A stretch of 64,000 nucleotides of DNA, taken from contig JAQSWM010000010.1 of assembly GCA_029266635.1 (NCBI GenBank), positions 46,230-110,229 of the forward strand. Direction: 5' to 3'. Under the pieces are notes generated by a model. It did no database searches and had not been told where the DNA came from. It worked only from the letters and a program-made list of their open reading frames with translations. This stretch comes from Sphingobacteriaceae bacterium. GTDB taxonomy: Bacteria > Bacteroidota > Bacteroidia > Sphingobacteriales > Sphingobacteriaceae. Position numbers and translations under genes: made by a program. Shown in pieces: positions 1 through 64,000 of the stretch (the stretch's first letter is position 1; every line of letters starts with the position of its first letter).

Positions 1-2778
1 GAAAATCAAACATTTAAAGCCGACAATACATCGTCAAAACCTAAGTACTATGTGCTTGATATGTTCCCTTACCCTTCGGGCGCAGGCCTTCACGTCGGGC
101 ACCCGCTGGGCTACATTGCCTCTGATATTTTTGCCCGCTACAAGCGCCTCAAAGGCTTCAACGTTTTACACCCGATGGGCTACGACTCTTTCGGCCTTCC
201 CGCTGAGCAGTACGCCATCCAAACCGGTCAACACCCTGCCATCACAACCGAAGCCAACATCAGTCGCTACCGCGAACAGCTCGACAACATGGGCTTCTCA
301 TACGATTGGAGCCGCGAAGTACGCACCAGTGATCCCTCCTATTACAAATGGACACAGTGGATATTCATGCAACTGTTCAACTCCTGGTATAATCAGGATA
401 GCGACAAAGCTGAAAATATCCAGACACTGATTTCGAAATTTGAGCAGAACGGAAACGAAGGCGTCAGCGCAGTCTGCGATGATGATGTCCCTTCTTTCAC
501 TGCCGAGGAATGGCGTAATTTCAGCGAAGAGGACAAGCAGGCTACATTACTTAAATATCGCCTTACTTATCTGCGGGAAAGCACCGTAAACTGGTGCCCT
601 GCTCTTGGCACGGTGCTCGCCAACGATGAAGTAAAAGATGGCTTTTCAGAGCGGGGAGGCTATCCGGTGGAGCAGAAAAAAATGATGCAGTGGAGCATGC
701 GCATCACTGCGTATGCAGACCGGTTGCTGAAAGGCCTCGACACAATTGACTGGCCCGAGCCGCTAAAGGAAATGCAGCGCAACTGGATTGGCAAAAGCGT
801 GGGCGCCCTAGTGGAGTTCACGGTTGACGGCATTATGTACACCCGCGAAGACGAGGACGATTTTGCCCATCTTAAGCCTGCGGTAATTGAGGTTTTCACA
901 ACACGCGTTGATACAATTTTCGGTGTTTCCTTCCTGGTTATCGCTCCCGAGCATGATCTTGTGCCGGTTCTTACAACCGCTGCTCAAAAAGAAGAAATAG
1001 AAAACTACATAGCCCAGACAAAGAAAAAGTCCGAGCTCGACCGTATGGCAGACGCAAAGGTTGTTTCCGGTGCTTTTACAGGAAGCTATGCGGTCAATCC
1101 GCTGAACGGAGAAAAAATTCCGATCTGGATTGCTGACTATGTACTTGCCGGCTATGGCACAGGTGCGGTGATGGGCGTGCCTTCGGGCGATCAACGCGAC
1201 TACCTTTTTGCAAAACAGTTCGATTTGCCGATCATCCAGATACTTGATTCTCAAAAAGATCTTGAGAATCAAGCTGATGCTACAAAAGAAGGAAAATACA
1301 TCAACTCAGGTTTGATCAACGGCACCAACTACCCTGAAGCTATTGCCACTCTCAACTCCCTGCTGGAAAACAGCGGCTTCGGCAAGCCAAAGGTGAATTA
1401 CCGTATGCGTGATGCCATTTTCGGAAGACAGCGTTACTGGGGCGAGCCCGTACCGGTGTATTTCAATGGCGATATGCCATGCCTGATAGACGAGGAAGAA
1501 TTGCCGCTGGTTCTGCCCGAGGTTGACAAATATCTGCCTACAGAAAGTGGCGAGCCGCCACTTGGCCGGGCTGAAGACTGGAGATACCAGGGAGCTTATC
1601 CGTACGAGCTTAGCACAATGCCTGGGTGGGCTGGTTCAAGCTGGTACTGGTACCGGTACATGGATGCTAATAATGAGCACGCTTTTGCGGATGAAAAAGC
1701 CATAGCCTACTGGAAAGATGTGGATCTGTACATAGGCGGGTCTGAACACGCCACGGGACACTTGCTTTATAGCCGTTTCTGGAACAAATTCCTGAAGGAT
1801 CTGGGGTTAGTGAAGGAAGAAGAGCCTTTCAAAAAGCTGATTAACCAGGGAATGATCCAGGGGAGATCGAACTTTGTGTACCGGGTGATTGACGAAGAAG
1901 GAAAAGCAACAAATAAGCTCGTTTCGGCTGGATTAAGGAACCAGTACAAAGTTTTGGCAATGCACGTGGATGTAAACATCGTAGAAAACGATGTCTTGGA
2001 TATCGATGCGCTTAAGAAGTTCCGGCCGGAATTTGAAAGTGCTGAGTTCATTCTTGAAAATGGCAAATACATCTGTGGTGTGGAAGTTGAAAAAATGTCG
2101 AAATCCAAGTTCAACGTGGTTAACCCCGATGATCTGATTGAACGCTACGGCGCCGACACACTTCGGATGTATGAAATGTTCCTCGGTCCGCTGGAGCAGA
2201 GCAAACCATGGAATACCAACGGCATTGAAGGCGTATTTAAATTCCTTCGCAAATTCTGGAAGCTGTTCCATGATGATGAGTTCAACTTCAATGTTTCGGA
2301 CGAAGAACCCACAAAGGCGGAACTGAAGTCGCTTCATAAGATCATAAAAAAAGTAGAAGAAGATATTGAGCGCTTTTCGTTCAATACCTCGGTTTCCAGC
2401 TTCATGATCTGTGTAAATGAACTTACCGACCTAAAATGCAACAAGCGTGCAATCGTGCAAGATTTGGTAGTGGTGCTTGCACCGTATGCGCCGCACATTA
2501 CCGAAGAGCTTTGGTCTTTGCTGGGCAATGCTCCGGGCACGATCTCGTATGCTCAATACCCTAAGTTCAACCCGGATTACATGGTGGAGAACGAATTCTC
2601 CTATCCTATTTCTGTAAACGGCAAAATGCGCATGAACCTCAATATCCCTTTAAGCCTTGAAGCGGCTGAAGTGGAAAAATTGGTCCTCAGCAATACAGAC
2701 TTTCGAAAATACCTGGAAGGCAAGCAGCCGAAAAAGGTGATTTTTGTAAAAGGAAAGATTGTAAACGTTGTGATATAG
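1..2778 (+). CDS. leuS: Leucyl-tRNA synthetase (5' end outside window)
   Basis: This class I aminoacyl-tRNA synthetase charges tRNA-Leu with leucine in the cytoplasm. The frame is open back to base 1 and the residues before the GTG at 52 still look like LeuRS, so the true start lies upstream and about 20 residues are missing; the GTG is not a real start. The HIGH-type motif reads HVGH (91-102) and the KMSKS loop is intact (2092-2106). Between them are the editing domain and the Trp-rich catalytic core, and after KMSKS the helical anticodon-binding domain. The visible 925 residues fit the long LeuRS seen in Bacteroidota. Identification is firm. It ends 70 bases before miaB, and a promoter-like box lies between them. 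Confidence 0.97.
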
Positions 2779-2823
2779 TTCCAAAATATCGCCTGCCATT
2801 CTGTCATTGTACGCAAATAATTG

Positions 2824-2831
2824 TAGTTTTG
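2824..2831 (+). promoter_or_regulatory. Candidate -7 box upstream of miaB
   Basis: TAGTTTTG matches the Bacteroidota -7 consensus TAnnTTTG exactly. It ends 17 bases before the chosen miaB ATG, which predicts a leader of about a dozen bases. No good -33 TTTG is visible 19-21 bases further upstream, so this is a half-match only. Confidence 0.4.
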
Positions 2832-2848
2832 CAGTTCAATTATCAGAG

Positions 2849-4282
2849 ATGTTTGATCAGGATTTAAGCGAAGTACAGGCAAAACATAAGCAGCATGACG
2901 AGGAGAGGCAAGGCGAGGCGCTGCTTTTAGATATTCCGGTGGAACAGAAGGGCGGGCGCAAGCTTTACATTGAGAGCTACGGTTGCGCCATGAACTTTTC
3001 CGACAGCGAAATTGTCGCCTCCATCTTATCAGATAATGGCTTCGAGACTACTTCTGATTTCAGGCAGGCCGATGTAGTTTTCATAAATACCTGCTCCATT
3101 CGTGAAAACGCTGAAGTCCGCGTCCGCAACCGGATAAAGGAATTTGGCGCTGCCCGCAAAGAGAATCCTGGAATGATGATCGGTGTGCTTGGCTGCATGG
3201 CCGAGCGATTAAAATCAAAATTCCTTGAAGAAGAAAAGCTGGTTGATGTTGTGGTTGGCCCAGATTCCTACCGCGATCTCCCAAACCTCATCAACCGTGT
3301 TGATGAAGGTCACAGAGCTGTGAACGTATTGCTTTCCCGCGAGGAGACTTACGCAGACATAAGCCCCGTGCGCCTCAACTCAAATGGAATTACAGCTTTC
3401 ATTTCTATCATGCGGGGCTGTGATAACATGTGCTCGTTCTGCGTGGTTCCATTTACCCGGGGCCGGGAACGCAGCCGCGATGCGCATTCCATAATTGAAG
3501 AAGCAAAAGATTTATATAACAGAGGCTACCGCGAAGTCACACTGCTGGGTCAAAATGTCGACTCTTATAAATGGAGTAGCGAAGATGGTTCAGAGCAGGT
3601 GAATTTTGCCAAACTGCTCGCCCTTACCGCAGCCGTTGCACCAGACCTTAGGGTTCGCTTTTCCACTTCGCATCCAAAAGACATTACCGATGAGGTGCTT
3701 TACACAATCGCAACGCACGATAACATTTGCAAATACATCCACCTGCCGGTTCAATCGGGCAACTCGCGTGTGCTGGACCTGATGAACCGCACGTATACAC
3801 GCGAATGGTACATGGACCGTATTGAAGCAATTCGTCGCATAATTCCGGGTTGCGCAGTTTCTACGGATGTTATCACCGGATTCTGCACCGAAACAGAGGA
3901 AGAACACCAGCAGACATTAAGCATGATGGACTTTGTGAAGTATGATTATGCGTATATGTTCTCCTACTCAGAACGCCCGGGAACTTTGGCGGCAAAGCGG
4001 TACGCGGACGATATTCCTGAAGAAATTAAAAAGCGCAGGTTAACAGAAGTTGTTGACAGGCAACGGAAGCATTCGCATGAGCGTTTGCAGGCGCAGGTGG
4101 GAAAAACACACCTGGTTTTGATCGAAGGCTTTTCTAAAAAATCAGAACTCGACTATTGCGGAAGAAATGATGCTAACGCGATGGTAGTTTTCCCTGTTGA
4201 CGAACGCTACAAACCAGGGCAGTATGCGGAAGTGTTCGTTGACCGATGCACACCAGCAACTTTGATTGGTAAGATAGTTTAG
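2849..4282 (+). CDS. miaB: tRNA-2-methylthio-N6-dimethylallyladenosine synthase
   Basis: This radical-SAM methylthiotransferase converts i6A37 to ms2i6A37 in tRNAs that read UNN codons. An N-terminal UPF0004 domain begins at ESYGCAMN and holds cluster-binding cysteines. The radical-SAM motif C-x3-C-x2-C is at about residues 191, 195 and 198, followed by the GRERSR stretch typical of MiaB rather than RimO. A C-terminal TRAM domain follows. The frame can be extended to a TTG at 2807, but the ATG at 2849 fits the family N-terminus and lies behind a -7 box, so I prefer it; this gives 477 residues, close to the usual 440-480. It starts a run of co-directional genes ending at secG. Confidence 0.95.
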
Positions 4283-4286
4283 GTTA

Positions 4287-4345
4287 TCTGTTGTGGGTTG
4301 TCAGTTACCAGTACCGGCAACTCGCAACCCACAGCTCACAACAGA
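4287..4345. repeat. Imperfect inverted repeat before the sigma-54 activator gene
   Basis: The left arm TCTGTTGTGGGTTG (4287-4300) faces a right arm at 4325-4345 whose reverse complement begins TCTGTTGTG and ends TGTGGGTTG, with a few extra bases between. This could form a long hairpin between miaB and the next gene. The low-complexity TTGTGAGTTG style resembles dispersed intergenic repeats in Sphingobacteriaceae. Function is unknown. Confidence 0.5.
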
Positions 4346-4350
4346 ATAAA

Positions 4351-5595
4351 ATGGACATTCAAGATATAAAAAACCGTTTCGGGATAATTGGAAACTCGCC
4401 TTTGTTAAACAGAGCGATCGACATTGCCCGTCAGGTGGCTCCAACAGATATTTCAGTTCTGATAACTGGCGAAAGCGGTAGTGGCAAGGAGGTTTTCTCG
4501 CACATTATCCATTCGCTGAGTGCCCGCAAGCACGGGCCTTTCATTGCGGTTAACTGCGGCGCCATCCCGGAAGGAACGATTGATTCAGAACTTTTCGGTC
4601 ACGAAAAGGGCTCGTTCACAGGCGCACACGAAGCGAGAAAAGGCTATTTTGAAGTGGTGGATGGCGGAACAATCTTTTTAGATGAAGTTGCCGAGCTTCC
4701 CCTGGGCACACAAGCCCGCCTTCTCCGCGTACTTGAAACCGGAGAATATCTTCGCGTAGGCTCATCCAAAGTTCAGAAGACGAACGTGCGTGTTATTGCT
4801 GCTACAAATGTGGATGTTTTTGATGCCGTGCGAAATGGCAAATTCCGGGAAGACCTTTATTATCGCTTAAACACTGTTCCGTTGAAAATTCCTGCCCTAC
4901 GGGAACGAAAAGAGGATATCAATCTGATTTTCCGGAAGTTTATTGCCGACTTTACGGACAAATATCGGAGCCCGAATGTGCAGTTAGATGAAGGCGCTCA
5001 ACAGGTGCTGATGAATTATAGCTGGCCGGGAAACGTGAGGCAATTGAAAAACATTGCCGAGCAAATTGCCGTCTTGGAAAAGGATCGCAATATCACCGCC
5101 CAGGCAATTATGAATTACATCCCATCCGAAGGAAGTAATTTGCCGATGCGCATAAATCAGAAGAGCAGCGAAGATATTTCTGAACGCGACATCCTGTACA
5201 AGGTGCTGTTTGATATGAAGCGGGATATGGTTGAGTTGAAAAAGCTGGTGGCAGAAATCATTCAACACGATGGAAACGCTTCGGCAATCGCCAATCCGCA
5301 GCTCATTAATCAGCTTTATCGCGACATTGAGATTTCCGGCGTTGAGCCATCTCATCCAAAGCTAACTATTCATCAGCCGAATGGCGCAACAGCAAACCCT
5401 GCGCCGCAGCATGATTACAGCATCACTCACCACGATGAAGAAGTTGAGGAATCTCTGTCGCTCATTGATCGGGAATCTGAGCTCATTAAAAAGGCATTGA
5501 AAAAACATCGCGGAAAGCGCAAACTGGCAGCACAGGAACTGGGAATATCCGAGCGCACACTCTATCGCAAAATCAAAGAACTAAACCTAAACTAA
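4351..5595 (+). CDS. Sigma-54-dependent transcriptional activator (AAA+ and HTH, no receiver)
   Basis: This bacterial enhancer-binding protein should use ATP hydrolysis to open promoters held by RpoN. The AAA+ domain starts almost at once: Walker A GESGSGKE at about 40-47, the sigma-54 contact loop at 87-92, and Walker B FLDE near 109-112. The contact loop reads GSFTGA rather than the usual GAFTGA. A variable linker follows, then a Fis-type helix-turn-helix in the last 40 residues (LAAQELGISERTLYRKIKEL). There is no receiver, GAF or PAS domain, so it may be constitutive or controlled by a partner. An upstream TTG at 4291 is possible, but those 20 residues would come from the inverted repeat, so ATG 4351 is chosen. 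It lies 5 bases before lptE; regulation of envelope genes is inference only. Confidence 0.9.
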   Translation: MDIQDIKNRFGIIGNSPLLNRAIDIARQVAPTDISVLITGESGSGKEVFSHIIHSLSARKHGPFIAVNCGAIPEGTIDSELFGHEKGSFTGAHEARKGYFEVVDGGTIFLDEVAELPLGTQARLLRVLETGEYLRVGSSKVQKTNVRVIAATNVDVFDAVRNGKFREDLYYRLNTVPLKIPALRERKEDINLIFRKFIADFTDKYRSPNVQLDEGAQQVLMNYSWPGNVRQLKNIAEQIAVLEKDRNITAQAIMNYIPSEGSNLPMRINQKSSEDISERDILYKVLFDMKRDMVELKKLVAEIIQHDGNASAIANPQLINQLYRDIEISGVEPSHPKLTIHQPNGATANPAPQHDYSITHHDEEVEESLSLIDRESELIKKALKKHRGKRKLAAQELGISERTLYRKIKELNLN

Positions 5596-5600
5596 GACGT

Positions 5601-6113
5601 ATGGCTGCTTTAAAGAAGGTATATTTGCTTTTGATTCCCGGTTTGTTGCTTTTGCAATGTTGCGGCATTTACTCGCTGGGTGGCGCAAAAGTGCCCGATG
5701 CGATGAAGACGGTTACAGTTCAGTTTTTTGAAAATAATGCACCTTTGGTGATACCTGCACTTAGCCAGCAATTTACCGAAGCGCTTAAGGCTCGAATCCG
5801 GGATCAGTCGCGGCTCAGCATTGTTCGCACCGATGGCGACGCGATTTTTGAAGGCAGGATTACTGACTACAACATCAAGCCAACCGGAGTTGGAAGCAAT
5901 GATATTGCAGGGCAGGTTCGGGTGACTATAACGGTTGCGGTAAAATACACCAACAGCCTGGATGAAACACAAAGCTTCGAAGAATCGTTTAGTGCCTTTA
6001 AGGACGTTTCTATTCAGACGCAGACCTTAGAATCGCAGCAATCGAGCATTATAACCGATGTGAACAAACAATTAACTGAGAATATTTTCAATCGTGCTTT
6101 TGCCAATTGGTAA
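5601..6113 (+). CDS. lptE: LptE family LPS-assembly lipoprotein
   Basis: LptE is the outer-membrane lipoprotein that plugs the LptD barrel and helps insert lipopolysaccharide. The 170-residue protein has a short hydrophobic signal sequence and a lipobox ending LLLQ-C20, with a second Cys at 21. The mature part follows the Bacteroidota LptE pattern: GIYSLGGA near the N-terminus, a stretch resembling ALSQQFTEALKARI, and a central IFEGRITDY. The gene follows the sigma-54 activator by 5 bases and precedes the acidic hypothetical gene and secG, a grouping that fits envelope biogenesis. The assignment rests on family pattern and context, because LptE sequences diverge quickly. Confidence 0.82.
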   Translation: MAALKKVYLLLIPGLLLLQCCGIYSLGGAKVPDAMKTVTVQFFENNAPLVIPALSQQFTEALKARIRDQSRLSIVRTDGDAIFEGRITDYNIKPTGVGSNDIAGQVRVTITVAVKYTNSLDETQSFEESFSAFKDVSIQTQTLESQQSSIITDVNKQLTENIFNRAFANW

Positions 6114-6143
6114 GCATTTTGTAGTTTAAACCCAAATCGACAG

Positions 6144-7559
6144 GTGGTGGATCAGATTAATCCGGATCAGTATAACTTACTTCTCAGTTCTTTCCTGGAG
6201 AAACCCGATCAGGTTGACCAAGCTGTTCTCAATCAACTGATTGAGCAATATCCCTTTTCTCAGCCCCTGCATTTTATTTATGCAGCGAAGCAGAAAAACG
6301 ATCACAATGCTTTTGAAAAAGCCTTGCCCAAAGCATCCGCTTATGCTCCGAAGCGTGAAGTGTTGTATGCTGCCGTGCATGAGCCGTGGAGCCTTGTAAA
6401 AGTTGCCCAGGGTATGGCACCAGCCGATACGGAGCCTGTGTTTTTAACCGGCAACGCAGTTGAGCCAGTTTCCCATTTTGAAGAAGTGGACCAGGCGATG
6501 GCCGATGCGGATACCGAAACAGAAGACAACATCAACACAGGCCTTCCGGAGGATTTCAGTTCGCACGATCCAATATTTGAGCAGATATTAGATGAGACCG
6601 GCACTTCCGCCCCGCAGGAAGATGCTGAAGAAGAAGAGCCTATTGAAGAGATTTCAGAAGTTCAAAGCCCGTACGAGACCGATGACATAAACATTGTTTC
6701 TCCTGAGCATAACGCGTTTATTGAGGCTGATGAACGGGGGCTGATTGAGGATGAAACCTTCGAAGAAATCGCAGAAGCACCAAATGAAGAGGAGAATAAG
6801 AGTGAGGTTGAGGATAGCAGCGCAAGCCATTTTTCAGAACCAGAAATAGAAACTGCCGAGAACCTTGTTGATGAAGAGGAAGATCGGGATGAGCCTAAAG
6901 CCGAAGAAAAAGAGGAAGCTTTGCGACAGGATAAACTGATTGGCAGCATTGCCGGATCAGACTTTTTTGCGTTTGAAAAATCCGCAGTCGATCCGTTGCA
7001 ACCGGAAGAAGCTGCGCCAAAGCAAACCGGCAGCCGGGCAAATGTATCGCGTTACAATGATGACAAGTTGCCGTACACCTTTCTCTGGTGGCTCGACAAA
7101 ACCCGTAAGCAGCACTCAGGAACTTATCAGCCGTATGCAAATTTCTCCTTGGATACCACGCAGGTGATACGTCACAAGCCTGTGGAGGAGTTGAATCATC
7201 AAATCATTGAGAATATTTTCCACCTTCAAACTCCGTTGGATAACATGGAGCCTGAGCTTCATCCCACAACAGTGGAGTTCGAGGTAAAGAAAAAGGAGGC
7301 TGTAATCATAGAAAAGTTCATCAAAGAAGAGCCGCAGATTAAGCCGCCGCAGCTTGAAAAAATAGATAGCGAGAACAAAGCTCGCCGCAGCGCCGAAGAC
7401 CCGAATGATCTTGTCTCTGAGACCCTCGCCCGCATCTACACCGATCAGATGCTATATCACAAAGCAATAGACACATACAAAAAATTAAGTTTGAAGTTCC
7501 CGGAAAAAAGCACGTTCTTTGCCAACCAAATTGTGGAATTAGAAAAGAAAATCAATTAA
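6144..7559 (+). CDS. Hypothetical acidic protein with TPR-like C-terminus
   Basis: I do not recognise a named family. The 471-residue protein has three parts. The N-terminal 90 residues are helical (NQLIEQYPFSQPLHFIYAAK). The middle section, about residues 120-260, is very rich in Glu and Asp and is probably disordered. The C-terminal 60 residues (SETLARIYTDQMLYHKAIDTY) look like one or two tetratricopeptide repeats. There is no signal peptide or membrane segment, so it is probably cytoplasmic. It starts at GTG; a second GTG codon follows directly. It sits 6 bases before secG and 30 after lptE, suggesting a shared transcript and possibly a scaffolding role near the envelope, which is inference. 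Confidence 0.75.
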   Translation: MVDQINPDQYNLLLSSFLEKPDQVDQAVLNQLIEQYPFSQPLHFIYAAKQKNDHNAFEKALPKASAYAPKREVLYAAVHEPWSLVKVAQGMAPADTEPVFLTGNAVEPVSHFEEVDQAMADADTETEDNINTGLPEDFSSHDPIFEQILDETGTSAPQEDAEEEEPIEEISEVQSPYETDDINIVSPEHNAFIEADERGLIEDETFEEIAEAPNEEENKSEVEDSSASHFSEPEIETAENLVDEEEDRDEPKAEEKEEALRQDKLIGSIAGSDFFAFEKSAVDPLQPEEAAPKQTGSRANVSRYNDDKLPYTFLWWLDKTRKQHSGTYQPYANFSLDTTQVIRHKPVEELNHQIIENIFHLQTPLDNMEPELHPTTVEFEVKKKEAVIIEKFIKEEPQIKPPQLEKIDSENKARRSAEDPNDLVSETLARIYTDQMLYHKAIDTYKKLSLKFPEKSTFFANQIVELEKKIN

Positions 7560-7565
7560 AAACAT

Positions 7566-7901
7566 ATGTACCTTTTTTTAGTAATCCTGGCCATTATCGT
7601 TTGTGTGTTGCTTGGCCTTTTAATTTTAGTCCAGAATCCTAAAGGCGGTGGTTTATCGTCCGGTTTCTCGGGTTCAAACAACGTGATGGGCGTTCAGCGC
7701 ACAGGCGACATCCTTGAAAAAGGCACCTGGGGTTTAGTTATAACTTTGATGGTTTGCGCATTGTTGATCAATGCAACCCTTCCAAAAGGTGCAACTAACA
7801 CCAAAGGCGAAGATTTACAGAACCAAATTAACAAGCCGGCACAAACACAGATGCCAGCTTCAACGCTTCCTGCTTTACCAACAGATACAAGTAAGAAGTA
7901 A
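7566..7901 (+). CDS. secG: Preprotein translocase subunit SecG
   Basis: SecG is the small inner-membrane subunit that stimulates SecYEG protein export. The 111-residue protein has two hydrophobic segments (about 2-22 and 55-75) separated by the conserved cytoplasmic loop LVQNPKGGGLSSGF and GVQRTGDILEKGTW. The Gln/Pro/Thr-rich C-terminal tail is the usual Bacteroidota extension. It is the last gene of the miaB-to-secG run and is followed directly by a strong hairpin terminator. Confidence 0.95.
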   Translation: MYLFLVILAIIVCVLLGLLILVQNPKGGGLSSGFSGSNNVMGVQRTGDILEKGTWGLVITLMVCALLINATLPKGATNTKGEDLQNQINKPAQTQMPASTLPALPTDTSKK

Positions 7902-7915
7902 AAAGTATCCATTTC

Positions 7916-7948
7916 AAAAATGGCTTGCCACAACGGCAAGCCATTTTT
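7916..7948 (+). terminator. Rho-independent terminator after secG
   Basis: The perfect stem TGGCTTGCC / GGCAAGCCA has a 5-base loop (ACAAC), with A5 before and T5 after. It lies 15 bases past the secG stop and closes the operon. The A and T tracts make it potentially bidirectional. Confidence 0.9.
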
Positions 7949-8115
7949 GTTTAGTGACATCACTGACAGCCTGACACAGGGAACACATCTTAAGAGTACA
8001 TATTTTCAGCATGAAATGAAAATTTGACAAGCAAAGCCTTTAGAACCTAAAAGAAATGGCTTTGGCATAATTACTGACCACAGGAAAACAAATTCTAACA
8101 AACAATCAATACATT

Positions 8116-8391
8116 ATGGCATTGAATATTAAACCTATCGCAGACAGAGTAGTAGTTGAAGCTGCTCCTGCAGAAGAAAAAACAGCATCAGGTCTTTACA
8201 TTCCTGACACCGCTAAAGAGAAACCGCAAAGAGGTACTGTTGTTGCCGTTGGTGGTGGCAAAGTAGATGAGCCCCTAACTGTTAAAGTGGGTGACGAGGT
8301 TTTATATGGCAAGTATGCAGGTACTGAAATTACTTACGATGGTAAGGAGTATCTGATCATGCGTGAGTCTGATATCTACGCGGTTCTGTAA
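8116..8391 (+). CDS. groES: Co-chaperonin GroES
   Basis: GroES forms the heptameric lid of the GroEL folding chamber. The 91-residue protein shows the family landmarks: [27 protein letters not shown] at the start (mobile loop around ASGLYIP), then the [25 protein letters not shown] core, ending DIYAVL. It is followed 133 bases later by groEL. No CIRCE operator is present upstream. The 200-base upstream region contains a TTTGACA at 8023 and the inverted pair AAAGCC/GGCTTT around 8034-8063, but no complete promoter that I would assert. Confidence 0.98.
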
Positions 8392-8397
8392 AAAGAT

Positions 8398-10168
<1,771 letters not shown>

Positions 10169-10190
10169 GCCAACTTACTCAAATAGAATA

Positions 10191-10228
10191 AACCCTTGTT
10201 CATTAATTTGGACAAGGGTTATTTTTTT
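10191..10228 (+). terminator. Rho-independent terminator after groEL
   Basis: The stem AACCCTTGTtC / GACAAGGGTT has a 9-base loop and is followed by A then T7. It begins 22 bases past the groEL stop. Confidence 0.88.
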
Positions 10229-10368
10229 ATAGGTCAGCTGATTACACGTTTAGCTCAACCGAGCAGTATTAATACTCTCCTATTGGCAATCTGCCGTGGG
10301 GAAATACTCGTATTTGATTAAAAGCAAGTTTATTCCTATTCGGGCATGTACTTTGCTTAATAACAACC

Positions 10369-10470
10369 ATGAAGCGAAGCCTACCCTTAAAAACCAAAAG
10401 AATTCCGGTAAAAGTATTTGAATGGGTAGTGTTGAAGGCACCGCAAATTCTGGTTTCGCTTATCGTCTGA
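10369..10470 (+). CDS. Possible 33-residue basic/hydrophobic peptide
   Basis: The roughly 300-base gap between groEL and the DUF58 gene holds the groEL terminator and this short frame. It encodes a Lys/Arg-rich first half (MKRSLPLKTKR) and a hydrophobic second half ending LVSLIV, the layout of a small membrane-associated peptide. A TACTTTG box, one base short of the -7 consensus, lies 13 bases upstream. Its stop abuts the convergent DUF58 stop at 10471. No Shine-Dalgarno is obvious. It may be chance. Confidence 0.25.
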   Translation: MKRSLPLKTKRIPVKVFEWVVLKAPQILVSLIV

Positions 10471-11817
10471 TCAAATCCCCTGCTTTGCTTTAATTTCCAG
10501 ATACCTGTTGATGGTGTTTACAGTAACGTTCTGTGGAGCAGTTAAGATGGATTGGATGCCGTGTTTGGCAAGTTCCTTAACAATCAGTTTCTTTTCATAC
10601 GCAAATTTTTCAGCAATAGCCTTCACGTAGATGCCTTCTACATCCTTCGCGGGAGCTTTGCTAAGGCTGGCTAGCTCAATATTCTCGAAGAATACAATTA
10701 GTAGCAGATGAAACTTGTTGATGCGCTGTAGAAAAGGCAACTGCCGCTGTAAAGCCGACATGCTTTCAAAGTTGGTGAAAAACACCACCAGACTCCGCTG
10801 TTTTAAAGTAGAGCGCACGCAGGTATAAAGCGCCTCCATATTGATTTCCAGGTAGCGGGTTTTCTCTTTGTAGAGCACTTGGAGAATTTTGTTGAGTTGA
10901 GTGCCTTTTCTATCCGCGGGAATTACCGAGCTGATCTTTTCGGAAGCGGTTATAAGCCCCGCTTTATCCTCTTTCAGCAAAGCCACGTTGGATAATACAA
11001 GGCTCGCATTGATTGCGTAATCCAGTAGGCTCACACCGTCGAAAGGCATCTTCATTGCTCTTGACTTATCAATGATGCAATACACGTGCTGGGATTTTTC
11101 ATCAGTGAAGGAGTTCACCATTAATTCACTCTTGCGTGCCGACGCTTTCCAGTTCACCGTCCGGTAATCGTCGCCCGCAACGTAGCTTTTGATCTGCTCG
11201 AATTCCATGCTGTTGCCCAGCCGCCTGATCCTTTTAATACCGTATTCGTTCAACCGATTCGAGATCGCCATCAGCTCATACTTGCGCATCGAAAGAAATG
11301 ATGGATAAACCGGCAAAGTTTCTTTCTCGTTAAAATTGTACCTGCGACTGACAAGCTTCAAAGGCGATTGCACATAAACCCTAATCTGCCCGAAGTCGTA
11401 TTCGCCCCGCTTTGTAGGCCTGAGCTGATACGTGATCATTTTGTGCTGCCGCGATTTCAGATCGGTGGTAAACCACAAATCCCGCTTTTGAAATTGAAAT
11501 GGAATTTCATCTATGATTCCAACCGAGACAGGAAAAGCGTAGAAGTTTTCGATGTAGATGCTGAGCGGATTTTCGTCGCTGTTGCTCAGGCGCTCCGGCG
11601 AATTGCGGCGGGCAAATATACCGTTCGTAAGCCTGTAGAGAAGTAGCAAGTCAATAGCTAATAACGCCATTAAGCTCCAGAAAAAAAGCTCCGGAATAGC
11701 TCCCAGCCATGGAAAGAAAAAAGAAAGTACGAAAAGCACGCAGGCTATGCCCAGGCAGATAAACAGCCTATCGCCAAGGAAAAGGTTGCGGTAAAATTTT
11801 GTCAGGAGTGCTTTCAA
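10471..11817 (-). CDS. DUF58 domain protein (MoxR partner)
   Basis: DUF58 proteins carry a degenerate von Willebrand A-like fold and are nearly always encoded next to a MoxR AAA+ ATPase, which is thought to remodel them. The 448-residue protein has two membrane segments near the N-terminus (about 13-60). The DUF58 signature follows around residues 200-225: EFEQIKSYVAGDDYRTVNWKA then ARKSELMVN. Then comes a VWA-like stretch CIIDKSRAM. The apparent start is a TTG at 11817, the only start-like codon close to the MoxR stop 24 bases upstream. It is the last gene of a minus-strand run. Confidence 0.9.
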   Translation of the reverse strand: MKALLTKFYRNLFLGDRLFICLGIACVLFVLSFFFPWLGAIPELFFWSLMALLAIDLLLLYRLTNGIFARRNSPERLSNSDENPLSIYIENFYAFPVSVGIIDEIPFQFQKRDLWFTTDLKSRQHKMITYQLRPTKRGEYDFGQIRVYVQSPLKLVSRRYNFNEKETLPVYPSFLSMRKYELMAISNRLNEYGIKRIRRLGNSMEFEQIKSYVAGDDYRTVNWKASARKSELMVNSFTDEKSQHVYCIIDKSRAMKMPFDGVSLLDYAINASLVLSNVALLKEDKAGLITASEKISSVIPADRKGTQLNKILQVLYKEKTRYLEINMEALYTCVRSTLKQRSLVVFFTNFESMSALQRQLPFLQRINKFHLLLIVFFENIELASLSKAPAKDVEGIYVKAIAEKFAYEKKLIVKELAKHGIQSILTAPQNVTVNTINRYLEIKAKQGI

Positions 11818-11841
11818 TGAATGATTGGCTTAATAGCAGTA

Positions 11842-12819
11842 TTATCGAGGCACCTCAATTTTTTGAATGATTTGTGCAACCACTTCATCCGGCGTAATGC
11901 CTTCCATTTCCCTATCTGGCGTTAGCATAATCCGATGCCGCAGCACGGCAGGTGCTACTTCAATCACATCTTCAGGAGTCACAAAGTCCCGCCCGCGAAT
12001 GGCTGCTACCGCTTTTGCGCTGTTTACAATGGCGAGAGAGGCTCGTGGTGAACCACCCAGAAAAAGAGACTTGTTGTTTCTTGTTTCATGGATGATTTTA
12101 GCAACAAATTCCAGAATATTCGGCTCTACGAAAAGCTCCCGCACCTGTTTTCTGAACTTCATGATCTGAGCCGCCGTAAGCACAGGCTCCACCTCCTGCA
12201 ATTGCTCGGTTGTTTTTTGCTGATGCTGCTGGGCGAGAATGGCAGTTTCTTCCTCGAGCGAAGGATATCTAACCTCAATCTTGAACAAAAAACGATCAAG
12301 CTGCGCCTCGGGCAAGCGATAAGTGCCCTCATGTTCCACAGGGTTTTGCGTGGCCAGCACCACAAAAGGTTCTTCCATTTTATAGGTGACACCGTCCATC
12401 GTGACCTGCCGCTCTTCCATTACTTCGAACAGGGCTGCCTGTGTTTTGGCAGGCGAGCGATTGATCTCGTCAACCAGGATCACATTGCCGAAAATTGGCC
12501 CTCTTCTGAACTCGAAGCTTGCATCCTTAGGGTTGAAGACTGACGTGCCTAACACATCAGACGGCATGAGGTCGGGAGTGAACTGGATGCGGGAGAATCG
12601 GGCATCTACACATTTGGCGATGAGCTTAGCTGTGAGGGTTTTGGCAACTCCGGGGACGCCCTCAATCAGCATGTGCCCATCCGCTAAAATACCGGCAATC
12701 AGCAACTCGATCATCGCCTGCTGGCCAACTACGATCGTGCTTAAGGTGGCTTTGATTTGCTCAACAGCCGCATTCAACTGGCTCAAATCCGTTCTTTTTT
12801 CAAATATTTGCTCTTCCAT
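11842..12819 (-). CDS. MoxR family AAA+ ATPase
   Basis: MoxR ATPases act as chaperones that activate or assemble partner complexes with VWA proteins. The 325-residue protein has Walker A GVPGVAKT at 54-61, Walker B VILVDEIN at 113-120, sensor [12 protein letters not shown] and the arginine-finger region [11 protein letters not shown], all intact. The length is typical. It is placed between DUF4350 (6 bases upstream) and DUF58 (24 bases downstream), the classic MoxR arrangement. Confidence 0.95.
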
Positions 12820-12825
12820 TAAGGC

Positions 12826-13992
12826 TTAGTAAAAATGTTCAATTAGTTTGTTTAACCCAATCAGTTCGCTGTCGCTTATTTTATAACCCGACCGCACATT
12901 GTGAATGTACATCAACACCTGATCTATTATGGCTGGCTCGATGCCGGATTTGTTAATCAGCATCTCGCGAAACTCCCCATCCAAAATGCTTGTTTTAAGC
13001 TGGTAATTGCTTCGGATGAATTCCAGTAGATATGTTATTTTCTTTTCGGCAATGTTGTGATTGTTCCTTTGCTGATAATAAACCTGTCCAACAACCTTGA
13101 CAAACTCCGCTGTCGTGTTGGTCATAGGGTCTGTAAGTGGAATGATGCGCTGCCTGCGTTTAGATTGATAAACAACAAAGATCAGCATGCTGAACAGCGC
13201 AATGTAGTACGCCCACCTCAGCTCCGGATGCTTCAGAAAAACCCGCATCGGCGACTGTTCTCCTTCAATTCCCCTGGTGGCATGTTCGTCCCAGATCAAA
13301 TTTTCACCGGGCTTTACATACGAAAGTGCTTTGGCAGCATAGTCGGCGCCTCCGGGCTTCAGCATATTGTAATTCGTGAAGAACTGTGGACTTGCCACCA
13401 GGTAAAGCGCCCCCTTTCCGAAGGGATATTTTAAAAAGTTGGCATGTCCTCGCTCATTGGTGCCCAAGACAATGGCTCTGGCCGTGTCAAATTTGCTGAA
13501 GTACTGGTGCCCCGTTCCTTTATCAAACGTATAGCTTGTTTTACTGAGCGATGGATTGGAGAAGCGTACCGAAAGATCATCTTTGTCAGAAATACCTCCC
13601 TCAGAATTTATCTTTAGTTTCAAGAACTTTTCAAGGAAACTTCCAAGGTTGAATGTTGCGATAAAGACTTCGTTACCTTTTTTCATGAATGGAATTAACC
13701 TGGCGAAATCGTACTGATCAAGTTCCACACTGCTGGCGATAGCAATGTAACTGCCGCTTTTCAACAGCGAATCGTTGCTCAGCGTATATACAGCTTCCCG
13801 ATGGGTGCTGATCTCTGTAGACGGAAAAATATCCGGCAGCCGATTGTAGAGAATGTATGTGCCGTAAGGAATCTTATCTGTTTTGACATAAGTCGGCGAC
13901 CAGTCGACGGGCACAGGCTTGTTGTACTCGGCTATCACGTAGATGATAAGCAGTACTGAAGCGATGCCGATGTATATCTTGAGGTCTTTCAC
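12826..13992 (-). CDS. DUF4350 domain membrane protein
   Basis: The 388-residue protein has one N-terminal membrane segment (IYIGIASVLLIIYVIAEY) and a second at about 265-285 (WAYYIALFSMLIFVVYQSKRR). Between them is the DUF4350 fold, which resembles a class I glutamine-amidotransferase-like domain without an obvious catalytic triad. The C-terminal 100 residues are cytoplasmic. The start overlaps the stop of the DUF4129 gene by 4 bases, so translation is probably coupled. Its role in the MoxR system is unknown. Confidence 0.85.
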   Translation of the reverse strand: MKDLKIYIGIASVLLIIYVIAEYNKPVPVDWSPTYVKTDKIPYGTYILYNRLPDIFPSTEISTHREAVYTLSNDSLLKSGSYIAIASSVELDQYDFARLIPFMKKGNEVFIATFNLGSFLEKFLKLKINSEGGISDKDDLSVRFSNPSLSKTSYTFDKGTGHQYFSKFDTARAIVLGTNERGHANFLKYPFGKGALYLVASPQFFTNYNMLKPGGADYAAKALSYVKPGENLIWDEHATRGIEGEQSPMRVFLKHPELRWAYYIALFSMLIFVVYQSKRRQRIIPLTDPMTNTTAEFVKVVGQVYYQQRNNHNIAEKKITYLLEFIRSNYQLKTSILDGEFREMLINKSGIEPAIIDQVLMYIHNVRSGYKISDSELIGLNKLIEHFY

Positions 13993-14717
13993 GATAGCCT
14001 TTGATTAAAATCATGAAAGGAATTATTAACATGCTGATAGCCGTTTCCATCAACCGGAAAATCGCCGTACCAAATATATTCAAACTGAAGGGTAAGGTTT
14101 TTGAATTGCTGCTGCTTATCCGGATGATTTATTTCGCTGATGTATGCGGCATTTGTTTTGTCGAGCTGCCAATTAATAAAGCCGCGATCGTTAAGTTTTT
14201 TTAAGCAATTGAGGTAGAGCAGCCTCACTGCCAGGCGGTAGTTTTTGTTAGACACCGCTCTTTCAATCTCTTCGTCAAAGCTGATTTCATGAATATTCTC
14301 TAACGATTCTTCGTAAGGGATTTCAATCGATTTCGATTTCCCGGTGAGCAGTTGCAAGGCATCCATTCCCATCAGCTTCAAAACAATGTAGACTAAGCCA
14401 GATAGGCCAAGAATGAGAAAAAGATATTTCCAAAAGCCGCCAGGGATAGCTTTTGAATTCACCCCATCGAACAGGTGCCAGAACCATTTCCAAAACCGGT
14501 CCCATAAAGATGCACCTGGCGCATCATTGTAGCTGTAATCAAAGTCTTTGCTAGTCTTGTATTCGTTTATTTCCTTCTCGCTAAAATGACGTGCCCGAAC
14601 AGCGGAAGAATCAGCCTTGATAATTAAGGGCACGTGCTTGCTAAGCGGCTTTTGCCCAGTGCCGGCGCTCGCCAAAAAAGGTGCAAACAGGAAAAAGAAG
14701 AATACAAGTATCCGCAT
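13989..14717 (-). CDS. DUF4129 domain membrane protein
   Basis: The 242-residue protein has an N-terminal signal-type segment (VFFFFLFAPFLASAG), an extracytoplasmic stretch, a membrane segment at about 95-115 (YLFLILGLSGLVYIVLKLM), and a cytoplasmic C-terminal DUF4129 domain. That domain is marked by RLAVRLLYLNCLKKL and the ending QFEYIWYGDFPV. DUF4129 is common in MoxR clusters and is sometimes fused to transglutaminase-like domains; no such fusion is present here. It sits 2 bases after the upstream membrane-protein gene. Confidence 0.85.
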   Translation of the reverse strand: MRILVFFFFLFAPFLASAGTGQKPLSKHVPLIIKADSSAVRARHFSEKEINEYKTSKDFDYSYNDAPGASLWDRFWKWFWHLFDGVNSKAIPGGFWKYLFLILGLSGLVYIVLKLMGMDALQLLTGKSKSIEIPYEESLENIHEISFDEEIERAVSNKNYRLAVRLLYLNCLKKLNDRGFINWQLDKTNAAYISEINHPDKQQQFKNLTLQFEYIWYGDFPVDGNGYQHVNNSFHDFNQRLS

Positions 14718-14719
14718 CT

Positions 14720-15589
14720 TTAATATTCTTCCGATGGAAGATCAGTATCTATTTGAGCTTTGCCAAGGTTATTGATCCGGCTCATCAGTCCGGTGCCTTC
14801 TTTCAATTCACTAAGGCTAAAGTACGATAGCGATACTACAACGGATGGCAGGATGAACACACACATACAAAGAGCCCCTAGCAAAGAGGTTAAAATGGTG
14901 AGCGATATTGATATATTAGGATTAGGGTTTATAAACATGTTGCCCATATTTATAATTGTTACGGGCATCACAATGGCCATAGACCCTCCCCAGGCAAGAA
15001 TATAAATAATTGCCAATGCACCGAAAGTTGTCCACCAGTTCCGCTGAATGAGTTTAAAGCCTTTATTAAAAGAATAGCTTAAAGTTCCATTATCGAGCAC
15101 CATAACAGCAAGAATGAGGGAAACTATCGGCCACAGCCAAATGCCTGGAACCAGGCAGAAGAAGGTTCCCGTGGTTAGTAACAATATCATTAGCACGCTG
15201 GCTACTGCGTACCGGAGGAAATAATATTTCACGTATGACCAGACCTCTTCTGTTGTAGGCGCCTCATTACCTTTTTCAACGTACAGGCTAATGAAGCAAA
15301 GCGTTATCAAACCAACCAGGATAATGTTTATCATACTCACGCCAATGCTAAAGAAATACTCCCAGCCATAAAGCCGGAACCGCTCAACGCTCCTTCGCCC
15401 GCTTGCGGCTACTACGCCTTTTAGCTTAGAGTTCAGAAAAGCACTTATCACAACATTAGCCAACAGAAAAATGCCTGCAATTGTGAAATAGGTTTTCAAC
15501 AGCGGCTTCCAGACATTCTTTATAAACACGATGGTGTCATGGATCAGTTCGCCGAAATCGCGGACTTTTCTAAATTCAAAGGTTTCCAT
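14720..15589 (-). CDS. Multi-pass membrane protein of the MoxR cluster
   Basis: The 289-residue protein has about six membrane segments, including TYFTIAGIFLLANVVISAFL, SMINIILVGLITLCFISLYV and SVLMILLLTTGTFFCLVPGIWLW. The pattern FCLVPGIWLWPIVSL resembles the membrane domains of glycerophosphodiester phosphodiesterase-like or DUF4013-type proteins, but I cannot name it safely. The start overlaps the end of the SpoIIM gene by 14 bases. It is conserved by position in Bacteroidota MoxR clusters. Confidence 0.75.
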   Translation of the reverse strand: METFEFRKVRDFGELIHDTIVFIKNVWKPLLKTYFTIAGIFLLANVVISAFLNSKLKGVVAASGRRSVERFRLYGWEYFFSIGVSMINIILVGLITLCFISLYVEKGNEAPTTEEVWSYVKYYFLRYAVASVLMILLLTTGTFFCLVPGIWLWPIVSLILAVMVLDNGTLSYSFNKGFKLIQRNWWTTFGALAIIYILAWGGSMAIVMPVTIINMGNMFINPNPNISISLTILTSLLGALCMCVFILPSVVVSLSYFSLSELKEGTGLMSRINNLGKAQIDTDLPSEEY

Positions 15590-16544
15590 TGTATGGGCCA
15601 GGTTTTAGGTTTCGGTGTAAACGGTTAGGGTAGAAAATTGCGTACCAGGCGATAAAAAGGAGAGATACTGCCAGGATAATGATGCTTAGCCACATTGGCA
15701 TTTCGGTGTGCCGTGTTACAAAGCTTTCCAGAAATGCCGCAACGATCAAGATAGGAACGATGCCAATAGCTATTTTCATCGCATCTTTTGCGCCGCGTTT
15801 GAACGACTCCAGCCGCGTAAAGGTTTTTGGGAAAAGGATACTGTTGCCCACGGTTAGCCCTGCTCCTCCCACTATCACAATTGCCGAAATCTCCAGAGTT
15901 CCATGTATCCAGATGGTGAGGACAGAAGGCCAGCCCAGCCCTTTGCTGAAAAAATAATATTGAAAGGATCCGAGCATAATGCCGTTGCTGAGGAGTTGGT
16001 AAACGGTTCCTACTGACAGCAGAATCCCGCTGGCAAACACACGAAAAGAAACGTAGATGTTATTTGCGGCAATCATGAAGAACATCGGGAACTCACCTAT
16101 TGATTTGTACACGCCAAATGGATCGCCTTTGGCGATGTTCTCGTTCGTCATCTTCACATATCCTTCGCCCATTATTAAGGTAACAAAACGATCATCATAC
16201 TTAGCCGACAAGGCTCCTATCAGGCAGAAAACGAAGAAAAATAGAAAAGAATAAAGCAATTGCTTTTGGCGATGGGCGAAAATCAGCGGAAGCTCTGTTT
16301 TCCAGAAGGAAATAAATCGGTTTGATTTTTCTTTTTTGTTCTTGTAAATAGACTGATGGAATTTTGATGCCAGCCCATTGATGTAAGCGGTTGTTTGAGA
16401 TTTCGGATAGAAAGTTTTGGCGTAAGCGAGATCGTTAGTTACCTCTATAAAGCGCTCTGCCAACACATCCGGATCGGTAGATTGTAGCTGTTCGTAGCTT
16501 TTCCACTTCTCAGAATTTTGCTTTACGAACAGTGCTTCCCTCAT
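15576..16544 (-). CDS. Stage II sporulation protein M (SpoIIM) family membrane protein
   Basis: SpoIIM-like proteins are multi-pass membrane proteins. In non-spore-formers such as this they occur with MoxR, RDD and DUF58 genes and their role is unclear. The 322-residue protein begins MREALFVKQNSEKW and has five or six hydrophobic segments, including LLYSFLFFFVFCLIGAL and the conserved TIWIHGTLEISAIVIVGGAGL. The frame extends to 16637, but that would overlap the divergent RDD start and add an odd basic leader, so the ATG at 16544 is preferred. Confidence 0.9.
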   Translation of the reverse strand: MREALFVKQNSEKWKSYEQLQSTDPDVLAERFIEVTNDLAYAKTFYPKSQTTAYINGLASKFHQSIYKNKKEKSNRFISFWKTELPLIFAHRQKQLLYSFLFFFVFCLIGALSAKYDDRFVTLIMGEGYVKMTNENIAKGDPFGVYKSIGEFPMFFMIAANNIYVSFRVFASGILLSVGTVYQLLSNGIMLGSFQYYFFSKGLGWPSVLTIWIHGTLEISAIVIVGGAGLTVGNSILFPKTFTRLESFKRGAKDAMKIAIGIVPILIVAAFLESFVTRHTEMPMWLSIIILAVSLLFIAWYAIFYPNRLHRNLKPGPYNGNL

Positions 16545-16618
16545 TGGTAATTGATGAAGTAATTTGTTTAAAATTTTTGAAATTAAGAGAGCGATATAAA
16601 TTTTTCTTTTGGGAAGTA

Positions 16619-16626
16619 TATATTTG
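16619..16626 (+). promoter_or_regulatory. Candidate -7 box of the RDD gene
   Basis: TATATTTG is an exact TAnnTTTG match ending only 5 bases before the RDD ATG at 16632. The predicted transcription start would fall on or next to the start codon, giving a leaderless mRNA. No -33 TTTG is visible at the expected spacing. Confidence 0.4.
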
Positions 16627-16631
16627 ATTAC

Positions 16632-17369
16632 ATGCAAACCATCCGAATCACAACAGCCCAGAATATTGACATTGATTACGAAGTAGCCTCTGTTGGCGAT
16701 AGGATTTTGGGGAACCTTATTGATATAGCAACCTTTGTTGCCTTGTGTCTTCTTGTATTCGCGGTCGCGATGATTTCGAGAGGTGGTCTGGAGAATTTCT
16801 CAGTTGGATTTTCGGTACTGCCGATCGCACTTATTATATTATGGGCTTTTTATGATTTGATCTGTGAAGTTTTTTTCAATGGCCAGAGCATTGGAAAGAA
16901 GGCGATGAAAATTCGGGTAATCAGCCTTGATGGCGGCAGGCCAACCCTCGGACAATACCTTATCCGCTGGCTGCTACGAATTGTTGATTTTACGCTTACC
17001 TCCAGCCTGGGAGCAATGATCTGTGTCATAGCTACGGAAAAGAAGCAACGGATCGGCGATATCGCCGCAGGCACAACACTGGTCAAAACTCATCCCGGGA
17101 CTCAGGCTTCTCACATCGCCTTTGCTCCCCCAGCAGAGGATTATACGCCGGTGTACCTGAACGCCCGCGACCTAAGCGACCAGGACATCGCCTTGATCCA
17201 CGAGATCATCGGAAATTTCAAAAAAACCGCCAACCTTGTTTTGCTTTATAGCATGGCGGATAAGGTTAAAGAGCTTCTGAACGTGAGCTCAACTAATACC
17301 GATGCGCTTACTTTCCTGGAAACTGTGGTAAGGGACTACAATCATCTCACCGCCAAGGAATACGTTTAG
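16632..17369 (+). CDS. RDD family membrane protein
   Basis: The RDD domain is a small membrane domain named for conserved Arg and Asp residues. The 245-residue protein has the first motif (VASVGDRILGNLIDIATFV), a second pair of membrane segments, and the motif FFNGQSIGKKAMKIRVISLDGG. A cytoplasmic C-terminal tail of about 90 residues follows. The gene is divergent from SpoIIM with an 87-base spacer. Its stop is immediately followed by the stop of the convergent DUF2752 gene, with no spacer at all. Membership in the MoxR/DUF58/SpoIIM neighbourhood is typical. Confidence 0.9.
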   Translation: MQTIRITTAQNIDIDYEVASVGDRILGNLIDIATFVALCLLVFAVAMISRGGLENFSVGFSVLPIALIILWAFYDLICEVFFNGQSIGKKAMKIRVISLDGGRPTLGQYLIRWLLRIVDFTLTSSLGAMICVIATEKKQRIGDIAAGTTLVKTHPGTQASHIAFAPPAEDYTPVYLNARDLSDQDIALIHEIIGNFKKTANLVLLYSMADKVKELLNVSSTNTDALTFLETVVRDYNHLTAKEYV

Positions 17370-17765
17370 CTAAGCTTTCAAATAGTTTCCCAACTCTGTT
17401 GGCAGATTCCTGAGCACGGCAAATCCAACCACCAGAATGAAGATCAGGATTGGTGTAAGGGTATAGTCGAGCGCTCGGAATCTGATATCCCTTCCTGTAA
17501 AGATTGATGCTGCTTTATAGCGGAAATGAACCACGAGCAGAGGAATGCTAAACACAAGCAAAAGGTTGTAGTCGGCGGCTTCTTTCAGATTCCCGTTCAG
17601 CAGGCTGTGCAGCGCCCGTTGTGAGCCGCAGCCCGGGCAATCTAACCCTGTAAGTACATGAAACGGGCATTGGGGGAAGAAGCTGTATGTTGAAGGATTT
17701 ACAAATCCGTATAGCAGGAAAACTCCAGCCAAAACGAACAGCCCTACAATATACAGCTTTTGCAT
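17370..17765 (-). CDS. DUF2752 membrane protein
   Basis: The 131-residue protein shows the DUF2752 hallmark CPFHVLTGLDCPGCGSQRA, with a Cys pattern that could bind metal or form disulfides. There are three hydrophobic segments, at the N-terminus, about residues 67-85, and the C-terminus. Its stop codon abuts that of the RDD gene tail to tail. It lies 1 base after the CD225 gene, so the two are probably cotranscribed; DUF2752 and CD225 genes often pair in Bacteroidota. Function unknown. Confidence 0.88.
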   Translation of the reverse strand: MQKLYIVGLFVLAGVFLLYGFVNPSTYSFFPQCPFHVLTGLDCPGCGSQRALHSLLNGNLKEAADYNLLLVFSIPLLVVHFRYKAASIFTGRDIRFRALDYTLTPILIFILVVGFAVLRNLPTELGNYLKA

Positions 17766-17766
17766 A

Positions 17767-18063
17767 TTATGAGAAGCTGCCCAGCAGTCCCGCTCCTACG
17801 CCAATAAGCACATTAAGTACAATGCCTATCACACCAAGAGCGATGCCAACAAAAAAGGCAATTTTAACCCATTTCCCTGCTTCTTTTGATGCAGCTTGTG
17901 CGCCCGCATAGTCACCAGCATTGTAGCGGCTATTCACCTGCGCCGCGTTAACGATACTCACAATGCCTAAAGGAAGGCAGCAGAAGATAGTCACCAGAAT
18001 TGATTCAACCAGCCAGTTCTTTGGCCTGAATGCGGGCGGCTGCCCGAAGTTTTGAGATTCCAT
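17767..18063 (-). CDS. CD225/dispanin family small membrane protein
   Basis: The 98-residue protein has the dispanin layout: a Pro-rich N-terminus, a first hydrophobic segment LVESILVTIFCCLPLGIVSI with the Cys-Cys pair, then NAAQVNSRYNAGDYAGAQAAS, and a second membrane segment. Related proteins include the animal IFITMs; the bacterial role is unknown. It precedes the DUF2752 gene by 1 base. Confidence 0.88.
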   Translation of the reverse strand: MESQNFGQPPAFRPKNWLVESILVTIFCCLPLGIVSIVNAAQVNSRYNAGDYAGAQAASKEAGKWVKIAFFVGIALGVIGIVLNVLIGVGAGLLGSFS

Positions 18064-18118
18064 TAGTTTGATAAGGTTTGGTTAGTTTTTAAAAGTATAA
18101 AATCAATCCGTCAGTTCT

Positions 18119-19024
18119 CTACAGAAAGTTATCCGCATCGCGGTAAGCCTGAATTACAGCCATCTCACCTTCACGTCCCGGCTTTGAATTTCTGTGTTCC
18201 ATCCCCATCACTCCTTTGTAACCCTTTTCGTGCACAAACTTGAAGATGTTTTTATAATTGATTTCTCCTGTGCCCGGCTCTTTCCTCCCGGGATTGTCGC
18301 CAATCTGAATGTAGGCAATTTCACTCCAGCATCGATCCATCGATGTTATCACATTGCCTTCGTTCTTTTGCATGTGGTAAATATCAAACAGGATCTTACA
18401 AGATGGGCTGTTCACGGCTCTGCAGATCATGTACGTCTGGTCAGAATGCCTCAGGAAAAGCTCGGGAGTATCGCTCAATGGCTCGAGAACCATAATTAAG
18501 CCATGCTTTTCCAGTATCTCTGTTCCATATCGCAACAGGTCGATTACATTGCCGGTCTGTATGCCGATTGGAAGCGAACGTTCAAAATTCCCGGGGACAA
18601 AGGTGAGCCACCTGGCGTTGCAGCGCTTGGCAGCCTCCACGGAGCGGTTAACCGTTTCAATAAAGTTATCGGTGAATTCTTTCTTCCCGGTGGTGAATGA
18701 AACCTTGGTATTGTTCCCTGTATCAATAACAAATACGCCCATTGTCATCCCAAGTTTAGCCAGCAGGTTACCGATAGCTGACTGCTCCTCCACGCTGCGC
18801 TTTAAAAAGCCGTTATCCTCAATAGCTCTAAAGCCCTGATCGTACATGAAGCGAATCTGATCTAAAAAGCTGGCTCCAGCACTCGCAAACATATTTTGGT
18901 GCGGGGCATAGTTCAGGTGGAACGTTTTGCCCGCAGCACTGCCGGGCTGTGAAAAGGCAGATCTGCCAGTTGCCAGTGCTGCTCCGGCTACGAGGCTGGC
19001 TTTGATAAATTCAACACGTCTCAT
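18119..19024 (-). CDS. Secreted TIM-barrel sugar isomerase/epimerase-like protein
   Basis: The AP-endonuclease-2-type TIM barrel includes hydroxypyruvate isomerase and xylose-isomerase-like enzymes. The 301-residue protein starts with a short basic and hydrophobic leader (MRRVEFIKASLVAGAALATG), which looks like an export signal without the full twin-arginine motif. Metal-ligand segments are visible: LEPLSD near residue 188, KILFDIYHMQ near 223, and GMEHRN near the end. It starts 2 bases after the oxidoreductase gene ends, so the two probably act on the same exported sugar substrate. The substrate cannot be read from sequence. Confidence 0.85.
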   Translation of the reverse strand: MRRVEFIKASLVAGAALATGRSAFSQPGSAAGKTFHLNYAPHQNMFASAGASFLDQIRFMYDQGFRAIEDNGFLKRSVEEQSAIGNLLAKLGMTMGVFVIDTGNNTKVSFTTGKKEFTDNFIETVNRSVEAAKRCNARWLTFVPGNFERSLPIGIQTGNVIDLLRYGTEILEKHGLIMVLEPLSDTPELFLRHSDQTYMICRAVNSPSCKILFDIYHMQKNEGNVITSMDRCWSEIAYIQIGDNPGRKEPGTGEINYKNIFKFVHEKGYKGVMGMEHRNSKPGREGEMAVIQAYRDADNFL

Positions 19025-19026
19025 AA

Positions 19027-20361
19027 CTAGATAACTTTGGTTTTTCCTGGGATGGCGTGCGGATAAAATCCGTCCGGACCAGGTAACACTTTCGGCAATG
19101 CGTCCCAGGCTAAGCGCTCGGGCATGAGGTCAATTTGGGAGTTTAGTGCTTCATCCCACTTTATCAGAGCTCCAGAGTAGGTGGCATATCTTCCCATCAG
19201 TGCAGTTAGGGTGCTTTTTGCTGCCCGCTCTGCATCTGCAAACTTGAACTTACCTGCGTCGATGGCTGCAAATAGCTCATCATGCTCTGTTTGGTACGGG
19301 TTGGGAGTTTGAGGACTGGCATAACTGTATAATTCGCCACCCTTGGCATTCCACAACTTTCCAACGTTCTGAGGAGCTGCCAGGTACGCCCTACCTTTGG
19401 TCCCCTGAAAACCTTCATCAACCCGATTTTTGCTTCCTTCAAAATGGCGGCACTGGCTTAGCACCACGCTTCCGTCAGCATACACAAACTCAACACTATG
19501 ATTATCGAAAATTTCGCCATGGTCTTTGCCCGTACGCAATGCCCTGCTACCAGCCCCATACGCCGAAACTGGGTAGCTGCCCTTCGCCCAGTTAGCTATA
19601 TCTATATTGTGGATATGCTGCTCCAGAATGTGATCTCCGCAAAGCCAGTTGAAATAGTACCAGTTACGCATCTGGTATTCCATTTCTGTCTGTCCGGCAG
19701 TTCTCGGACGCACCCAAACACCGCCGCTGTTCCAGAAAACCTGCCCGGATACAATATCGCCGATAGCGCCATCCTCTATCCTGCCCATCACTTCACGGTA
19801 ATTATTCTGATACCGGCGCTGCAAACCCACTACCACGTTCAATTTTTTTCTTCTGGCTTCTTCAGCACTGGCCAGCACTGTTCTCAAGCCCGGCGAATCA
19901 GTTGCCACCGGCTTTTCCATGAAAACGTGCTTGCTTTGTTTAATTGCTTCCGCGAAGTGAGTCGGCCTGAACCCGGGAGGAGTAGCTAATATCACCACAT
20001 CAGCTTCTTTGATAGCATGTAAATACCCATCAAACCCTGTGAATTGGCGGTCTTGTGGAAGGTCAAATTTTGTCGCATCAAATTTCTTTTTCAGCGACTC
20101 GACGCTTTTGTCGAGGTTATCTTTGAACGCATCCGCCATCGCCACCAGCTTTACATTGTATTTAGTGGACAAAGCTTGTGCTGCTGCTCCGGTTCCGCGA
20201 TTTCCACAGCCCACTAAGGCGATTTTTATTGTTCCCGTACCAGCGGCATAGGCACCCGAAAACGGAAGCGAGCTCAATGCGGCTCCTCCGGCTAATAGGA
20301 TTGACGATTTCAGAAATTCTCGGCGTTCAGTAATGATGGGCCTTTTTTTGGTATCTTCCAT
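19027..20361 (-). CDS. Gfo/Idh/MocA family oxidoreductase with Tat-like signal
   Basis: NAD(P)-dependent sugar or inositol-type dehydrogenases form this family. The 444-residue protein has a twin-arginine-like leader (ERREFLKSSILLAGG), then a Rossmann domain with IKIALVGCGNRGTGAA, and the signature MEKPVATDSPG with the catalytic Lys. The C-terminal alpha/beta domain begins around NVVVGLQRRYQNNY and includes DHILEQHIHNIDIANW. Export by Tat would carry the folded cofactor-loaded enzyme to the periplasm. It is the upstream gene of a two-gene operon with the TIM-barrel protein. Confidence 0.9.
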   Translation of the reverse strand: MEDTKKRPIITERREFLKSSILLAGGAALSSLPFSGAYAAGTGTIKIALVGCGNRGTGAAAQALSTKYNVKLVAMADAFKDNLDKSVESLKKKFDATKFDLPQDRQFTGFDGYLHAIKEADVVILATPPGFRPTHFAEAIKQSKHVFMEKPVATDSPGLRTVLASAEEARRKKLNVVVGLQRRYQNNYREVMGRIEDGAIGDIVSGQVFWNSGGVWVRPRTAGQTEMEYQMRNWYYFNWLCGDHILEQHIHNIDIANWAKGSYPVSAYGAGSRALRTGKDHGEIFDNHSVEFVYADGSVVLSQCRHFEGSKNRVDEGFQGTKGRAYLAAPQNVGKLWNAKGGELYSYASPQTPNPYQTEHDELFAAIDAGKFKFADAERAAKSTLTALMGRYATYSGALIKWDEALNSQIDLMPERLAWDALPKVLPGPDGFYPHAIPGKTKVI

Positions 20362-20540
20362 TGTATTTCGACGTAGGTTAGAATGGCAAAACCCTTTAAC
20401 CGGATTGGTTATCGGGCATGCTAAATCGATTAATTGGAAAACTAATTAACGATTTTTTATGGTGAATACCTGAAGTTGAACTTGAATAGAGGGAATTTAT
20501 CGCAAAAATATGAGGGCTCAAACAGTCCGCCTCTATTCCG

Positions 20541-21218
20541 CTACTTTAATTCTGCGGCGACTTTCGGCAAAAGCTGCTCCGCCCAATACAGATACATCTT
20601 GCCTGAAGGGTGCAGGCCATCGGAAGCCACAAGCGAAACATCAGAAAGGGCAGTCCTGGACTGTGGAGTTATATCGGTATAACTCACACCTGCTTTTGTG
20701 GCTTCTTCTTTGTTTATCGCGTTGAACTGGTCAATTTCTGCTGCAATTTTAGCTCGGTCCTGACCTGTAGCGAAAGGTGTTGCGCCCCAGTCGGGAATTG
20801 AGATCACAAAAACCCGAGTCTTATTGCCGCCAGCGAATGTGACCGCTGTATTGAGAAGCTCCACAAATTCTTTTCTGTAAACTTCTTTGCTGTAACCGCG
20901 ATATTGGTTGTTCACGCCAATCAGAAGCGTCACCAGATCAAATTTCTTACTAATGTTTTCGGCCTTAATGGCTGATATAAGTTCGTTTGTTGTCCAGCCG
21001 GTGCGGGCAATAATTTTCGGTTCTACCGCGATGCCCTGCTTAGATAAAAAGGACGCAAGCTGGAAAGGAAATGATTCTGCCGGGTTAACAGCTTCACCGA
21101 TCGTATATGAATCGCCTAAGGCGAGATAGTTAGCGTTCCCTGAACCAGACTGTACAGCTTTCTTTGAGCAGCCGAAACTCAAACTTAAGGCAAGCAAGCA
21201 ACAAAGGAGCATTTTCAT
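20541..21218 (-). CDS. SGNH/GDSL hydrolase lipoprotein
   Basis: GDSL esterases remove acyl or acetyl groups, often from polysaccharides or lipids. The 225-residue protein has a lipobox ending LSFG-C17. Block I GDSYTIGE holds the nucleophile Ser37, block III is LIGVNNQYRGYS with its Asn, and block V DGLHPSGKMY supplies the Asp and His. It is probably anchored to an envelope membrane facing the periplasm. It lies 18 bases after lipB in the same direction; the two functions are not obviously linked. Confidence 0.9.
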   Translation of the reverse strand: MKMLLCCLLALSLSFGCSKKAVQSGSGNANYLALGDSYTIGEAVNPAESFPFQLASFLSKQGIAVEPKIIARTGWTTNELISAIKAENISKKFDLVTLLIGVNNQYRGYSKEVYRKEFVELLNTAVTFAGGNKTRVFVISIPDWGATPFATGQDRAKIAAEIDQFNAINKEEATKAGVSYTDITPQSRTALSDVSLVASDGLHPSGKMYLYWAEQLLPKVAAELK

Positions 21219-21236
21219 GGTACACGGTTCTGACTT

Positions 21237-21932
21237 TTATATCAGTTCCATTCCAAATAATACGGAAATATGTCCTTTAAGGATTTTTTTAACTTCACCC
21301 ATATCTAATTTCCGCCCCAACTCCCGCTCCATTGATGTCACGCCTTTATCCTCTATGCCGCAGGGGACAATGTTTTTGAAATAATCTAACCGAGCATTCA
21401 CATTTAGTGCGAAACCATGCATGGTAACCCAGCGGCTGCAGCGTACGCCCAGAGCGCAAATCTTCCGGGCGTTTGCATTTTCTGCATCCAGCCAAACTCC
21501 GGTAAGGCCCGGTGAGCGCCCCGCCTGGACGCCGAAGTCAGCGAGCGTGAGGATAACAGCTTCTTCGAGCGTACGAAGGTAGAGGTGGATATCGGTGAAA
21601 AAGTTGTCGAGATCGAGGATAGGATAGCCGACGAGTTGCCCGGGACCGTGATACGTGATGTCGCCGCCGCGATTGATCTTGTAATAGGAGGCGTCTTTTT
21701 CTTCAAGCCCGTGTTCGTCAAGCAAAAGGTTTTCAGGCTTGCCGCTCTTGCCGAGCGTGTAAACGTGCGGGTGCTCAACAAAGACGAGGTAATTCGGTGT
21801 CGGAAGCGGATCAGCGCTGCTGCGGTTGGCAATTTTCAGATCAACAGTTTTTTGGAACAAGGCTTCCTGCTTATCCCAGGCTTCCTGGTAATCCAGCATA
21901 CCCCAATCCTGAAAAATCACTTCTTTATTCAT
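21237..21932 (-). CDS. lipB: Octanoyl-[ACP]:protein N-octanoyltransferase
   Basis: LipB moves octanoate from acyl carrier protein to lipoyl domains, the first step of lipoate synthesis. The 231-residue protein shows HPHVYTLGKSG, the signature RGGDITYHGPGQLVGYPILDL, a catalytic Lys in ARKICALGVR, and the nucleophilic Cys in NIVPCGI. A TTG lies one codon upstream, but ATG 21932 is a better start. It begins 3 bases after the phosphopantetheinyl transferase gene ends. Both enzymes act around acyl carrier protein, which may explain the pairing. Confidence 0.96.
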   Translation of the reverse strand: MNKEVIFQDWGMLDYQEAWDKQEALFQKTVDLKIANRSSADPLPTPNYLVFVEHPHVYTLGKSGKPENLLLDEHGLEEKDASYYKINRGGDITYHGPGQLVGYPILDLDNFFTDIHLYLRTLEEAVILTLADFGVQAGRSPGLTGVWLDAENANARKICALGVRCSRWVTMHGFALNVNARLDYFKNIVPCGIEDKGVTSMERELGRKLDMGEVKKILKGHISVLFGMELI

Positions 21933-21935
21933 CAA

Positions 21936-22580
21936 TCAAATCGCTCCTGCCACAGTTCCGATCATGTAATTTTCGAACTTTTCAAAAAACACCTGAAACT
22001 GCTCCTCTGTGTCTTCGATGTTTAACGCCGCTTCAAACTGCCCGTTCTGCGAAAATTCAAAAGGCTTAAGCTCAATGTTATCAAGAAAAGAAATGTTCTT
22101 CTTGCCGTGCAGTTTGTAAATGGCTTCTTTGGCGCACCAGCAGACGTACAGGTGCTCAATCGCGTTTTTCTGATCAATAAAATCAAGTTCCGCTTTGCTC
22201 ATGAACTTTTTTGCAACCCGCTCAATTTTGTTCTTGATCAGCTCGATATCGATCCCCACGGGCTTGTCTTCACTTATCATCACAGCGGCATAATCGTACG
22301 AGTGGCTAAGGGAAATCTGATGGGGGAAGTTGGCGAGATACGGCTTACCATGTTCGTCAACCAGGCAATCAATATATTCATCGGTATTGAGCATGCTGCG
22401 CAGCAATGCCCTTGTGCTCAGCCAGTGCAGGTTTCGCTTACCGTTATTCAGCGTACTTAAAAACTCTGTCTCATGGTCTTTAAGCTGCAGCTGATTGTAG
22501 AGCTCTTCAGCAGACTCCTCAATCTTCCAAATGGCAAACGAGGTTTTTGCATCTACTTGCTTGTAATGTGCCAGAGCCAT
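21936..22580 (-). CDS. 4'-phosphopantetheinyl transferase superfamily protein
   Basis: These enzymes attach the phosphopantetheine arm of CoA to carrier proteins. The 214-residue protein is of the Sfp/AcpT type, with the motifs GIDIELI (metal-binding Asp/Glu) at about residue 108 and YVCWCAKEAIYKLHG (the W-x-x-K-E-A-x-x-K motif) at about 150. The N-terminal half has the usual pseudo-dimer motif including ISLSHSYDYAAVMI. No polyketide or peptide synthetase is in the window, so a housekeeping carrier protein is the likely substrate. It is probably transcribed with lipB. Confidence 0.9.
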   Translation of the reverse strand: MALAHYKQVDAKTSFAIWKIEESAEELYNQLQLKDHETEFLSTLNNGKRNLHWLSTRALLRSMLNTDEYIDCLVDEHGKPYLANFPHQISLSHSYDYAAVMISEDKPVGIDIELIKNKIERVAKKFMSKAELDFIDQKNAIEHLYVCWCAKEAIYKLHGKKNISFLDNIELKPFEFSQNGQFEAALNIEDTEEQFQVFFEKFENYMIGTVAGAI

Positions 22581-22745
22581 CCTATTCTATCCCTTTATTA
22601 ATCCTGAAAATCTGCAAAGCTGCCCTGATTAATTGTTATATTTCGACAGTAAAATTATCTCAAATAAGTTATACTTTAGCCACAAGCGTATATTATTTGG
22701 ATTGCCAGATATCGCTTGCAAAAACACCTAATCTGCACAAAAATC

Positions 22746-23282
22746 ATGATTCTTTCAGACAAGCTGATCCTCGAAGAGATTGAGAAAGGTACCATTATCA
22801 TTGAGCCCTTTAAAAGGGACTGTCTCGGCACAAATTCGTACGATGTTCATTTGGGCAAATACCTGGCCACCTACAGAAACAGGGTACTTGATGCCAAATC
22901 GCACAACGAAATAGATCATTTTGAAATCCCAAAGGATGGATTTGTGCTTCAGCCGAACACGCTCTACCTCGGAGTTACTGTAGAATATACCGAAACCCAC
23001 GCTCACGTTCCTTTTCTGGAAGGAAAATCAAGCACGGGGCGATTAGGCATCGACATTCACGCCACCGCCGGCAAAGGCGATGTGGGCTTCTGCAATACCT
23101 GGACTCTGGAGATTTCCTGTGCTCAACCCGTGAAGATCTACGCCGGGATGCCTATCGGGCAGCTGATTTACTTTAAAGTGGATGGCGAAATTGAAACCAT
23201 GTACAACACCAAGGGGAACGCCAAATACAACAACAAAACCACACGGCCCGTAGAAAGCATGATGTGGAAAAACAGTTTTTAA
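22746..23282 (+). CDS. dcd: dCTP deaminase
   Basis: Dcd deaminates dCTP to dUTP, feeding dTMP synthesis. The 178-residue protein shows the trimeric dUTPase-like fold motifs: DCLGTNSYDVHLG, FLEGKSSTGRLGIDIHATAG, the catalytic Glu in TWTLEIS, and MPIGQLIYF. A TTG 30 bases upstream is possible, but ATG 22746 matches the family start MILSDK. It stands alone between divergent neighbours. Confidence 0.93.
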   Translation: MILSDKLILEEIEKGTIIIEPFKRDCLGTNSYDVHLGKYLATYRNRVLDAKSHNEIDHFEIPKDGFVLQPNTLYLGVTVEYTETHAHVPFLEGKSSTGRLGIDIHATAGKGDVGFCNTWTLEISCAQPVKIYAGMPIGQLIYFKVDGEIETMYNTKGNAKYNNKTTRPVESMMWKNSF

Positions 23283-23326
23283 GTTATTTGCCGTTACATC
23301 ATATAAGGCGATATAATTCTCTCTTA

Positions 23327-26032
23327 ATGAAAAACAAGTACCTGTTTGTAGCCATCATTGCTCTGTCATCTGTGCTGGCGTTTGGCTTTACAGACGATGA
23401 CCCTTTAAAAACTCTGCTTGCAAGGCTGGATAAGTTTCGCACAGAATATCCTCAGGAAAAAGTTCATCTGCATTTCGACAAGCCTTATTACACAATCGGC
23501 GATACTATTTGGTTTAAAGCATACGTGGTAAATGCTGAGGAAAATCAACTTTCCGCTATGAGCAAAATCTTGTATGTGGATCTTATCAACGAGCGGGATT
23601 CGGTCAAGAAATCTTTGCGTTTGCCTATAACTACAGGGCTTAGCTGGGGAGATTTCACGCTCACAGACAGCCTTAAAGAAGGGAACTATCGCATACGTGC
23701 CTACACCAACTGGATGCGAAATTTTGGTGAGGAATTCTATTTCGACAAAACATTCAGTGTTGGGAATGCGCTAACAAGTACAATCTTAACCAACGTAAAC
23801 TATACTTTCACACAGGTAGGCAGCAATCAAAAAGTTGACGCGGTGATCAACTACACGGAGGTTGATGGCAAGCCTATGGCGAACAAGGACGTAAGTTATG
23901 AGGTGCAGCTTGACTTCAGGAACATCGCTAAGGGCAAAGGGGTAACGGATGCTGATGGCAATCTCAAAATATCGTTTACCAACAACCAGCCCTTCATCCT
24001 TAAATCGGGAAAGATTAACACAAGCATGAAAATTGCCGACAAGCAATATGTCTACAAAAGCTTGCCTGTAAAATCTACCTCCAACTCTGTTGATGTTCAG
24101 TTTTTTCCCGAAAGCGGGATTTTGGTTGACAGCGTGCGATCAAAAATTGGCTTCAAAGCAGTGAATTCAAGCGGACTGGGCGAACAAATAAAGGGCTACC
24201 TGGTCGATAAGGATAACACCAAAATAGCAGAAATAAAATCGGAGCATGCTGGAATGGGCAGTTTCTCGTTCACTCCCGTTGGCGGTCAGCCTTATACGGC
24301 TGTCATCAATTTCGCCGATGGCTCCGAAAAACGCATCCTTTTGCCAGCTTCAGTACCCGAAGGCTATGTATTATCGGTTTCAAACGTCGACACCGCGAAT
24401 TTATATGTGAAAATTCTCTCCAGCCGCCGACTGGCAAGTGGCAAGGACATCACCCTAATTGCTCAACAAAACGGAGTGGTGAAATACGTGTCAAAAGCCA
24501 GGTTTGACAACCCGGTGATGAGCGCACTGATTCCGAAAAACAGGTTCAGTACCGGCATTTTGCAACTCACGTTATTTGAGTCCTACAATCAGCCTGTGGC
24601 AGAACGCCTCACTTTCATCGACCATAACGATCTGCTAAACATCAAAATAGCAACAGATAAAACGTCTTATGGAAAACGTGAAAAAGTCAGGATGGATGCG
24701 GAAGTGACAAACGCCTTGAACAAGCCGGTTACCGGGAGCTTTTCTGTCGCAGTTACGAATATGAGTAAAGTGCCGGTCGATGAAGCTTCTGAAATCACCA
24801 TCCTTTCTAACCTGCTGCTAACGTCCGACATCAAAGGCTACGTGGAAAACCCCAATTATTATTTCCTTGAGCCAACCGCTCAGCGTGCAAAAGAACTCGA
24901 CAACCTGATGCTTACTCAGGGCTGGCGCCGCCTGGAGTGGAAGAACGTTCAGTCAGAAACCTTACCTGCTCTCGTTTTCAAGCCGGAGCAAAGTATAAGC
25001 ATCAGCGGAAAAGTTGTAACGCCGTCGGGGAATCCGGTGCCTGGCGGAAAGGTGACTCTTTTTGCAACCAAAGGATCAGGACTGATAATTGACACCATCA
25101 CTGATTCTGAAGGGCGGTTTAGATTTGATAACCTTGCTTTCGTCGACACCACTAAATTCCTGGTGCAGGCACGGAATGCAAAAGACAAAAAGAACGTCGA
25201 AATTGAGCTCGACCGCGTACCCGGGCAAATAGTTACCAAAAACAAGAACTCGCCCGATGTGCAAATCAACATCAACAGCACACTGGCTCCCTACCTTGCG
25301 GCAAGGCGCAACGATTTTGACCAGATGCGCAAAGCCGGCCTTTTCGGACAAACCATTGTGTTATCGGAAGTGAAAATAACCGAGAAAAAAGCTGCCGTGC
25401 AAAACTCAAGTAACCTGAATGGAGCCGGCAATGCCGATGCTGTTATTAAGGCCGAAGATCTGCAAACCTGTGTCGACTTGAGCCAGTGCTTGCAGGGAAG
25501 AGTGGCTGGCCTTATTGTATCAGGCGGGGTGGCCTACCTGACGCGTTCCCGCAGCCTTTCTGGTCCAATTCCGATGCAAATAATTTTAGACGGGATGAAT
25601 GTTGGCTCCGACATGCTGAGCAGCATCAACCCGCAGGATGTGGAAACCATTGAGGTTCTAAAAAGTGGAGCTTACACTGCGATTTATGGTATGCAGGGTG
25701 GCGGAGGTGTTTTGGTGATCACCACTAAGAGTGGTAAAGCAAATACGTCGTACGCAAAATATGCGCCCGGCGTTATCACGTATTCGCCACAAGGCTATTA
25801 TTTATCAAGGCAGTTCTATTCACCAAATTATGATAACCCTAAGGAGAATACGCTAAGGCCCGACCTGCGGACGACGGTTTACTGGAATCCAAACTTTGTT
25901 TCCAGCAAAGAAGGAAAGATCAGCTTCAACTTTTTTACAGCCGACAGTCCCGGCACCTATCGTGCAGTAATCGAAGGTTTAGACGTAAACGGCACACTTG
26001 GGCGAAAAGCAATCACCTTTATCGTAAAATAA
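23327..26032 (+). CDS. Macroglobulin-like/TonB plug-domain surface protein without barrel
   Basis: The 901-residue protein has a signal peptide (KYLFVAIIALSSVLAFGF) and then an alpha-2-macroglobulin MG2-like domain around EKVHLHFDKPYYTIGDTIWFK. Several beta-sandwich segments follow. A carboxypeptidase-regulatory domain is at about 580-640 (ISGKVVTPSGNPVPGGKVTLF) and a TonB-receptor plug-like domain at about 700-810 (LQGRVAGLIVSGGV to GGGVLVITTKSG). The 22-strand barrel of a true receptor is absent, so it cannot be a transporter alone. Such proteins are common in Bacteroidota and their role is unsettled. The longer frame from 23264 overlaps dcd; ATG 23327 gives a proper signal peptide. Confidence 0.85.
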   Translation: MKNKYLFVAIIALSSVLAFGFTDDDPLKTLLARLDKFRTEYPQEKVHLHFDKPYYTIGDTIWFKAYVVNAEENQLSAMSKILYVDLINERDSVKKSLRLPITTGLSWGDFTLTDSLKEGNYRIRAYTNWMRNFGEEFYFDKTFSVGNALTSTILTNVNYTFTQVGSNQKVDAVINYTEVDGKPMANKDVSYEVQLDFRNIAKGKGVTDADGNLKISFTNNQPFILKSGKINTSMKIADKQYVYKSLPVKSTSNSVDVQFFPESGILVDSVRSKIGFKAVNSSGLGEQIKGYLVDKDNTKIAEIKSEHAGMGSFSFTPVGGQPYTAVINFADGSEKRILLPASVPEGYVLSVSNVDTANLYVKILSSRRLASGKDITLIAQQNGVVKYVSKARFDNPVMSALIPKNRFSTGILQLTLFESYNQPVAERLTFIDHNDLLNIKIATDKTSYGKREKVRMDAEVTNALNKPVTGSFSVAVTNMSKVPVDEASEITILSNLLLTSDIKGYVENPNYYFLEPTAQRAKELDNLMLTQGWRRLEWKNVQSETLPALVFKPEQSISISGKVVTPSGNPVPGGKVTLFATKGSGLIIDTITDSEGRFRFDNLAFVDTTKFLVQARNAKDKKNVEIELDRVPGQIVTKNKNSPDVQININSTLAPYLAARRNDFDQMRKAGLFGQTIVLSEVKITEKKAAVQNSSNLNGAGNADAVIKAEDLQTCVDLSQCLQGRVAGLIVSGGVAYLTRSRSLSGPIPMQIILDGMNVGSDMLSSINPQDVETIEVLKSGAYTAIYGMQGGGGVLVITTKSGKANTSYAKYAPGVITYSPQGYYLSRQFYSPNYDNPKENTLRPDLRTTVYWNPNFVSSKEGKISFNFFTADSPGTYRAVIEGLDVNGTLGRKAITFIVK

Positions 26033-26034
26033 TC

Positions 26035-26802
26035 GTGGAAACCATACAAGTTAGCATACAGGACAGAGTAGCTGTTATTACGCTGAACCGCGGAAGGGCA
26101 AATGCCATCAACTCGCTCATGGTAGATGAGTTGCAGCAGATGTTTCAGAACATTGAGAGCGATAGCCAGGTTTCGGGCGTTATCCTCACGGGAAAAGAAG
26201 GCTTTTTCTCCGCCGGACTCGACCTCATTGAATTGTACGATTACGATGAAGCTCAGATCAAAGATTTTTGGCAGCGATTCATAAAGCTCACCGAAAGCCT
26301 CGCCTCATTCAAAAAACCATTTATCTCGGCAATTAACGGACATAGCCCTGCCGGCGGTTGTGTGTTGGCAATTTGCAGTGACTATCGTGTAATGGCTGAT
26401 GGAAAATACATCATCGGATTAAATGAAGTGCCGGTTGGGCTAATTGTGCCCGAGAATATCTTTCATCTCTATTCCTTTTGGATTGGCGATGCAAAAGCTT
26501 CCAGATATTTGCTTGAGGGCAAGCTCATGAACCCGCAGGAGGCTCTTGAAGCTGGTCTGGTTGATGAAGTAGTTAATCCGAATACCATCCGCACGGCAGC
26601 CGAGCGACAGATGAAAAAATACATTCAGCTTAACGCCGAAACATGGCAGAAGAGCAAGATGAATATTCGAAAAAGCCTCTTAACTAAAGTTGGATCGGAT
26701 CAGACAGAAACAATAAACGCGATGCTGGAGCAATGGTGGTCGCCCCAAACCAGGTCTATCCTGAAAACCATCATCCAGAATTTAAAGCCAGCAAATACTT
26801 AA
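26035..26802 (+). CDS. Enoyl-CoA hydratase/isomerase family, delta3-delta2 isomerase-like
   Basis: This 255-residue crotonase-fold enzyme carries the CoA-binding pattern GKEGFFSAGLDLIELY and oxyanion-hole motif NGHSPAGGCVLAICSDYR. The segment YIIGLNEVPVGLIVP places a Glu where enoyl-CoA delta isomerases (ECI) have their single catalytic Glu, and the Glu pair of hydratases is not evident. I infer isomerase activity on 3-enoyl-CoA. It starts at GTG 2 bases after the preceding gene and is followed by a dienoyl-CoA reductase-like gene, the partner enzyme for unsaturated fatty-acid breakdown. Confidence 0.85.
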   Translation: METIQVSIQDRVAVITLNRGRANAINSLMVDELQQMFQNIESDSQVSGVILTGKEGFFSAGLDLIELYDYDEAQIKDFWQRFIKLTESLASFKKPFISAINGHSPAGGCVLAICSDYRVMADGKYIIGLNEVPVGLIVPENIFHLYSFWIGDAKASRYLLEGKLMNPQEALEAGLVDEVVNPNTIRTAAERQMKKYIQLNAETWQKSKMNIRKSLLTKVGSDQTETINAMLEQWWSPQTRSILKTIIQNLKPANT

Positions 26803-26820
26803 TTCCCGCGAGGGTATGAC

Positions 26821-27717
26821 ATGGATAAAACTACTCAGCCGTACTCTAGCGCAGGCATGCTCCGCGACGATGCTCTTGCCGAAAAAACCATCATTGTAAC
26901 AGGCGGCGGCACAGGTTTAGGCCGTGCCATGAGCACTTATTTTCTGAAGCTCGGCGCTAACGTTGTTATCACCAGCCGCAAGCTGGATGTGCTTCAAAAA
27001 ACTGCATCAGAAATGGAGCAGGAAACCGGTGGAAAGGTTTTGGCAGTAGCCTGCGATGTGCGGAATTACGATGAAGTAGAAGCAGTATTAGCAAAAACGC
27101 TGGAGAAGTTTGGTTCCGTGGAAGGCTTGCTAAACAATGCTGCCGGCAACTTCATCTCCCCTACAGAGCGCCTGTCTGCAAATGCTTTTGGGACTATTAT
27201 TGATATTGTCCTCAAGGGTTCAGCCAATTGCACACTTGCCTTAGGAAAACATTGGATCGCCCAAAAACAGCCCGGCACTATCCTCAATATCATCACGACT
27301 TATGCGTTCACGGGATCGGGGTACGTGGTTCCATCGGCTTGTGCCAAAGGCGGCGTGTTGGCCATGACCCGCTCGCTGGCTGCGGAGTGGGGCAAATACG
27401 GCATCCGCACAAATGCCATCGCTCCCGGCCCATTCCCAACCAAGGGAGCATGGGAACGTCTGCTGCCCGGCGATCTTGCTGAGAAGTTTGATTTCAAAAA
27501 TCGTGTGCCTCTTAAGCGTGTTGGCGAGCATCAGGAGCTGGCGAACCTTGCCGCATTCCTGATGTCCGATTTCTCCGGCTACATTAACGGCGAAGCAATC
27601 ACTATTGATGGCGGCGAGTGGATGCAGGGAGCCGGGCAGTTCAACGGACTTGAAGCTATTCCCGCGGAGATGTGGGATATGCTGGAGCAGCTTACGAGAG
27701 GCACAAAGGGTAGCTAA
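26821..27717 (+). CDS. SDR family 2,4-dienoyl-CoA reductase-like oxidoreductase
   Basis: This 298-residue short-chain dehydrogenase has the cofactor motif TGGGTGLGRAM and the NNAAGNF motif. The usual Y-x-x-x-K is replaced by SACAKGGV, with Lys but no Tyr at the standard place; mitochondrial-type 2,4-dienoyl-CoA reductases also lack the Tyr there. C-terminal IAPGPFPTKGAW and ITIDGGEWM complete the fold. It should reduce 2,4-dienoyl-CoA with NADPH in the beta-oxidation of unsaturated fatty acids. It lies 18 bases after the isomerase gene and 2 before the helicase gene. Confidence 0.88.
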   Translation: MDKTTQPYSSAGMLRDDALAEKTIIVTGGGTGLGRAMSTYFLKLGANVVITSRKLDVLQKTASEMEQETGGKVLAVACDVRNYDEVEAVLAKTLEKFGSVEGLLNNAAGNFISPTERLSANAFGTIIDIVLKGSANCTLALGKHWIAQKQPGTILNIITTYAFTGSGYVVPSACAKGGVLAMTRSLAAEWGKYGIRTNAIAPGPFPTKGAWERLLPGDLAEKFDFKNRVPLKRVGEHQELANLAAFLMSDFSGYINGEAITIDGGEWMQGAGQFNGLEAIPAEMWDMLEQLTRGTKGS

Positions 27718-27719
27718 GA

Positions 27720-30700
27720 ATGGCGGAGAATAAGGCTCTCAAGATTTTACAAGCTTCGGCCGGCTCGGGCAAAACCTTTAGCTTGGCAGCCCACTATCTC
27801 ACGCTGCTTTTTGCGTCAGAAACTAAATACCGGGAGATTCTTGCCGTAACCTTCACGAACAAGGCAACCGCCGAGATGAAGGTCCGGATTTTGCAGGTGC
27901 TGAAAGGCCTGGCACTCGGCACCGAGAATTCAAACGTGTTCAGAGATATCGTGTTAGCGGCTCATCCGCACCTCGACAAAGACAGCATCTGCACACAGGC
28001 GCACCGCATTTACCGGCGCATCCTCCATGATTACAGTCGTTTTGCAGTGAACACAATTGACGGATTTGTGCAAAAGGTAATCCGCAGTTTTTCTTTTGAG
28101 CTGGGGCTCGATGCCGGCTATAAGCTGGAGATGAACACCGCGAAGGTGAAGCGGGAACTGGCAGCAAAACTGAATCAGCAACTGGATAGAAAGCCGGAAC
28201 TGCTGCAATGGATCATCAACCTGGCACTTGAACGCATCCGCGATAACAAAAGCTGGAACTATCATGAAACGCTGCTCGGGCTTTCGGAAGAGATTTTCAA
28301 AGAACGTTATCAGCCTTTTGAAAATGCATTAAAATCGCTCGACCAAACCAGCCTGTTTAAAGACCTGCAACAGGCAACCAAAGAAATTATCAGCTTTTTC
28401 GAAGACTCCATCTCAAAACAGGCGAAAGCGGCTTCCGATATATTTCGTGATTCGGGAGTTTTGCTCGACGAATTAAAGGGGAAATCGAGATCACCGCTGG
28501 GCAATCTGGTTAAGATTGCAGATGGTGATTATGCGAAAGTTGTCGGTTTGCACAAGTTGGTTGATGCTCCAGACGAATGGCAAAAAGGGAACTTGACTAC
28601 GAATGTTTCCCAACTGTACGAACAGCTAAACGACGTTTTAGACAAACTCTTCAAGTTTTACGTGGCTAACCTGCCACAGTATCAAATGGCAAAAGCGATT
28701 GATGCAAACCTGTATTACCTGCGCCTGATGCAGGAAATGGCTTCGCTGCTTGGCGAATACAGGGAAGAAAATTCAACCTTGCTTATCAGCGATGCGCAAA
28801 ACCTGTTGCGTGGAATCACCGGCGAGCAAGAGGGAAATCCTTCTTTTATCTGGGAGAAAATGGGCAGCCGCTACAGGCACTTTCTTTTTGACGAATTTCA
28901 GGACACCTCGTCTTTTCAATGGCTGAATTTTCTGCCGCTTCTCAAGAATGCTATCGCGGAAGCTAACGGAAAGCTGATCGATCATCTCATAGTTGGCGAT
29001 GTAAAGCAGTCCATTTACCGTTGGCGCAATGGCGACTGGCGCATCCTTCACAGCCACGCAAAAAAACATATTGGGGCAGAACTGGTGCATGACGATAACC
29101 TTCTGGAGAATTACCGCAGCACAACCAACATCATAGATTTCAATAATTTTCTGTTCAGGCATTCGCCGGGCTTTTTGCAGCAGCATATCAACAACAAAGT
29201 GCTTGAAGAGGGCGGCCAAGAACTGTTTTCCGAATGGTGGCAGGCGGAAGGCTACGACCAGATAATCAGCAATGCATACGCACAAAGCGGGCAGGAAAAA
29301 GCCCCATCAACGCTCAAAGGCGGCACGGTTCAGGTGAGTTTTCTTCCGGTAACGGATAACCGCACACGGGCATCCGAGAGCAGGGAAGAAGCGTTGGAAC
29401 GGATGGCGAGCACGCTTCACGAGTGGATTTGCTCGGGCAGGTACACGGCCGGCCAGGTTTGTGTGCTCGTCCGTAGCAACCGCGAAGCCAGAGAAGTTAT
29501 TGAGTATCTGTTACAGCATCAGCAGGAATGCAGCCGTGCACAGGCGGGCTACAAGCCATACGAAGTGCTCTCAGGCGAAGCTCTGCTCATCGCGAATAAC
29601 TCTGCGGTGCGCCTGCTCATCAATACCCTGCAGGCAATGGTAGGCAAGCACGACGAAGTTGGCATCTACAAAGCTGCCTCCGTTCAACTGTACAATCAGC
29701 AGCACAACAAGGCGGTCGCTCCGGGGCTTTGGCTCAAACTGAACACTGCCGACGTGCAAAACCTATCCGCTTACCTGCCTGAATCGCTCTGCCAAAACTG
29801 GCTCGTGTGGCAGCAACTCCCGCTTCCGCAGCTGATCGAACAAATTATCGCTGCATACCAGCTGGATAAAATCAGCCTGCACATCCCCTATCTGCTTGCC
29901 TTCCGGGATCTCGTGAGCAGTTTTTCAAAGCTGGGCGAGCGTGGGATTTCAACCTTTCTGCACTGGTGGCAGGAAGAGGGAGAAGGCAAGGCGCTGCCGT
30001 CATCCGAGCAGAGCAATGCCGTTCAGGTGATTACGATTCACAAATCCAAAGGGCTTGCATTTGATGTGGTGATGATGCCTTTCTGCAGCTGGAACCTTGA
30101 CGGAATGGCAAACAGCATTTTTTGGGTGGAGACTGCCGGCACACCGTATTCCATGCTGAACAGCGTTCCGGTTCATTATAAAAAGAGCCTTGGACAGTCG
30201 GCATTTGCGAAGGCATATTTTGAGGAGCTTTTGTTCAACTACATGGATGCGCTGAATATGCTGTATGTGGCGGTTACGCGTACCCGAAAACATTTGTACA
30301 TCACTGCACCCGCTTCGGCAAAAGATGAGCAGTTTAGCCTTGCGGGAGATATGATTTTGAAATCGTTGGCGATGTATGCATCAGAAATAGGCGCAGAATT
30401 TACGGATGGCGGGCTGCTGATCGATGAACCTGTAGAAGCCAAAAGCAAATCCGCGGCAGCTATAGATGATCGGTTTACTGAGAAAAACTGGTCGTTCGGG
30501 TCCTATCCAATCTCCAACCGGCTGAACGATGCATTAACAGATCATAAAGTTTTTGAGCAGCTTGATCTGTTGAGCGGGAACTCTCAGCAAAAAAGAGGCG
30601 TGATTTTGCACGAGTTGCTGGCACGTGCGGCGGGCATTGCGGAACTTCCGGATGTGCTCAGGCAAATGCAGGAAGAGGGCTGGTTCCGCAAAGCCGATGA

Positions 30701-31007
30701 GACGGAGATCATGGAACTTGCACAAAGCGTGTTCCTGCAGCCCGAGCTAAAGGCTATTCTCGACAAGCCTTACCAACGATTTAACGAACAAACCATCATC
30801 AGCAGCAAAGGCGAGAGCTACCGACCGGACAAAGTGTTGGTTGGTGACGATCAGGTGCTGATCATCGATTTCAAGTTTACCGGCGAGCCCAAGCCACAGC
30901 ATTACAAACAGGTGGAGGAATACAGGGACTTGCTGACTGAGATGGGCTATCAGAATATCAGTGCGTATTTGTATTATGGATATTTAAAGGAGCTGAAGGC
31001 GGTGTAG
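27720..31007 (+). CDS. UvrD-family helicase with PD-(D/E)XK nuclease domain (AddA-like)
   Basis: This 1095-residue protein is built like AddA of the AddAB double-strand break repair complex. It has Walker A QASAGSGKTFSLAA at about 11-24, AVTFTNKATAEMK, motif II FLFDEFQDTSSFQW, motif III GDVKQSIYRWRNGD, and helicase motifs V and VI (ITIHKSKGLAFDVV, LYVAVTRTRKHLYI). A C-terminal RecB-type nuclease domain shows RPDKVLVGDDQVLIIDFKF with the D and D-x-K residues. No AddB partner is encoded within the window. It starts 2 bases after the reductase gene, an unusual neighbour for a repair enzyme. Confidence 0.92.
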   Translation: MAENKALKILQASAGSGKTFSLAAHYLTLLFASETKYREILAVTFTNKATAEMKVRILQVLKGLALGTENSNVFRDIVLAAHPHLDKDSICTQAHRIYRRILHDYSRFAVNTIDGFVQKVIRSFSFELGLDAGYKLEMNTAKVKRELAAKLNQQLDRKPELLQWIINLALERIRDNKSWNYHETLLGLSEEIFKERYQPFENALKSLDQTSLFKDLQQATKEIISFFEDSISKQAKAASDIFRDSGVLLDELKGKSRSPLGNLVKIADGDYAKVVGLHKLVDAPDEWQKGNLTTNVSQLYEQLNDVLDKLFKFYVANLPQYQMAKAIDANLYYLRLMQEMASLLGEYREENSTLLISDAQNLLRGITGEQEGNPSFIWEKMGSRYRHFLFDEFQDTSSFQWLNFLPLLKNAIAEANGKLIDHLIVGDVKQSIYRWRNGDWRILHSHAKKHIGAELVHDDNLLENYRSTTNIIDFNNFLFRHSPGFLQQHINNKVLEEGGQELFSEWWQAEGYDQIISNAYAQSGQEKAPSTLKGGTVQVSFLPVTDNRTRASESREEALERMASTLHEWICSGRYTAGQVCVLVRSNREAREVIEYLLQHQQECSRAQAGYKPYEVLSGEALLIANNSAVRLLINTLQAMVGKHDEVGIYKAASVQLYNQQHNKAVAPGLWLKLNTADVQNLSAYLPESLCQNWLVWQQLPLPQLIEQIIAAYQLDKISLHIPYLLAFRDLVSSFSKLGERGISTFLHWWQEEGEGKALPSSEQSNAVQVITIHKSKGLAFDVVMMPFCSWNLDGMANSIFWVETAGTPYSMLNSVPVHYKKSLGQSAFAKAYFEELLFNYMDALNMLYVAVTRTRKHLYITAPASAKDEQFSLAGDMILKSLAMYASEIGAEFTDGGLLIDEPVEAKSKSAAAIDDRFTEKNWSFGSYPISNRLNDALTDHKVFEQLDLLSGNSQQKRGVILHELLARAAGIAELPDVLRQMQEEGWFRKADETEIMELAQSVFLQPELKAILDKPYQRFNEQTIISSKGESYRPDKVLVGDDQVLIIDFKFTGEPKPQHYKQVEEYRDLLTEMGYQNISAYLYYGYLKELKAV

Positions 31008-31009
31008 TT

Positions 31010-31076
31010 TGCCGTTGTCATTCTGAGGCGCTTTGTCACCCTATGGCACTTTGTCGTTCTGAGGCACGAAGAATCT
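31010..31076. repeat. GTCATTCTGAGG-type dispersed repeat, two copies
   Basis: Two adjacent variants are seen: GTCATTCTGAGGCGC (about 31018) and GTCGTTCTGAGGCACGAAG (about 31054), the second followed by AATCTTCT. The GTCATTCTGAGGAACGAAGA type of intergenic repeat is frequent in Bacteroidota. It separates the helicase gene from the zeta-type gene. Confidence 0.6.
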
Positions 31077-31125
31077 TCTAACGCTGGCAGGATACTTCTC
31101 TTCGGATAACAATATAATATTACGG

Positions 31126-31133
31126 TAACTTTG
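31126..31133 (+). promoter_or_regulatory. Candidate -7 box giving a leaderless zeta-type mRNA
   Basis: TAACTTTG is an exact TAnnTTTG match ending 4 bases before the GTG start at 31138. The predicted transcription start therefore falls on the start codon. A TTCG lies 21 bases upstream of the box as a weak -33 element. Confidence 0.45.
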
Positions 31134-31137
31134 GTTT

Positions 31138-31731
31138 GTGGACATTAAGCGGCTTTACATTATTGCTGGTTGCAATGGAGCGGGGAAAACGACGGCATCA
31201 TTTAATATTCTGCCCGATATTCTTGACTGCAAAGAATATGTGAACGCAGATGAAATAGCCAGAGGCATCTCACCTTTCCAGCCGGAGAAGGTTTCTTTTG
31301 AAGCAGGGCGAATAATGCTTGCGAGAATAAATGAGCTGTTGCAAAATGGCGAAGATTTCGCGTTTGAAACTACATTGGCAACTAAAAGCTTTGCCAGTTT
31401 TATTGTCAAAGCAAAAAGTGCAGGCTACAGTGTTACATTGATTTATTTTTGGCTCGAATCAGTACGCTTAGCCCAGAAGAGGGTTAAGACCAGAGTAGAA
31501 GAAGGTGGACATGACATTCCTGTAGATGTTGTAGAAAGACGCTATCATCGCGGTCTCAAGAATTTTTTTGATATTTATCATGCTATCTGCGACTTTATTT
31601 ACATATACGACAACTCGAGCAATGTCCCAGCGTTAGTGTATGAAAAGAACGAAACAGGCGAAGATTTTATTTATAATTCAGAGAAGCTCACATATATTAA
31701 ATCCATAAGCAATGAGAAATCCGGAATTTAA
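31138..31731 (+). CDS. Zeta-toxin-type P-loop kinase
   Basis: Zeta toxins phosphorylate UDP-N-acetylhexosamines and poison wall synthesis; many relatives have other or unknown roles. The 197-residue protein has Walker A IIAGCNGAGKTTAS at about 8-21, followed by EYVNADEIARGISPF with the conserved Asp. ETTLATKSF follows, then the Arg-rich segment RLAQKRVKTRVEEGGHDIPVDVVERRYHRGLKNFF typical of the family. It starts at GTG. Its last 20 bases overlap a 52-codon gene in another frame, the likely partner. The location between repeats and a palindromic element suggests an accessory module. I infer toxin-like activity; this is not proved by sequence. Confidence 0.85.
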   Translation: MDIKRLYIIAGCNGAGKTTASFNILPDILDCKEYVNADEIARGISPFQPEKVSFEAGRIMLARINELLQNGEDFAFETTLATKSFASFIVKAKSAGYSVTLIYFWLESVRLAQKRVKTRVEEGGHDIPVDVVERRYHRGLKNFFDIYHAICDFIYIYDNSSNVPALVYEKNETGEDFIYNSEKLTYIKSISNEKSGI

Positions 31732-31870
31732 AAAAATGAGAGACCAGGTAATTAAAGCAATGCAAATCTCAGGTGAGAGGCTGATAGCGAAGAAAAAAGC
31801 GTTGGGCCAAAAAATGGTGATCAGTGAAAACGGAGTGATCAAAGAAGTTGATCCGAGAGATTTGAAATAA
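31712..31870 (+). CDS. Small protein overlapping the zeta-type gene (candidate antidote/partner)
   Basis: This 52-residue frame (MRNPEFKKMRDQVIKAM to DPRDLK) begins 20 bases before the zeta-type stop, in a different frame, as expected for translational coupling. It is basic and helical in its first half, with LIAKKKALGQKMVISENGVIKEVDP forming a likely short beta segment at the end. Small proteins of this shape follow zeta-like genes in other Bacteroidota, but I cannot name a domain. The order toxin then partner is reversed compared with epsilon-zeta. A diverged second copy of its 3' end follows 60 bases later. Confidence 0.7.
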   Translation: MRNPEFKKMRDQVIKAMQISGERLIAKKKALGQKMVISENGVIKEVDPRDLK

Positions 31871-31901
31871 TACGTTTGATTGGCGGTGACGCAGAACTGA
31901 T

Positions 31902-31926
31902 GCACACGCGGCACGCGTGCGCCAGC
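31902..31926. repeat. GC-rich palindromic repeat, copy A
   Basis: The core GCACACGCGGCACGCGTGC is followed by GCCAGC. It contains the perfect palindrome GCACGCGTGC. Copies B (32645) and C (32941) carry the same 25-bp unit in the opposite orientation with one mismatch. It lies directly between the end of the small partner gene region and a diverged second copy of that gene's 3' end. Confidence 0.85.
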
Positions 31927-31930
31927 CCGG

Positions 31931-31991
31931 GAGCCAAAAAATTGACCCGAAGATTTGAAGTAGTAGACTTGGTGGTTGACGCAGAGCTAGC
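31931..31991 (+). pseudogene. Diverged remnant of the small partner gene's 3' end
   Basis: The string AAAAAATTGACCCGAAGA then TTTGAAGTAG aligns base by base with the end of the small partner gene (31841-31870, KEVDPRDLK stop) with scattered substitutions and one missing base. The homology continues past the stop to a shared TGACGCAGA (31887-31895 and 31977-31985). It begins straight after repeat copy A. It is too short to be functional and marks a duplicated 3' end. Confidence 0.65.
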
Positions 31992-32008
31992 TTATAAGAT
32001 CCTGTAGC

Positions 32009-32584
32009 TTATCTTACTCCCTTGATACTCGCCAAAATTCTTTTAGATGCTTCAGCCATAACCTTATTGTCATAGTCATATAAGATGGCCGTGGTATAGA
32101 GCTCATCATTAAGCATCATAGCTCTAACGTCGACGACCTTTTTTACATCTTTACAAGTTGCCGTTGCTCTATAAATAACTTCTAAAGAAGATGATTCTAT
32201 TTTTTTTAATTCTAAATCTTTGCATTTAAGTGTGAAAAAAATATTGTTAATACCAGCGGTAGCGCTTTTGTCTAAATCCCAACTTTGGTAATATCCATCA
32301 TTTATCTTCCAATAAATATTCATCAGAAAAATGTCGTCCCTTTTGATTTGGTGATATTCTTGTTTTGCGATAATGGGTTTTAGTGTCTCGGGTAACGTTT
32401 TACTAACAGTTTCCCAATCATAAGGCAGTTCAATAAATATTTTATGCAACGACTTAGTAATCCAGGGGTCTGTTGTTGATAAAGTCGCTTTCTCCTGAGC
32501 TTTTGTTTCAAATGAGTCTTTTATCAAGGCCTTGAACGTTAAACCTAATACTATGGCAAGAATAATGTATAAAGCTTTTTTCAT
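32009..32584 (-). CDS. Hypothetical exported or membrane-anchored protein, AT-rich
   Basis: I do not recognise this 191-residue protein. It begins with a short positive charge and a hydrophobic stretch (KKALYIILAIVLGLTFKAL), an uncleaved anchor or signal peptide. The rest is mixed alpha/beta, with FIELPYDWETVSKTLPETLKPI near the start and a C-terminus around VDVRAMMLNDELYTTAILYDYD. The base composition is visibly more AT-rich than the neighbouring genes. Inverted copies A and B of the GC-rich palindrome lie on its two sides. Together these suggest a transferred gene. Confidence 0.7.
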   Translation of the reverse strand: MKKALYIILAIVLGLTFKALIKDSFETKAQEKATLSTTDPWITKSLHKIFIELPYDWETVSKTLPETLKPIIAKQEYHQIKRDDIFLMNIYWKINDGYYQSWDLDKSATAGINNIFFTLKCKDLELKKIESSSLEVIYRATATCKDVKKVVDVRAMMLNDELYTTAILYDYDNKVMAEASKRILASIKGVR

Positions 32585-32644
32585 GGCTAAGGCCTTTTTA
32601 AATTACACCAACCTATAAATATACAAATGTTTTCGCATTCCTCG

Positions 32645-32680
32645 GCTAGCGCACGCGTGCCGCGTGTGCTTTGATCCTAA
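32645..32680. repeat. GC-rich palindromic repeat, copy B with flank
   Basis: The 36-bp unit begins GCTAGCGCACGCGTGCCGCG and ends TTTGATCCTAA. It is identical over all 36 bases to copy C, 296 bp further on. It is followed at once by the truncated second pgi 3' end. Confidence 0.9.
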
Positions 32681-32684
32681 AACT

Positions 32685-32976
<292 letters not shown>

Positions 32977-32980
32977 TACT

Positions 32981-34705
<1,725 letters not shown>

Positions 34706-34752
34706 TTATTCGCCGCAAGCTTTGTAAATTGCCGGTTAAAACACCCATATAA

Positions 34753-36066
34753 ATGAAAAGATTCTGCTTTGCTGCCTTGTTTTTTCTGAGTGCTTCTGCG
34801 GGAGCGCAAACCAAGGCTGATGATGTTAAATCATTCACCTTAAAGAATGGAATGAAGATTCTGGTTGTGGAGGACAGTTCTATCCCGAATGCCAATATGT
34901 ACCTGTTTTACAAGGTTGGGTCGAGGAACGAGCATCCCGGCATAACCGGACTATCGCACTTTTTTGAGCACATGATGTTTAACGGCGCTAAGAAATATGG
35001 CCCGAAAGTTTTTGATAATGTGATGGAATTCAACGGCGGCAGCAACAACGCCTACACAACGAGCAACGTTACAGTTTATACCGATTGGTTCCCGGCGCAG
35101 GCAATGGAAACCATGTTTGACCTGGAAGCTGACCGGATCTCAAGCCTCAGCATTGACCCGAAGATGGTGCAAAGTGAGAGAGGCGTTGTGGCTTCGGAGA
35201 AAAGCACAGGACTGGAGAACAATCCATGGGAGCCGCTAAGCGAACTGGTCTATGCCACGGCTTTTGTGGAGCATCCGTATCACTGGCCGGTGATTGGTTA
35301 TCAGAGCGATATCGATAACTGGACAAAAGAAGATCTGGAGGATTATTTCCATACCTATTATGCCCCCAACAACTGTGTGGTTGTGATTTCGGGCAATGTG
35401 AAGTTCGCCGAGGTTCAGAGGCTGGCAAATAAATATTTTGCTCCAATTCCCGCTCACGAACCTCCTCCTCCGGTACATCTCGTTGAGCCGCAGCAAATGG
35501 GCGAGCGCCGGGTAATGCTGAAACGCGATGTAAATACGCCTTATTTATTGATCGGCTATCACATCCCGGAAGCAAAAAACAAGGACTATTATGCGTTGGA
35601 TTTGCTCAGCTCAATCCTGTCAAGAGGTCGTTCCTCAAGGTTTTACAGCAGCATCGTTGATCAAAAACAACTGGCCACCACAATTTCCGCGGGCTTCGGC
35701 GAAAGCTTTGACCCGACGCTTTTTGAAATAAATGCTATCGCTAATGAGAAAGTAGCTGAAGCAGATTTGGAGAAAGCTATTTACGAGCAGATCGAGAAGA
35801 TAAAAAATGAAGGAGTAAGGAGCGAAGAGCTCCAGAAGGTGAAAAATCAAAAGCTGATGGACTTCTACAGCCAGATCGAAACTATCAACGGAAAATCCAA
35901 CAACATCGGCACGTACGAAGTATTTTTCGGCGATTACCGCAAGATGTTTGATGCGCCAAAGGAATACGAGAAGGTGACTTCCGACGATATCAGCCGGGTA
36001 ACTGCTCAGTATTTCACCAAAAGCAATCGCACTGTAGGCATTCTAAAATCAAACCCCGACCAATAA
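34753..36066 (+). CDS. M16 family zinc metallopeptidase (catalytic subunit)
   Basis: M16 peptidases (pitrilysin, mitochondrial processing peptidase) cut short peptides in a clam-like chamber. The 437-residue protein has a signal peptide (FAALFFLSASAGAQT) and the inverted zinc motif HFFEH at residues 69-73. A downstream conserved Glu lies in the stretch GVVASEKSTGLENNPW. The C-terminal M16_C half follows. It lies 4 bases before a second M16 gene that lacks the zinc motif, so the pair should form a heterodimeric periplasmic peptidase like MPP beta/alpha. Confidence 0.93.
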   Translation: MKRFCFAALFFLSASAGAQTKADDVKSFTLKNGMKILVVEDSSIPNANMYLFYKVGSRNEHPGITGLSHFFEHMMFNGAKKYGPKVFDNVMEFNGGSNNAYTTSNVTVYTDWFPAQAMETMFDLEADRISSLSIDPKMVQSERGVVASEKSTGLENNPWEPLSELVYATAFVEHPYHWPVIGYQSDIDNWTKEDLEDYFHTYYAPNNCVVVISGNVKFAEVQRLANKYFAPIPAHEPPPPVHLVEPQQMGERRVMLKRDVNTPYLLIGYHIPEAKNKDYYALDLLSSILSRGRSSRFYSSIVDQKQLATTISAGFGESFDPTLFEINAIANEKVAEADLEKAIYEQIEKIKNEGVRSEELQKVKNQKLMDFYSQIETINGKSNNIGTYEVFFGDYRKMFDAPKEYEKVTSDDISRVTAQYFTKSNRTVGILKSNPDQ

Positions 36067-36070
36067 GATC

Positions 36071-37471
36071 ATGAAATTACGAATCTATATAGCAGGACTA
36101 TTCTTACTGTTTGTTTGCCGTTCGGCGGATGCGCAGAATACTAAAGCTGCAGCATTTAAACTTCCGGCTTACGAGAAATTCACGTTGCCAAACGGCCTCA
36201 CAATCTACCTGATGGAACAGCATGAAGTTCCGGTGATAAGCTTTTCGGCGGTGTTGCCCGCAGGAGCGATTTACGACGATACTCAAAGCGGCCTTGCCAG
36301 CCTCACCGCCGATGCGCTGAAACTCGGCACAAAATCCTACTCCAAACCGCAGCTTGAAAAGGAACTGGAGTTTGTTGGGGCGAGCCTCAGCACCCGTGCC
36401 ACCAAGGAAGCGACTAATGTGAGCTCTAAATTCGCGGCAAAAGATCAGGATAAAGTGCTCGCAATATTAAACGAGGTAATCACGAAGCCAACGTTTAACA
36501 GTGATGAACTTTCAAAGCTTCAGCAGCGCACGCTTGTGCAGTTGGACCAGGCAAGGCAGACGCCCCGGTCGGTGATTGGCAGCTATTGGGATAAATTTAT
36601 CTATGCAGGGCACGTGTATGGCAATCCGCTCAGCGGCACCAAAGCAAGTGTGGGTAAGTTAACCCAAGCCGATCTGAAGTCGTTCCACACAGCCAATTAC
36701 CATCCAAATGGATCGGCGATTGCGGTGGTGGGAGATTTTTCTTCTGCGAGTATGAAAGCAAAACTGACAAAGCTTTTTTCCTCATGGCAAAAAGGGACAA
36801 GCGCAGCCAGCGCAAAAGTGTCTGAAGCCGTGGCGGCCCCTACAAAAAGCCGTGTGCTGTTGGTTAATAAAGACGATGCCCGCGAAACAACATTTTACAT
36901 AGGCGGTATCGGCGTGAGCCGCAGCAATCCTGATTATGTGGCTTTGCAGGTTGTAAATACAGTTTTCGGCGGACGGTTTACTTCCTGGCTGAACGATGCG
37001 CTTCGGGTAAACTCGGGCTTGACGTATGGGGCGAGCAGCGCCTTTCTACCGCAGCGAAACTCGGGCACATTCCGGATTTCCACCTTCACCAAAGTGGCAA
37101 CCACAACTGAGGCAATGGATATGGCGCTTAGAGTACTTGATAGCCTTCAGAAAAATGGCATTAACGAAAAAAGCCTGACATCCGCAAAGAATTACGTAAA
37201 AGGACAGTTTCCGCCGCAATTTGAAACCAGCGGACAGTTGGCTGAATTGCTTACCGATATGTTCTGGTACGGGTTCGATGAATCTTACATCAACAATTTT
37301 GAAAAGAATGTGGATGGATTGACCTTAGCGCAAGCAAAGGCGGTGATCAGCAAATATTATCCAAAAAACAATCTCCAATTTGTGGTGATTGGGAAGGCGT
37401 CCGAAATTGAGCCAAAGCTGGCGAAGTATGGCATAGTTGTGAAAAAAGAAATCAAAGACGACAGCTTTTAG
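36071..37471 (+). CDS. M16 family protein, non-catalytic partner
   Basis: The 466-residue protein has a signal peptide (AGLFLLFVCRSADAQN) and both M16 halves. At the place of the zinc motif it reads SGLASLTADALKLG, with no H-x-x-E-H, so it cannot bind catalytic zinc. It retains the Arg/Tyr motif of partner subunits in FTSWLNDALRVNSGLTYGAS. Encoded 4 bases after the catalytic M16 gene, it most likely completes a heterodimer and takes part in substrate binding. Confidence 0.92.
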   Translation: MKLRIYIAGLFLLFVCRSADAQNTKAAAFKLPAYEKFTLPNGLTIYLMEQHEVPVISFSAVLPAGAIYDDTQSGLASLTADALKLGTKSYSKPQLEKELEFVGASLSTRATKEATNVSSKFAAKDQDKVLAILNEVITKPTFNSDELSKLQQRTLVQLDQARQTPRSVIGSYWDKFIYAGHVYGNPLSGTKASVGKLTQADLKSFHTANYHPNGSAIAVVGDFSSASMKAKLTKLFSSWQKGTSAASAKVSEAVAAPTKSRVLLVNKDDARETTFYIGGIGVSRSNPDYVALQVVNTVFGGRFTSWLNDALRVNSGLTYGASSAFLPQRNSGTFRISTFTKVATTTEAMDMALRVLDSLQKNGINEKSLTSAKNYVKGQFPPQFETSGQLAELLTDMFWYGFDESYINNFEKNVDGLTLAQAKAVISKYYPKNNLQFVVIGKASEIEPKLAKYGIVVKKEIKDDSF

Positions 37472-37592
37472 AACCAACCACATCCGCTAAGCTTCTGGCC
37501 AATTCGTTGCAATTACCGCTCAAAGCGCCAGCAACAAGATTGATACTTAATATATTGCTGATATAATCTTACGTTCGAATAAAAAAACTTCA

Positions 37593-39032
37593 ATGAAGCA
37601 TCTTTTCCGCACATTTTCTTGCCTTTGTGCATCTTTCTTGCTGTACATCCATCCAGCTATTGCGCAGAACAGTTTAAAACCAAATATAATCCTGATTGTC
37701 GCAGATGACCTGGGCTATAAAGACGTTGGCTTTATGGGCAGCGGCTATTATAATACGCCCAACCTCGATCGGCTTGCCAAACAAAGCATCTTGTTTACAA
37801 ATGCATATGCCGGAGCTGCCAATTGCGCTCCAAGCCGGGCCTGCCTCATGTCGGGCCAGAACACCCCCATCCACGGCATCTACACTGTTGGTACTTCCGC
37901 CCGCGGCGATGCTCAAACCCGCAAGCTCATCCCAACCAAGAACAACGAAATACTACCCGACAGCATCGTAACCCTTACAGAAACTTTGAAGTCGGCCGGT
38001 TACTACACCGGGATAATTGGAAAATGGCATTTGGGAAAAGATCCGCACACTCAAGGATTCGACTACAATATCGGAGGGAACATGAAAGGCGCAAACAAGT
38101 ACTTTGTGCCGTATGAAAATGATGCGATAACTGACGGCCCGAAAGGCGAATACCTAACCGACCGGCTAGGCAATGAAGCAGTAAAATTCCTGGATGAACA
38201 CCACGAAAAGCCATTCTTTTTGTACCTGCCCTACTACGCAGTTCACACCCCTTTACAGGCTCAGGAGGATATTATAGCGCAGTATAAAAACAAAAAAGGA
38301 AGCAACGGGCAAGACAATCCTGTTTATGCAGCAATGGTCCAGTCTCTTGATGCCAACATAGGAAAAGTGCTGAAGCGCCTGGAGGATTTGAAGCTTACAG
38401 AGAACACAATCGTGATATTCACATCAGATAACGGAGGTATTCGCTCCATATCGCAACAGGATCCGCTGCGGGCTGGCAAAGGATCATATTATGAGGGCGG
38501 CATCCGTGTTCCGCTCATCATCAGCTGGCCGGGATACATCAAGCCGGGCACCAGAACAGACGTGCCGGTTACCAACATGGACTTTTATCCTACTGTGCTG
38601 GACTTGCTGAAATTGCCTGCAAAGCCATTTCTTGAGGGGAGGAGTTTAATTCCGGTTGTTCAGGGAGTTCCCGTTGCAGAACGTCCTTTCTTCTGGCATT
38701 TCCCTATTTATCTTCAGGCGTACGATATGGAAAAAGATAACGGGCGTGACCCACTTTACCGCACCCGTCCCGGTTCAGCCATGCGCCTGGGCGACTGGAA
38801 GCTTCACCAATATTTTGAAGACAACGCTTTTGAGCTTTACAACTTAAAGAGCGATCCGGGCGAAAAGGTTAACGTGGCAGCGAAAAATCCGGAAGTGCTG
38901 GCCAAACTTAAAAAGATGTTGAAGGATTGGCAGGTTCAAACACATGCCCCAATTCCTACTCAGAAAAATCCCGCTTACGACCCCAACTTTAAGCCCAAGT
39001 TCAAGGTCCGCGGAGATGGCGGCGGAGATTAA
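37593..39032 (+). CDS. Type I sulfatase
   Basis: Sulfatases remove sulfate esters from polysaccharides. The 479-residue protein has a signal peptide ending near AIA-Q25 and the metal-binding ILIVADDLGYKDVG. The formylglycine motif CAPSR starts at Cys78, so it needs formylglycine maturation. GKWHLG and TSDNGG motifs follow, then a C-terminal subdomain ending near LKSDPGEKVNVA. The maturase is not in this window. The neighbouring GH106 gene suggests use on sulfated plant or algal glycans, which is inference. Confidence 0.94.
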   Translation: MKHLFRTFSCLCASFLLYIHPAIAQNSLKPNIILIVADDLGYKDVGFMGSGYYNTPNLDRLAKQSILFTNAYAGAANCAPSRACLMSGQNTPIHGIYTVGTSARGDAQTRKLIPTKNNEILPDSIVTLTETLKSAGYYTGIIGKWHLGKDPHTQGFDYNIGGNMKGANKYFVPYENDAITDGPKGEYLTDRLGNEAVKFLDEHHEKPFFLYLPYYAVHTPLQAQEDIIAQYKNKKGSNGQDNPVYAAMVQSLDANIGKVLKRLEDLKLTENTIVIFTSDNGGIRSISQQDPLRAGKGSYYEGGIRVPLIISWPGYIKPGTRTDVPVTNMDFYPTVLDLLKLPAKPFLEGRSLIPVVQGVPVAERPFFWHFPIYLQAYDMEKDNGRDPLYRTRPGSAMRLGDWKLHQYFEDNAFELYNLKSDPGEKVNVAAKNPEVLAKLKKMLKDWQVQTHAPIPTQKNPAYDPNFKPKFKVRGDGGGD

Positions 39033-39040
39033 AATTTAAA

Positions 39041-39070
39041 TAAGAGCCAATGAAAATTGGCTCTTATTTT
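39041..39070. terminator. Bidirectional terminator between convergent genes
   Basis: The perfect 10-bp stem TAAGAGCCAA / TTGGCTCTTA has a 6-base loop (TGAAAA), with AAATTTAAA before and a T-run after. It serves the sulfatase gene on the plus strand. It also overlaps the stop codon of the convergent minus-strand gene (39064-39066), so that gene's last codons lie in the T-run. Confidence 0.85.
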
Positions 39071-41670
39071 TTTGTTGTCTTCGGATAAGGAACGTTATAC
39101 CCTTTTGTCGAATGCCACAGAACCTTGTTCAAGGCAATTTCTTCTTCATGTTCAAGGTCATCGTTCTCCTGCAGGTTCATTTTCATGGATTGCTTTGCCC
39201 AATACAACTGCTTGCCTGAAAGCGACGAAAGTTTAGGGTTCATCAGGTTGAGCGGAATATTGTTAGGAAGATGCTTATACGGCGTAAGGTCCGGTGTATC
39301 GATAAAACAGTCTGTCATCGGCATTGCTACCAGGTCAAACTGGCTCATCGGCGGCAAGCCTAAAATCAGTTGAATAGTGCGAAGGATACTATTCTGATTG
39401 TAGTGTGTGCTTACTACCGCTTTTCTTTTTGTGTAAGGGCTGATGCAATACGCAACTGTACGGTGGCCATCCACGTGGTCTAAGCCGAATTGCGGATCGT
39501 CTTCGATCACGAAAATTGCAGTTTCTTTCCAAAACTTACTATTGCTTACCGCCTCCACAATCCTCCCCAAAGCCAGGTCATTGTCAGCTACCATCGCATT
39601 CGGAATCGGGAAGCCCTCCTGCGTGCCCGAGGTATGGTCGTTAGGCAACGACATCATCATGAGGTTCGGCATTGAGCCGGATTTCTCAAACTCATGAAGC
39701 TCCTTAATAAACACGTTAGCCTTGTATTGGTCGTTGATCTCTCTCGGACCGCCCGTGTAATTCGGACAAAAGTTACCTTGCAGCGTGTGCACGGTAGGAA
39801 CAGCTCTGATTTTTACGTTCTCCGTCCCGTTCATCACGTCATTGTAAACGTCCTTCCAGATGAATTTCGCAGGTGTGATATCCTCGCTTACATACTCGCC
39901 GTAATCGCGAAAGCTTAAGCCGGCTCTCAGCACATAATCCCAGATAAAGCCGCTACCAGCATACACAAGCGGGTCGCCACCATTCCAGGGATAGCCGCGG
40001 ACAAAGCTGGGGAAACCTTTTTCAAGATAATCTGTCACATAGCCCTGGCTTGTCCACTGATGCCCTTCAACGCTTTTTACACCGTTGCAATAGGTATTAT
40101 CGAGCAATACGAATTCTTCAGCGAGCTTGTGGTGATTGGGTGTGATGCGCCGGCCGAACATGCACAAACTGCTGTCGCCGTTGCCCTGAGGCATATCGCC
40201 GAGAACCTGATCGTAAGTCCGATTTTCTTTTATGATGTATAAGATATGTTTGATCGGGGATTTCTCGCCCGGCTGCGTTGGCACTGGCACCAGCCGTTCC
40301 TTCACCGCCGTGAGACTTAGCTCCTGATTGATCTTGGGAAGGCGCATATTCGTAGCCGCCGTGATAGTCAGTTTCTGCAAAGAATCCGCATCAGGAACAT
40401 CTATAAATGACACTGAACCCATTTGGTCGTGGGTGTTATGCCCTTTCCCCAACATTGTACCACTGACATTCATATCCCGATCCGGATCTTTTTTTGATGG
40501 TGCCCAGCTTCCAATCCCCTTCAGGTTGGCTACAAAAATCTTTTTTCCGTCTTTAGAAAGCTCCACTGCCGAGGGATACCAGCCGGTGGGTATAAGGCCA
40601 GTCAGCTTACCTTTTTGCAGATCAACGACCGCCAGCAGATTGTCGCCACCATCGGCGATGTAAAGTGTTTTGCCATCCGGCGATACACCCACATCGTTGG
40701 GAGCGCTGCCAAAAGGAAGCTCTTCCATGGGCTTGGAGCTGATGGTCTTTACAACTTTATCGGTTTGTGTATTGATGACAGAAACATTGTCGCTGTTCGC
40801 GTTCGCCACGTACAGCATCGATTTGTCTGGCGAGAATGCCATCCCGCTTGGATGCAGGTTCACGGGAATTTCGGCAATCTGCTTACGCTGTACAAGATCG
40901 ATTACCGAAACAGTTCCCGAAGATAAAATTCCTGTTTCTTTATCAATTAACACGGGAGTGCCCGAACTCGGCGCCCACAACTCCCCTTCCTTGGGATGCC
41001 TGCCGCCCCAATTGGAAACATAGGCTTTGTTATCCTTCAACACTACGGCATAAGGCGCAACGCCGACATCGATCTGATCTACGAGTTTGCCGGTATTTAA
41101 ATCAACTATCCCGAGTTTGTTGGTGCGGTTCAGCGTTACGTAAATCAAGTTACGACTATCGTCTATTACGAAGCCGCCCGGGTAAGGGCCTTTTTTATCA
41201 TTCCCAGGTAGGGCAATTACATCGCTCCATGCGAACTCGCCGTTTGAATCCATCTTTGCCGACCGCAAGTTCCCGCTCTCATCTGTAGCCCAAACCTTTT
41301 TACCATCAGCGCTCCAGCCGATCCCTTTAAAGCTGTTACCACGATTGGGCAGCTTGAGCGTTTGGATGATTCCCCGGGTTTTAACATCCAGGAATACCAG
41401 ATTAGTCATGTTCTTGACAGCAAGAATTGTTTCATCCGGATTTAAGGCGATATCGAAGGGCCTGCCGGGGAATGTAACGGTTTTGCCAGCCGGCGTAATG
41501 GTTTGAGAAGTAGGGACGATGTAGCTTCCATCCTTCTGCGGCCCAGCTTTCGATTGCTTGGCGAACCTGCTGTCGTCAGTGCCATTTTTCAGCCTGTCTG
41601 CCAACTTGCTGGAAACACATCCGGCAAGAAAAATCGCAACGATGATCAAAGAGGCATTTTTAACTAACAT
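39064..41670 (-). CDS. YncE-like beta-propeller/phosphoesterase lipoprotein
   Basis: The 868-residue lipoprotein has a lipobox IFLAG-C18. A YncE-like beta-propeller with repeats such as TVSVIDLVQRKQIAEIPVN and DNVSVINTQTDKVVKTIS spans about 50-440. A phosphoesterase/alkaline-phosphatase-fold domain (acid phosphatase AcpA/phospholipase C type) follows from about 470: HILYIIKENRTYDQVLGD, GVKSVEGHQWTSQGY, and the metal-binding EDDPQFGLDHVDGHRTV. This two-domain fusion is known in Bacteroidota; substrate unknown. It probably faces outward or into the periplasm. The last codons lie in the terminator stem. It follows the GH106 gene by 41 bases. Confidence 0.88.
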   Translation of the reverse strand: MLVKNASLIIVAIFLAGCVSSKLADRLKNGTDDSRFAKQSKAGPQKDGSYIVPTSQTITPAGKTVTFPGRPFDIALNPDETILAVKNMTNLVFLDVKTRGIIQTLKLPNRGNSFKGIGWSADGKKVWATDESGNLRSAKMDSNGEFAWSDVIALPGNDKKGPYPGGFVIDDSRNLIYVTLNRTNKLGIVDLNTGKLVDQIDVGVAPYAVVLKDNKAYVSNWGGRHPKEGELWAPSSGTPVLIDKETGILSSGTVSVIDLVQRKQIAEIPVNLHPSGMAFSPDKSMLYVANANSDNVSVINTQTDKVVKTISSKPMEELPFGSAPNDVGVSPDGKTLYIADGGDNLLAVVDLQKGKLTGLIPTGWYPSAVELSKDGKKIFVANLKGIGSWAPSKKDPDRDMNVSGTMLGKGHNTHDQMGSVSFIDVPDADSLQKLTITAATNMRLPKINQELSLTAVKERLVPVPTQPGEKSPIKHILYIIKENRTYDQVLGDMPQGNGDSSLCMFGRRITPNHHKLAEEFVLLDNTYCNGVKSVEGHQWTSQGYVTDYLEKGFPSFVRGYPWNGGDPLVYAGSGFIWDYVLRAGLSFRDYGEYVSEDITPAKFIWKDVYNDVMNGTENVKIRAVPTVHTLQGNFCPNYTGGPREINDQYKANVFIKELHEFEKSGSMPNLMMMSLPNDHTSGTQEGFPIPNAMVADNDLALGRIVEAVSNSKFWKETAIFVIEDDPQFGLDHVDGHRTVAYCISPYTKRKAVVSTHYNQNSILRTIQLILGLPPMSQFDLVAMPMTDCFIDTPDLTPYKHLPNNIPLNLMNPKLSSLSGKQLYWAKQSMKMNLQENDDLEHEEEIALNKVLWHSTKGYNVPYPKTTKK

Positions 41671-41711
41671 ACTTCGAGTTTTTAGTACGGTTTATCTGTG
41701 TATCTGAACGC

Positions 41712-44700
41712 TTAAACGTCCAGATGATATCCAGCTCTTAAGATCACCGGCCCAACCAGGCCCGACTCCAGCAAAGGCGAATCTTTAGTAAAATGCTTCC
41801 ACGTAGTAAATGCTACTCTCGTGCTCTTCGGCTTCGGCTCGTCTTTAAGATACCACTCCGGGATTTCTGCTATTCCACCTGTAGCTTCCGGAGCATCCCG
41901 CACTTCTTTATTGTCTGCTAAGGCTTTATCAGCCGCCCTGCCATAGACGTATTCTGCAGGTTGCTGTTCGTCGCCGATGAGCCTGTTAGGCCAGAGGTTA
42001 GTAACTTCAACAACAAGCGTATTTTTACCCGCAACAACATCTCCGGTTACCTCAACAGAATATGGTGCCTTCCAGACAATGCCTTTGTCTTTGCCATTAA
42101 TTTTTACTTCTGCTAATACTTCCACCCGGCCTAAGTCCAGGAAGAGCCGATGACCTTTCTTCAGCCAGCCGGACGGCACCTCAAACTGCCTGGTGTAAGT
42201 GACAGTGCCCGAAAAGTATTTTACCCCATCAACAGGGTGCTTGTGAAGCGAAATCAAAGTTGCTAATTGTATTTGCATAGGAGCTCCGTGGTCGGGCGGA
42301 AAGTTCAGATTCCATTTATTGCTCAAGTTGATTGGTGCCGGAATATCTGTTACTTGTAGCGGCTTTGCAAGGGCACCGCGTTTCAGGGTATAAGCTCCAT
42401 TCTGATTGAACAAAATACCTTTTTTGCCGGTGAACAATTGTACCGGCAGCGGCGCAGATGGCGCAGGCACCGCCACTGATGCCATTTGGCTGATCTGTGC
42501 AGCAGAAAGTGCGCTGCCCGTTACTTTCAACCCCACAACATCCCCTTCAAAAAGCCATGCACTTGCATCCTGCTCATAATCGCCTTCGCCGGGATGAACA
42601 AGGTTAGGCGACTTTGTGCCTGTTTTTAAAAGTTTGCCGTTCACAAATATGGAAGGCACTCCGCTATTGTGAACCAGTGCGAGGTGTGTCCATCCCGACA
42701 AAGCAACTGGAACAGTCAAAACCGATTTTAGATATCCCGATGTCCGCTCGCATAAAATGATGCCGTTGCGTGCCACCACTAAACCGCAGGCAGAATGGCC
42801 TTTGCCATACAGCAATTCGCCTTTCGGTGGATAAAGAAGATAGCTCGAAATCTGCTTTCCTATAAATTCTCCATCCAGCTTATCATCAGTTTCCGGCTTC
42901 ACCCAGGCGGTTATAGAAAAAGAGCTTGTTAAGTTGTTGTACTTTCCTCGCTTCGGCTCTGCAAAACGCTGCATTGAAACTAAGGCTTTGCCTTGTCTTT
43001 CTACCGATGTCACAGCATTTGCGTTTGCTGGCTTTCTGAACACTACGAAGCAGGAACCGTAAGGATCAAGCTGCATGGGTACAGTTGTAATCGATCCTGC
43101 CGTTTGATAAACACTTATTGGCGTGATTTGACCTGTGGCAGCATCCCACAACTCAGGCTGCCGGCCCGACACTCGGAAGCTTGCTGTTATCTCTTCTGTA
43201 GTGCGGCGGCGGTTTGCCACGAAGTACACATCTGCATCATCAATTCTCCGATGAATGTAGTTGATAAGGGCATCGCCCGAACGGGAGAAGAATTCCGCAT
43301 CAGGATAGATTTTCAGGCTTTCCAGGATCGGCCGAAGAGGCTGTTGCGAATACACAAGCCCGGTACCAACCCTGCGGCCCGCCTGAGCAGATTTTAGATT
43401 AGTTCCCCAAAGCGCTTCGACTAATTGAGTTAATTGCTGTTCCTCTTTAGCTGAATTGTTAAGCCCGGGAGTTGTCTTTGGCGGGTTGCCGATCAAGATC
43501 ATCCCTTTATGTACGAGTTCGCTTATTCGCTGGAGAGTTTCGAGGCTCATTGCAGGTTTAGGCACAAGGACCAGCACTTTGTAAGTCACGCCATCAGGTA
43601 AAACAATGCTATTTCCTTTGATAGCCACGCGAGTGAGCAATCCTTCCTTATTTGTTCTGTCCCAATCATATCCAACCGGTGGCTTTGGCTCAAACTCTAC
43701 CATCCTGGAAAGATCATCGCCCGGCTGGTCCTCACCGCCAAAATAGAGTATATCGGCACAAAACAGTCCGCGTTGCAATAGCGCCTGGCTCCTCCCGATG
43801 TAGTTCAACCAGGCTTTACTTTGTTCGAACCAGGTATTCGTACGGTCAAAATGGAAGCCGTGTGGGCCCATTGTCATGCCCGGTTTTACGGTGCTGTGTG
43901 GCTGGTGAGCATAGCGGTGGAAGATAAAACGGTTGAGCCCGTAGGTCATCATCAGATCGCCCTGTCCCTTTAGGGAATATGGGTACTCCTGCCACTTGGA
44001 ATGGGCGGGGTCGCCTGTGTATGATTCTGCGCCTACTATCTGCAAGCCATCCATCCGCTTTCCAAACACATGTGATATGGAAGAGGCCAGTTTGAGCGAG
44101 GGCAGAAAAAACGGCCCTCTGATCCAAAACTCACCCATAGGGATATCTGTTTTTGAACCAGCTTCTATTTGATCAAAAGGACCACCGCGATAAGGCTCGG
44201 TGTAGCTGATGATGTTGTGTTCTTTGCATAACTCGTCAAAATAGCCGTAGTAATTCGCAGCCATTAAGTCGGCGTGAGTCTTCCTAAAATCATAGTAGAA
44301 ACGCTCCGTATCATCGGCGCTGCCAACAATCCTGCCGGCAACAGCGGGCAGATAAGAGAGCAGCGGGTAGCCCCTGCGGGCTTCGAATTCCTGAGGGAGC
44401 TTTGGCGTCCAGTTCTGCAAACCAACCTCATAGCTGTCTATTAACATCCCGATTTTGCTTGACTTTACCCACTTCTGGAAGGTTGGCATCAGGTGCTCAA
44501 ATACCTTATCGAAATGAAACTTGAAGGCTTCGCGGCTGTACTTATCGCACTCTAAGCCAGTTCCACTTTTTGGAGGAGCATGGTTTATTTGCTCGATAAC
44601 TGTATGCCCGATGCGCAGGATAGTCCACTTGCCTGCAGGCGCATCCCAGGTCAGATTCCCACTTGCATCCATGTTTTCCCGTAGATCAATCACGGTTTCA

Positions 44701-45395
44701 GGATTTACAACAGCATCAGAGCTAAGGTTATCACTGGGTTTAACTCCCTTGCCTTTTCCGCCCGGCATTTTTACCAAAGATTTCTTTGGGAAGTTAGCTT
44801 TGTCTTTCCAGTCAGCAAGCACACTGATTTGTCCGGACTGCTCACCGCTTAAAGTTGGATAAGCAATTACATAGGTGTCCTGATAGTAGTTTAGCAGCGC
44901 AGCAGGTTTTGGCAAAATCAATTTAATCTGCTGCCCTCCATCCACAAAAGTTTCGCTCCAGGTTATTTGCTGCATTCCAACCTCAGGCGTTATCCACGGT
45001 CCAGCCGTTGACGACCAGCCGGGACAGTTGTGCATGTCGAATTGTAGGCCGAGCCGTCCTGCTTCGTTGATTGCGTGCCGTGTGAGGTCATTCCACTCCT
45101 CGCTCAAGTAATTTACCGGTCCGGCGGGAATGCCATCGCCGACATTAAAACATTGTACACCGCCTACGCCCACACGCTGCATAGCCTCGAGATCAAGAGT
45201 TATCCCTTTGCGGGAGATATTGCCGTTCATCCAATGCCACCAGGTAAATGGCTTTGACACATTTGCAGGATTTACGAATGCCTTTTCGAGATCGTTGGCC
45301 GTCGTTGGCATGAACGAATTGATTATACCTGAAGGAGTAACAATGGTAACAAAACTGGCAGCGCTGGCAGTTTTTAAAAAGGAACGTCGTTTCAT
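41712..45395 (-). CDS. GH106-type alpha-L-rhamnosidase with LamG-like insertion
   Basis: The 1227-residue exported protein has a Tat-like leader (MKRRSFLKTASAASFV). The GH106 catalytic region opens with FTWWHWMNGNISRKGITLDLEAM and continues with GLQFDMHNCPGWSSTAGPW, the family's typical N-terminal motifs. Around residues 820-970 a concanavalin/LamG-like domain is inserted (SSFSITAWVKPETDDKLDGEF and GWTHLALVHNSGVPSIFVNGK). A C-terminal galactose-binding-like domain (GHRLFLDLGRVEVLAEVKING) follows. It should release rhamnose from rhamnogalacturonan or similar plant glycans. The GH28/GH105 genes 3 kb away fit pectin use. Confidence 0.88.
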   Translation of the reverse strand: MKRRSFLKTASAASFVTIVTPSGIINSFMPTTANDLEKAFVNPANVSKPFTWWHWMNGNISRKGITLDLEAMQRVGVGGVQCFNVGDGIPAGPVNYLSEEWNDLTRHAINEAGRLGLQFDMHNCPGWSSTAGPWITPEVGMQQITWSETFVDGGQQIKLILPKPAALLNYYQDTYVIAYPTLSGEQSGQISVLADWKDKANFPKKSLVKMPGGKGKGVKPSDNLSSDAVVNPETVIDLRENMDASGNLTWDAPAGKWTILRIGHTVIEQINHAPPKSGTGLECDKYSREAFKFHFDKVFEHLMPTFQKWVKSSKIGMLIDSYEVGLQNWTPKLPQEFEARRGYPLLSYLPAVAGRIVGSADDTERFYYDFRKTHADLMAANYYGYFDELCKEHNIISYTEPYRGGPFDQIEAGSKTDIPMGEFWIRGPFFLPSLKLASSISHVFGKRMDGLQIVGAESYTGDPAHSKWQEYPYSLKGQGDLMMTYGLNRFIFHRYAHQPHSTVKPGMTMGPHGFHFDRTNTWFEQSKAWLNYIGRSQALLQRGLFCADILYFGGEDQPGDDLSRMVEFEPKPPVGYDWDRTNKEGLLTRVAIKGNSIVLPDGVTYKVLVLVPKPAMSLETLQRISELVHKGMILIGNPPKTTPGLNNSAKEEQQLTQLVEALWGTNLKSAQAGRRVGTGLVYSQQPLRPILESLKIYPDAEFFSRSGDALINYIHRRIDDADVYFVANRRRTTEEITASFRVSGRQPELWDAATGQITPISVYQTAGSITTVPMQLDPYGSCFVVFRKPANANAVTSVERQGKALVSMQRFAEPKRGKYNNLTSSFSITAWVKPETDDKLDGEFIGKQISSYLLYPPKGELLYGKGHSACGLVVARNGIILCERTSGYLKSVLTVPVALSGWTHLALVHNSGVPSIFVNGKLLKTGTKSPNLVHPGEGDYEQDASAWLFEGDVVGLKVTGSALSAAQISQMASVAVPAPSAPLPVQLFTGKKGILFNQNGAYTLKRGALAKPLQVTDIPAPINLSNKWNLNFPPDHGAPMQIQLATLISLHKHPVDGVKYFSGTVTYTRQFEVPSGWLKKGHRLFLDLGRVEVLAEVKINGKDKGIVWKAPYSVEVTGDVVAGKNTLVVEVTNLWPNRLIGDEQQPAEYVYGRAADKALADNKEVRDAPEATGGIAEIPEWYLKDEPKPKSTRVAFTTWKHFTKDSPLLESGLVGPVILRAGYHLDV

Positions 45396-45421
45396 GAATT
45401 GAGCTTATGAGAAGATATTAG

Positions 45422-45618
45422 TTAGAATTGGTTCTCTAAGCTAAGAAAAGACTTTTGCTCGCCGCCACGCAATATGGCCTGTAATTTGTCTGATACAGTT
45501 CCTCTGGGAGTGGATGAGATGTAAGCGGGAGCTGTGTTCAAGCGATTTACATTAGCCGTATCGCCTGTGTAAAAAGCCCTGCCTGCCTTGCTTCGGCAAA
45601 GCGAACAAACCATTGCAT
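45422..45618 (-). pseudogene. Decayed GIY-YIG endonuclease remnant (second unit)
   Basis: The first bases match the start of the GIY-YIG gene of the neighbouring unit exactly (ATGCAATGGTTTGT), then diverge. A shifted frame reads RSKAGRAFYTGDTANVNRL, matching the RSK-x-x-G-x-FY-x-G-x-T pattern of GIY-YIG nucleases, then ends in scrambled sequence. The reading frame is broken after the fifth codon. I interpret it as the oldest, most decayed copy of a [tRNA-Asp + GIY-YIG] unit. Confidence 0.6.
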
Positions 45619-45653
45619 AACAAAAAAGCCCTTCAATTATGGAGAGCTGTCTG

Positions 45654-45750
45654 CGGACCGGACGGGACTCGAACCCGTCTCGGCTAAGCCGAGACCGTGA
45701 CAGGGCGGCATTCTACCCATTCAGGATATTTGACGGCTGAACTATCAGCC
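45654..45750 (-). pseudogene. tRNA-Asp-like pseudogene
   Basis: On the minus strand the anticodon arm CCGCCCTGTCACGG (anticodon GTC), T arm, 3' acceptor strand and discriminator G are kept from tRNA-Asp. The 5' acceptor strand is GGCTGAT and cannot pair with CCGGTCC. The D loop carries about 17 extra bases, and the variable region is replaced by a perfect 19-base palindrome (45677-45695). It cannot fold as a tRNA. Its 5' part doubles as the last codons of the GIY-YIG reading frame, whose stop TAG falls in the D arm. Confidence 0.75.
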
Positions 45751-45975
45751 ACTTCAGATACTTTCGGTTTTGCCTTTTCAACATCATCTCACGCTTAAGC
45801 GCATCTGTTTTTGATCGTGTAACTCCACGTATACCAGCTCCCAAGGCGTTTTAGATGAAGTATATCGCGATAAACCAGAGTTGTGTTCCGATAAACGTTT
45901 TAGATAGTCAGAGGTATAGCCTTTGTAAAAAATACCGTCGACTTTGCTTCTGATGATGTATACAAACCATTGCAT
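45713..45975 (-). pseudogene. GIY-YIG endonuclease gene, frameshifted
   Basis: The frame starts MQWFVYIIRSKVDGIFYKGYTSDYL at ATG 45975, with the GIY-YIG variant VYI...FYKGYT and the next motif RLSEHNSG. It runs to ELHDQ and then shifts: the usual C-terminus DALKREMMLKRQNRKYLKWLI is found in the next frame, so one base has been lost near 45811-45815. In the uncorrected frame a stop comes at 45784. After correction the protein would be about 87 residues, the normal length for this UPF0213-like group, and would end at a TAG inside the tRNA-like sequence. It lies 35 bases after tRNA-Asp, in the same direction. Confidence 0.75.
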
Positions 45976-46010
45976 AACAAAAAAGCCCTTCAATTATGAA
46001 GAGCTTTCTG

Positions 46011-46084
46011 CGGACCGGACGGGACTCGAACCCGCGACCTCCGCCGTGACAGGGCGGCATTCTAACCAGCTGAACTACCGGTCC
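46011..46084 (-). tRNA. tRNA-Asp (anticodon GTC)
   Basis: All arms fold: acceptor GGACCGG/CCGGTCC with discriminator G; D stem GTTC/GAAT; anticodon stem CCGCC/GGCGG with loop CTGTCAC; variable AGGTC; T arm with TTCGAGT. CCA is not encoded. The 3' half is repeated 357 bp downstream in the damaged copy. A consensus Bacteroidota promoter lies just upstream. Confidence 0.97.
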
Positions 46085-46101
46085 TTTTCCTTTCGGGAGT
46101 G

Positions 46102-46132
46102 CAAATATAGCTTCTTAAACCTACTTGCCAAA
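46102..46132 (-). promoter_or_regulatory. Promoter of tRNA-Asp
   Basis: On the minus strand a TTTG (46129-46132) and TATATTTG (46102-46109) are spaced by 19 bases. Both boxes and the spacing match the Bacteroidota TTTG-N19-TAnnTTTG consensus exactly. The start point would fall about 12 bases before the mature tRNA 5' end. Confidence 0.8.
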
Positions 46133-46211
46133 TAAAATGTGCAATTTAATTACTACGGACATTCCGATGAACCTGCACCTTCAACCTTACGCCTTCTGTC
46201 TCAAAACCTTA

Positions 46212-47282
46212 TTACGCTGCTCCCTCTTTCATCTTCTCAGCATTCTCGGCAAACTGTAGTGCATCAATAATCTCCTGGATGTCGCCGTCCATAATTGCAG
46301 GCAAGTTATAGAGCGTGAGCCCGATACGATGTTCCGTAACCCGACCCTGCGGATAATTATAGGTGCGGATTTTTGCAGACCTATCGCCGGTTGAAACCAT
46401 AGATTTCCGTTTGGCAGCTATGTCGCCACTCTGCTTCTGCACCTCTAAATCGTACAATTTAGTACGCAGCATCTCCATTGCACGCTCTCTGTTGCCCAGT
46501 TGCGACCGCTCAATCTGGCAAACCACCACCATCCCGGTAGGCCTGTGGGTAAGCTGCACCTTAGTTTCCACCTTGTTTACGTTCTGACCACCTGCGCCGC
46601 CCGATCTGGAAGTCTGCAAATCGATATCAGCGGGATTCAGGTAAAAATCAATTTCCTCAACCTCAGCTAAAACCGCCACCGAAGCTGCCGAGGTATGAAC
46701 TCTGCCTTGCGTCTCCGTATCAGGCACACGCTGCACCCGATGCACGCCCGATTCATATTTCAACTGCCCGTAGACATCCTCACCCGTAACTTTTAAAATA
46801 ACTTCTTTGTAACCGCCCGCGGTGCCTTCAGTTACATCAACAACTTCAGTCTTCCAGCCTTTGGTTTCAAAATAACGGGTGTACATCCGGTAAAGATCAC
46901 CGGCAAAAAGCGCAGCTTCGTCGCCTCCCGTGCCGCCGCGGATTTCGATTACAGCATTCTTCGCGTCTTCCGGATCTTTCGGTATCAGCATCAGCCTTAC
47001 CCGTTCTTCAAGTTCATCCCGTTTAACAATCAGCTCATCCAGATCGGCTTTTGCCATTTCCTTCAACTCGGCATCCTTTTCGTTCGCAAGGATATCCTTG
47101 TTGGTTTCAATGTTGCTAAGGATGTTTTGATACACCTTGTACTCATCAACAATCTTCCCTAAATCTTTATAATCCTTATTCAGCTGAGCAAAACGCTTCA
47201 TGTCGCTCATTGTGCTTGGATCGCTCAACTCCCGCTCAACTTCTTCCCAGCGTTGCTTTATAGCTTCTAACTTATCTATCAT
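46212..47282 (-). CDS. prfA: Peptide chain release factor 1
   Basis: RF1 ends translation at UAA and UAG. The 356-residue protein is full length. The stop-codon recognition tripeptide is PDT, in [16 protein letters not shown], where RF2 would have SPF. The peptidyl-hydrolysis motif GGQ is in [16 protein letters not shown]. The N-terminal helical domain and C-terminal domain are complete. Upstream on the minus strand a TATTTTTG -7-like box (47325-47332) and a small GCAGCA/TGCTGC hairpin (47299-47315) precede the start. Confidence 0.97.
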
Positions 47283-47360
47283 GGTTCAATAATTTTCGGC
47301 AGCACCAAATGCTGCGAAAGCCTGCAAAAATATAGCTTTTTCTTGAAGATGAGGATGCCC

Positions 47361-48170
47361 TTATCGGATGTTTGCTTTCACGGAGTACAGGTAAACGGAT
47401 TTGCCGCTTCTCAGTGCAATTATTTTGGTCCCAAGCGATGCCTGTATGACCTGTTCGTCCACCGGAAGGTGAAACTCTGCTGGTTCGTAGGTTTGTGTAT
47501 CGAGGCTTACAAGGGTGTTCTCCCTTAAATACAGAATCTTGTTTTCTCTTGCCTCGAAATAATTCAGTGGTTCAATACGAATAGTTTTCAGGTACGCACC
47601 AAACCTGTCAAATTGCAGAATTCCTATTTTCGGATCATAAAGGTAAACGAACTGACCGTTCGCCTGGAGCAAAGTAGGCTGAAGAGCTTTCCCGATCACC
47701 TGGTACATATTGCCGCTTCTTTGCAAATCTTCAAAGTTGTTGCTGATCCTGTGCAGTTCGAAATTTGCCTGATCGAAATACCAAAACCCATTGGTGCTCG
47801 ACAGAGATGCAAGTGTGACCTGCCGGGATGCATCCGAAAACCGGTAACGTGAAATTTCACTCAGGTTGTTGTTAAGCACAACTATCTGCTGCAGCCCGGG
47901 ATAGAAAAGCAAAGTGCGCAGAGGATCTGAGGCATCCACAAATCCTGCTTTTCCAAAAGCCTTATTGCTGTAGCGCCACATCAACTTTCCCGAAGCGTTG
48001 TACTTTAACAGTTCATCTTTAGGCGTGATCAAATATGTATTATCCAGGTTATCTACCGCGATAAACTTAGCCGCAGTATCAATCGGTGCAATCAGGGCGA
48101 AATCCTGCGCAACAGCCATCTTCCCCAACAGAACAAATAGAACAAAGAAACACCAGCGTAATATCATCAT
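47361..48170 (-). CDS. Hypothetical secreted beta-propeller-like protein
   Basis: This 269-residue protein has a signal peptide (CFFVLFVLLGKMAVAQ) and then repeated short beta-strand units of 40-50 residues such as KFIAVDNLDNTYLITPKDELLKYNASG and LLQANGQFVYLYDPKIGILQFDRFG. This pattern suggests a five- or six-bladed propeller. I see no catalytic motif. It follows the pattern of a small exported protein encoded upstream of prfA on the same strand, 78 bases away. Function unknown. Confidence 0.75.
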   Translation of the reverse strand: MMILRWCFFVLFVLLGKMAVAQDFALIAPIDTAAKFIAVDNLDNTYLITPKDELLKYNASGKLMWRYSNKAFGKAGFVDASDPLRTLLFYPGLQQIVVLNNNLSEISRYRFSDASRQVTLASLSSTNGFWYFDQANFELHRISNNFEDLQRSGNMYQVIGKALQPTLLQANGQFVYLYDPKIGILQFDRFGAYLKTIRIEPLNYFEARENKILYLRENTLVSLDTQTYEPAEFHLPVDEQVIQASLGTKIIALRSGKSVYLYSVKANIR

Positions 48171-48375
48171 GAATCCAGATCAAATGTACGGCACTCCACA
48201 GATTTAATAACAGATAAAATTCGCCGTGTTGAAGCCCGAACCGGGAACGATTGCATAAATAATTAGCAGTAAACCAGCTTTTTTACGTTCTAATCTCTGT
48301 AAAATTGTTCCAATAACTAACCTGGCATGGGTTCATTGCCCCTCCTGCAATGTCCCTGTAGCTGAACCACTAATT

Positions 48376-50049
48376 ATGAAGATTAAGCTCTTAATACTTG
48401 TTCTTATCAGTTTTGTGTTTTACACCATTGCAGTTAATGCGCAAGGAAAAACGGGCAAGCCATATTCTTTTTCAAATCTTCCTGTTGTTAAAAAAGTTTC
48501 ATTTAAAAAAGACACCTTCAATATTCTTAAATACGCAGCCAAATCTGATGCGCAGGCACTGAACACCACCAGCATTAATGCGGCTATTGCCGATTGCAGC
48601 AAAAAAGGTGGCGGTGTGGTAGTGATACCTGCGGGATTATTCATTAGTGGTCCCGTAGAGCTGAAAAGCAATGTAAACCTGCACCTAAACAGTGGTGCAC
48701 TCCTCCAATTCACATCCGATTTTGACCAGTACCCACTTGTTGAAGGCAACTGGGAAGGGTTGCCACAGATGCGGAATCAATCGCCAATTTGGGCAACCAA
48801 TCAGCAAAACATTGCAATTACCGGACAAGGGATTATTGATGGCTCGGGCGATGCGTGGCGAATGGTGAAAAACGATAAATTAACTGCCAGCCAGTGGAAA
48901 ACGCTCGTGGCTTCCGGCGGGATGGTGAGTGCAGATCAGAAGACCTGGTACCCATCCAAAAAATCATTTGCAGGTTCTGAAATTAAGAACCCTGGTGTGA
49001 TTTCTCCCGAAAAAACTCCTGAGTTCTACAACTCAGTAAAAGATTTCCTCCGTCCAAATCTTATGGTGCTGAACAACTGCCGGCAGATATTGTTGGAAGG
49101 CGTTACATTCCAGAACTCGCCGGCCTGGTGCCTTCACCCGCTGATGTGCCAGGATCTAACAGTTAGAAATGTGACTGCAAAAAACCCGTGGTACGCTCAA
49201 AATGGCGATGGCATTGACTTGGAATCGTGCAAGAACGTGCTGATTGAAGGAAGTACGTTTGATGTTGGCGATGACGGGATTTGTATCAAATCGGGGCGTG
49301 ATGAAGCGGGCAGGAAACGCGGTATGCCGACAGAGAACGTGATAGTCCGCAATTCGAAAGTGTATCACGCTCATGGCGGATTTGTGATTGGCAGCGAAAT
49401 GTCGGGCGGAGCGAAGAATATTTTTGTTTCAAACTGCACGTTTGACGGTACCGATATTGGCCTGCGCTTCAAAACAACCCGCGGCCGTGGCGGTGTGGTA
49501 GAGAAGATATTCGTGAAAGACATTGTAATGAAAGACATCCCGGGCGAAGCCATCCTGTTTGACATGTATTATGCCGCCCAGGACCCCGTCCCGCTTGCCG
49601 GTGAAAAACGCGACGCTCCAAAAGTCCAGCTTTTCCCGGTTACCGAGGCTACTCCTGTGTTTAAAGATTTTCACATTAACAATATCGTTTGCAACGGCGC
49701 TTCAAAAGCTATCTTTATCCGTGGCTTGCCTGAGATGAATATCGCGGACATTTACCTGGAGAATATTGACATTAAAGCTAAACAGGGGATTGACTTGCAG
49801 GAAGCAAAAAACATTTCGCTCAAAAATGTAAACGTGATAACCGACAACAAAAAGCCTGTTGTTAGTATTCAGAACGCAAGTGTGATTTCAATAGACAATC
49901 TGAATTACAAAGATGACTCTGAAGTGCTTTTCAATATTACCGGAGAAAAAAGCAAAGCTATAAGCGTTAAAAACACCGATACCTCAAAAGCAAAAAGCAA
50001 AGTGAGATACGGCGAAGGCACATGCAACAGCGCACTTGAAATGAAATAA
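48376..50049 (+). CDS. Glycoside hydrolase family 28 (polygalacturonase-like)
   Basis: GH28 enzymes cut galacturonan or rhamnogalacturonan backbones. The 557-residue protein has a signal peptide ending near AVNAQ and a right-handed beta-helix. The family's catalytic motifs are all present: NGDGIDLES (N-x-D), VGDDGICIKSG (DD), HGGFVIGSE (G-H-G-like) and LRFKTTRGRGG (R-x-K). The periplasmic or secreted enzyme feeds galacturonate to the UxaCBA enzymes encoded downstream. It is the first gene of a five-gene co-directional run. Confidence 0.93.
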   Translation: MKIKLLILVLISFVFYTIAVNAQGKTGKPYSFSNLPVVKKVSFKKDTFNILKYAAKSDAQALNTTSINAAIADCSKKGGGVVVIPAGLFISGPVELKSNVNLHLNSGALLQFTSDFDQYPLVEGNWEGLPQMRNQSPIWATNQQNIAITGQGIIDGSGDAWRMVKNDKLTASQWKTLVASGGMVSADQKTWYPSKKSFAGSEIKNPGVISPEKTPEFYNSVKDFLRPNLMVLNNCRQILLEGVTFQNSPAWCLHPLMCQDLTVRNVTAKNPWYAQNGDGIDLESCKNVLIEGSTFDVGDDGICIKSGRDEAGRKRGMPTENVIVRNSKVYHAHGGFVIGSEMSGGAKNIFVSNCTFDGTDIGLRFKTTRGRGGVVEKIFVKDIVMKDIPGEAILFDMYYAAQDPVPLAGEKRDAPKVQLFPVTEATPVFKDFHINNIVCNGASKAIFIRGLPEMNIADIYLENIDIKAKQGIDLQEAKNISLKNVNVITDNKKPVVSIQNASVISIDNLNYKDDSEVLFNITGEKSKAISVKNTDTSKAKSKVRYGEGTCNSALEMK

Positions 50050-50051
50050 CA

Positions 50052-51998
50052 ATGAATTACATCCTAAAAAGATTTTCCGTCGTTTTACTGGTCGTACTCT
50101 TAGCAAGCACCCTAAAATCGCAATCGCTTTCAGAGCAAATGGCTGCTACGGTGATGGATATCTGGAAAGATTCTCTTGTTGTTACTCCCGGAAAGCCTGT
50201 GAAGTGGGCATACGATCAGGGAGTTGTGCTGGAAGGAATTGAGTCGCTCTGGAAGCGCACCGCTAATCCCGACTACTTTGATTACATGCAGAAAAGCATG
50301 GATCTTTTTGTTGATAAGGAGGGAAATATCCGCACTTACAAACAAGCGGATTACAATATTGATAACGTGAAGAACGGGCGGACGCTGCTCTCACTCTTCA
50401 AGGTAACCGGACAGAAAAAGTATTTAAAAGCTGCCGAAACTCTATATCAGCAACTAAAAAACCAACCCCGCACGAACGAAGGCGGTTTCTGGCACAAAAA
50501 AGTATATCCATACCAGATGTGGCTGGATGGCTTGTACATGGGCGAGCCCTTTTATACCGAGTACGCCGCAATGGTGAATGATGAAAAAGCCTTTGACGAC
50601 ATCGCCAACCAATTTATCTTCATGGAAAAACATGCCCGCGATCCGAAAACCGGTTTGCTTTACCATGGCTGGGACGAATCCAAAAATGAAAAGTGGGCAG
50701 ATAAAAGCAGCGGCACCTCTCCAAACTTCTGGGGCAGAGCCATGGGCTGGTACGCGATGGCTCTCGTAGATGTGCTCGACAACTTCCCTGCTTCTCACCC
50801 AAAAAGAGGTGAATTAATTAATATTCTCACCCGCACTGCATCGGCTATCAAAGGATCTCAGGATTCAAGATCCGGGGTTTGGTTTGACATTCTCGATAAG
50901 CCTTCTCTCAAAGGAAATTACCTTGAATCGTCTGTATCAAGCATGTTTGTGTATGCGCTCGCAAAAGGCGTGAGAAATGGGTATCTGCCTAAAGCTTATT
51001 TGAAGGTTGCCAAAAAAGGCTACGCGGGAATTCAGAAGCAATTCATTGAAAAAAGATCAGCAGGCGGAATAAATCTTACAGGAACAGTCAGCGTTTCAGG
51101 TCTGGGAGGCACAAAGCCCTACCGGGATGGGAGCACCGAATATTATCTGAGTGAAAAGGTAATTATCAATGATCCCAAAGGCGTTGGCGCATTTCTGCTT
51201 GCCAGTGGCGAAATGGAACTGGGGGAAATCCCTAAAACAGGCAAAGGAAAGTTAGTGCTCCTTGACGGCTACTTCAACAATGAATATCGGAAAAATGCTT
51301 TAGATGGCGGCCAGGAACGTTACCATTACCAGTGGAATGAACGTGATGCAAACGGCTACTCATTCTTCGGACAGGCGTTTACCTATCGCGGAGCAACAAC
51401 TTCGACGCTGTACGACAAGCCAACGGCCGCAAACCTCGCGAAAGCGAATGTTTACATCATCGTTGATCCAGATACGGAAAAAGAAACTGAGAAGCCAAAC
51501 TTTGTTGCTCCCGATGATATCACGGCAATTGCTAACTGGGTAAAAAACGGAGGCGTATTGCTGCTCCTCGGCAATGACCTTGGCAATGCTGAGTTCACAC
51601 ACTTCAATAAGCTCGCTGAAACTTTCGGTATCCATTTCATTGAGGAGAGCAAGAACAAAGTTCCAACCAGCCAATATGAAAACGGGATGATTACCATCCC
51701 AGCTAACAATGCCGTCTTCAAAACCGCAAACAAGGTGTACATCAAAGAACTTTCCCGCTTGAAGTTGGATGGAGCGGCAAAGCCTGCGCTCCGAAAAGGA
51801 GAAGATGTGATAGTTGCTACGGCGAAGTACGGCAAAGGCATGGTGGTAGCGGCAGGAGATCCGTGGTTTTACAATGAGTACACCGATGGGCGCAAGGATT
51901 ATCCCGACGGTCGCAAACTCCCCAAAGATTACGAAAACTACAAGGCAGCCAACGATTTAGCACAATGGCTGCTGCAACAGGCCAAAGCCAGAAAATAA
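50052..51998 (+). CDS. GH105 unsaturated rhamnogalacturonyl hydrolase with C-terminal extra domain
   Basis: GH105/GH88 enzymes remove the unsaturated uronic acid left by polysaccharide lyases. The 648-residue protein has a signal peptide (FSVVLLVVLLASTLKSQ). The (alpha/alpha)6 barrel carries KKVYPYQMWLDGLYMGEPFYTEYA with the catalytic Asp region, HGWDESKNEKWA and SPNFWGRAMGWYAMALVD. After about residue 390 a second domain follows that resembles the class I glutamine-amidotransferase fold (NAEFTHFNKLAETFGIHF). The extra domain is found in other Bacteroidota GH105 proteins and its role is unknown. It lies 2 bases after the GH28 gene. Confidence 0.9.
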   Translation: MNYILKRFSVVLLVVLLASTLKSQSLSEQMAATVMDIWKDSLVVTPGKPVKWAYDQGVVLEGIESLWKRTANPDYFDYMQKSMDLFVDKEGNIRTYKQADYNIDNVKNGRTLLSLFKVTGQKKYLKAAETLYQQLKNQPRTNEGGFWHKKVYPYQMWLDGLYMGEPFYTEYAAMVNDEKAFDDIANQFIFMEKHARDPKTGLLYHGWDESKNEKWADKSSGTSPNFWGRAMGWYAMALVDVLDNFPASHPKRGELINILTRTASAIKGSQDSRSGVWFDILDKPSLKGNYLESSVSSMFVYALAKGVRNGYLPKAYLKVAKKGYAGIQKQFIEKRSAGGINLTGTVSVSGLGGTKPYRDGSTEYYLSEKVIINDPKGVGAFLLASGEMELGEIPKTGKGKLVLLDGYFNNEYRKNALDGGQERYHYQWNERDANGYSFFGQAFTYRGATTSTLYDKPTAANLAKANVYIIVDPDTEKETEKPNFVAPDDITAIANWVKNGGVLLLLGNDLGNAEFTHFNKLAETFGIHFIEESKNKVPTSQYENGMITIPANNAVFKTANKVYIKELSRLKLDGAAKPALRKGEDVIVATAKYGKGMVVAAGDPWFYNEYTDGRKDYPDGRKLPKDYENYKAANDLAQWLLQQAKARK

Positions 51999-52002
51999 GC
52001 AA

Positions 52003-53514
52003 ATGATTCTTTCACGATCCAACATAAATAACATACAGGCAGAAGGAGTAGCGAAGCCTTCCGACAATATTTTCTCTTTACCCGAGAAAGTACTGCAATT
52101 TGGCACCGGCGTGCTGCTGCGTGGTTTGCCGGATTATTTCATCGACAAAGCCAACCGCTCCGGGATTTTTAACGGAAGGATTATAGTAGTGAAATCTACC
52201 GATTCGGGCTCTTCATCTGCATTTGATGAACAGGACGGCTTGTACACACTGGCCGTGAAGGGGATCGAGAATAACAAGGATGTCGAAGAAACGATTATCA
52301 ACTCAGCTATCAGCCGGGTGCTCTCTGCCTCAAGCCAATGGCAGGATATTCTGCAATGTGCTCATAATCCGGACATAAAAGTGATTATCTCAAATACCAC
52401 GGAAGTAGGCATCCAACTGGAAGAAGCCGATACGATTGATGACGCTCCCCCGAAATCCTTCCCGGGAAAGCTGCTCGCATTTTTGTATGAACGTTTCAAA
52501 GCATTCAACGGCAGCGAGGACAGCGGGCTGGTTATCGTGCCAACAGAATTGATTGTCGACAATGGGAAGAAGCTGAAAGACATAATCATCCAGCTTGCAG
52601 ACATTAACAAGCTTGAAAGCCCGTTCCTTTACTGGCTGAACAACAGCAACCATTTCTGCAATTCGCTGGTGGACCGGATTGTGCCGGGGAAGCCGGACGG
52701 AAAAACTGTAGCTGAGGCGGAACAACAACTTGGCTATTCCGATTCTCTTTACACGGTTTCTGAAGTGTACCGCTTATGGGCAATTGAAGGCGGAGAAAAG
52801 GTGAAATCGGTGCTGGCCTTCGCCGAAGCTGATCCTGGAGTAATCATAGCTGATGATATTGAAATCTATCGCGAATTAAAGCTTCGCCTGCTCAACGGCA
52901 CACACACGCTGAGTTGCGGATTAGCTTTCCTGTCGGGATTTCCCACCGTGAAAGCAGCGATGGACAATGAAGAGATGTCGGACTTTATTTCCACTTTAAT
53001 GCTTTCGGAAATTGCTACGGCGATTCCGTACAAAATCCCGAAGGAAGAAGCAAAAGAATTTGCGAATAAAGTTCTTGACCGCTTCCGCAACCCGCACATC
53101 GAACATTTATGGATAAACATTACAGTCCAGTTTACCGCTAAGCTGAAAATGCGGATCGTGCCGCTTCTCTTACAACATTATAAAAATTCGGAACTAGTTC
53201 CCGAGCGCATTGCAGCAGGCTTTGCAGGATACATGCTGTTTATGAGATCAGTGAAAAAAGGCGATAAATACTTTGGCGAACATGATGCATCGCTCTACCC
53301 GATCAATGATGACCAGGCTGGATACCTGTCGCAGCTTTGGGAGAAATCCACGCCTGAGAACATCGCCAAAAACGTCCTTTCAGACATTTCCTTGTGGGGC
53401 ACAGATCTTTCATCCCTTACCGGCTTTGAAATCGCCGTAAGGAATAAGTTGAACACGATAATACAGCAGGGCGCTCTGAAAACAACAGAGCAGGCGAAAG
53501 AAGTATCGGCCTAA
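52003..53514 (+). CDS. uxaB: Tagaturonate reductase (altronate oxidoreductase)
   Basis: UxaB reduces D-tagaturonate to D-altronate with NADH. The 503-residue protein belongs to the mannitol dehydrogenase family: FGTGVLLRGLPDYFIDKAN is the cofactor-binding start, VIISNTTEVGI and LLNGTHTLSCGLAFLSG follow, and the substrate-binding half carries WINITVQFTAKLKMRIVP. The stop TAA overlaps the uxaA ATG (TAATG), showing translational coupling. UxaB fits between UxaC and UxaA in the galacturonate pathway. Confidence 0.93.
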   Translation: MILSRSNINNIQAEGVAKPSDNIFSLPEKVLQFGTGVLLRGLPDYFIDKANRSGIFNGRIIVVKSTDSGSSSAFDEQDGLYTLAVKGIENNKDVEETIINSAISRVLSASSQWQDILQCAHNPDIKVIISNTTEVGIQLEEADTIDDAPPKSFPGKLLAFLYERFKAFNGSEDSGLVIVPTELIVDNGKKLKDIIIQLADINKLESPFLYWLNNSNHFCNSLVDRIVPGKPDGKTVAEAEQQLGYSDSLYTVSEVYRLWAIEGGEKVKSVLAFAEADPGVIIADDIEIYRELKLRLLNGTHTLSCGLAFLSGFPTVKAAMDNEEMSDFISTLMLSEIATAIPYKIPKEEAKEFANKVLDRFRNPHIEHLWINITVQFTAKLKMRIVPLLLQHYKNSELVPERIAAGFAGYMLFMRSVKKGDKYFGEHDASLYPINDDQAGYLSQLWEKSTPENIAKNVLSDISLWGTDLSSLTGFEIAVRNKLNTIIQQGALKTTEQAKEVSA

Positions 53515-55166
53515 TGAAAACGAACATTCTAAAAGTCAACAAAAACGACAATGTCATTGTGGCTCTAACAGATTTGCCTGCGGGCAGCGAAGTAGAATAC
53601 GATGGCAAAAAATATATCCTGCCCGAATTTGTGCAGGCTAAGCACAAGTTTGCCGCAGTACCGCTCCCACAAGGCACAGAAATAATCATGTATGGGGTTT
53701 TAGTGGGCAAAGCGCAAACTGATATTCCTGAAGGCGGGCTTCTCAGCACAGCAAACGTAAAACATGCCGCAAACGATTTTATAACCGGCGAAAGACACAC
53801 CTGCTGGCAAATGCCCGACGTGTCGAAATTTGCAGGAAGGACTTTTAACGGATTTCACCGTGCCGATGGAAGTGTTGGCACAGCAAATTACTGGCTGGTG
53901 ATCCCGATGGTGTTTTGTGAGAACCGAAATCTTGATGTTCTTCGCGAAGCATTGGTGACGCAGCTTGGGTATGGACGCAACAAAAAATACGAGGATCAGG
54001 CAAGGCATTTAATTGAACTTTACAAGTCGGGTAAGGGTGTGGATGAAATCCTCTACACAGAATTGAACCAACCTGATTGCATCCCTGCAACGCAGCGGCT
54101 TTTCCCAAATGTTGATGGAATTAAATTCCTCAACCATGCGGGCGGCTGCGGCGGCACGCGTCAGGACTCGCAGGCATTGTGCGGCTTGCTGGCAGGTTAC
54201 ATCACCCATTCCAACTGCGCCGGGGCAACGGTCTTAAGCCTCGGCTGCCAGAATGCGCAGGTTTCAATCCTCGAAGAAGAAATCAGAAAACGCGATCCCA
54301 ATTTCCGCAAACCTTTTTACGTGCTCGACCAGCAGAACATCGGTACAGAAGCCGAACTGTTGTCGCTTGCTATCAAGCAAACCTTTGCGGGATTGATAGA
54401 AGCAAATAAATGCGAGCGCAAGCCGGCACCGCTGAGTAAAATTTGTATCGGACTTGAATGCGGTGGTTCTGATGGTTTTTCCGGGATTTCAGCAAACCCG
54501 GCGATAGGTTATACTTCGGATTTACTCATTGCCCTGGGCGGTTCAGTCATCCTGGCGGAGTTCCCGGAACTGTGTGGAGTTGAGCAAAATCTGAGCGATC
54601 GATGCGTGGATGTGGAAAATGCCGAGCGCTTCAGGCACCTGATGAAGACCTATAACGAGCGTGCGCATGCTGTTGGCTCCGGCTTTGAGTCGAACCCATC
54701 GCCAGGCAATATCAAAGACGGGCTTATTACCGATGCAATAAAATCCGCCGGTGCAGCTAAGAAGGGCGGAACATCGCCCGTTGCGGCGGTATTGGATTAT
54801 CCCGAAAAGGTAACAAAGCCAGGATTGAACCTGCTTTGCACGCCGGGAAATGATGTGGAATCCACTACCGCGGAGGTGGCATCAGGTGCCAATGTGGTAC
54901 TGTTTACAACCGGCTTAGGCACTCCGACGGGAAACCCTATCGCTCCTGTGGTAAAACTATCGAGCAACACAAAACTGTATAACCGGATGAACGATATTAT
55001 CGACATCAACACCGGAACCATTATTGAAGGCGACGAGACAATTGAACAAGCCGGTGAACGGATACTGGAGTATGTAATCGCTGTAGCGAGCGGCGGGAAA
55101 GATGTGGCAGCCGTGCGGCATGGCCAAGACGATTTTATCCCGTGGAAGCGGGGAATATCGCTATAA
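53514..55166 (+). CDS. uxaA: Altronate dehydratase
   Basis: UxaA dehydrates altronate to 2-keto-3-deoxygluconate. The 550-residue protein has an N-terminal SAF domain (about 1-90) and the large dehydratase domain. That domain contains GFHRADGSVGTANYWLVIP, NHAGGCGGTRQDSQ, GLECGGSDGFSGISANPAIG and a C-terminal LLCTPGNDVESTT. Single-chain forms like this are typical of Bacteroidota and enterobacteria. The start overlaps uxaB by one base. No KDG kinase or aldolase is encoded in the window. Confidence 0.94.
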   Translation: MKTNILKVNKNDNVIVALTDLPAGSEVEYDGKKYILPEFVQAKHKFAAVPLPQGTEIIMYGVLVGKAQTDIPEGGLLSTANVKHAANDFITGERHTCWQMPDVSKFAGRTFNGFHRADGSVGTANYWLVIPMVFCENRNLDVLREALVTQLGYGRNKKYEDQARHLIELYKSGKGVDEILYTELNQPDCIPATQRLFPNVDGIKFLNHAGGCGGTRQDSQALCGLLAGYITHSNCAGATVLSLGCQNAQVSILEEEIRKRDPNFRKPFYVLDQQNIGTEAELLSLAIKQTFAGLIEANKCERKPAPLSKICIGLECGGSDGFSGISANPAIGYTSDLLIALGGSVILAEFPELCGVEQNLSDRCVDVENAERFRHLMKTYNERAHAVGSGFESNPSPGNIKDGLITDAIKSAGAAKKGGTSPVAAVLDYPEKVTKPGLNLLCTPGNDVESTTAEVASGANVVLFTTGLGTPTGNPIAPVVKLSSNTKLYNRMNDIIDINTGTIIEGDETIEQAGERILEYVIAVASGGKDVAAVRHGQDDFIPWKRGISL

Positions 55167-55210
55167 CTAAAAACTATTTTATTCTCCCCTCCGGGGAGTC
55201 AGAGGGGCTT

Positions 55211-56611
55211 ATGAAACCATTTTTAGACGAAAACTTCCTGCTGCAAAGCAAAACAGCCGAGCGTTTGTACCACGATTTTGCGAAGCAGATGCCGATCATA
55301 GATTACCACAATCACCTGATCTCTGAACAAATCGCAAACGACGTTACATTCGAGAACATCACGCAGGTTTGGTTGTACGGCGACCATTACAAATGGCGGG
55401 CAATGCGCACCAACGGCGTGAATGAAGAATATATCACCGGAAATAAAAGCGATTACGAGAAATTTGAGAAGTGGGCTGAAACAGTTCCTTACACGCTTCG
55501 CAACCCGCTTTATCACTGGACTCACCTGGAGCTTCAACGCTATTTCGATGTGCATGATCTTCTTTCGGGAAAAACCGCGAGATCTGTTTACGATACCTGT
55601 ACCTACAAACTACAACAGCCGGAGTACAGTGTCCAGGGCTTGCTCGGAAAAATGAATGTGGAGGCGGTTTGCACAACCGATGACCCGCTCGATTCTCTGG
55701 AGTTCCATCAGCAGATTGTTGCGCAGGGTGCCGATATTAAGGTGCGCCCGGCGTTTCGCCCCGATAAAGCCATGAATGCAGATGATCTGGGTGCATTGAA
55801 TGCCTACATTGACAAACTGGAGCAGGTTATCGATACGAGCATCAACAGTTTAGATGCTTATCTCCAGGCATTGAAGCAACGTCACGATTTCTTCGCCGTG
55901 AATGGATGTTCAGTTTCCGATCACGGGCTTGAGCAAATTTATGCCGAGGATTATAGCGACGAGGAAATTAGCTCTATTTTCAATAAGATCAGGAACAGGC
56001 AACATATTTCGCACACAGAAAACCTAAAGTTTAAGTCAGCAATGCTGTTCCAGTTTGCCATCTGGGATCATGCAAAAGGATGGGTGCAGCAGTATCATTT
56101 GGGGGCTCTTCGTAACAACAACACACGGATGTTGAGCAAGCTAGGCCCGGACACGGGCTGGGACTCAATAGGCGATTTCAGTCAGGCAAGACAGCTTTCC
56201 AAGTTTTTGAACAAGTTGGATAGTGAAGACAAATTAACGAAGACCATTGTTTACAACTTAAACCCGGCCGACAACGAGCTGCTCGCTACGATGATCGGGA
56301 ACTTTAATGATGGCTCCGTGGCCGGGAAGGTGCAGTTTGGCTCAGCCTGGTGGTTTTTGGATCAGAAAGACGGCATGATCAGGCAGATGAATGCACTTTC
56401 AAACATGGGCCTGATCAGCCGGTTCGTGGGGATGCTCACCGATTCAAGAAGCTTTCTTTCTTATCCGCGGCATGAATATTTCAGGAGATTGCTCTGCAAT
56501 CTTTTCGGAGAAGAAATCGAAAGCGGAGAGCTACCGAATGACATGGAATGGACAGGCAAGATCATCCAGGATATCTGTTACAACAATGCAAAGGAGTATT
56601 TTGGGTTTTAA
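55211..56611 (+). CDS. uxaC: Glucuronate/galacturonate isomerase
   Basis: UxaC isomerises D-galacturonate to D-tagaturonate (and glucuronate to fructuronate), the entry step of the pathway whose next enzymes lie just upstream. The 466-residue protein starts MKPFLDENFLLQSKTAERLYHDFAKQMPIIDYHNHL, the family N-terminus with its metal-binding H-x-H. WTHLELQRYFDV and FGSAWWFLDQKDGM follow. The frame extends to 55142 inside uxaA, but ATG 55211 with GAGGGG upstream is the right start. It is the last gene of the operon and is followed by repeats. Confidence 0.95.
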   Translation: MKPFLDENFLLQSKTAERLYHDFAKQMPIIDYHNHLISEQIANDVTFENITQVWLYGDHYKWRAMRTNGVNEEYITGNKSDYEKFEKWAETVPYTLRNPLYHWTHLELQRYFDVHDLLSGKTARSVYDTCTYKLQQPEYSVQGLLGKMNVEAVCTTDDPLDSLEFHQQIVAQGADIKVRPAFRPDKAMNADDLGALNAYIDKLEQVIDTSINSLDAYLQALKQRHDFFAVNGCSVSDHGLEQIYAEDYSDEEISSIFNKIRNRQHISHTENLKFKSAMLFQFAIWDHAKGWVQQYHLGALRNNNTRMLSKLGPDTGWDSIGDFSQARQLSKFLNKLDSEDKLTKTIVYNLNPADNELLATMIGNFNDGSVAGKVQFGSAWWFLDQKDGMIRQMNALSNMGLISRFVGMLTDSRSFLSYPRHEYFRRLLCNLFGEEIESGELPNDMEWTGKIIQDICYNNAKEYFGF

Positions 56612-56628
56612 TCCCTCTTGTTTTTGAC

Positions 56629-56831
56629 GTCACCTCGATCAGCCAACTGGCGGAGAGAGGTCTCAACCGTGTTATACAACGAGATTTCTCCTCCTGCCCA
56701 TCTCACCGGTGCCCCTAGCCTCGTCTGAAAGGACGCCCATCATTTTCCCCATCACCTCGATCCGCTAGCTGGCGGAAGAGGTCTCAACTGTGTTCGGGGA
56801 CGAGATTTCTCCTCGTACCTCGTCGGAATGA
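56629..56831. repeat. Two copies of a CACCTCGATC...CGAGATTTCTCC repeat
   Basis: Copy 1 (about 56630-56695) and copy 2 (about 56752-56815) both run CACCTCGATC, then a CTGGCGGA segment, GAGGTCTCAAC, GTGTT and ACGAGATTTCTCCTC. This is a known style of Bacteroidota intergenic repeat that normally ends in GGAATGACGGACAAAAG. The last copy is interrupted at ATGA by the IS110 element, and its missing end resumes at 58046. Confidence 0.75.
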
Positions 56832-56838
56832 ACTGTGT

Positions 56839-57805
56839 TTAAAAGCAAGTATTTTTTATATAATTTTCTTGATAGGGTGAATGGCTAGAAGCAACGGCGA
56901 AGGCTTGTTTCAGCAACTTATTTGCAACCGCTATGAGCGCTTGCCGTTTAGCTTTCCCTTTTGCCACTAACCGTTCGTATAGTTCTTTACAGGCCTTGTT
57001 GCACCGTTTGGCACTCCAGGCACAGACGTAGAGCATCGCTCGTATCCTGCTCATGCCCATCTTTGTGATCCTGCTTTTTCCTTTTACGCTTGTGCCTGAT
57101 TCAAAGATCCGGGGGCATAAGCCTATATAGGAGCTTAGTTGTTTGCTGTTCGGCAAAGCCACCGCTTAACACGATCAACAGCAGGGCGCTTTTCTTGCCC
57201 AAGCCTGGTATGCTTTGCAACTGCTGGTACATCTCTCCGTGATGTTGCTTGATAAGCGCCTGCATCTTTTGCTCTAAGGATACAAGTTGCTTTTCAATGG
57301 CCTGCCTGGCTGTAGCAATAGCCCTGGCCGCTTCTTTGCTGGTTTCCTCGTTAGCATCAAACGCTTCTGCCTGACGTATAAAGCTTGTTTTGCTCTTGTT
57401 CAGCAAGTCCATAGCTGCCTGCATTTGTTTTAACTGCAGGACATAGCCTTCTTCCGGCTTCCACAAGCTTGGGCGCTCTGCTTTTCCATATTCCGCTATC
57501 ATTTTAGCATCTTTCTTGTCTGTTTTTGCCCGTGTTAAGCGCATCTGGCAAAAGCGGCGGATCACTAAAGGGTTGATCACGCTTACCAAGATACCGAGCT
57601 CATGCAAGTAGCAGGCAAGCTTTAAGTAATAAGGCCCACTGGCTTCCATAACTGCCTGGCTGTTCTCGGGCAGCAATTTTTGCAAACCTTTAAACCCTTT
57701 TAAATCATTGCTGAACTTGTAATAACGGTAGCCTTCGCCTGACTGGATTGCTACATCAAAAAAAGCTTTTGAAATGTCAATGCCTACGTAATTGTTGAAA
57801 TTCAT
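56839..57805 (-). pseudogene. IS110-family transposase, frameshifted
   Basis: The N-terminal DEDD (RuvC-like) domain is intact: YVGIDISKAFFDVAI (first Asp), VMEASGPYY (Glu), RAKTDKKDAKMIAEYG (last two Asp). A coiled linker follows, then IPGLGKKSALLLIVLSGGFA. Near 57150 the frame breaks and the remainder (NSKQLSSYIGLCPRIFESGTSVKGKSRITKMG, then the C-terminal serine-containing SRIRAMLYVCAW) continues in another frame from 57162 to 56839. One base change would restore about 322 residues, the normal length. Either the element is dead or this is a sequencing error; IS110 elements do not normally use frameshifting. Confidence 0.88.
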
Positions 57806-57849
57806 AAATTTGTATTTAAGGATTATTTACTGTAGAAGAAACTGCTTTT

Positions 57850-57985
57850 CACTTATCAATCCTACATGCAGGCTCTATGCCTAATGAACTGTTCAAGTTG
57901 ATAAGCAGGAAGGCAAAGGGATTAGCATTTCGAACAGCCTTTATGGCTAATGACGGACTATAACCTTGCTCTTTGCCTTTTCTTC
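57850..57985 (-). ncRNA. Candidate bridge RNA of the IS110 element
   Basis: The minus strand upstream of the transposase folds into two stem-loops. The first has an outer stem AAGGCAAAG/CTTTGCCTT (57971-57979 with 57910-57918) and inner stem AGCC-ATAAA-GGCT. The second has CTTATCAA/TTGATAAG (57898-57905 with 57852-57859) and inner stem AGGC-ATAGA-GCCT. The internal loops carry guide-like matches. The first loop has GTCCGTCATT (target left, exact to the reconstructed target) and TCGAAATG (target right, 7 of 8). The second has ACAGTTCATT (donor left, exact) and TAGGAT (donor right, exact over 6). The order agrees with the published IS621 bridge RNA. The transcript ends are estimated. Confidence 0.8.
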
Positions 57986-58052
57986 TGCAACTAATTTAAT
58001 TTCTTTTTCCTCCCTTAAATACTTGCTGTTACAAACATAGGATGACGGACAA

Positions 58053-58096
58053 AAGCCCCTTTGCGCCTCAGCTTCTCTGCGCCTTTGCGTGAAAAC
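58053..58096. repeat. TTTGCGCCTCAGC...TGCGTGAAAAC repeat
   Basis: One copy of the CTGCGCCTTTGCGTGAAA family of intergenic repeats. It lies right of the IS110 element and overlaps the last codons of the glycosyltransferase gene, whose tail GFHAKAQRS is encoded by the repeat. Related copies form an array at 60341-60602. Confidence 0.65.
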
Positions 58097-59273
58097 CATT
58101 ACTCACCACCTCATCAACCAACTTCACAAACTCTTCCGCCCAATACTCCCGTGTGTTCTTTCTGAGAAGCTCTTCATCCTGTTCAATCAAACAGCTTTCT
58201 GCGTTTATAAAACTAGCGTACTGCTGCTCCAATACTGCCACTGTTTCCTCTACCCCGTTGCACACAAAACCAGCTTTGTGCGTAAGGATACTCTCTTCTA
58301 AATCTCCATTATCGCTTACCGGGAGGAGAATAGGCTTACGGTATGCTAGGTAATCAGCCTGCTTGGAGGTGATGATGCCAGAGCGCTTTCCGTAGCGGAG
58401 GTGAAGGAAGAGCGAAGCATTGGAGAGGCACTCTCCGAGTGCATCCTTTCCCAATCTTGGAAGTACTTCTGAAATGTCATTTAAACCATACTTCTGAAGC
58501 GTTTTATACAGCTTTCCATTACCAGAAGCACCAGCAAAAATTATCTTAATTTTTGATTTTCCCTTTGTTTCAGTAAAAGCTTTAACTGCTTTGAAGAAAA
58601 CGTCCTCCTTGAGTTGATCATTATAGATAGTCCCTGCATACAGAATGTTGAATGTGTCAGGAACGTGATTAATATCCGATAGAGTTGGTTTATAATTTGA
58701 ACCGTTAGGGATCACATATACCTTATGCTGAAACTGTCTTGGGAAATACGACTTAAGGGTTGGCGAAACGGTAGTTATTAGCTTGGCTCGATTTAATATC
58801 TTAAGTTCTTCACTCCGGTTCCTTAGTCTTGTAAACTGATAAAAAAGCAACTTCGAATTTAAATGCCGGTAGCCAAAGGTCCATGTATCGCGGTAATCTA
58901 AAATCAAATCAGATTGCGTTTTGACGGAAATCTTAAAAGCAAATGAGAAAAGGCTGAAATACCCCCCCGACGCAAATACAATCTCATTTGTAAAATCCGT
59001 CTGGGGCAATTTGTTACTGAAATATACGTCATGTCCCCAAAAAAGCTTATTCCACAACCTATAGCCTATTTGTTTCAACCTAGCCGAAGTAGTCATCGGA
59101 ACTTTGGGCTGCGATAAATGATTTACCCGGCTACCAGGTACAACGTCATAACGCTGGGATAGACTTTTAAAAAAGGGTGTCAACCGGTTACCGGAGGTCG
59201 CGTCGACATTAAAAACAGGGACTAAATACCAGATGAGTTTTCCCGTATGCTTATATTCGTTCAAGCTATGCAA
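58068..59273 (-). CDS. Glycosyltransferase, GT4-like
   Basis: The 401-residue protein has a GT-B-like layout: an N-terminal acceptor half, then VYVIPNGSNYKP and FNILYAGTIYNDQLKEDVFFKAV, a typical nucleotide-sugar domain opening. SKIKIIFAGASGN and an ASLFLHLRYGKRSGIITSKQADYLAYRKPIL stretch follow, which replaces the usual E-x7-E. The start is uncertain: no ATG is available and only TTG codons at 59273 and 59264 precede the conserved GKLIWYLVPVF. The 5' end overlaps the divergent next gene. The C-terminal GFHAKAQRS comes from a repeat. It probably builds the surface polysaccharide. Confidence 0.8.
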   Translation of the reverse strand: MHSLNEYKHTGKLIWYLVPVFNVDATSGNRLTPFFKSLSQRYDVVPGSRVNHLSQPKVPMTTSARLKQIGYRLWNKLFWGHDVYFSNKLPQTDFTNEIVFASGGYFSLFSFAFKISVKTQSDLILDYRDTWTFGYRHLNSKLLFYQFTRLRNRSEELKILNRAKLITTVSPTLKSYFPRQFQHKVYVIPNGSNYKPTLSDINHVPDTFNILYAGTIYNDQLKEDVFFKAVKAFTETKGKSKIKIIFAGASGNGKLYKTLQKYGLNDISEVLPRLGKDALGECLSNASLFLHLRYGKRSGIITSKQADYLAYRKPILLPVSDNGDLEESILTHKAGFVCNGVEETVAVLEQQYASFINAESCLIEQDEELLRKNTREYWAEEFVKLVDEVVSNGFHAKAQRS

Positions 59274-60338
59274 AAAGTTTATATCGACAATTTAATATTT
59301 TCATTACAAGACGCAGGTGGAATAAGCAGATATTGGCAGGAATTTTCCGGTAGATTGTTTGAGAATAGGGATTATGATGTCAATTTATTAGTTTATAAAT
59401 TTCCAGGTTCTTTTAAAAGATCTAACACCAATCGCTTATTATTAAAGCTTGGCAGATTCTTGCCGATCTTTAAGCAGCTGCCCCCCGGGAGCATAATACA
59501 TTCCAGCTATCTCAAATTTAGTTTACAAAGCAATATTATTAAGATATCGACCATCCATGACTTAGCAGCAGAATTAGGTTATCTGAGTGGCGTGCGAGCG
59601 TTCGTCAGAAATATTCATCAAAAGCTGGTGATAAAGAACTCAGACGTCATAATTTGTGTTTCTAACACCACTAGAAGGGATTTGCTTAAAACTTATAAAT
59701 TCTTATCTCCTGAAAAGGTTTTTGTAGTACACCACGGAGTCTCTAACATTTTCAGACGAAATGTGGAGAGCACAGCTGGACTTTCAAAAAACATTTTGAT
59801 TGTCGGTTCCAGAAAAATGTATAAAAACTACTCAGTTGTATTGAAGGCCTTGTCTGAGCTTCCTGAATATAATTTAATTATGGTTGGTGGCGGCGAGTTA
59901 ACTGTTGGTGAGAAACGACAGCTAAAAGCAACCCTGCGCAATCGTTATCAGCACTTGCTAAAAGTCACAGATGAGGAACTTAATATTCTTTACAATCAGT
60001 CTTTCGCATTGATTTACTCGTCTTTATATGAAGGGTTTGGGCTCCCGGTTCTCGAAGCAATGAAGTCTGGATGTCCCGTTATAACCACAACATGCGGAGC
60101 GATACCCGAGATTGTTAATGGGGATAAAAATGCCTTTTTGGTTGATAATCCGAGCTCCAAAGATTCCTACATTCAGGCAATCCGCTTTTTCGAACAGCCG
60201 ATAAACAGAGAATTACATATTAAGAATGCAATAAAAAATGCTGAAAAATTCTGCTGGGACAAAAGCTTTCAAGAAACACTGGCTATTTATCACCAGGCAA
60301 CTGGAATGATCAATACCACCTCTCAGCCCAAGCCGTAG
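59268..60338 (+). CDS. Glycosyltransferase family 4
   Basis: The 356-residue protein starts MQKVYIDNLIFSLQDAGGISRYWQE, the usual GT4 N-terminus that binds the acceptor. ISTIHDLAAEL and DVIICVSNTTRRDLL follow. The donor domain starts at VFVVHHGVSNIF and NILIVGSRKMYKNYSV, and the signature YEGFGLPVLEAMKSGCPVI carries the E-x7-E motif. It is visibly more AT-rich than the housekeeping genes, as polysaccharide genes often are. It is divergent from, and overlaps by about 6 bases, the start of the preceding glycosyltransferase. Confidence 0.9.
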   Translation: MQKVYIDNLIFSLQDAGGISRYWQEFSGRLFENRDYDVNLLVYKFPGSFKRSNTNRLLLKLGRFLPIFKQLPPGSIIHSSYLKFSLQSNIIKISTIHDLAAELGYLSGVRAFVRNIHQKLVIKNSDVIICVSNTTRRDLLKTYKFLSPEKVFVVHHGVSNIFRRNVESTAGLSKNILIVGSRKMYKNYSVVLKALSELPEYNLIMVGGGELTVGEKRQLKATLRNRYQHLLKVTDEELNILYNQSFALIYSSLYEGFGLPVLEAMKSGCPVITTTCGAIPEIVNGDKNAFLVDNPSSKDSYIQAIRFFEQPINRELHIKNAIKNAEKFCWDKSFQETLAIYHQATGMINTTSQPKP

Positions 60339-60340
60339 TT

Positions 60341-60602
60341 CACCACTGCATCTCCGCACCGTTGCGTCGTTGCGTGAAGCTTATTTTAATATTCCCGAAC
60401 CACTCCCTAGGTCAACAATGGTGCCTCTGCACCTCTGCTCCGCCGCGTGAAACCCACTGTATGTGCATCTTAAACACCGCTGCGCCTCCGCACCTCTGTC
60501 CCGCCGCGTGAAAACTTACTTTAACATTGGCGAACAAACTCCTCAACCTCACCCCACGCCGCTGCGCCCTCCGCACCTCTGCGCCGCTACGTGAAAACAA
60601 CG
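60341..60602. repeat. Array of four CTGCGCCTCCGCACCTCTG...GCGTGAAA repeats
   Basis: Four diverged copies start near 60344, 60423, 60479 and 60560. Each has the pattern CTGCGCCTCCGCACCTCTG, then CCGCCGCGTGAAA or close variants, separated by unrelated AT-richer spacers of 25-45 bases. The gap of about 270 bases between the glycosyltransferase and the Wzi gene holds nothing else that I can see. It is the same family as the copy at 58053. Confidence 0.75.
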
Positions 60603-60606
60603 CATT

Positions 60607-62205
60607 CTAAAAATCCTGATATATATTTCTGAACGAACTCCTTAACCCAAAAGTAAACCAGGTAGTCTTATCAGAAAAAACAGAATTTGCTTCCTTCCGG
60701 TAAACCGCTCCCGCTTCAACTCTTAAGTTCGTTTTAGGGTTTACCAGCCAGGACACACGTCCATCCAGGTAGTTGAAGGTAGTCTGTATTCCCTGCCCTA
60801 TTTCATTGCCATAATTGCCCTGCCGTGTATTATACGACAGCAGGATATCCTTTCCAAAGTTCTCTCCTGTAGGATCAAGCCCGTAAGTAGCATGATTGCC
60901 CTGCAGCGACACCCGGAACTTTCCGTACGAATAGTTTACAATGCCTAGCATTTCGCGGAAGTTAGCTCCGAACGGATGCGCCAGCGGCTGGTTGTAATGC
61001 CCGTAATTGAGAAGCGAAGATCGCGAAGAATAAGTATATGGCCTCGCAGTATTAAACTCCCCTAACAAACTCAGGTTCTTCACCTTAAAAACATCAAAAC
61101 TCCTTAAGCCCACCTGTACCCCATACTTATTTGCCCAGTAACCTGAACGCGAAAAGAACTCGCTGGCAGTGAACTCATCCAGCATAAACTGCCCGTAAGC
61201 CGTTAGGTTCTTTGCGAACTTATACTTGCCGTTGAATCCGAGCAAAGCATTATCCGGCGAGCCATTATAACCCTCAACAGTACGCAGGAAAATAATAGGC
61301 GTTATATAGCTCAGGTCAAAACCCCTTCTGCCCGTGTCATCTCCACTCTGCCAGATAACCGACTCAAAGAATCCCAGGGAAAGCCGCTTATTCACATTCC
61401 AGTCGAGGTAATGGAACACGCCCCACTTTTTACGGTAGCCATTCTCATAAGATAATTGCGGAGAGTTCAAATCCTGGAACTGCGCCCAGATGTTGACGTA
61501 CTTAACATTTCCAAGGGTGGTAACTACTTTTAGAAACGGGTAGTTAGCTGCAACATCCGACAAAAGCATTGACCTATAACCATCGCCTATGAAGTTCTTG
61601 TCCTGGCCAAGAGTAAAAGAAAAATGTTTATTCGGCGTATAATTGATCAAGGCAGATGCCCATGCCCAGTCTTTCGTATTTCTCGCAGGGCCAAATTTGT
61701 CATTCACCAGCCCGGGGATAATACTCCGTGAATTAATAAATGTATTCATATACTGAGGAAAAACCGACTGGTTTTCATACGCACTGGTGTAAAAACTTAC
61801 CGTTTTCCCAATATTCCCCTGTACCTGGAAACCCCGCGTGTTCAGCCAGGTAGTACGATGATGTTCAACATCTCTTCCGATCTGAAAATCTGGAAGAAAA
61901 TCAAGGGATAAGCTGTAATCTTCTTTCTTCATCTCAACCAGGTGCTCCTGGAAAAGCTTGCGGTAAACCCATGAACGCCTTACAGAATCATGCTCCATTT
62001 CCGTTATGCTGTCCAACAGCCTGAGGCTTACAGCATCGCCTAACATAACAGGCTTTATGGACGTATGAAGATTGCTGTCGGGAGAGTAGAGTTCGGCATT
62101 GATCTGCTGATATAAATCGTAACTGTATGGGTAAGTTTTGATTTGCGCAGAGCTGTTGACCGCAAACAATGATCCCGCTATCAGCAAGAATAACAGTTTC
62201 TTCAT
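60607..62205 (-). CDS. Capsule assembly Wzi-family outer-membrane protein
   Basis: Wzi proteins are outer-membrane barrels that hold surface polysaccharide. The 532-residue protein has a signal peptide ending NSSAQ and then a helical segment. Many amphipathic strands follow, including the Wzi-like NKHFSFTLGQDKNFIGDGYRS. It ends TWFTFGLRSSFRNIYQDF, with a terminal Phe typical of outer-membrane barrels. It is 3 bases after the dehydratase gene, the same strand and probably the same operon, in a polysaccharide locus. Confidence 0.85.
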   Translation of the reverse strand: MKKLLFLLIAGSLFAVNSSAQIKTYPYSYDLYQQINAELYSPDSNLHTSIKPVMLGDAVSLRLLDSITEMEHDSVRRSWVYRKLFQEHLVEMKKEDYSLSLDFLPDFQIGRDVEHHRTTWLNTRGFQVQGNIGKTVSFYTSAYENQSVFPQYMNTFINSRSIIPGLVNDKFGPARNTKDWAWASALINYTPNKHFSFTLGQDKNFIGDGYRSMLLSDVAANYPFLKVVTTLGNVKYVNIWAQFQDLNSPQLSYENGYRKKWGVFHYLDWNVNKRLSLGFFESVIWQSGDDTGRRGFDLSYITPIIFLRTVEGYNGSPDNALLGFNGKYKFAKNLTAYGQFMLDEFTASEFFSRSGYWANKYGVQVGLRSFDVFKVKNLSLLGEFNTARPYTYSSRSSLLNYGHYNQPLAHPFGANFREMLGIVNYSYGKFRVSLQGNHATYGLDPTGENFGKDILLSYNTRQGNYGNEIGQGIQTTFNYLDGRVSWLVNPKTNLRVEAGAVYRKEANSVFSDKTTWFTFGLRSSFRNIYQDF

Positions 62206-62208
62206 AGA

Positions 62209-64000
62209 TTATCCCTGTACAGCTACCTGGTCCAGCTCCTCATAAATAGAATTGTTGCTGATAAACTCAGGAACAATCTCTTTCATTTTTATCACAACCT
62301 GCCTGTCGTTACAGTCCTTGCTGAACGCAATCAATCGTTCAATATGCTTGCACACCTCCTCAAAATCGTACGTACGTACTTTTGCGATCATGATCTTCTC
62401 ATGGTGAGTAGGAACAGTATTCTCCATATCGTTCAGCAGTTCCTCATAAAGCTTTTCGCCCGGACGCAAGCCTGAGAACTCGATGGTAATGTCCTGGTTA
62501 GGCACCAGTCCCGACAAGCGGATCATCTTCTTGGCAAGCTCATAAATCTTAACCGACTTGCCCATATCAAAAATAAATATCTCCCCGCCTTCTCCCATCG
62601 AACCTGCTTCCAGAACCAGCTTACAGGCTTCTGGTATGGTCATGAAGTAGCGGGTAATGTCCGGATGAGTAACGGTAATAGGGCCTCCGTTCTGTATTTG
62701 CGCCTTGAAGCGAGGTATAACAGACCCGTTCGAGCCCAATACATTTCCAAACCGCGTAGTAATAAATTGCGTTACCGGATTATTGTTGGCATTCAGGTGG
62801 CTTAGACCATTATTGTAAACAATCCCGGAACGTCCGAATGAATGATACAGTGATTGCACATAAATCTCCGCGATGCGCTTGGATGCGCCCATCACATTGG
62901 TAGGATTCACAGCCTTATCGGTAGAGATCATCACAAATTTCCGAACGCCATGCTTCACAGAAAGATCCGCAATAGTCTTGGTACCTAATACGTTGGTGCG
63001 GATAGCCTCAGCGGGATTATGTTCCATAAGCGGAACGTGCTTATAGGCCGCAGCATGATATACGTAATGAGGCTTAAAGGTATCAAACAGCAATTGCATA
63101 CGGCTGTAGTCCCGAACATCACCGATGAACGCATGAAAGACATTTTCCAGATTTTTATCCTGTAATTCAAGCTGTAGGTCATGCAAAGGAGTTTCCGACT
63201 GATCATTCAAAATGATCATCTGCGGAGAAAACTTTGTTAACTGCCGTACAATTTCGCTGCCAATAGATCCGGCTGCACCCGTAACCAGCACCCGTTTTCC
63301 TTTAATCTGGCTGCTAATGATGTCATTGTTAATTTCAATCGGATCCCGCTCCAGTAAGTCCTCTATCTTGATATTTTGGATCTGCCTGGTATTGATATGC
63401 CCGTTTACCCAGCTAGGTACCGGCGGTAGAGTCAAGACTTTAATATCGTTCTCCAGGCAAAAGTCAACGATCCTATTCTTCCTTTCAGGAGTAATGTTTG
63501 CAGCAATCAACAGGTCATTAATTTCATCCGGAGCAGTTAAAAGCTTGAGCTCATTTGAGTGAAATATCTTGACACCATCTATAACCTTGCCGGTCTTACG
63601 ATCATCGTCATCAACAAAAGCAATTACCCGCATATTCACATTTGGGTCATGGTCCAGCGTGCGCTTTAATGCAATTCCAGTCTCCCCTGCACCGTAAATA
63701 ACTACCCTGCGCTTATCCAGCTTCATGTTCTTGATATACATAAAGAAGTACTTCACCAGCACCCTATAGGTAATCATGAGGACAAAACTCGACAAGCCGG
63801 TTACGATTACGACTACATTTGAAATAATCGGAGCTTCGTTAAAAGCTAACAAAACCAGATTGGCTACAATAAACAGCCCGTTACTGATAGAAATACTGAA
63901 CAATATCCGGAAAGAATCCTGTGCACTGGTATAGCGCACAATGCCTGCATAAGTCTTGGCAGCAAAAAACACGAGGCAGTTAATCAATAAAAAAACGAGC
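62209..64000 (-). CDS. FlaA1/CapD-type nucleotide-sugar 4,6-dehydratase (start outside window)
   Basis: This membrane-bound family (WbpM, CapD, PglF) makes UDP-4-keto-6-deoxy sugars for capsule or O-antigen. About 597 residues are visible and the frame is open to the window edge; the TTG at 63987 is not a credible start. Remaining membrane segments are followed by a first Rossmann domain (VVIYGAGETGIALKRTL) and then the catalytic SDR domain. That domain has VLVTGAAGSIGSEIVRQL, YHAAAYKHVPLMEHNPAEA, and STDKAVNPTNVMGASKR, in which Met replaces the Tyr of Y-x-x-x-K as in WbpM. The protein appears functional. Confidence 0.92.
   Translation of the reverse strand, partial: LVFLLINCLVFFAAKTYAGIVRYTSAQDSFRILFSISISNGLFIVANLVLLAFNEAPIISNVVVIVTGLSSFVLMITYRVLVKYFFMYIKNMKLDKRRVVIYGAGETGIALKRTLDHDPNVNMRVIAFVDDDDRKTGKVIDGVKIFHSNELKLLTAPDEINDLLIAANITPERKNRIVDFCLENDIKVLTLPPVPSWVNGHINTRQIQNIKIEDLLERDPIEINNDIISSQIKGKRVLVTGAAGSIGSEIVRQLTKFSPQMIILNDQSETPLHDLQLELQDKNLENVFHAFIGDVRDYSRMQLLFDTFKPHYVYHAAAYKHVPLMEHNPAEAIRTNVLGTKTIADLSVKHGVRKFVMISTDKAVNPTNVMGASKRIAEIYVQSLYHSFGRSGIVYNNGLSHLNANNNPVTQFITTRFGNVLGSNGSVIPRFKAQIQNGGPITVTHPDITRYFMTIPEACKLVLEAGSMGEGGEIFIFDMGKSVKIYELAKKMIRLSGLVPNQDITIEFSGLRPGEKLYEELLNDMENTVPTHHEKIMIAKVRTYDFEEVCKHIERLIAFSKDCNDRQVVIKMKEIVPEFISNNSIYEELDQVAVQG

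Follow-up and report, generated by a model that had tools for sequence, protein, structure and literature searches.

A frame-broken IS110-group element with a predicted two-loop bridge RNA, and variation of the right target guide with the insertion site among its relatives

The analysed window is a stretch of 64,000 nucleotides from a Sphingobacteriaceae bacterium (contig JAQSWM010000010.1, positions 46,230 to 110,229 of the forward strand). It contains an insertion sequence of the IS110 group, and a predicted bridge RNA with two loops lies upstream of the transposase gene (Table 1). The element lies between a plus-strand open frame ending at 56611 and a minus-strand open frame ending at 58068. 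Read on the minus strand, its left end starts with CCTATGTTTG and its right end closes with TTTTAAACACAGTTCAT, the flanks being GTCCGTCAT and TCCGACG, and its exact ends are ambiguous inside the common ATGA (56828-56831 and 58042-58045). The transposase gene is frame-broken, with its two domains in two different frames; in relatives, including P0001 and P0002, PF01548 and PF02371 lie along a single full-length open frame. A three-protein transposase profile matches the chains of the solved IS621 and ISCro4 transposases (E about 5e-45). The right end of the element lies only 11 nt past the stop codon and is longer in several relatives.

The initial annotation had proposed a search of the genome for further copies. 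This search was conducted, and neither sequence searches nor the RNA covariance model found a second copy of the element or its RNA, so that the element is single-copy as far as these searches show. Since only one copy was found and its transposase is broken, the window copy is either a relic or a recent arrival, broken in both cases. An imperfect inverted repeat (21 nt, 86%) lies close to the element ends (56834-56854 / 58017-58037). Subterminal inverted repeats were rejected as a family feature, with a mean score of 21.6 for own pairs and 19.4 for cross pairs over 30 genomes.

Table 1. Features of the element and its insertion site, in window coordinates
Feature	Position	Strand	Remarks
IS110-group element	56828..58045	-	Termini ACACAGTTCAT / CATCCTATG also delimit the intact M. 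pedocola and M. terrigena relatives
Transposase fragment 1	57101..57805	-	RuvC-like DEDD domain PF01548, E 6.8e-22; 234 aa
Transposase fragment 2	56839..57162	-	C-terminal domain PF02371, E 1.6e-15; other frame
Predicted bridge RNA core, two loops	57849..57982	-	Covariance model R1, E 3.5e-24
Left target guide GTCCGTCATT	57949..57958	-	Loop 1, 5' side
Right target guide TCGAAATG	57926..57933	-	Loop 1, 3' side; fully matches CATTTCGA, the commonest form of the repeat
Left donor guide ACAGTTCATT	57883..57892	-	Loop 2, 5' side
Right donor guide TAGGAT	57859..57864	-	Loop 2, 3' side
Left target half GTCCGTCAT	58042..58050	-	In flank
Right target half TCATTCCGACG	56821..56831	-	In flank
Left donor half ACAGTTCAT	56828..56836	-	Right end of element
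Right donor half ATCCTATG	58036..58043	-	Left end of element
TATGTTTG	58032..58039	-	Left end; fits Bacteroidota -7 motif TAnnTTTG
TTG, -33-like	56846..56848	-	Right end; comes to lie 20 nt ahead of the -7 motif only once the ends are joined
Dispersed repeat core	56803..56831	-	TCATTTCGACGAGGTACGAGGAGAAATCT type in other copies; element at its edge

The region upstream of the transposase gene folds better than shuffled sequences (z -3.2), with 0 and 2 of 200 shuffles being as good. Covariance folding across relatives, which had also been proposed, showed that the two-loop structure is conserved: an alignment of 28 RNAs has two stem-loops with compensatory changes in 16 of 25 pairs. In the trimmed alignment of 27 RNAs, both loops are kept and 95.6% of the cells are paired, and 75 cells have changes on both sides compared to 20.5 in shuffles (0 of 500). 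Shifting the partner by 1-3 columns lowers the pairing in this alignment to 32-49%. The covariance model R1 was built from 27 sequences, the window's own among them. No Rfam family reached its gathering threshold over the predicted bridge RNA, and one tRNA was the sole match in the window. Two unusual left ends were observed among the relatives. The RNA of L124 (Paenimyroides viscosum) is without a right target guide and a left donor guide, and two similar apical hairpins (GGTC..GACC) appear fused in its left end, as if a deletion between them had made a chimeric loop. In L113 (Polaribacter marinus), a second left-end start CATCCTATG lies within donor-loop-like sequence at about 1053-1250, a pattern as if a piece of the element had been duplicated in tandem.

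The coordinates and strand given by the initial annotation were correct on rechecking the sequence, and its four matches are present as written, with 10/10 letters for the left target, 7/8 for the right target, 10/10 for the left donor and 6/6 for the right donor. The agreement in order and strand sense with IS621 that it had claimed was also seen, with one match per target and donor half in the IS621 order. The summed longest exact matches of the four guides were reached in 0 of 2,000 letter shuffles of the left end. Taken singly, the sense matches are rare in these shuffles (1/2000 for the 10-base target match, 5/2000 for the 9-base donor match); neither antisense match is long enough for significance on its own, as 2000/2000 and 926/2000 left-end shuffles equalled them. 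The right guide TCGAAATG has one mismatch to its site CATTCCGA (TTCGA against TCCGA), which is explained by the guide being perfect to the commonest repeat form, TTCGA (CATTTCGA). The left match of 10/10 exceeds the family norm, as about six left positions are consistently matched in relatives. Since left-guide positions past -4 carry little signal in relatives, part of this 10-base match is fortuitous or private.

The dispersed repeat that the element had been said to interrupt is real. There are 10 more partial matches in the genome (E 6e-7 to 0.03), a count that leaves out the insertion site and its neighbouring unit, and these copies comprise six of the form CATTTCGA, three of CATATCGA and one of CGTTTCGA. 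Two diverged units of the repeat-bearing region, spaced about 121 bp apart, adjoin the insertion site (window 56621-56833). The proposal that the guide provides many safe sites per genome found no support in the home genome, because the guided 10-mer GTCATTTCGA is not above its control there (11 matches compared to 14 for the reversed pattern); in addition, the element is present in a single copy with a broken transposase. Likewise, no enrichment was seen in the home genome for the 16-base site itself, searched with two mismatches at most (2 matches, control 5), or for GTCATTGCGA (6, control 8). Strong enrichment was found for GTCATGSTGA (33, control 2), and the home genome is therefore dominated by a repeat family other than that of the guide.

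Counting the window's own genome, 15 of 301 family genomes carry a relative of the element. The closest two, at 52% and 51% identity, belong to the genomes of Mucilaginibacter terrigena and M. pedocola. Among named genomes, 62 loci were found, most of them from Bacteroidota by title, with Ignavibacteriota and Balneolales records included. M. terrigena and M. pedocola have identical left and right donor guide letters and identical element ends. The right target guide of M. terrigena, CTCACCATG, and its site, CATGGTGAG, both differ from those of M. pedocola, whose guides are TTGTCATT and TTCGAAATG. In M. pedocola, the element lies at 12 contig ends, six with a left flank and six with a right flank, which therefore represent about six insertions. 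The left flanks end with TGTCAT, and all six readable right flanks start with CATTTCGA (TTCGA). Three or more additional groups of IS110 type, more distantly related (L052-L068, about 25-35% identical), also occur in this genome, many of them near contig ends.

For the comparison of guides and sites across relatives, the right guide was picked by its distance from the donor loop, blind to the site. From 61 parsed loci, eight without a right flank of eight bases were left out, resulting in 53 loci; L124 and L130, whose donor loop is unreadable, are outside all guide counts. Over 32 genome labels, where two loci of one Pontibacter genome are labelled separately, 150.4 of 160 right-guide letters match the site, whereas guides dealt at random give 93.2 (sd 4.8, maximum 117.1) and reach the observed value in 0 of 20,000 cases. 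With one row per distinct right guide (17 distinct 5-mers), 79.1 of 85 letters are matched compared to 43.7 under the null. All five letters after CAT are matched by the guide at 40 of 53 loci. If six M. pedocola contig ends are set aside, whose eight bases are a common assembly overlap, the count is 34 of 47. The right positions +3 to +7 covary with the site, each at no more than 1 of 3,000 shuffles, and positions +8 and +9 are indistinct from these shuffles. On the left, position -3 covaries (26.1/32 compared to 14.9, 0/3000), and -4 and -6 do so weakly. Covariation on the donor side was noted by eye only and is uncounted. The initial annotation had made its reading depend on sites varying with the loop sequences, and this is what was found for the right guide and for position -3 of the left guide.

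At 13 of the 53 loci, the site is imperfectly matched, and G.U pairing would account for five of these 13. Polaribacter Hel1_85, with the guide TGCGA, has only three perfect sites out of seven (3 TGCGA, 1 TTCGA, 2 TACGA, 1 TCCGA). Its genome contains 78 copies of GTCATTTCGA and only 11 of GTCATTGCGA; the guide-site match is looser here, yet it does not simply track motif abundance. The site of L087 fits a guide other than its own. In L114 (Sphingobacterium micropteri), the letters are unusual throughout: its site CATAGAAC is matched 8/8 by the right guide, and its left guide ATCGT matches the ATCGT of the left flank.

On the transposase tree (31 rows), a minimum of 20 changes is required for the right-guide states, and shuffled labellings need 19-21 changes (ten printed of 50). 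Since as many changes are needed as in shuffled labellings, relatedness does not explain the guide-site match. This tree is the second one, without L104 and without L127, which has 13 stops; the first tree gave 22 changes on 33 rows and had a nonsense long L104 branch. Both trees were built by a quick method, and several of their branches are weak. Change counts for the donor guides were set aside as unreliable on account of the parsing. Because guide letters vary together with the occupied sites across relatives, the bridge RNA likely steers these elements to their sites.

The guides also predicted sites at loci outside model building. The RNA covariance model has matches in 16 of 395 class genomes, a count that takes in the window's own, amounting to 30 model loci. 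The window copy (L132), three loci whose loops were already in hand (L133, L134, L136), one locus cut before the right flank (L135) and eleven low-scoring loci were excluded, resulting in a test set of 14 loci from five genomes, for which the guides were read before the sites. The guide matches all five site letters at 13 of the 14 test loci, namely six copies of CATTGCGA in one genome, five copies of CATCCCGG in another, L137, and L139, whose right end could be located only with two mismatches and has CCT in place of CAT. The sole imperfect locus, L148, has one mismatch. The guides CCCGG (five copies) and CCCCG were absent from the first set, yet they match their sites in the test set. Together, the conserved two-loop RNA, the covariation of guides and sites and this out-of-sample prediction strongly support the bridge-RNA reading given to the locus at the outset.

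The insertion sites look like CGTC-tagged palindromic repeats. These are described with the tag CGTC or TGTC, a stem of 8-9 bp nearly always starting with AT, a loop of 4-5 nt and a CCA-like tail (PMC3733652). The same letters make up the left target half and the presumed core of the sites found here: left flanks end with TGTCAT (34) or CGTCAT (14) in 48 of 54 cases, a count that includes contig starts of M. pedocola and S. nematocida, where the letters are possibly assembly overlap. A matching 3' arm of a palindrome, defined as the reverse complement of the site's AT and three following letters, then C, within 100 nt, was found in 30 of 44 right flanks compared to 2% for non-cognate arms. Across relatives, this supports the earlier proposal that the guides are set to repeat families. 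The other 14 right flanks have no matching arm, the variant site of the window among them. As the comparison covered the tag, the AT and a five-letter 3' arm followed by C, the repeats are called CGTC-type here and are kept outside the four families of PMC3733652. The core is probably AT because AT is covered by both guides of both loops, although, judged from the junctions alone, it could lie anywhere within TCAT. AT also forms the near-constant first two stem letters of the site repeats.

The passages on these repeats in the 2013 survey describe them without a dedicated transposase and with only few fortuitous transposase associations (PMC3733652), whereas here an IS110 lineage inserts at such repeats. 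Within openly licensed PubMed Central text, no paper was found on IS110 guides following CGTC-type repeats.

A Bacteroidota-type promoter is predicted to be split over the two ends of the element and to form only in the circle. The Bacteroidota promoter consensus consists of TAnnTTTG at -7 and TTTG near -33 (PMC7366714, PMC2483708), the latter being reported in PMC7366714 as not found in Flavobacterium johnsoniae RNA-seq data. When the ends are joined, the distance from a TTG to the following -7 motif is exactly 20 nt in 33 of 35 genomes, compared to a mean of 4.0 and a maximum of 10 with shuffled right ends (500 shuffles). In the actual left flanks of inserted elements, a TTG at 17-23 nt is present in 4 of 35 cases. 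The -7 motif is exactly TAnnTTTG at 31 of 35 junctions, which is partly built into the search, as the left-end pattern demanded TA..[TC]T[TA]G or the full TATGTTTG; the TTG spacing was not built in. The 35 genomes are those in which both ends were found, with Litoribacter and Nafulsella among the elements outside. The RNA of IS621 is driven by a promoter rebuilt in the circle (PMC11208160). By analogy, the RNA would be transcribed from the circle, and the -33 part would be lost after insertion.

Very probably, the window feature is a frame-broken IS110-group element with a predicted bridge RNA upstream of the transposase gene, which likely worked as IS621 does. Loop 1 matches both halves of the occupied site in all but one letter and loop 2 the element's own joined ends, and RNA and transposase would recombine the excised circle into the matching genomic site. 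At the level of sequence, there is one match per target and donor half in IS621 order, a conserved two-loop RNA, covariation and site prediction; from these we infer RNA production, circle formation and base pairing as the cause of site choice.

The most serious rival explanation, although a very improbable one, is that the transposase itself or a cruciform of the palindrome picks the site, and that the loop letters are similar only via repeat sequence gained at the element end. The sites are indeed often palindrome edges, as the matching arms indicate, and a right guide necessarily resembles the 3' arm of the repeat. However, M. pedocola has similar numbers of three motifs, 70 GTCATTTCGA, 65 GTCATTGCGA and 71 GTCATGSTGA (26, 12 and 15 for the reversed-pattern controls), and yet only the guided kind GTCATTTCGA is seen at its six readable right flanks. 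Furthermore, elements with DNA that is 86.7-89.5% identical differ in their right guides (L086/L087 and L085/L104), and the sites of L085 and L104 differ accordingly, one via a G.U pair, although the L087 site ignores its own guide. The match and the covariation also end sharply after +7, which argues against a longer stretch of the repeat having been copied; for this reason, the idea that the repeat had served as a template for the guide was rejected as unsupported. That the window holds an ordinary dead IS110 copy with a coincidental guide-site match is highly improbable. This copy is broken and single, and its antisense matches alone are not significant, but the combined match was not reached in the shuffles, and relatives show both covariation and successful prediction. 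An assignment to the IS1111 group, with subterminal inverted repeats of 7-17 bp and an RNA in the right end, could draw on the 21-nt inverted repeat near the element ends, and we give it next to no weight. The inverted repeat looks private to this copy and is not a feature of the relatives, the RNA lies upstream of the transposase, and the right end extends only 11 nt past the stop codon.

IS621 and its relatives, with bridge RNAs, targets in repetitive palindromes and guide-target covariation across orthologues, have already been published (Durrant 2024, PMC11208160). As in IS621, the elements combine a recombinase of DEDD and C-terminal domains with a long left end carrying a predicted two-loop RNA, whose left guide matches the top strand and whose right guide matches the bottom strand; a second loop matches the donor, and a promoter motif is rebuilt at the joined ends. 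In the respective parts of that description, IS621 has a sigma70 promoter and the core CT, whereas TTG-20-TAnnTTTG, mostly Bacteroidota hosts and the presumed core AT are found here, along with the short right end and a target consisting of tag and stem of a CGTC-type repeat. Another difference is that natural variation falls mainly on the right half-guide here, with little change in the left. The seekRNAs of IS1111/IS110 elements (Siddiquee 2024, PMC11187229) are likewise RNAs of a non-coding end with short matches to both target strands, located upstream of the transposase in the IS110 type; the experiments described there were conducted on other elements. The mechanism is likely that of IS621, and what is distinctive is the openly visible natural retargeting of a half-guide along one repeat type.

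Beyond the single locus, we consider it fairly probable that this mostly Bacteroidota bridge-RNA lineage is a specialised parasite of CGTC-tagged palindromes, with a near-fixed left half-guide, an AT core and a right half-guide that has been repeatedly rewritten, by at least 20 switches among 31 elements and with no detectable inertia. The left guide likely reads the (C/T)GTC tag and the right guide the five stem letters after the AT core. Since different repeat families have tag and core in common, an element could be moved to another family by changing some five letters of one half-guide, with donor and core left untouched. Retargeting would then be a single half-guide change that spares the donor, and the surviving elements would track the repeat families of their hosts.

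Donor and presumed core are constant, as is the left guide for the most part, and the right guide has 17 forms in 32 genome labels and is still predictive of the site. Natural bridge RNA reprogramming can therefore be traced stepwise in these elements. The relatives represent a natural record of guide retargeting that is testable by five-letter swaps: if the reading is true, changing five right-guide letters alone would shift insertion from GTCATTTCGA to GTCATGGTGA. In addition, the relatives are a set from mostly Bacteroidota hosts that has a promoter type of its own, and they tie IS110 elements to CGTC-type repeats, for which the relevant passages of PMC3733652 name no dedicated transposase.
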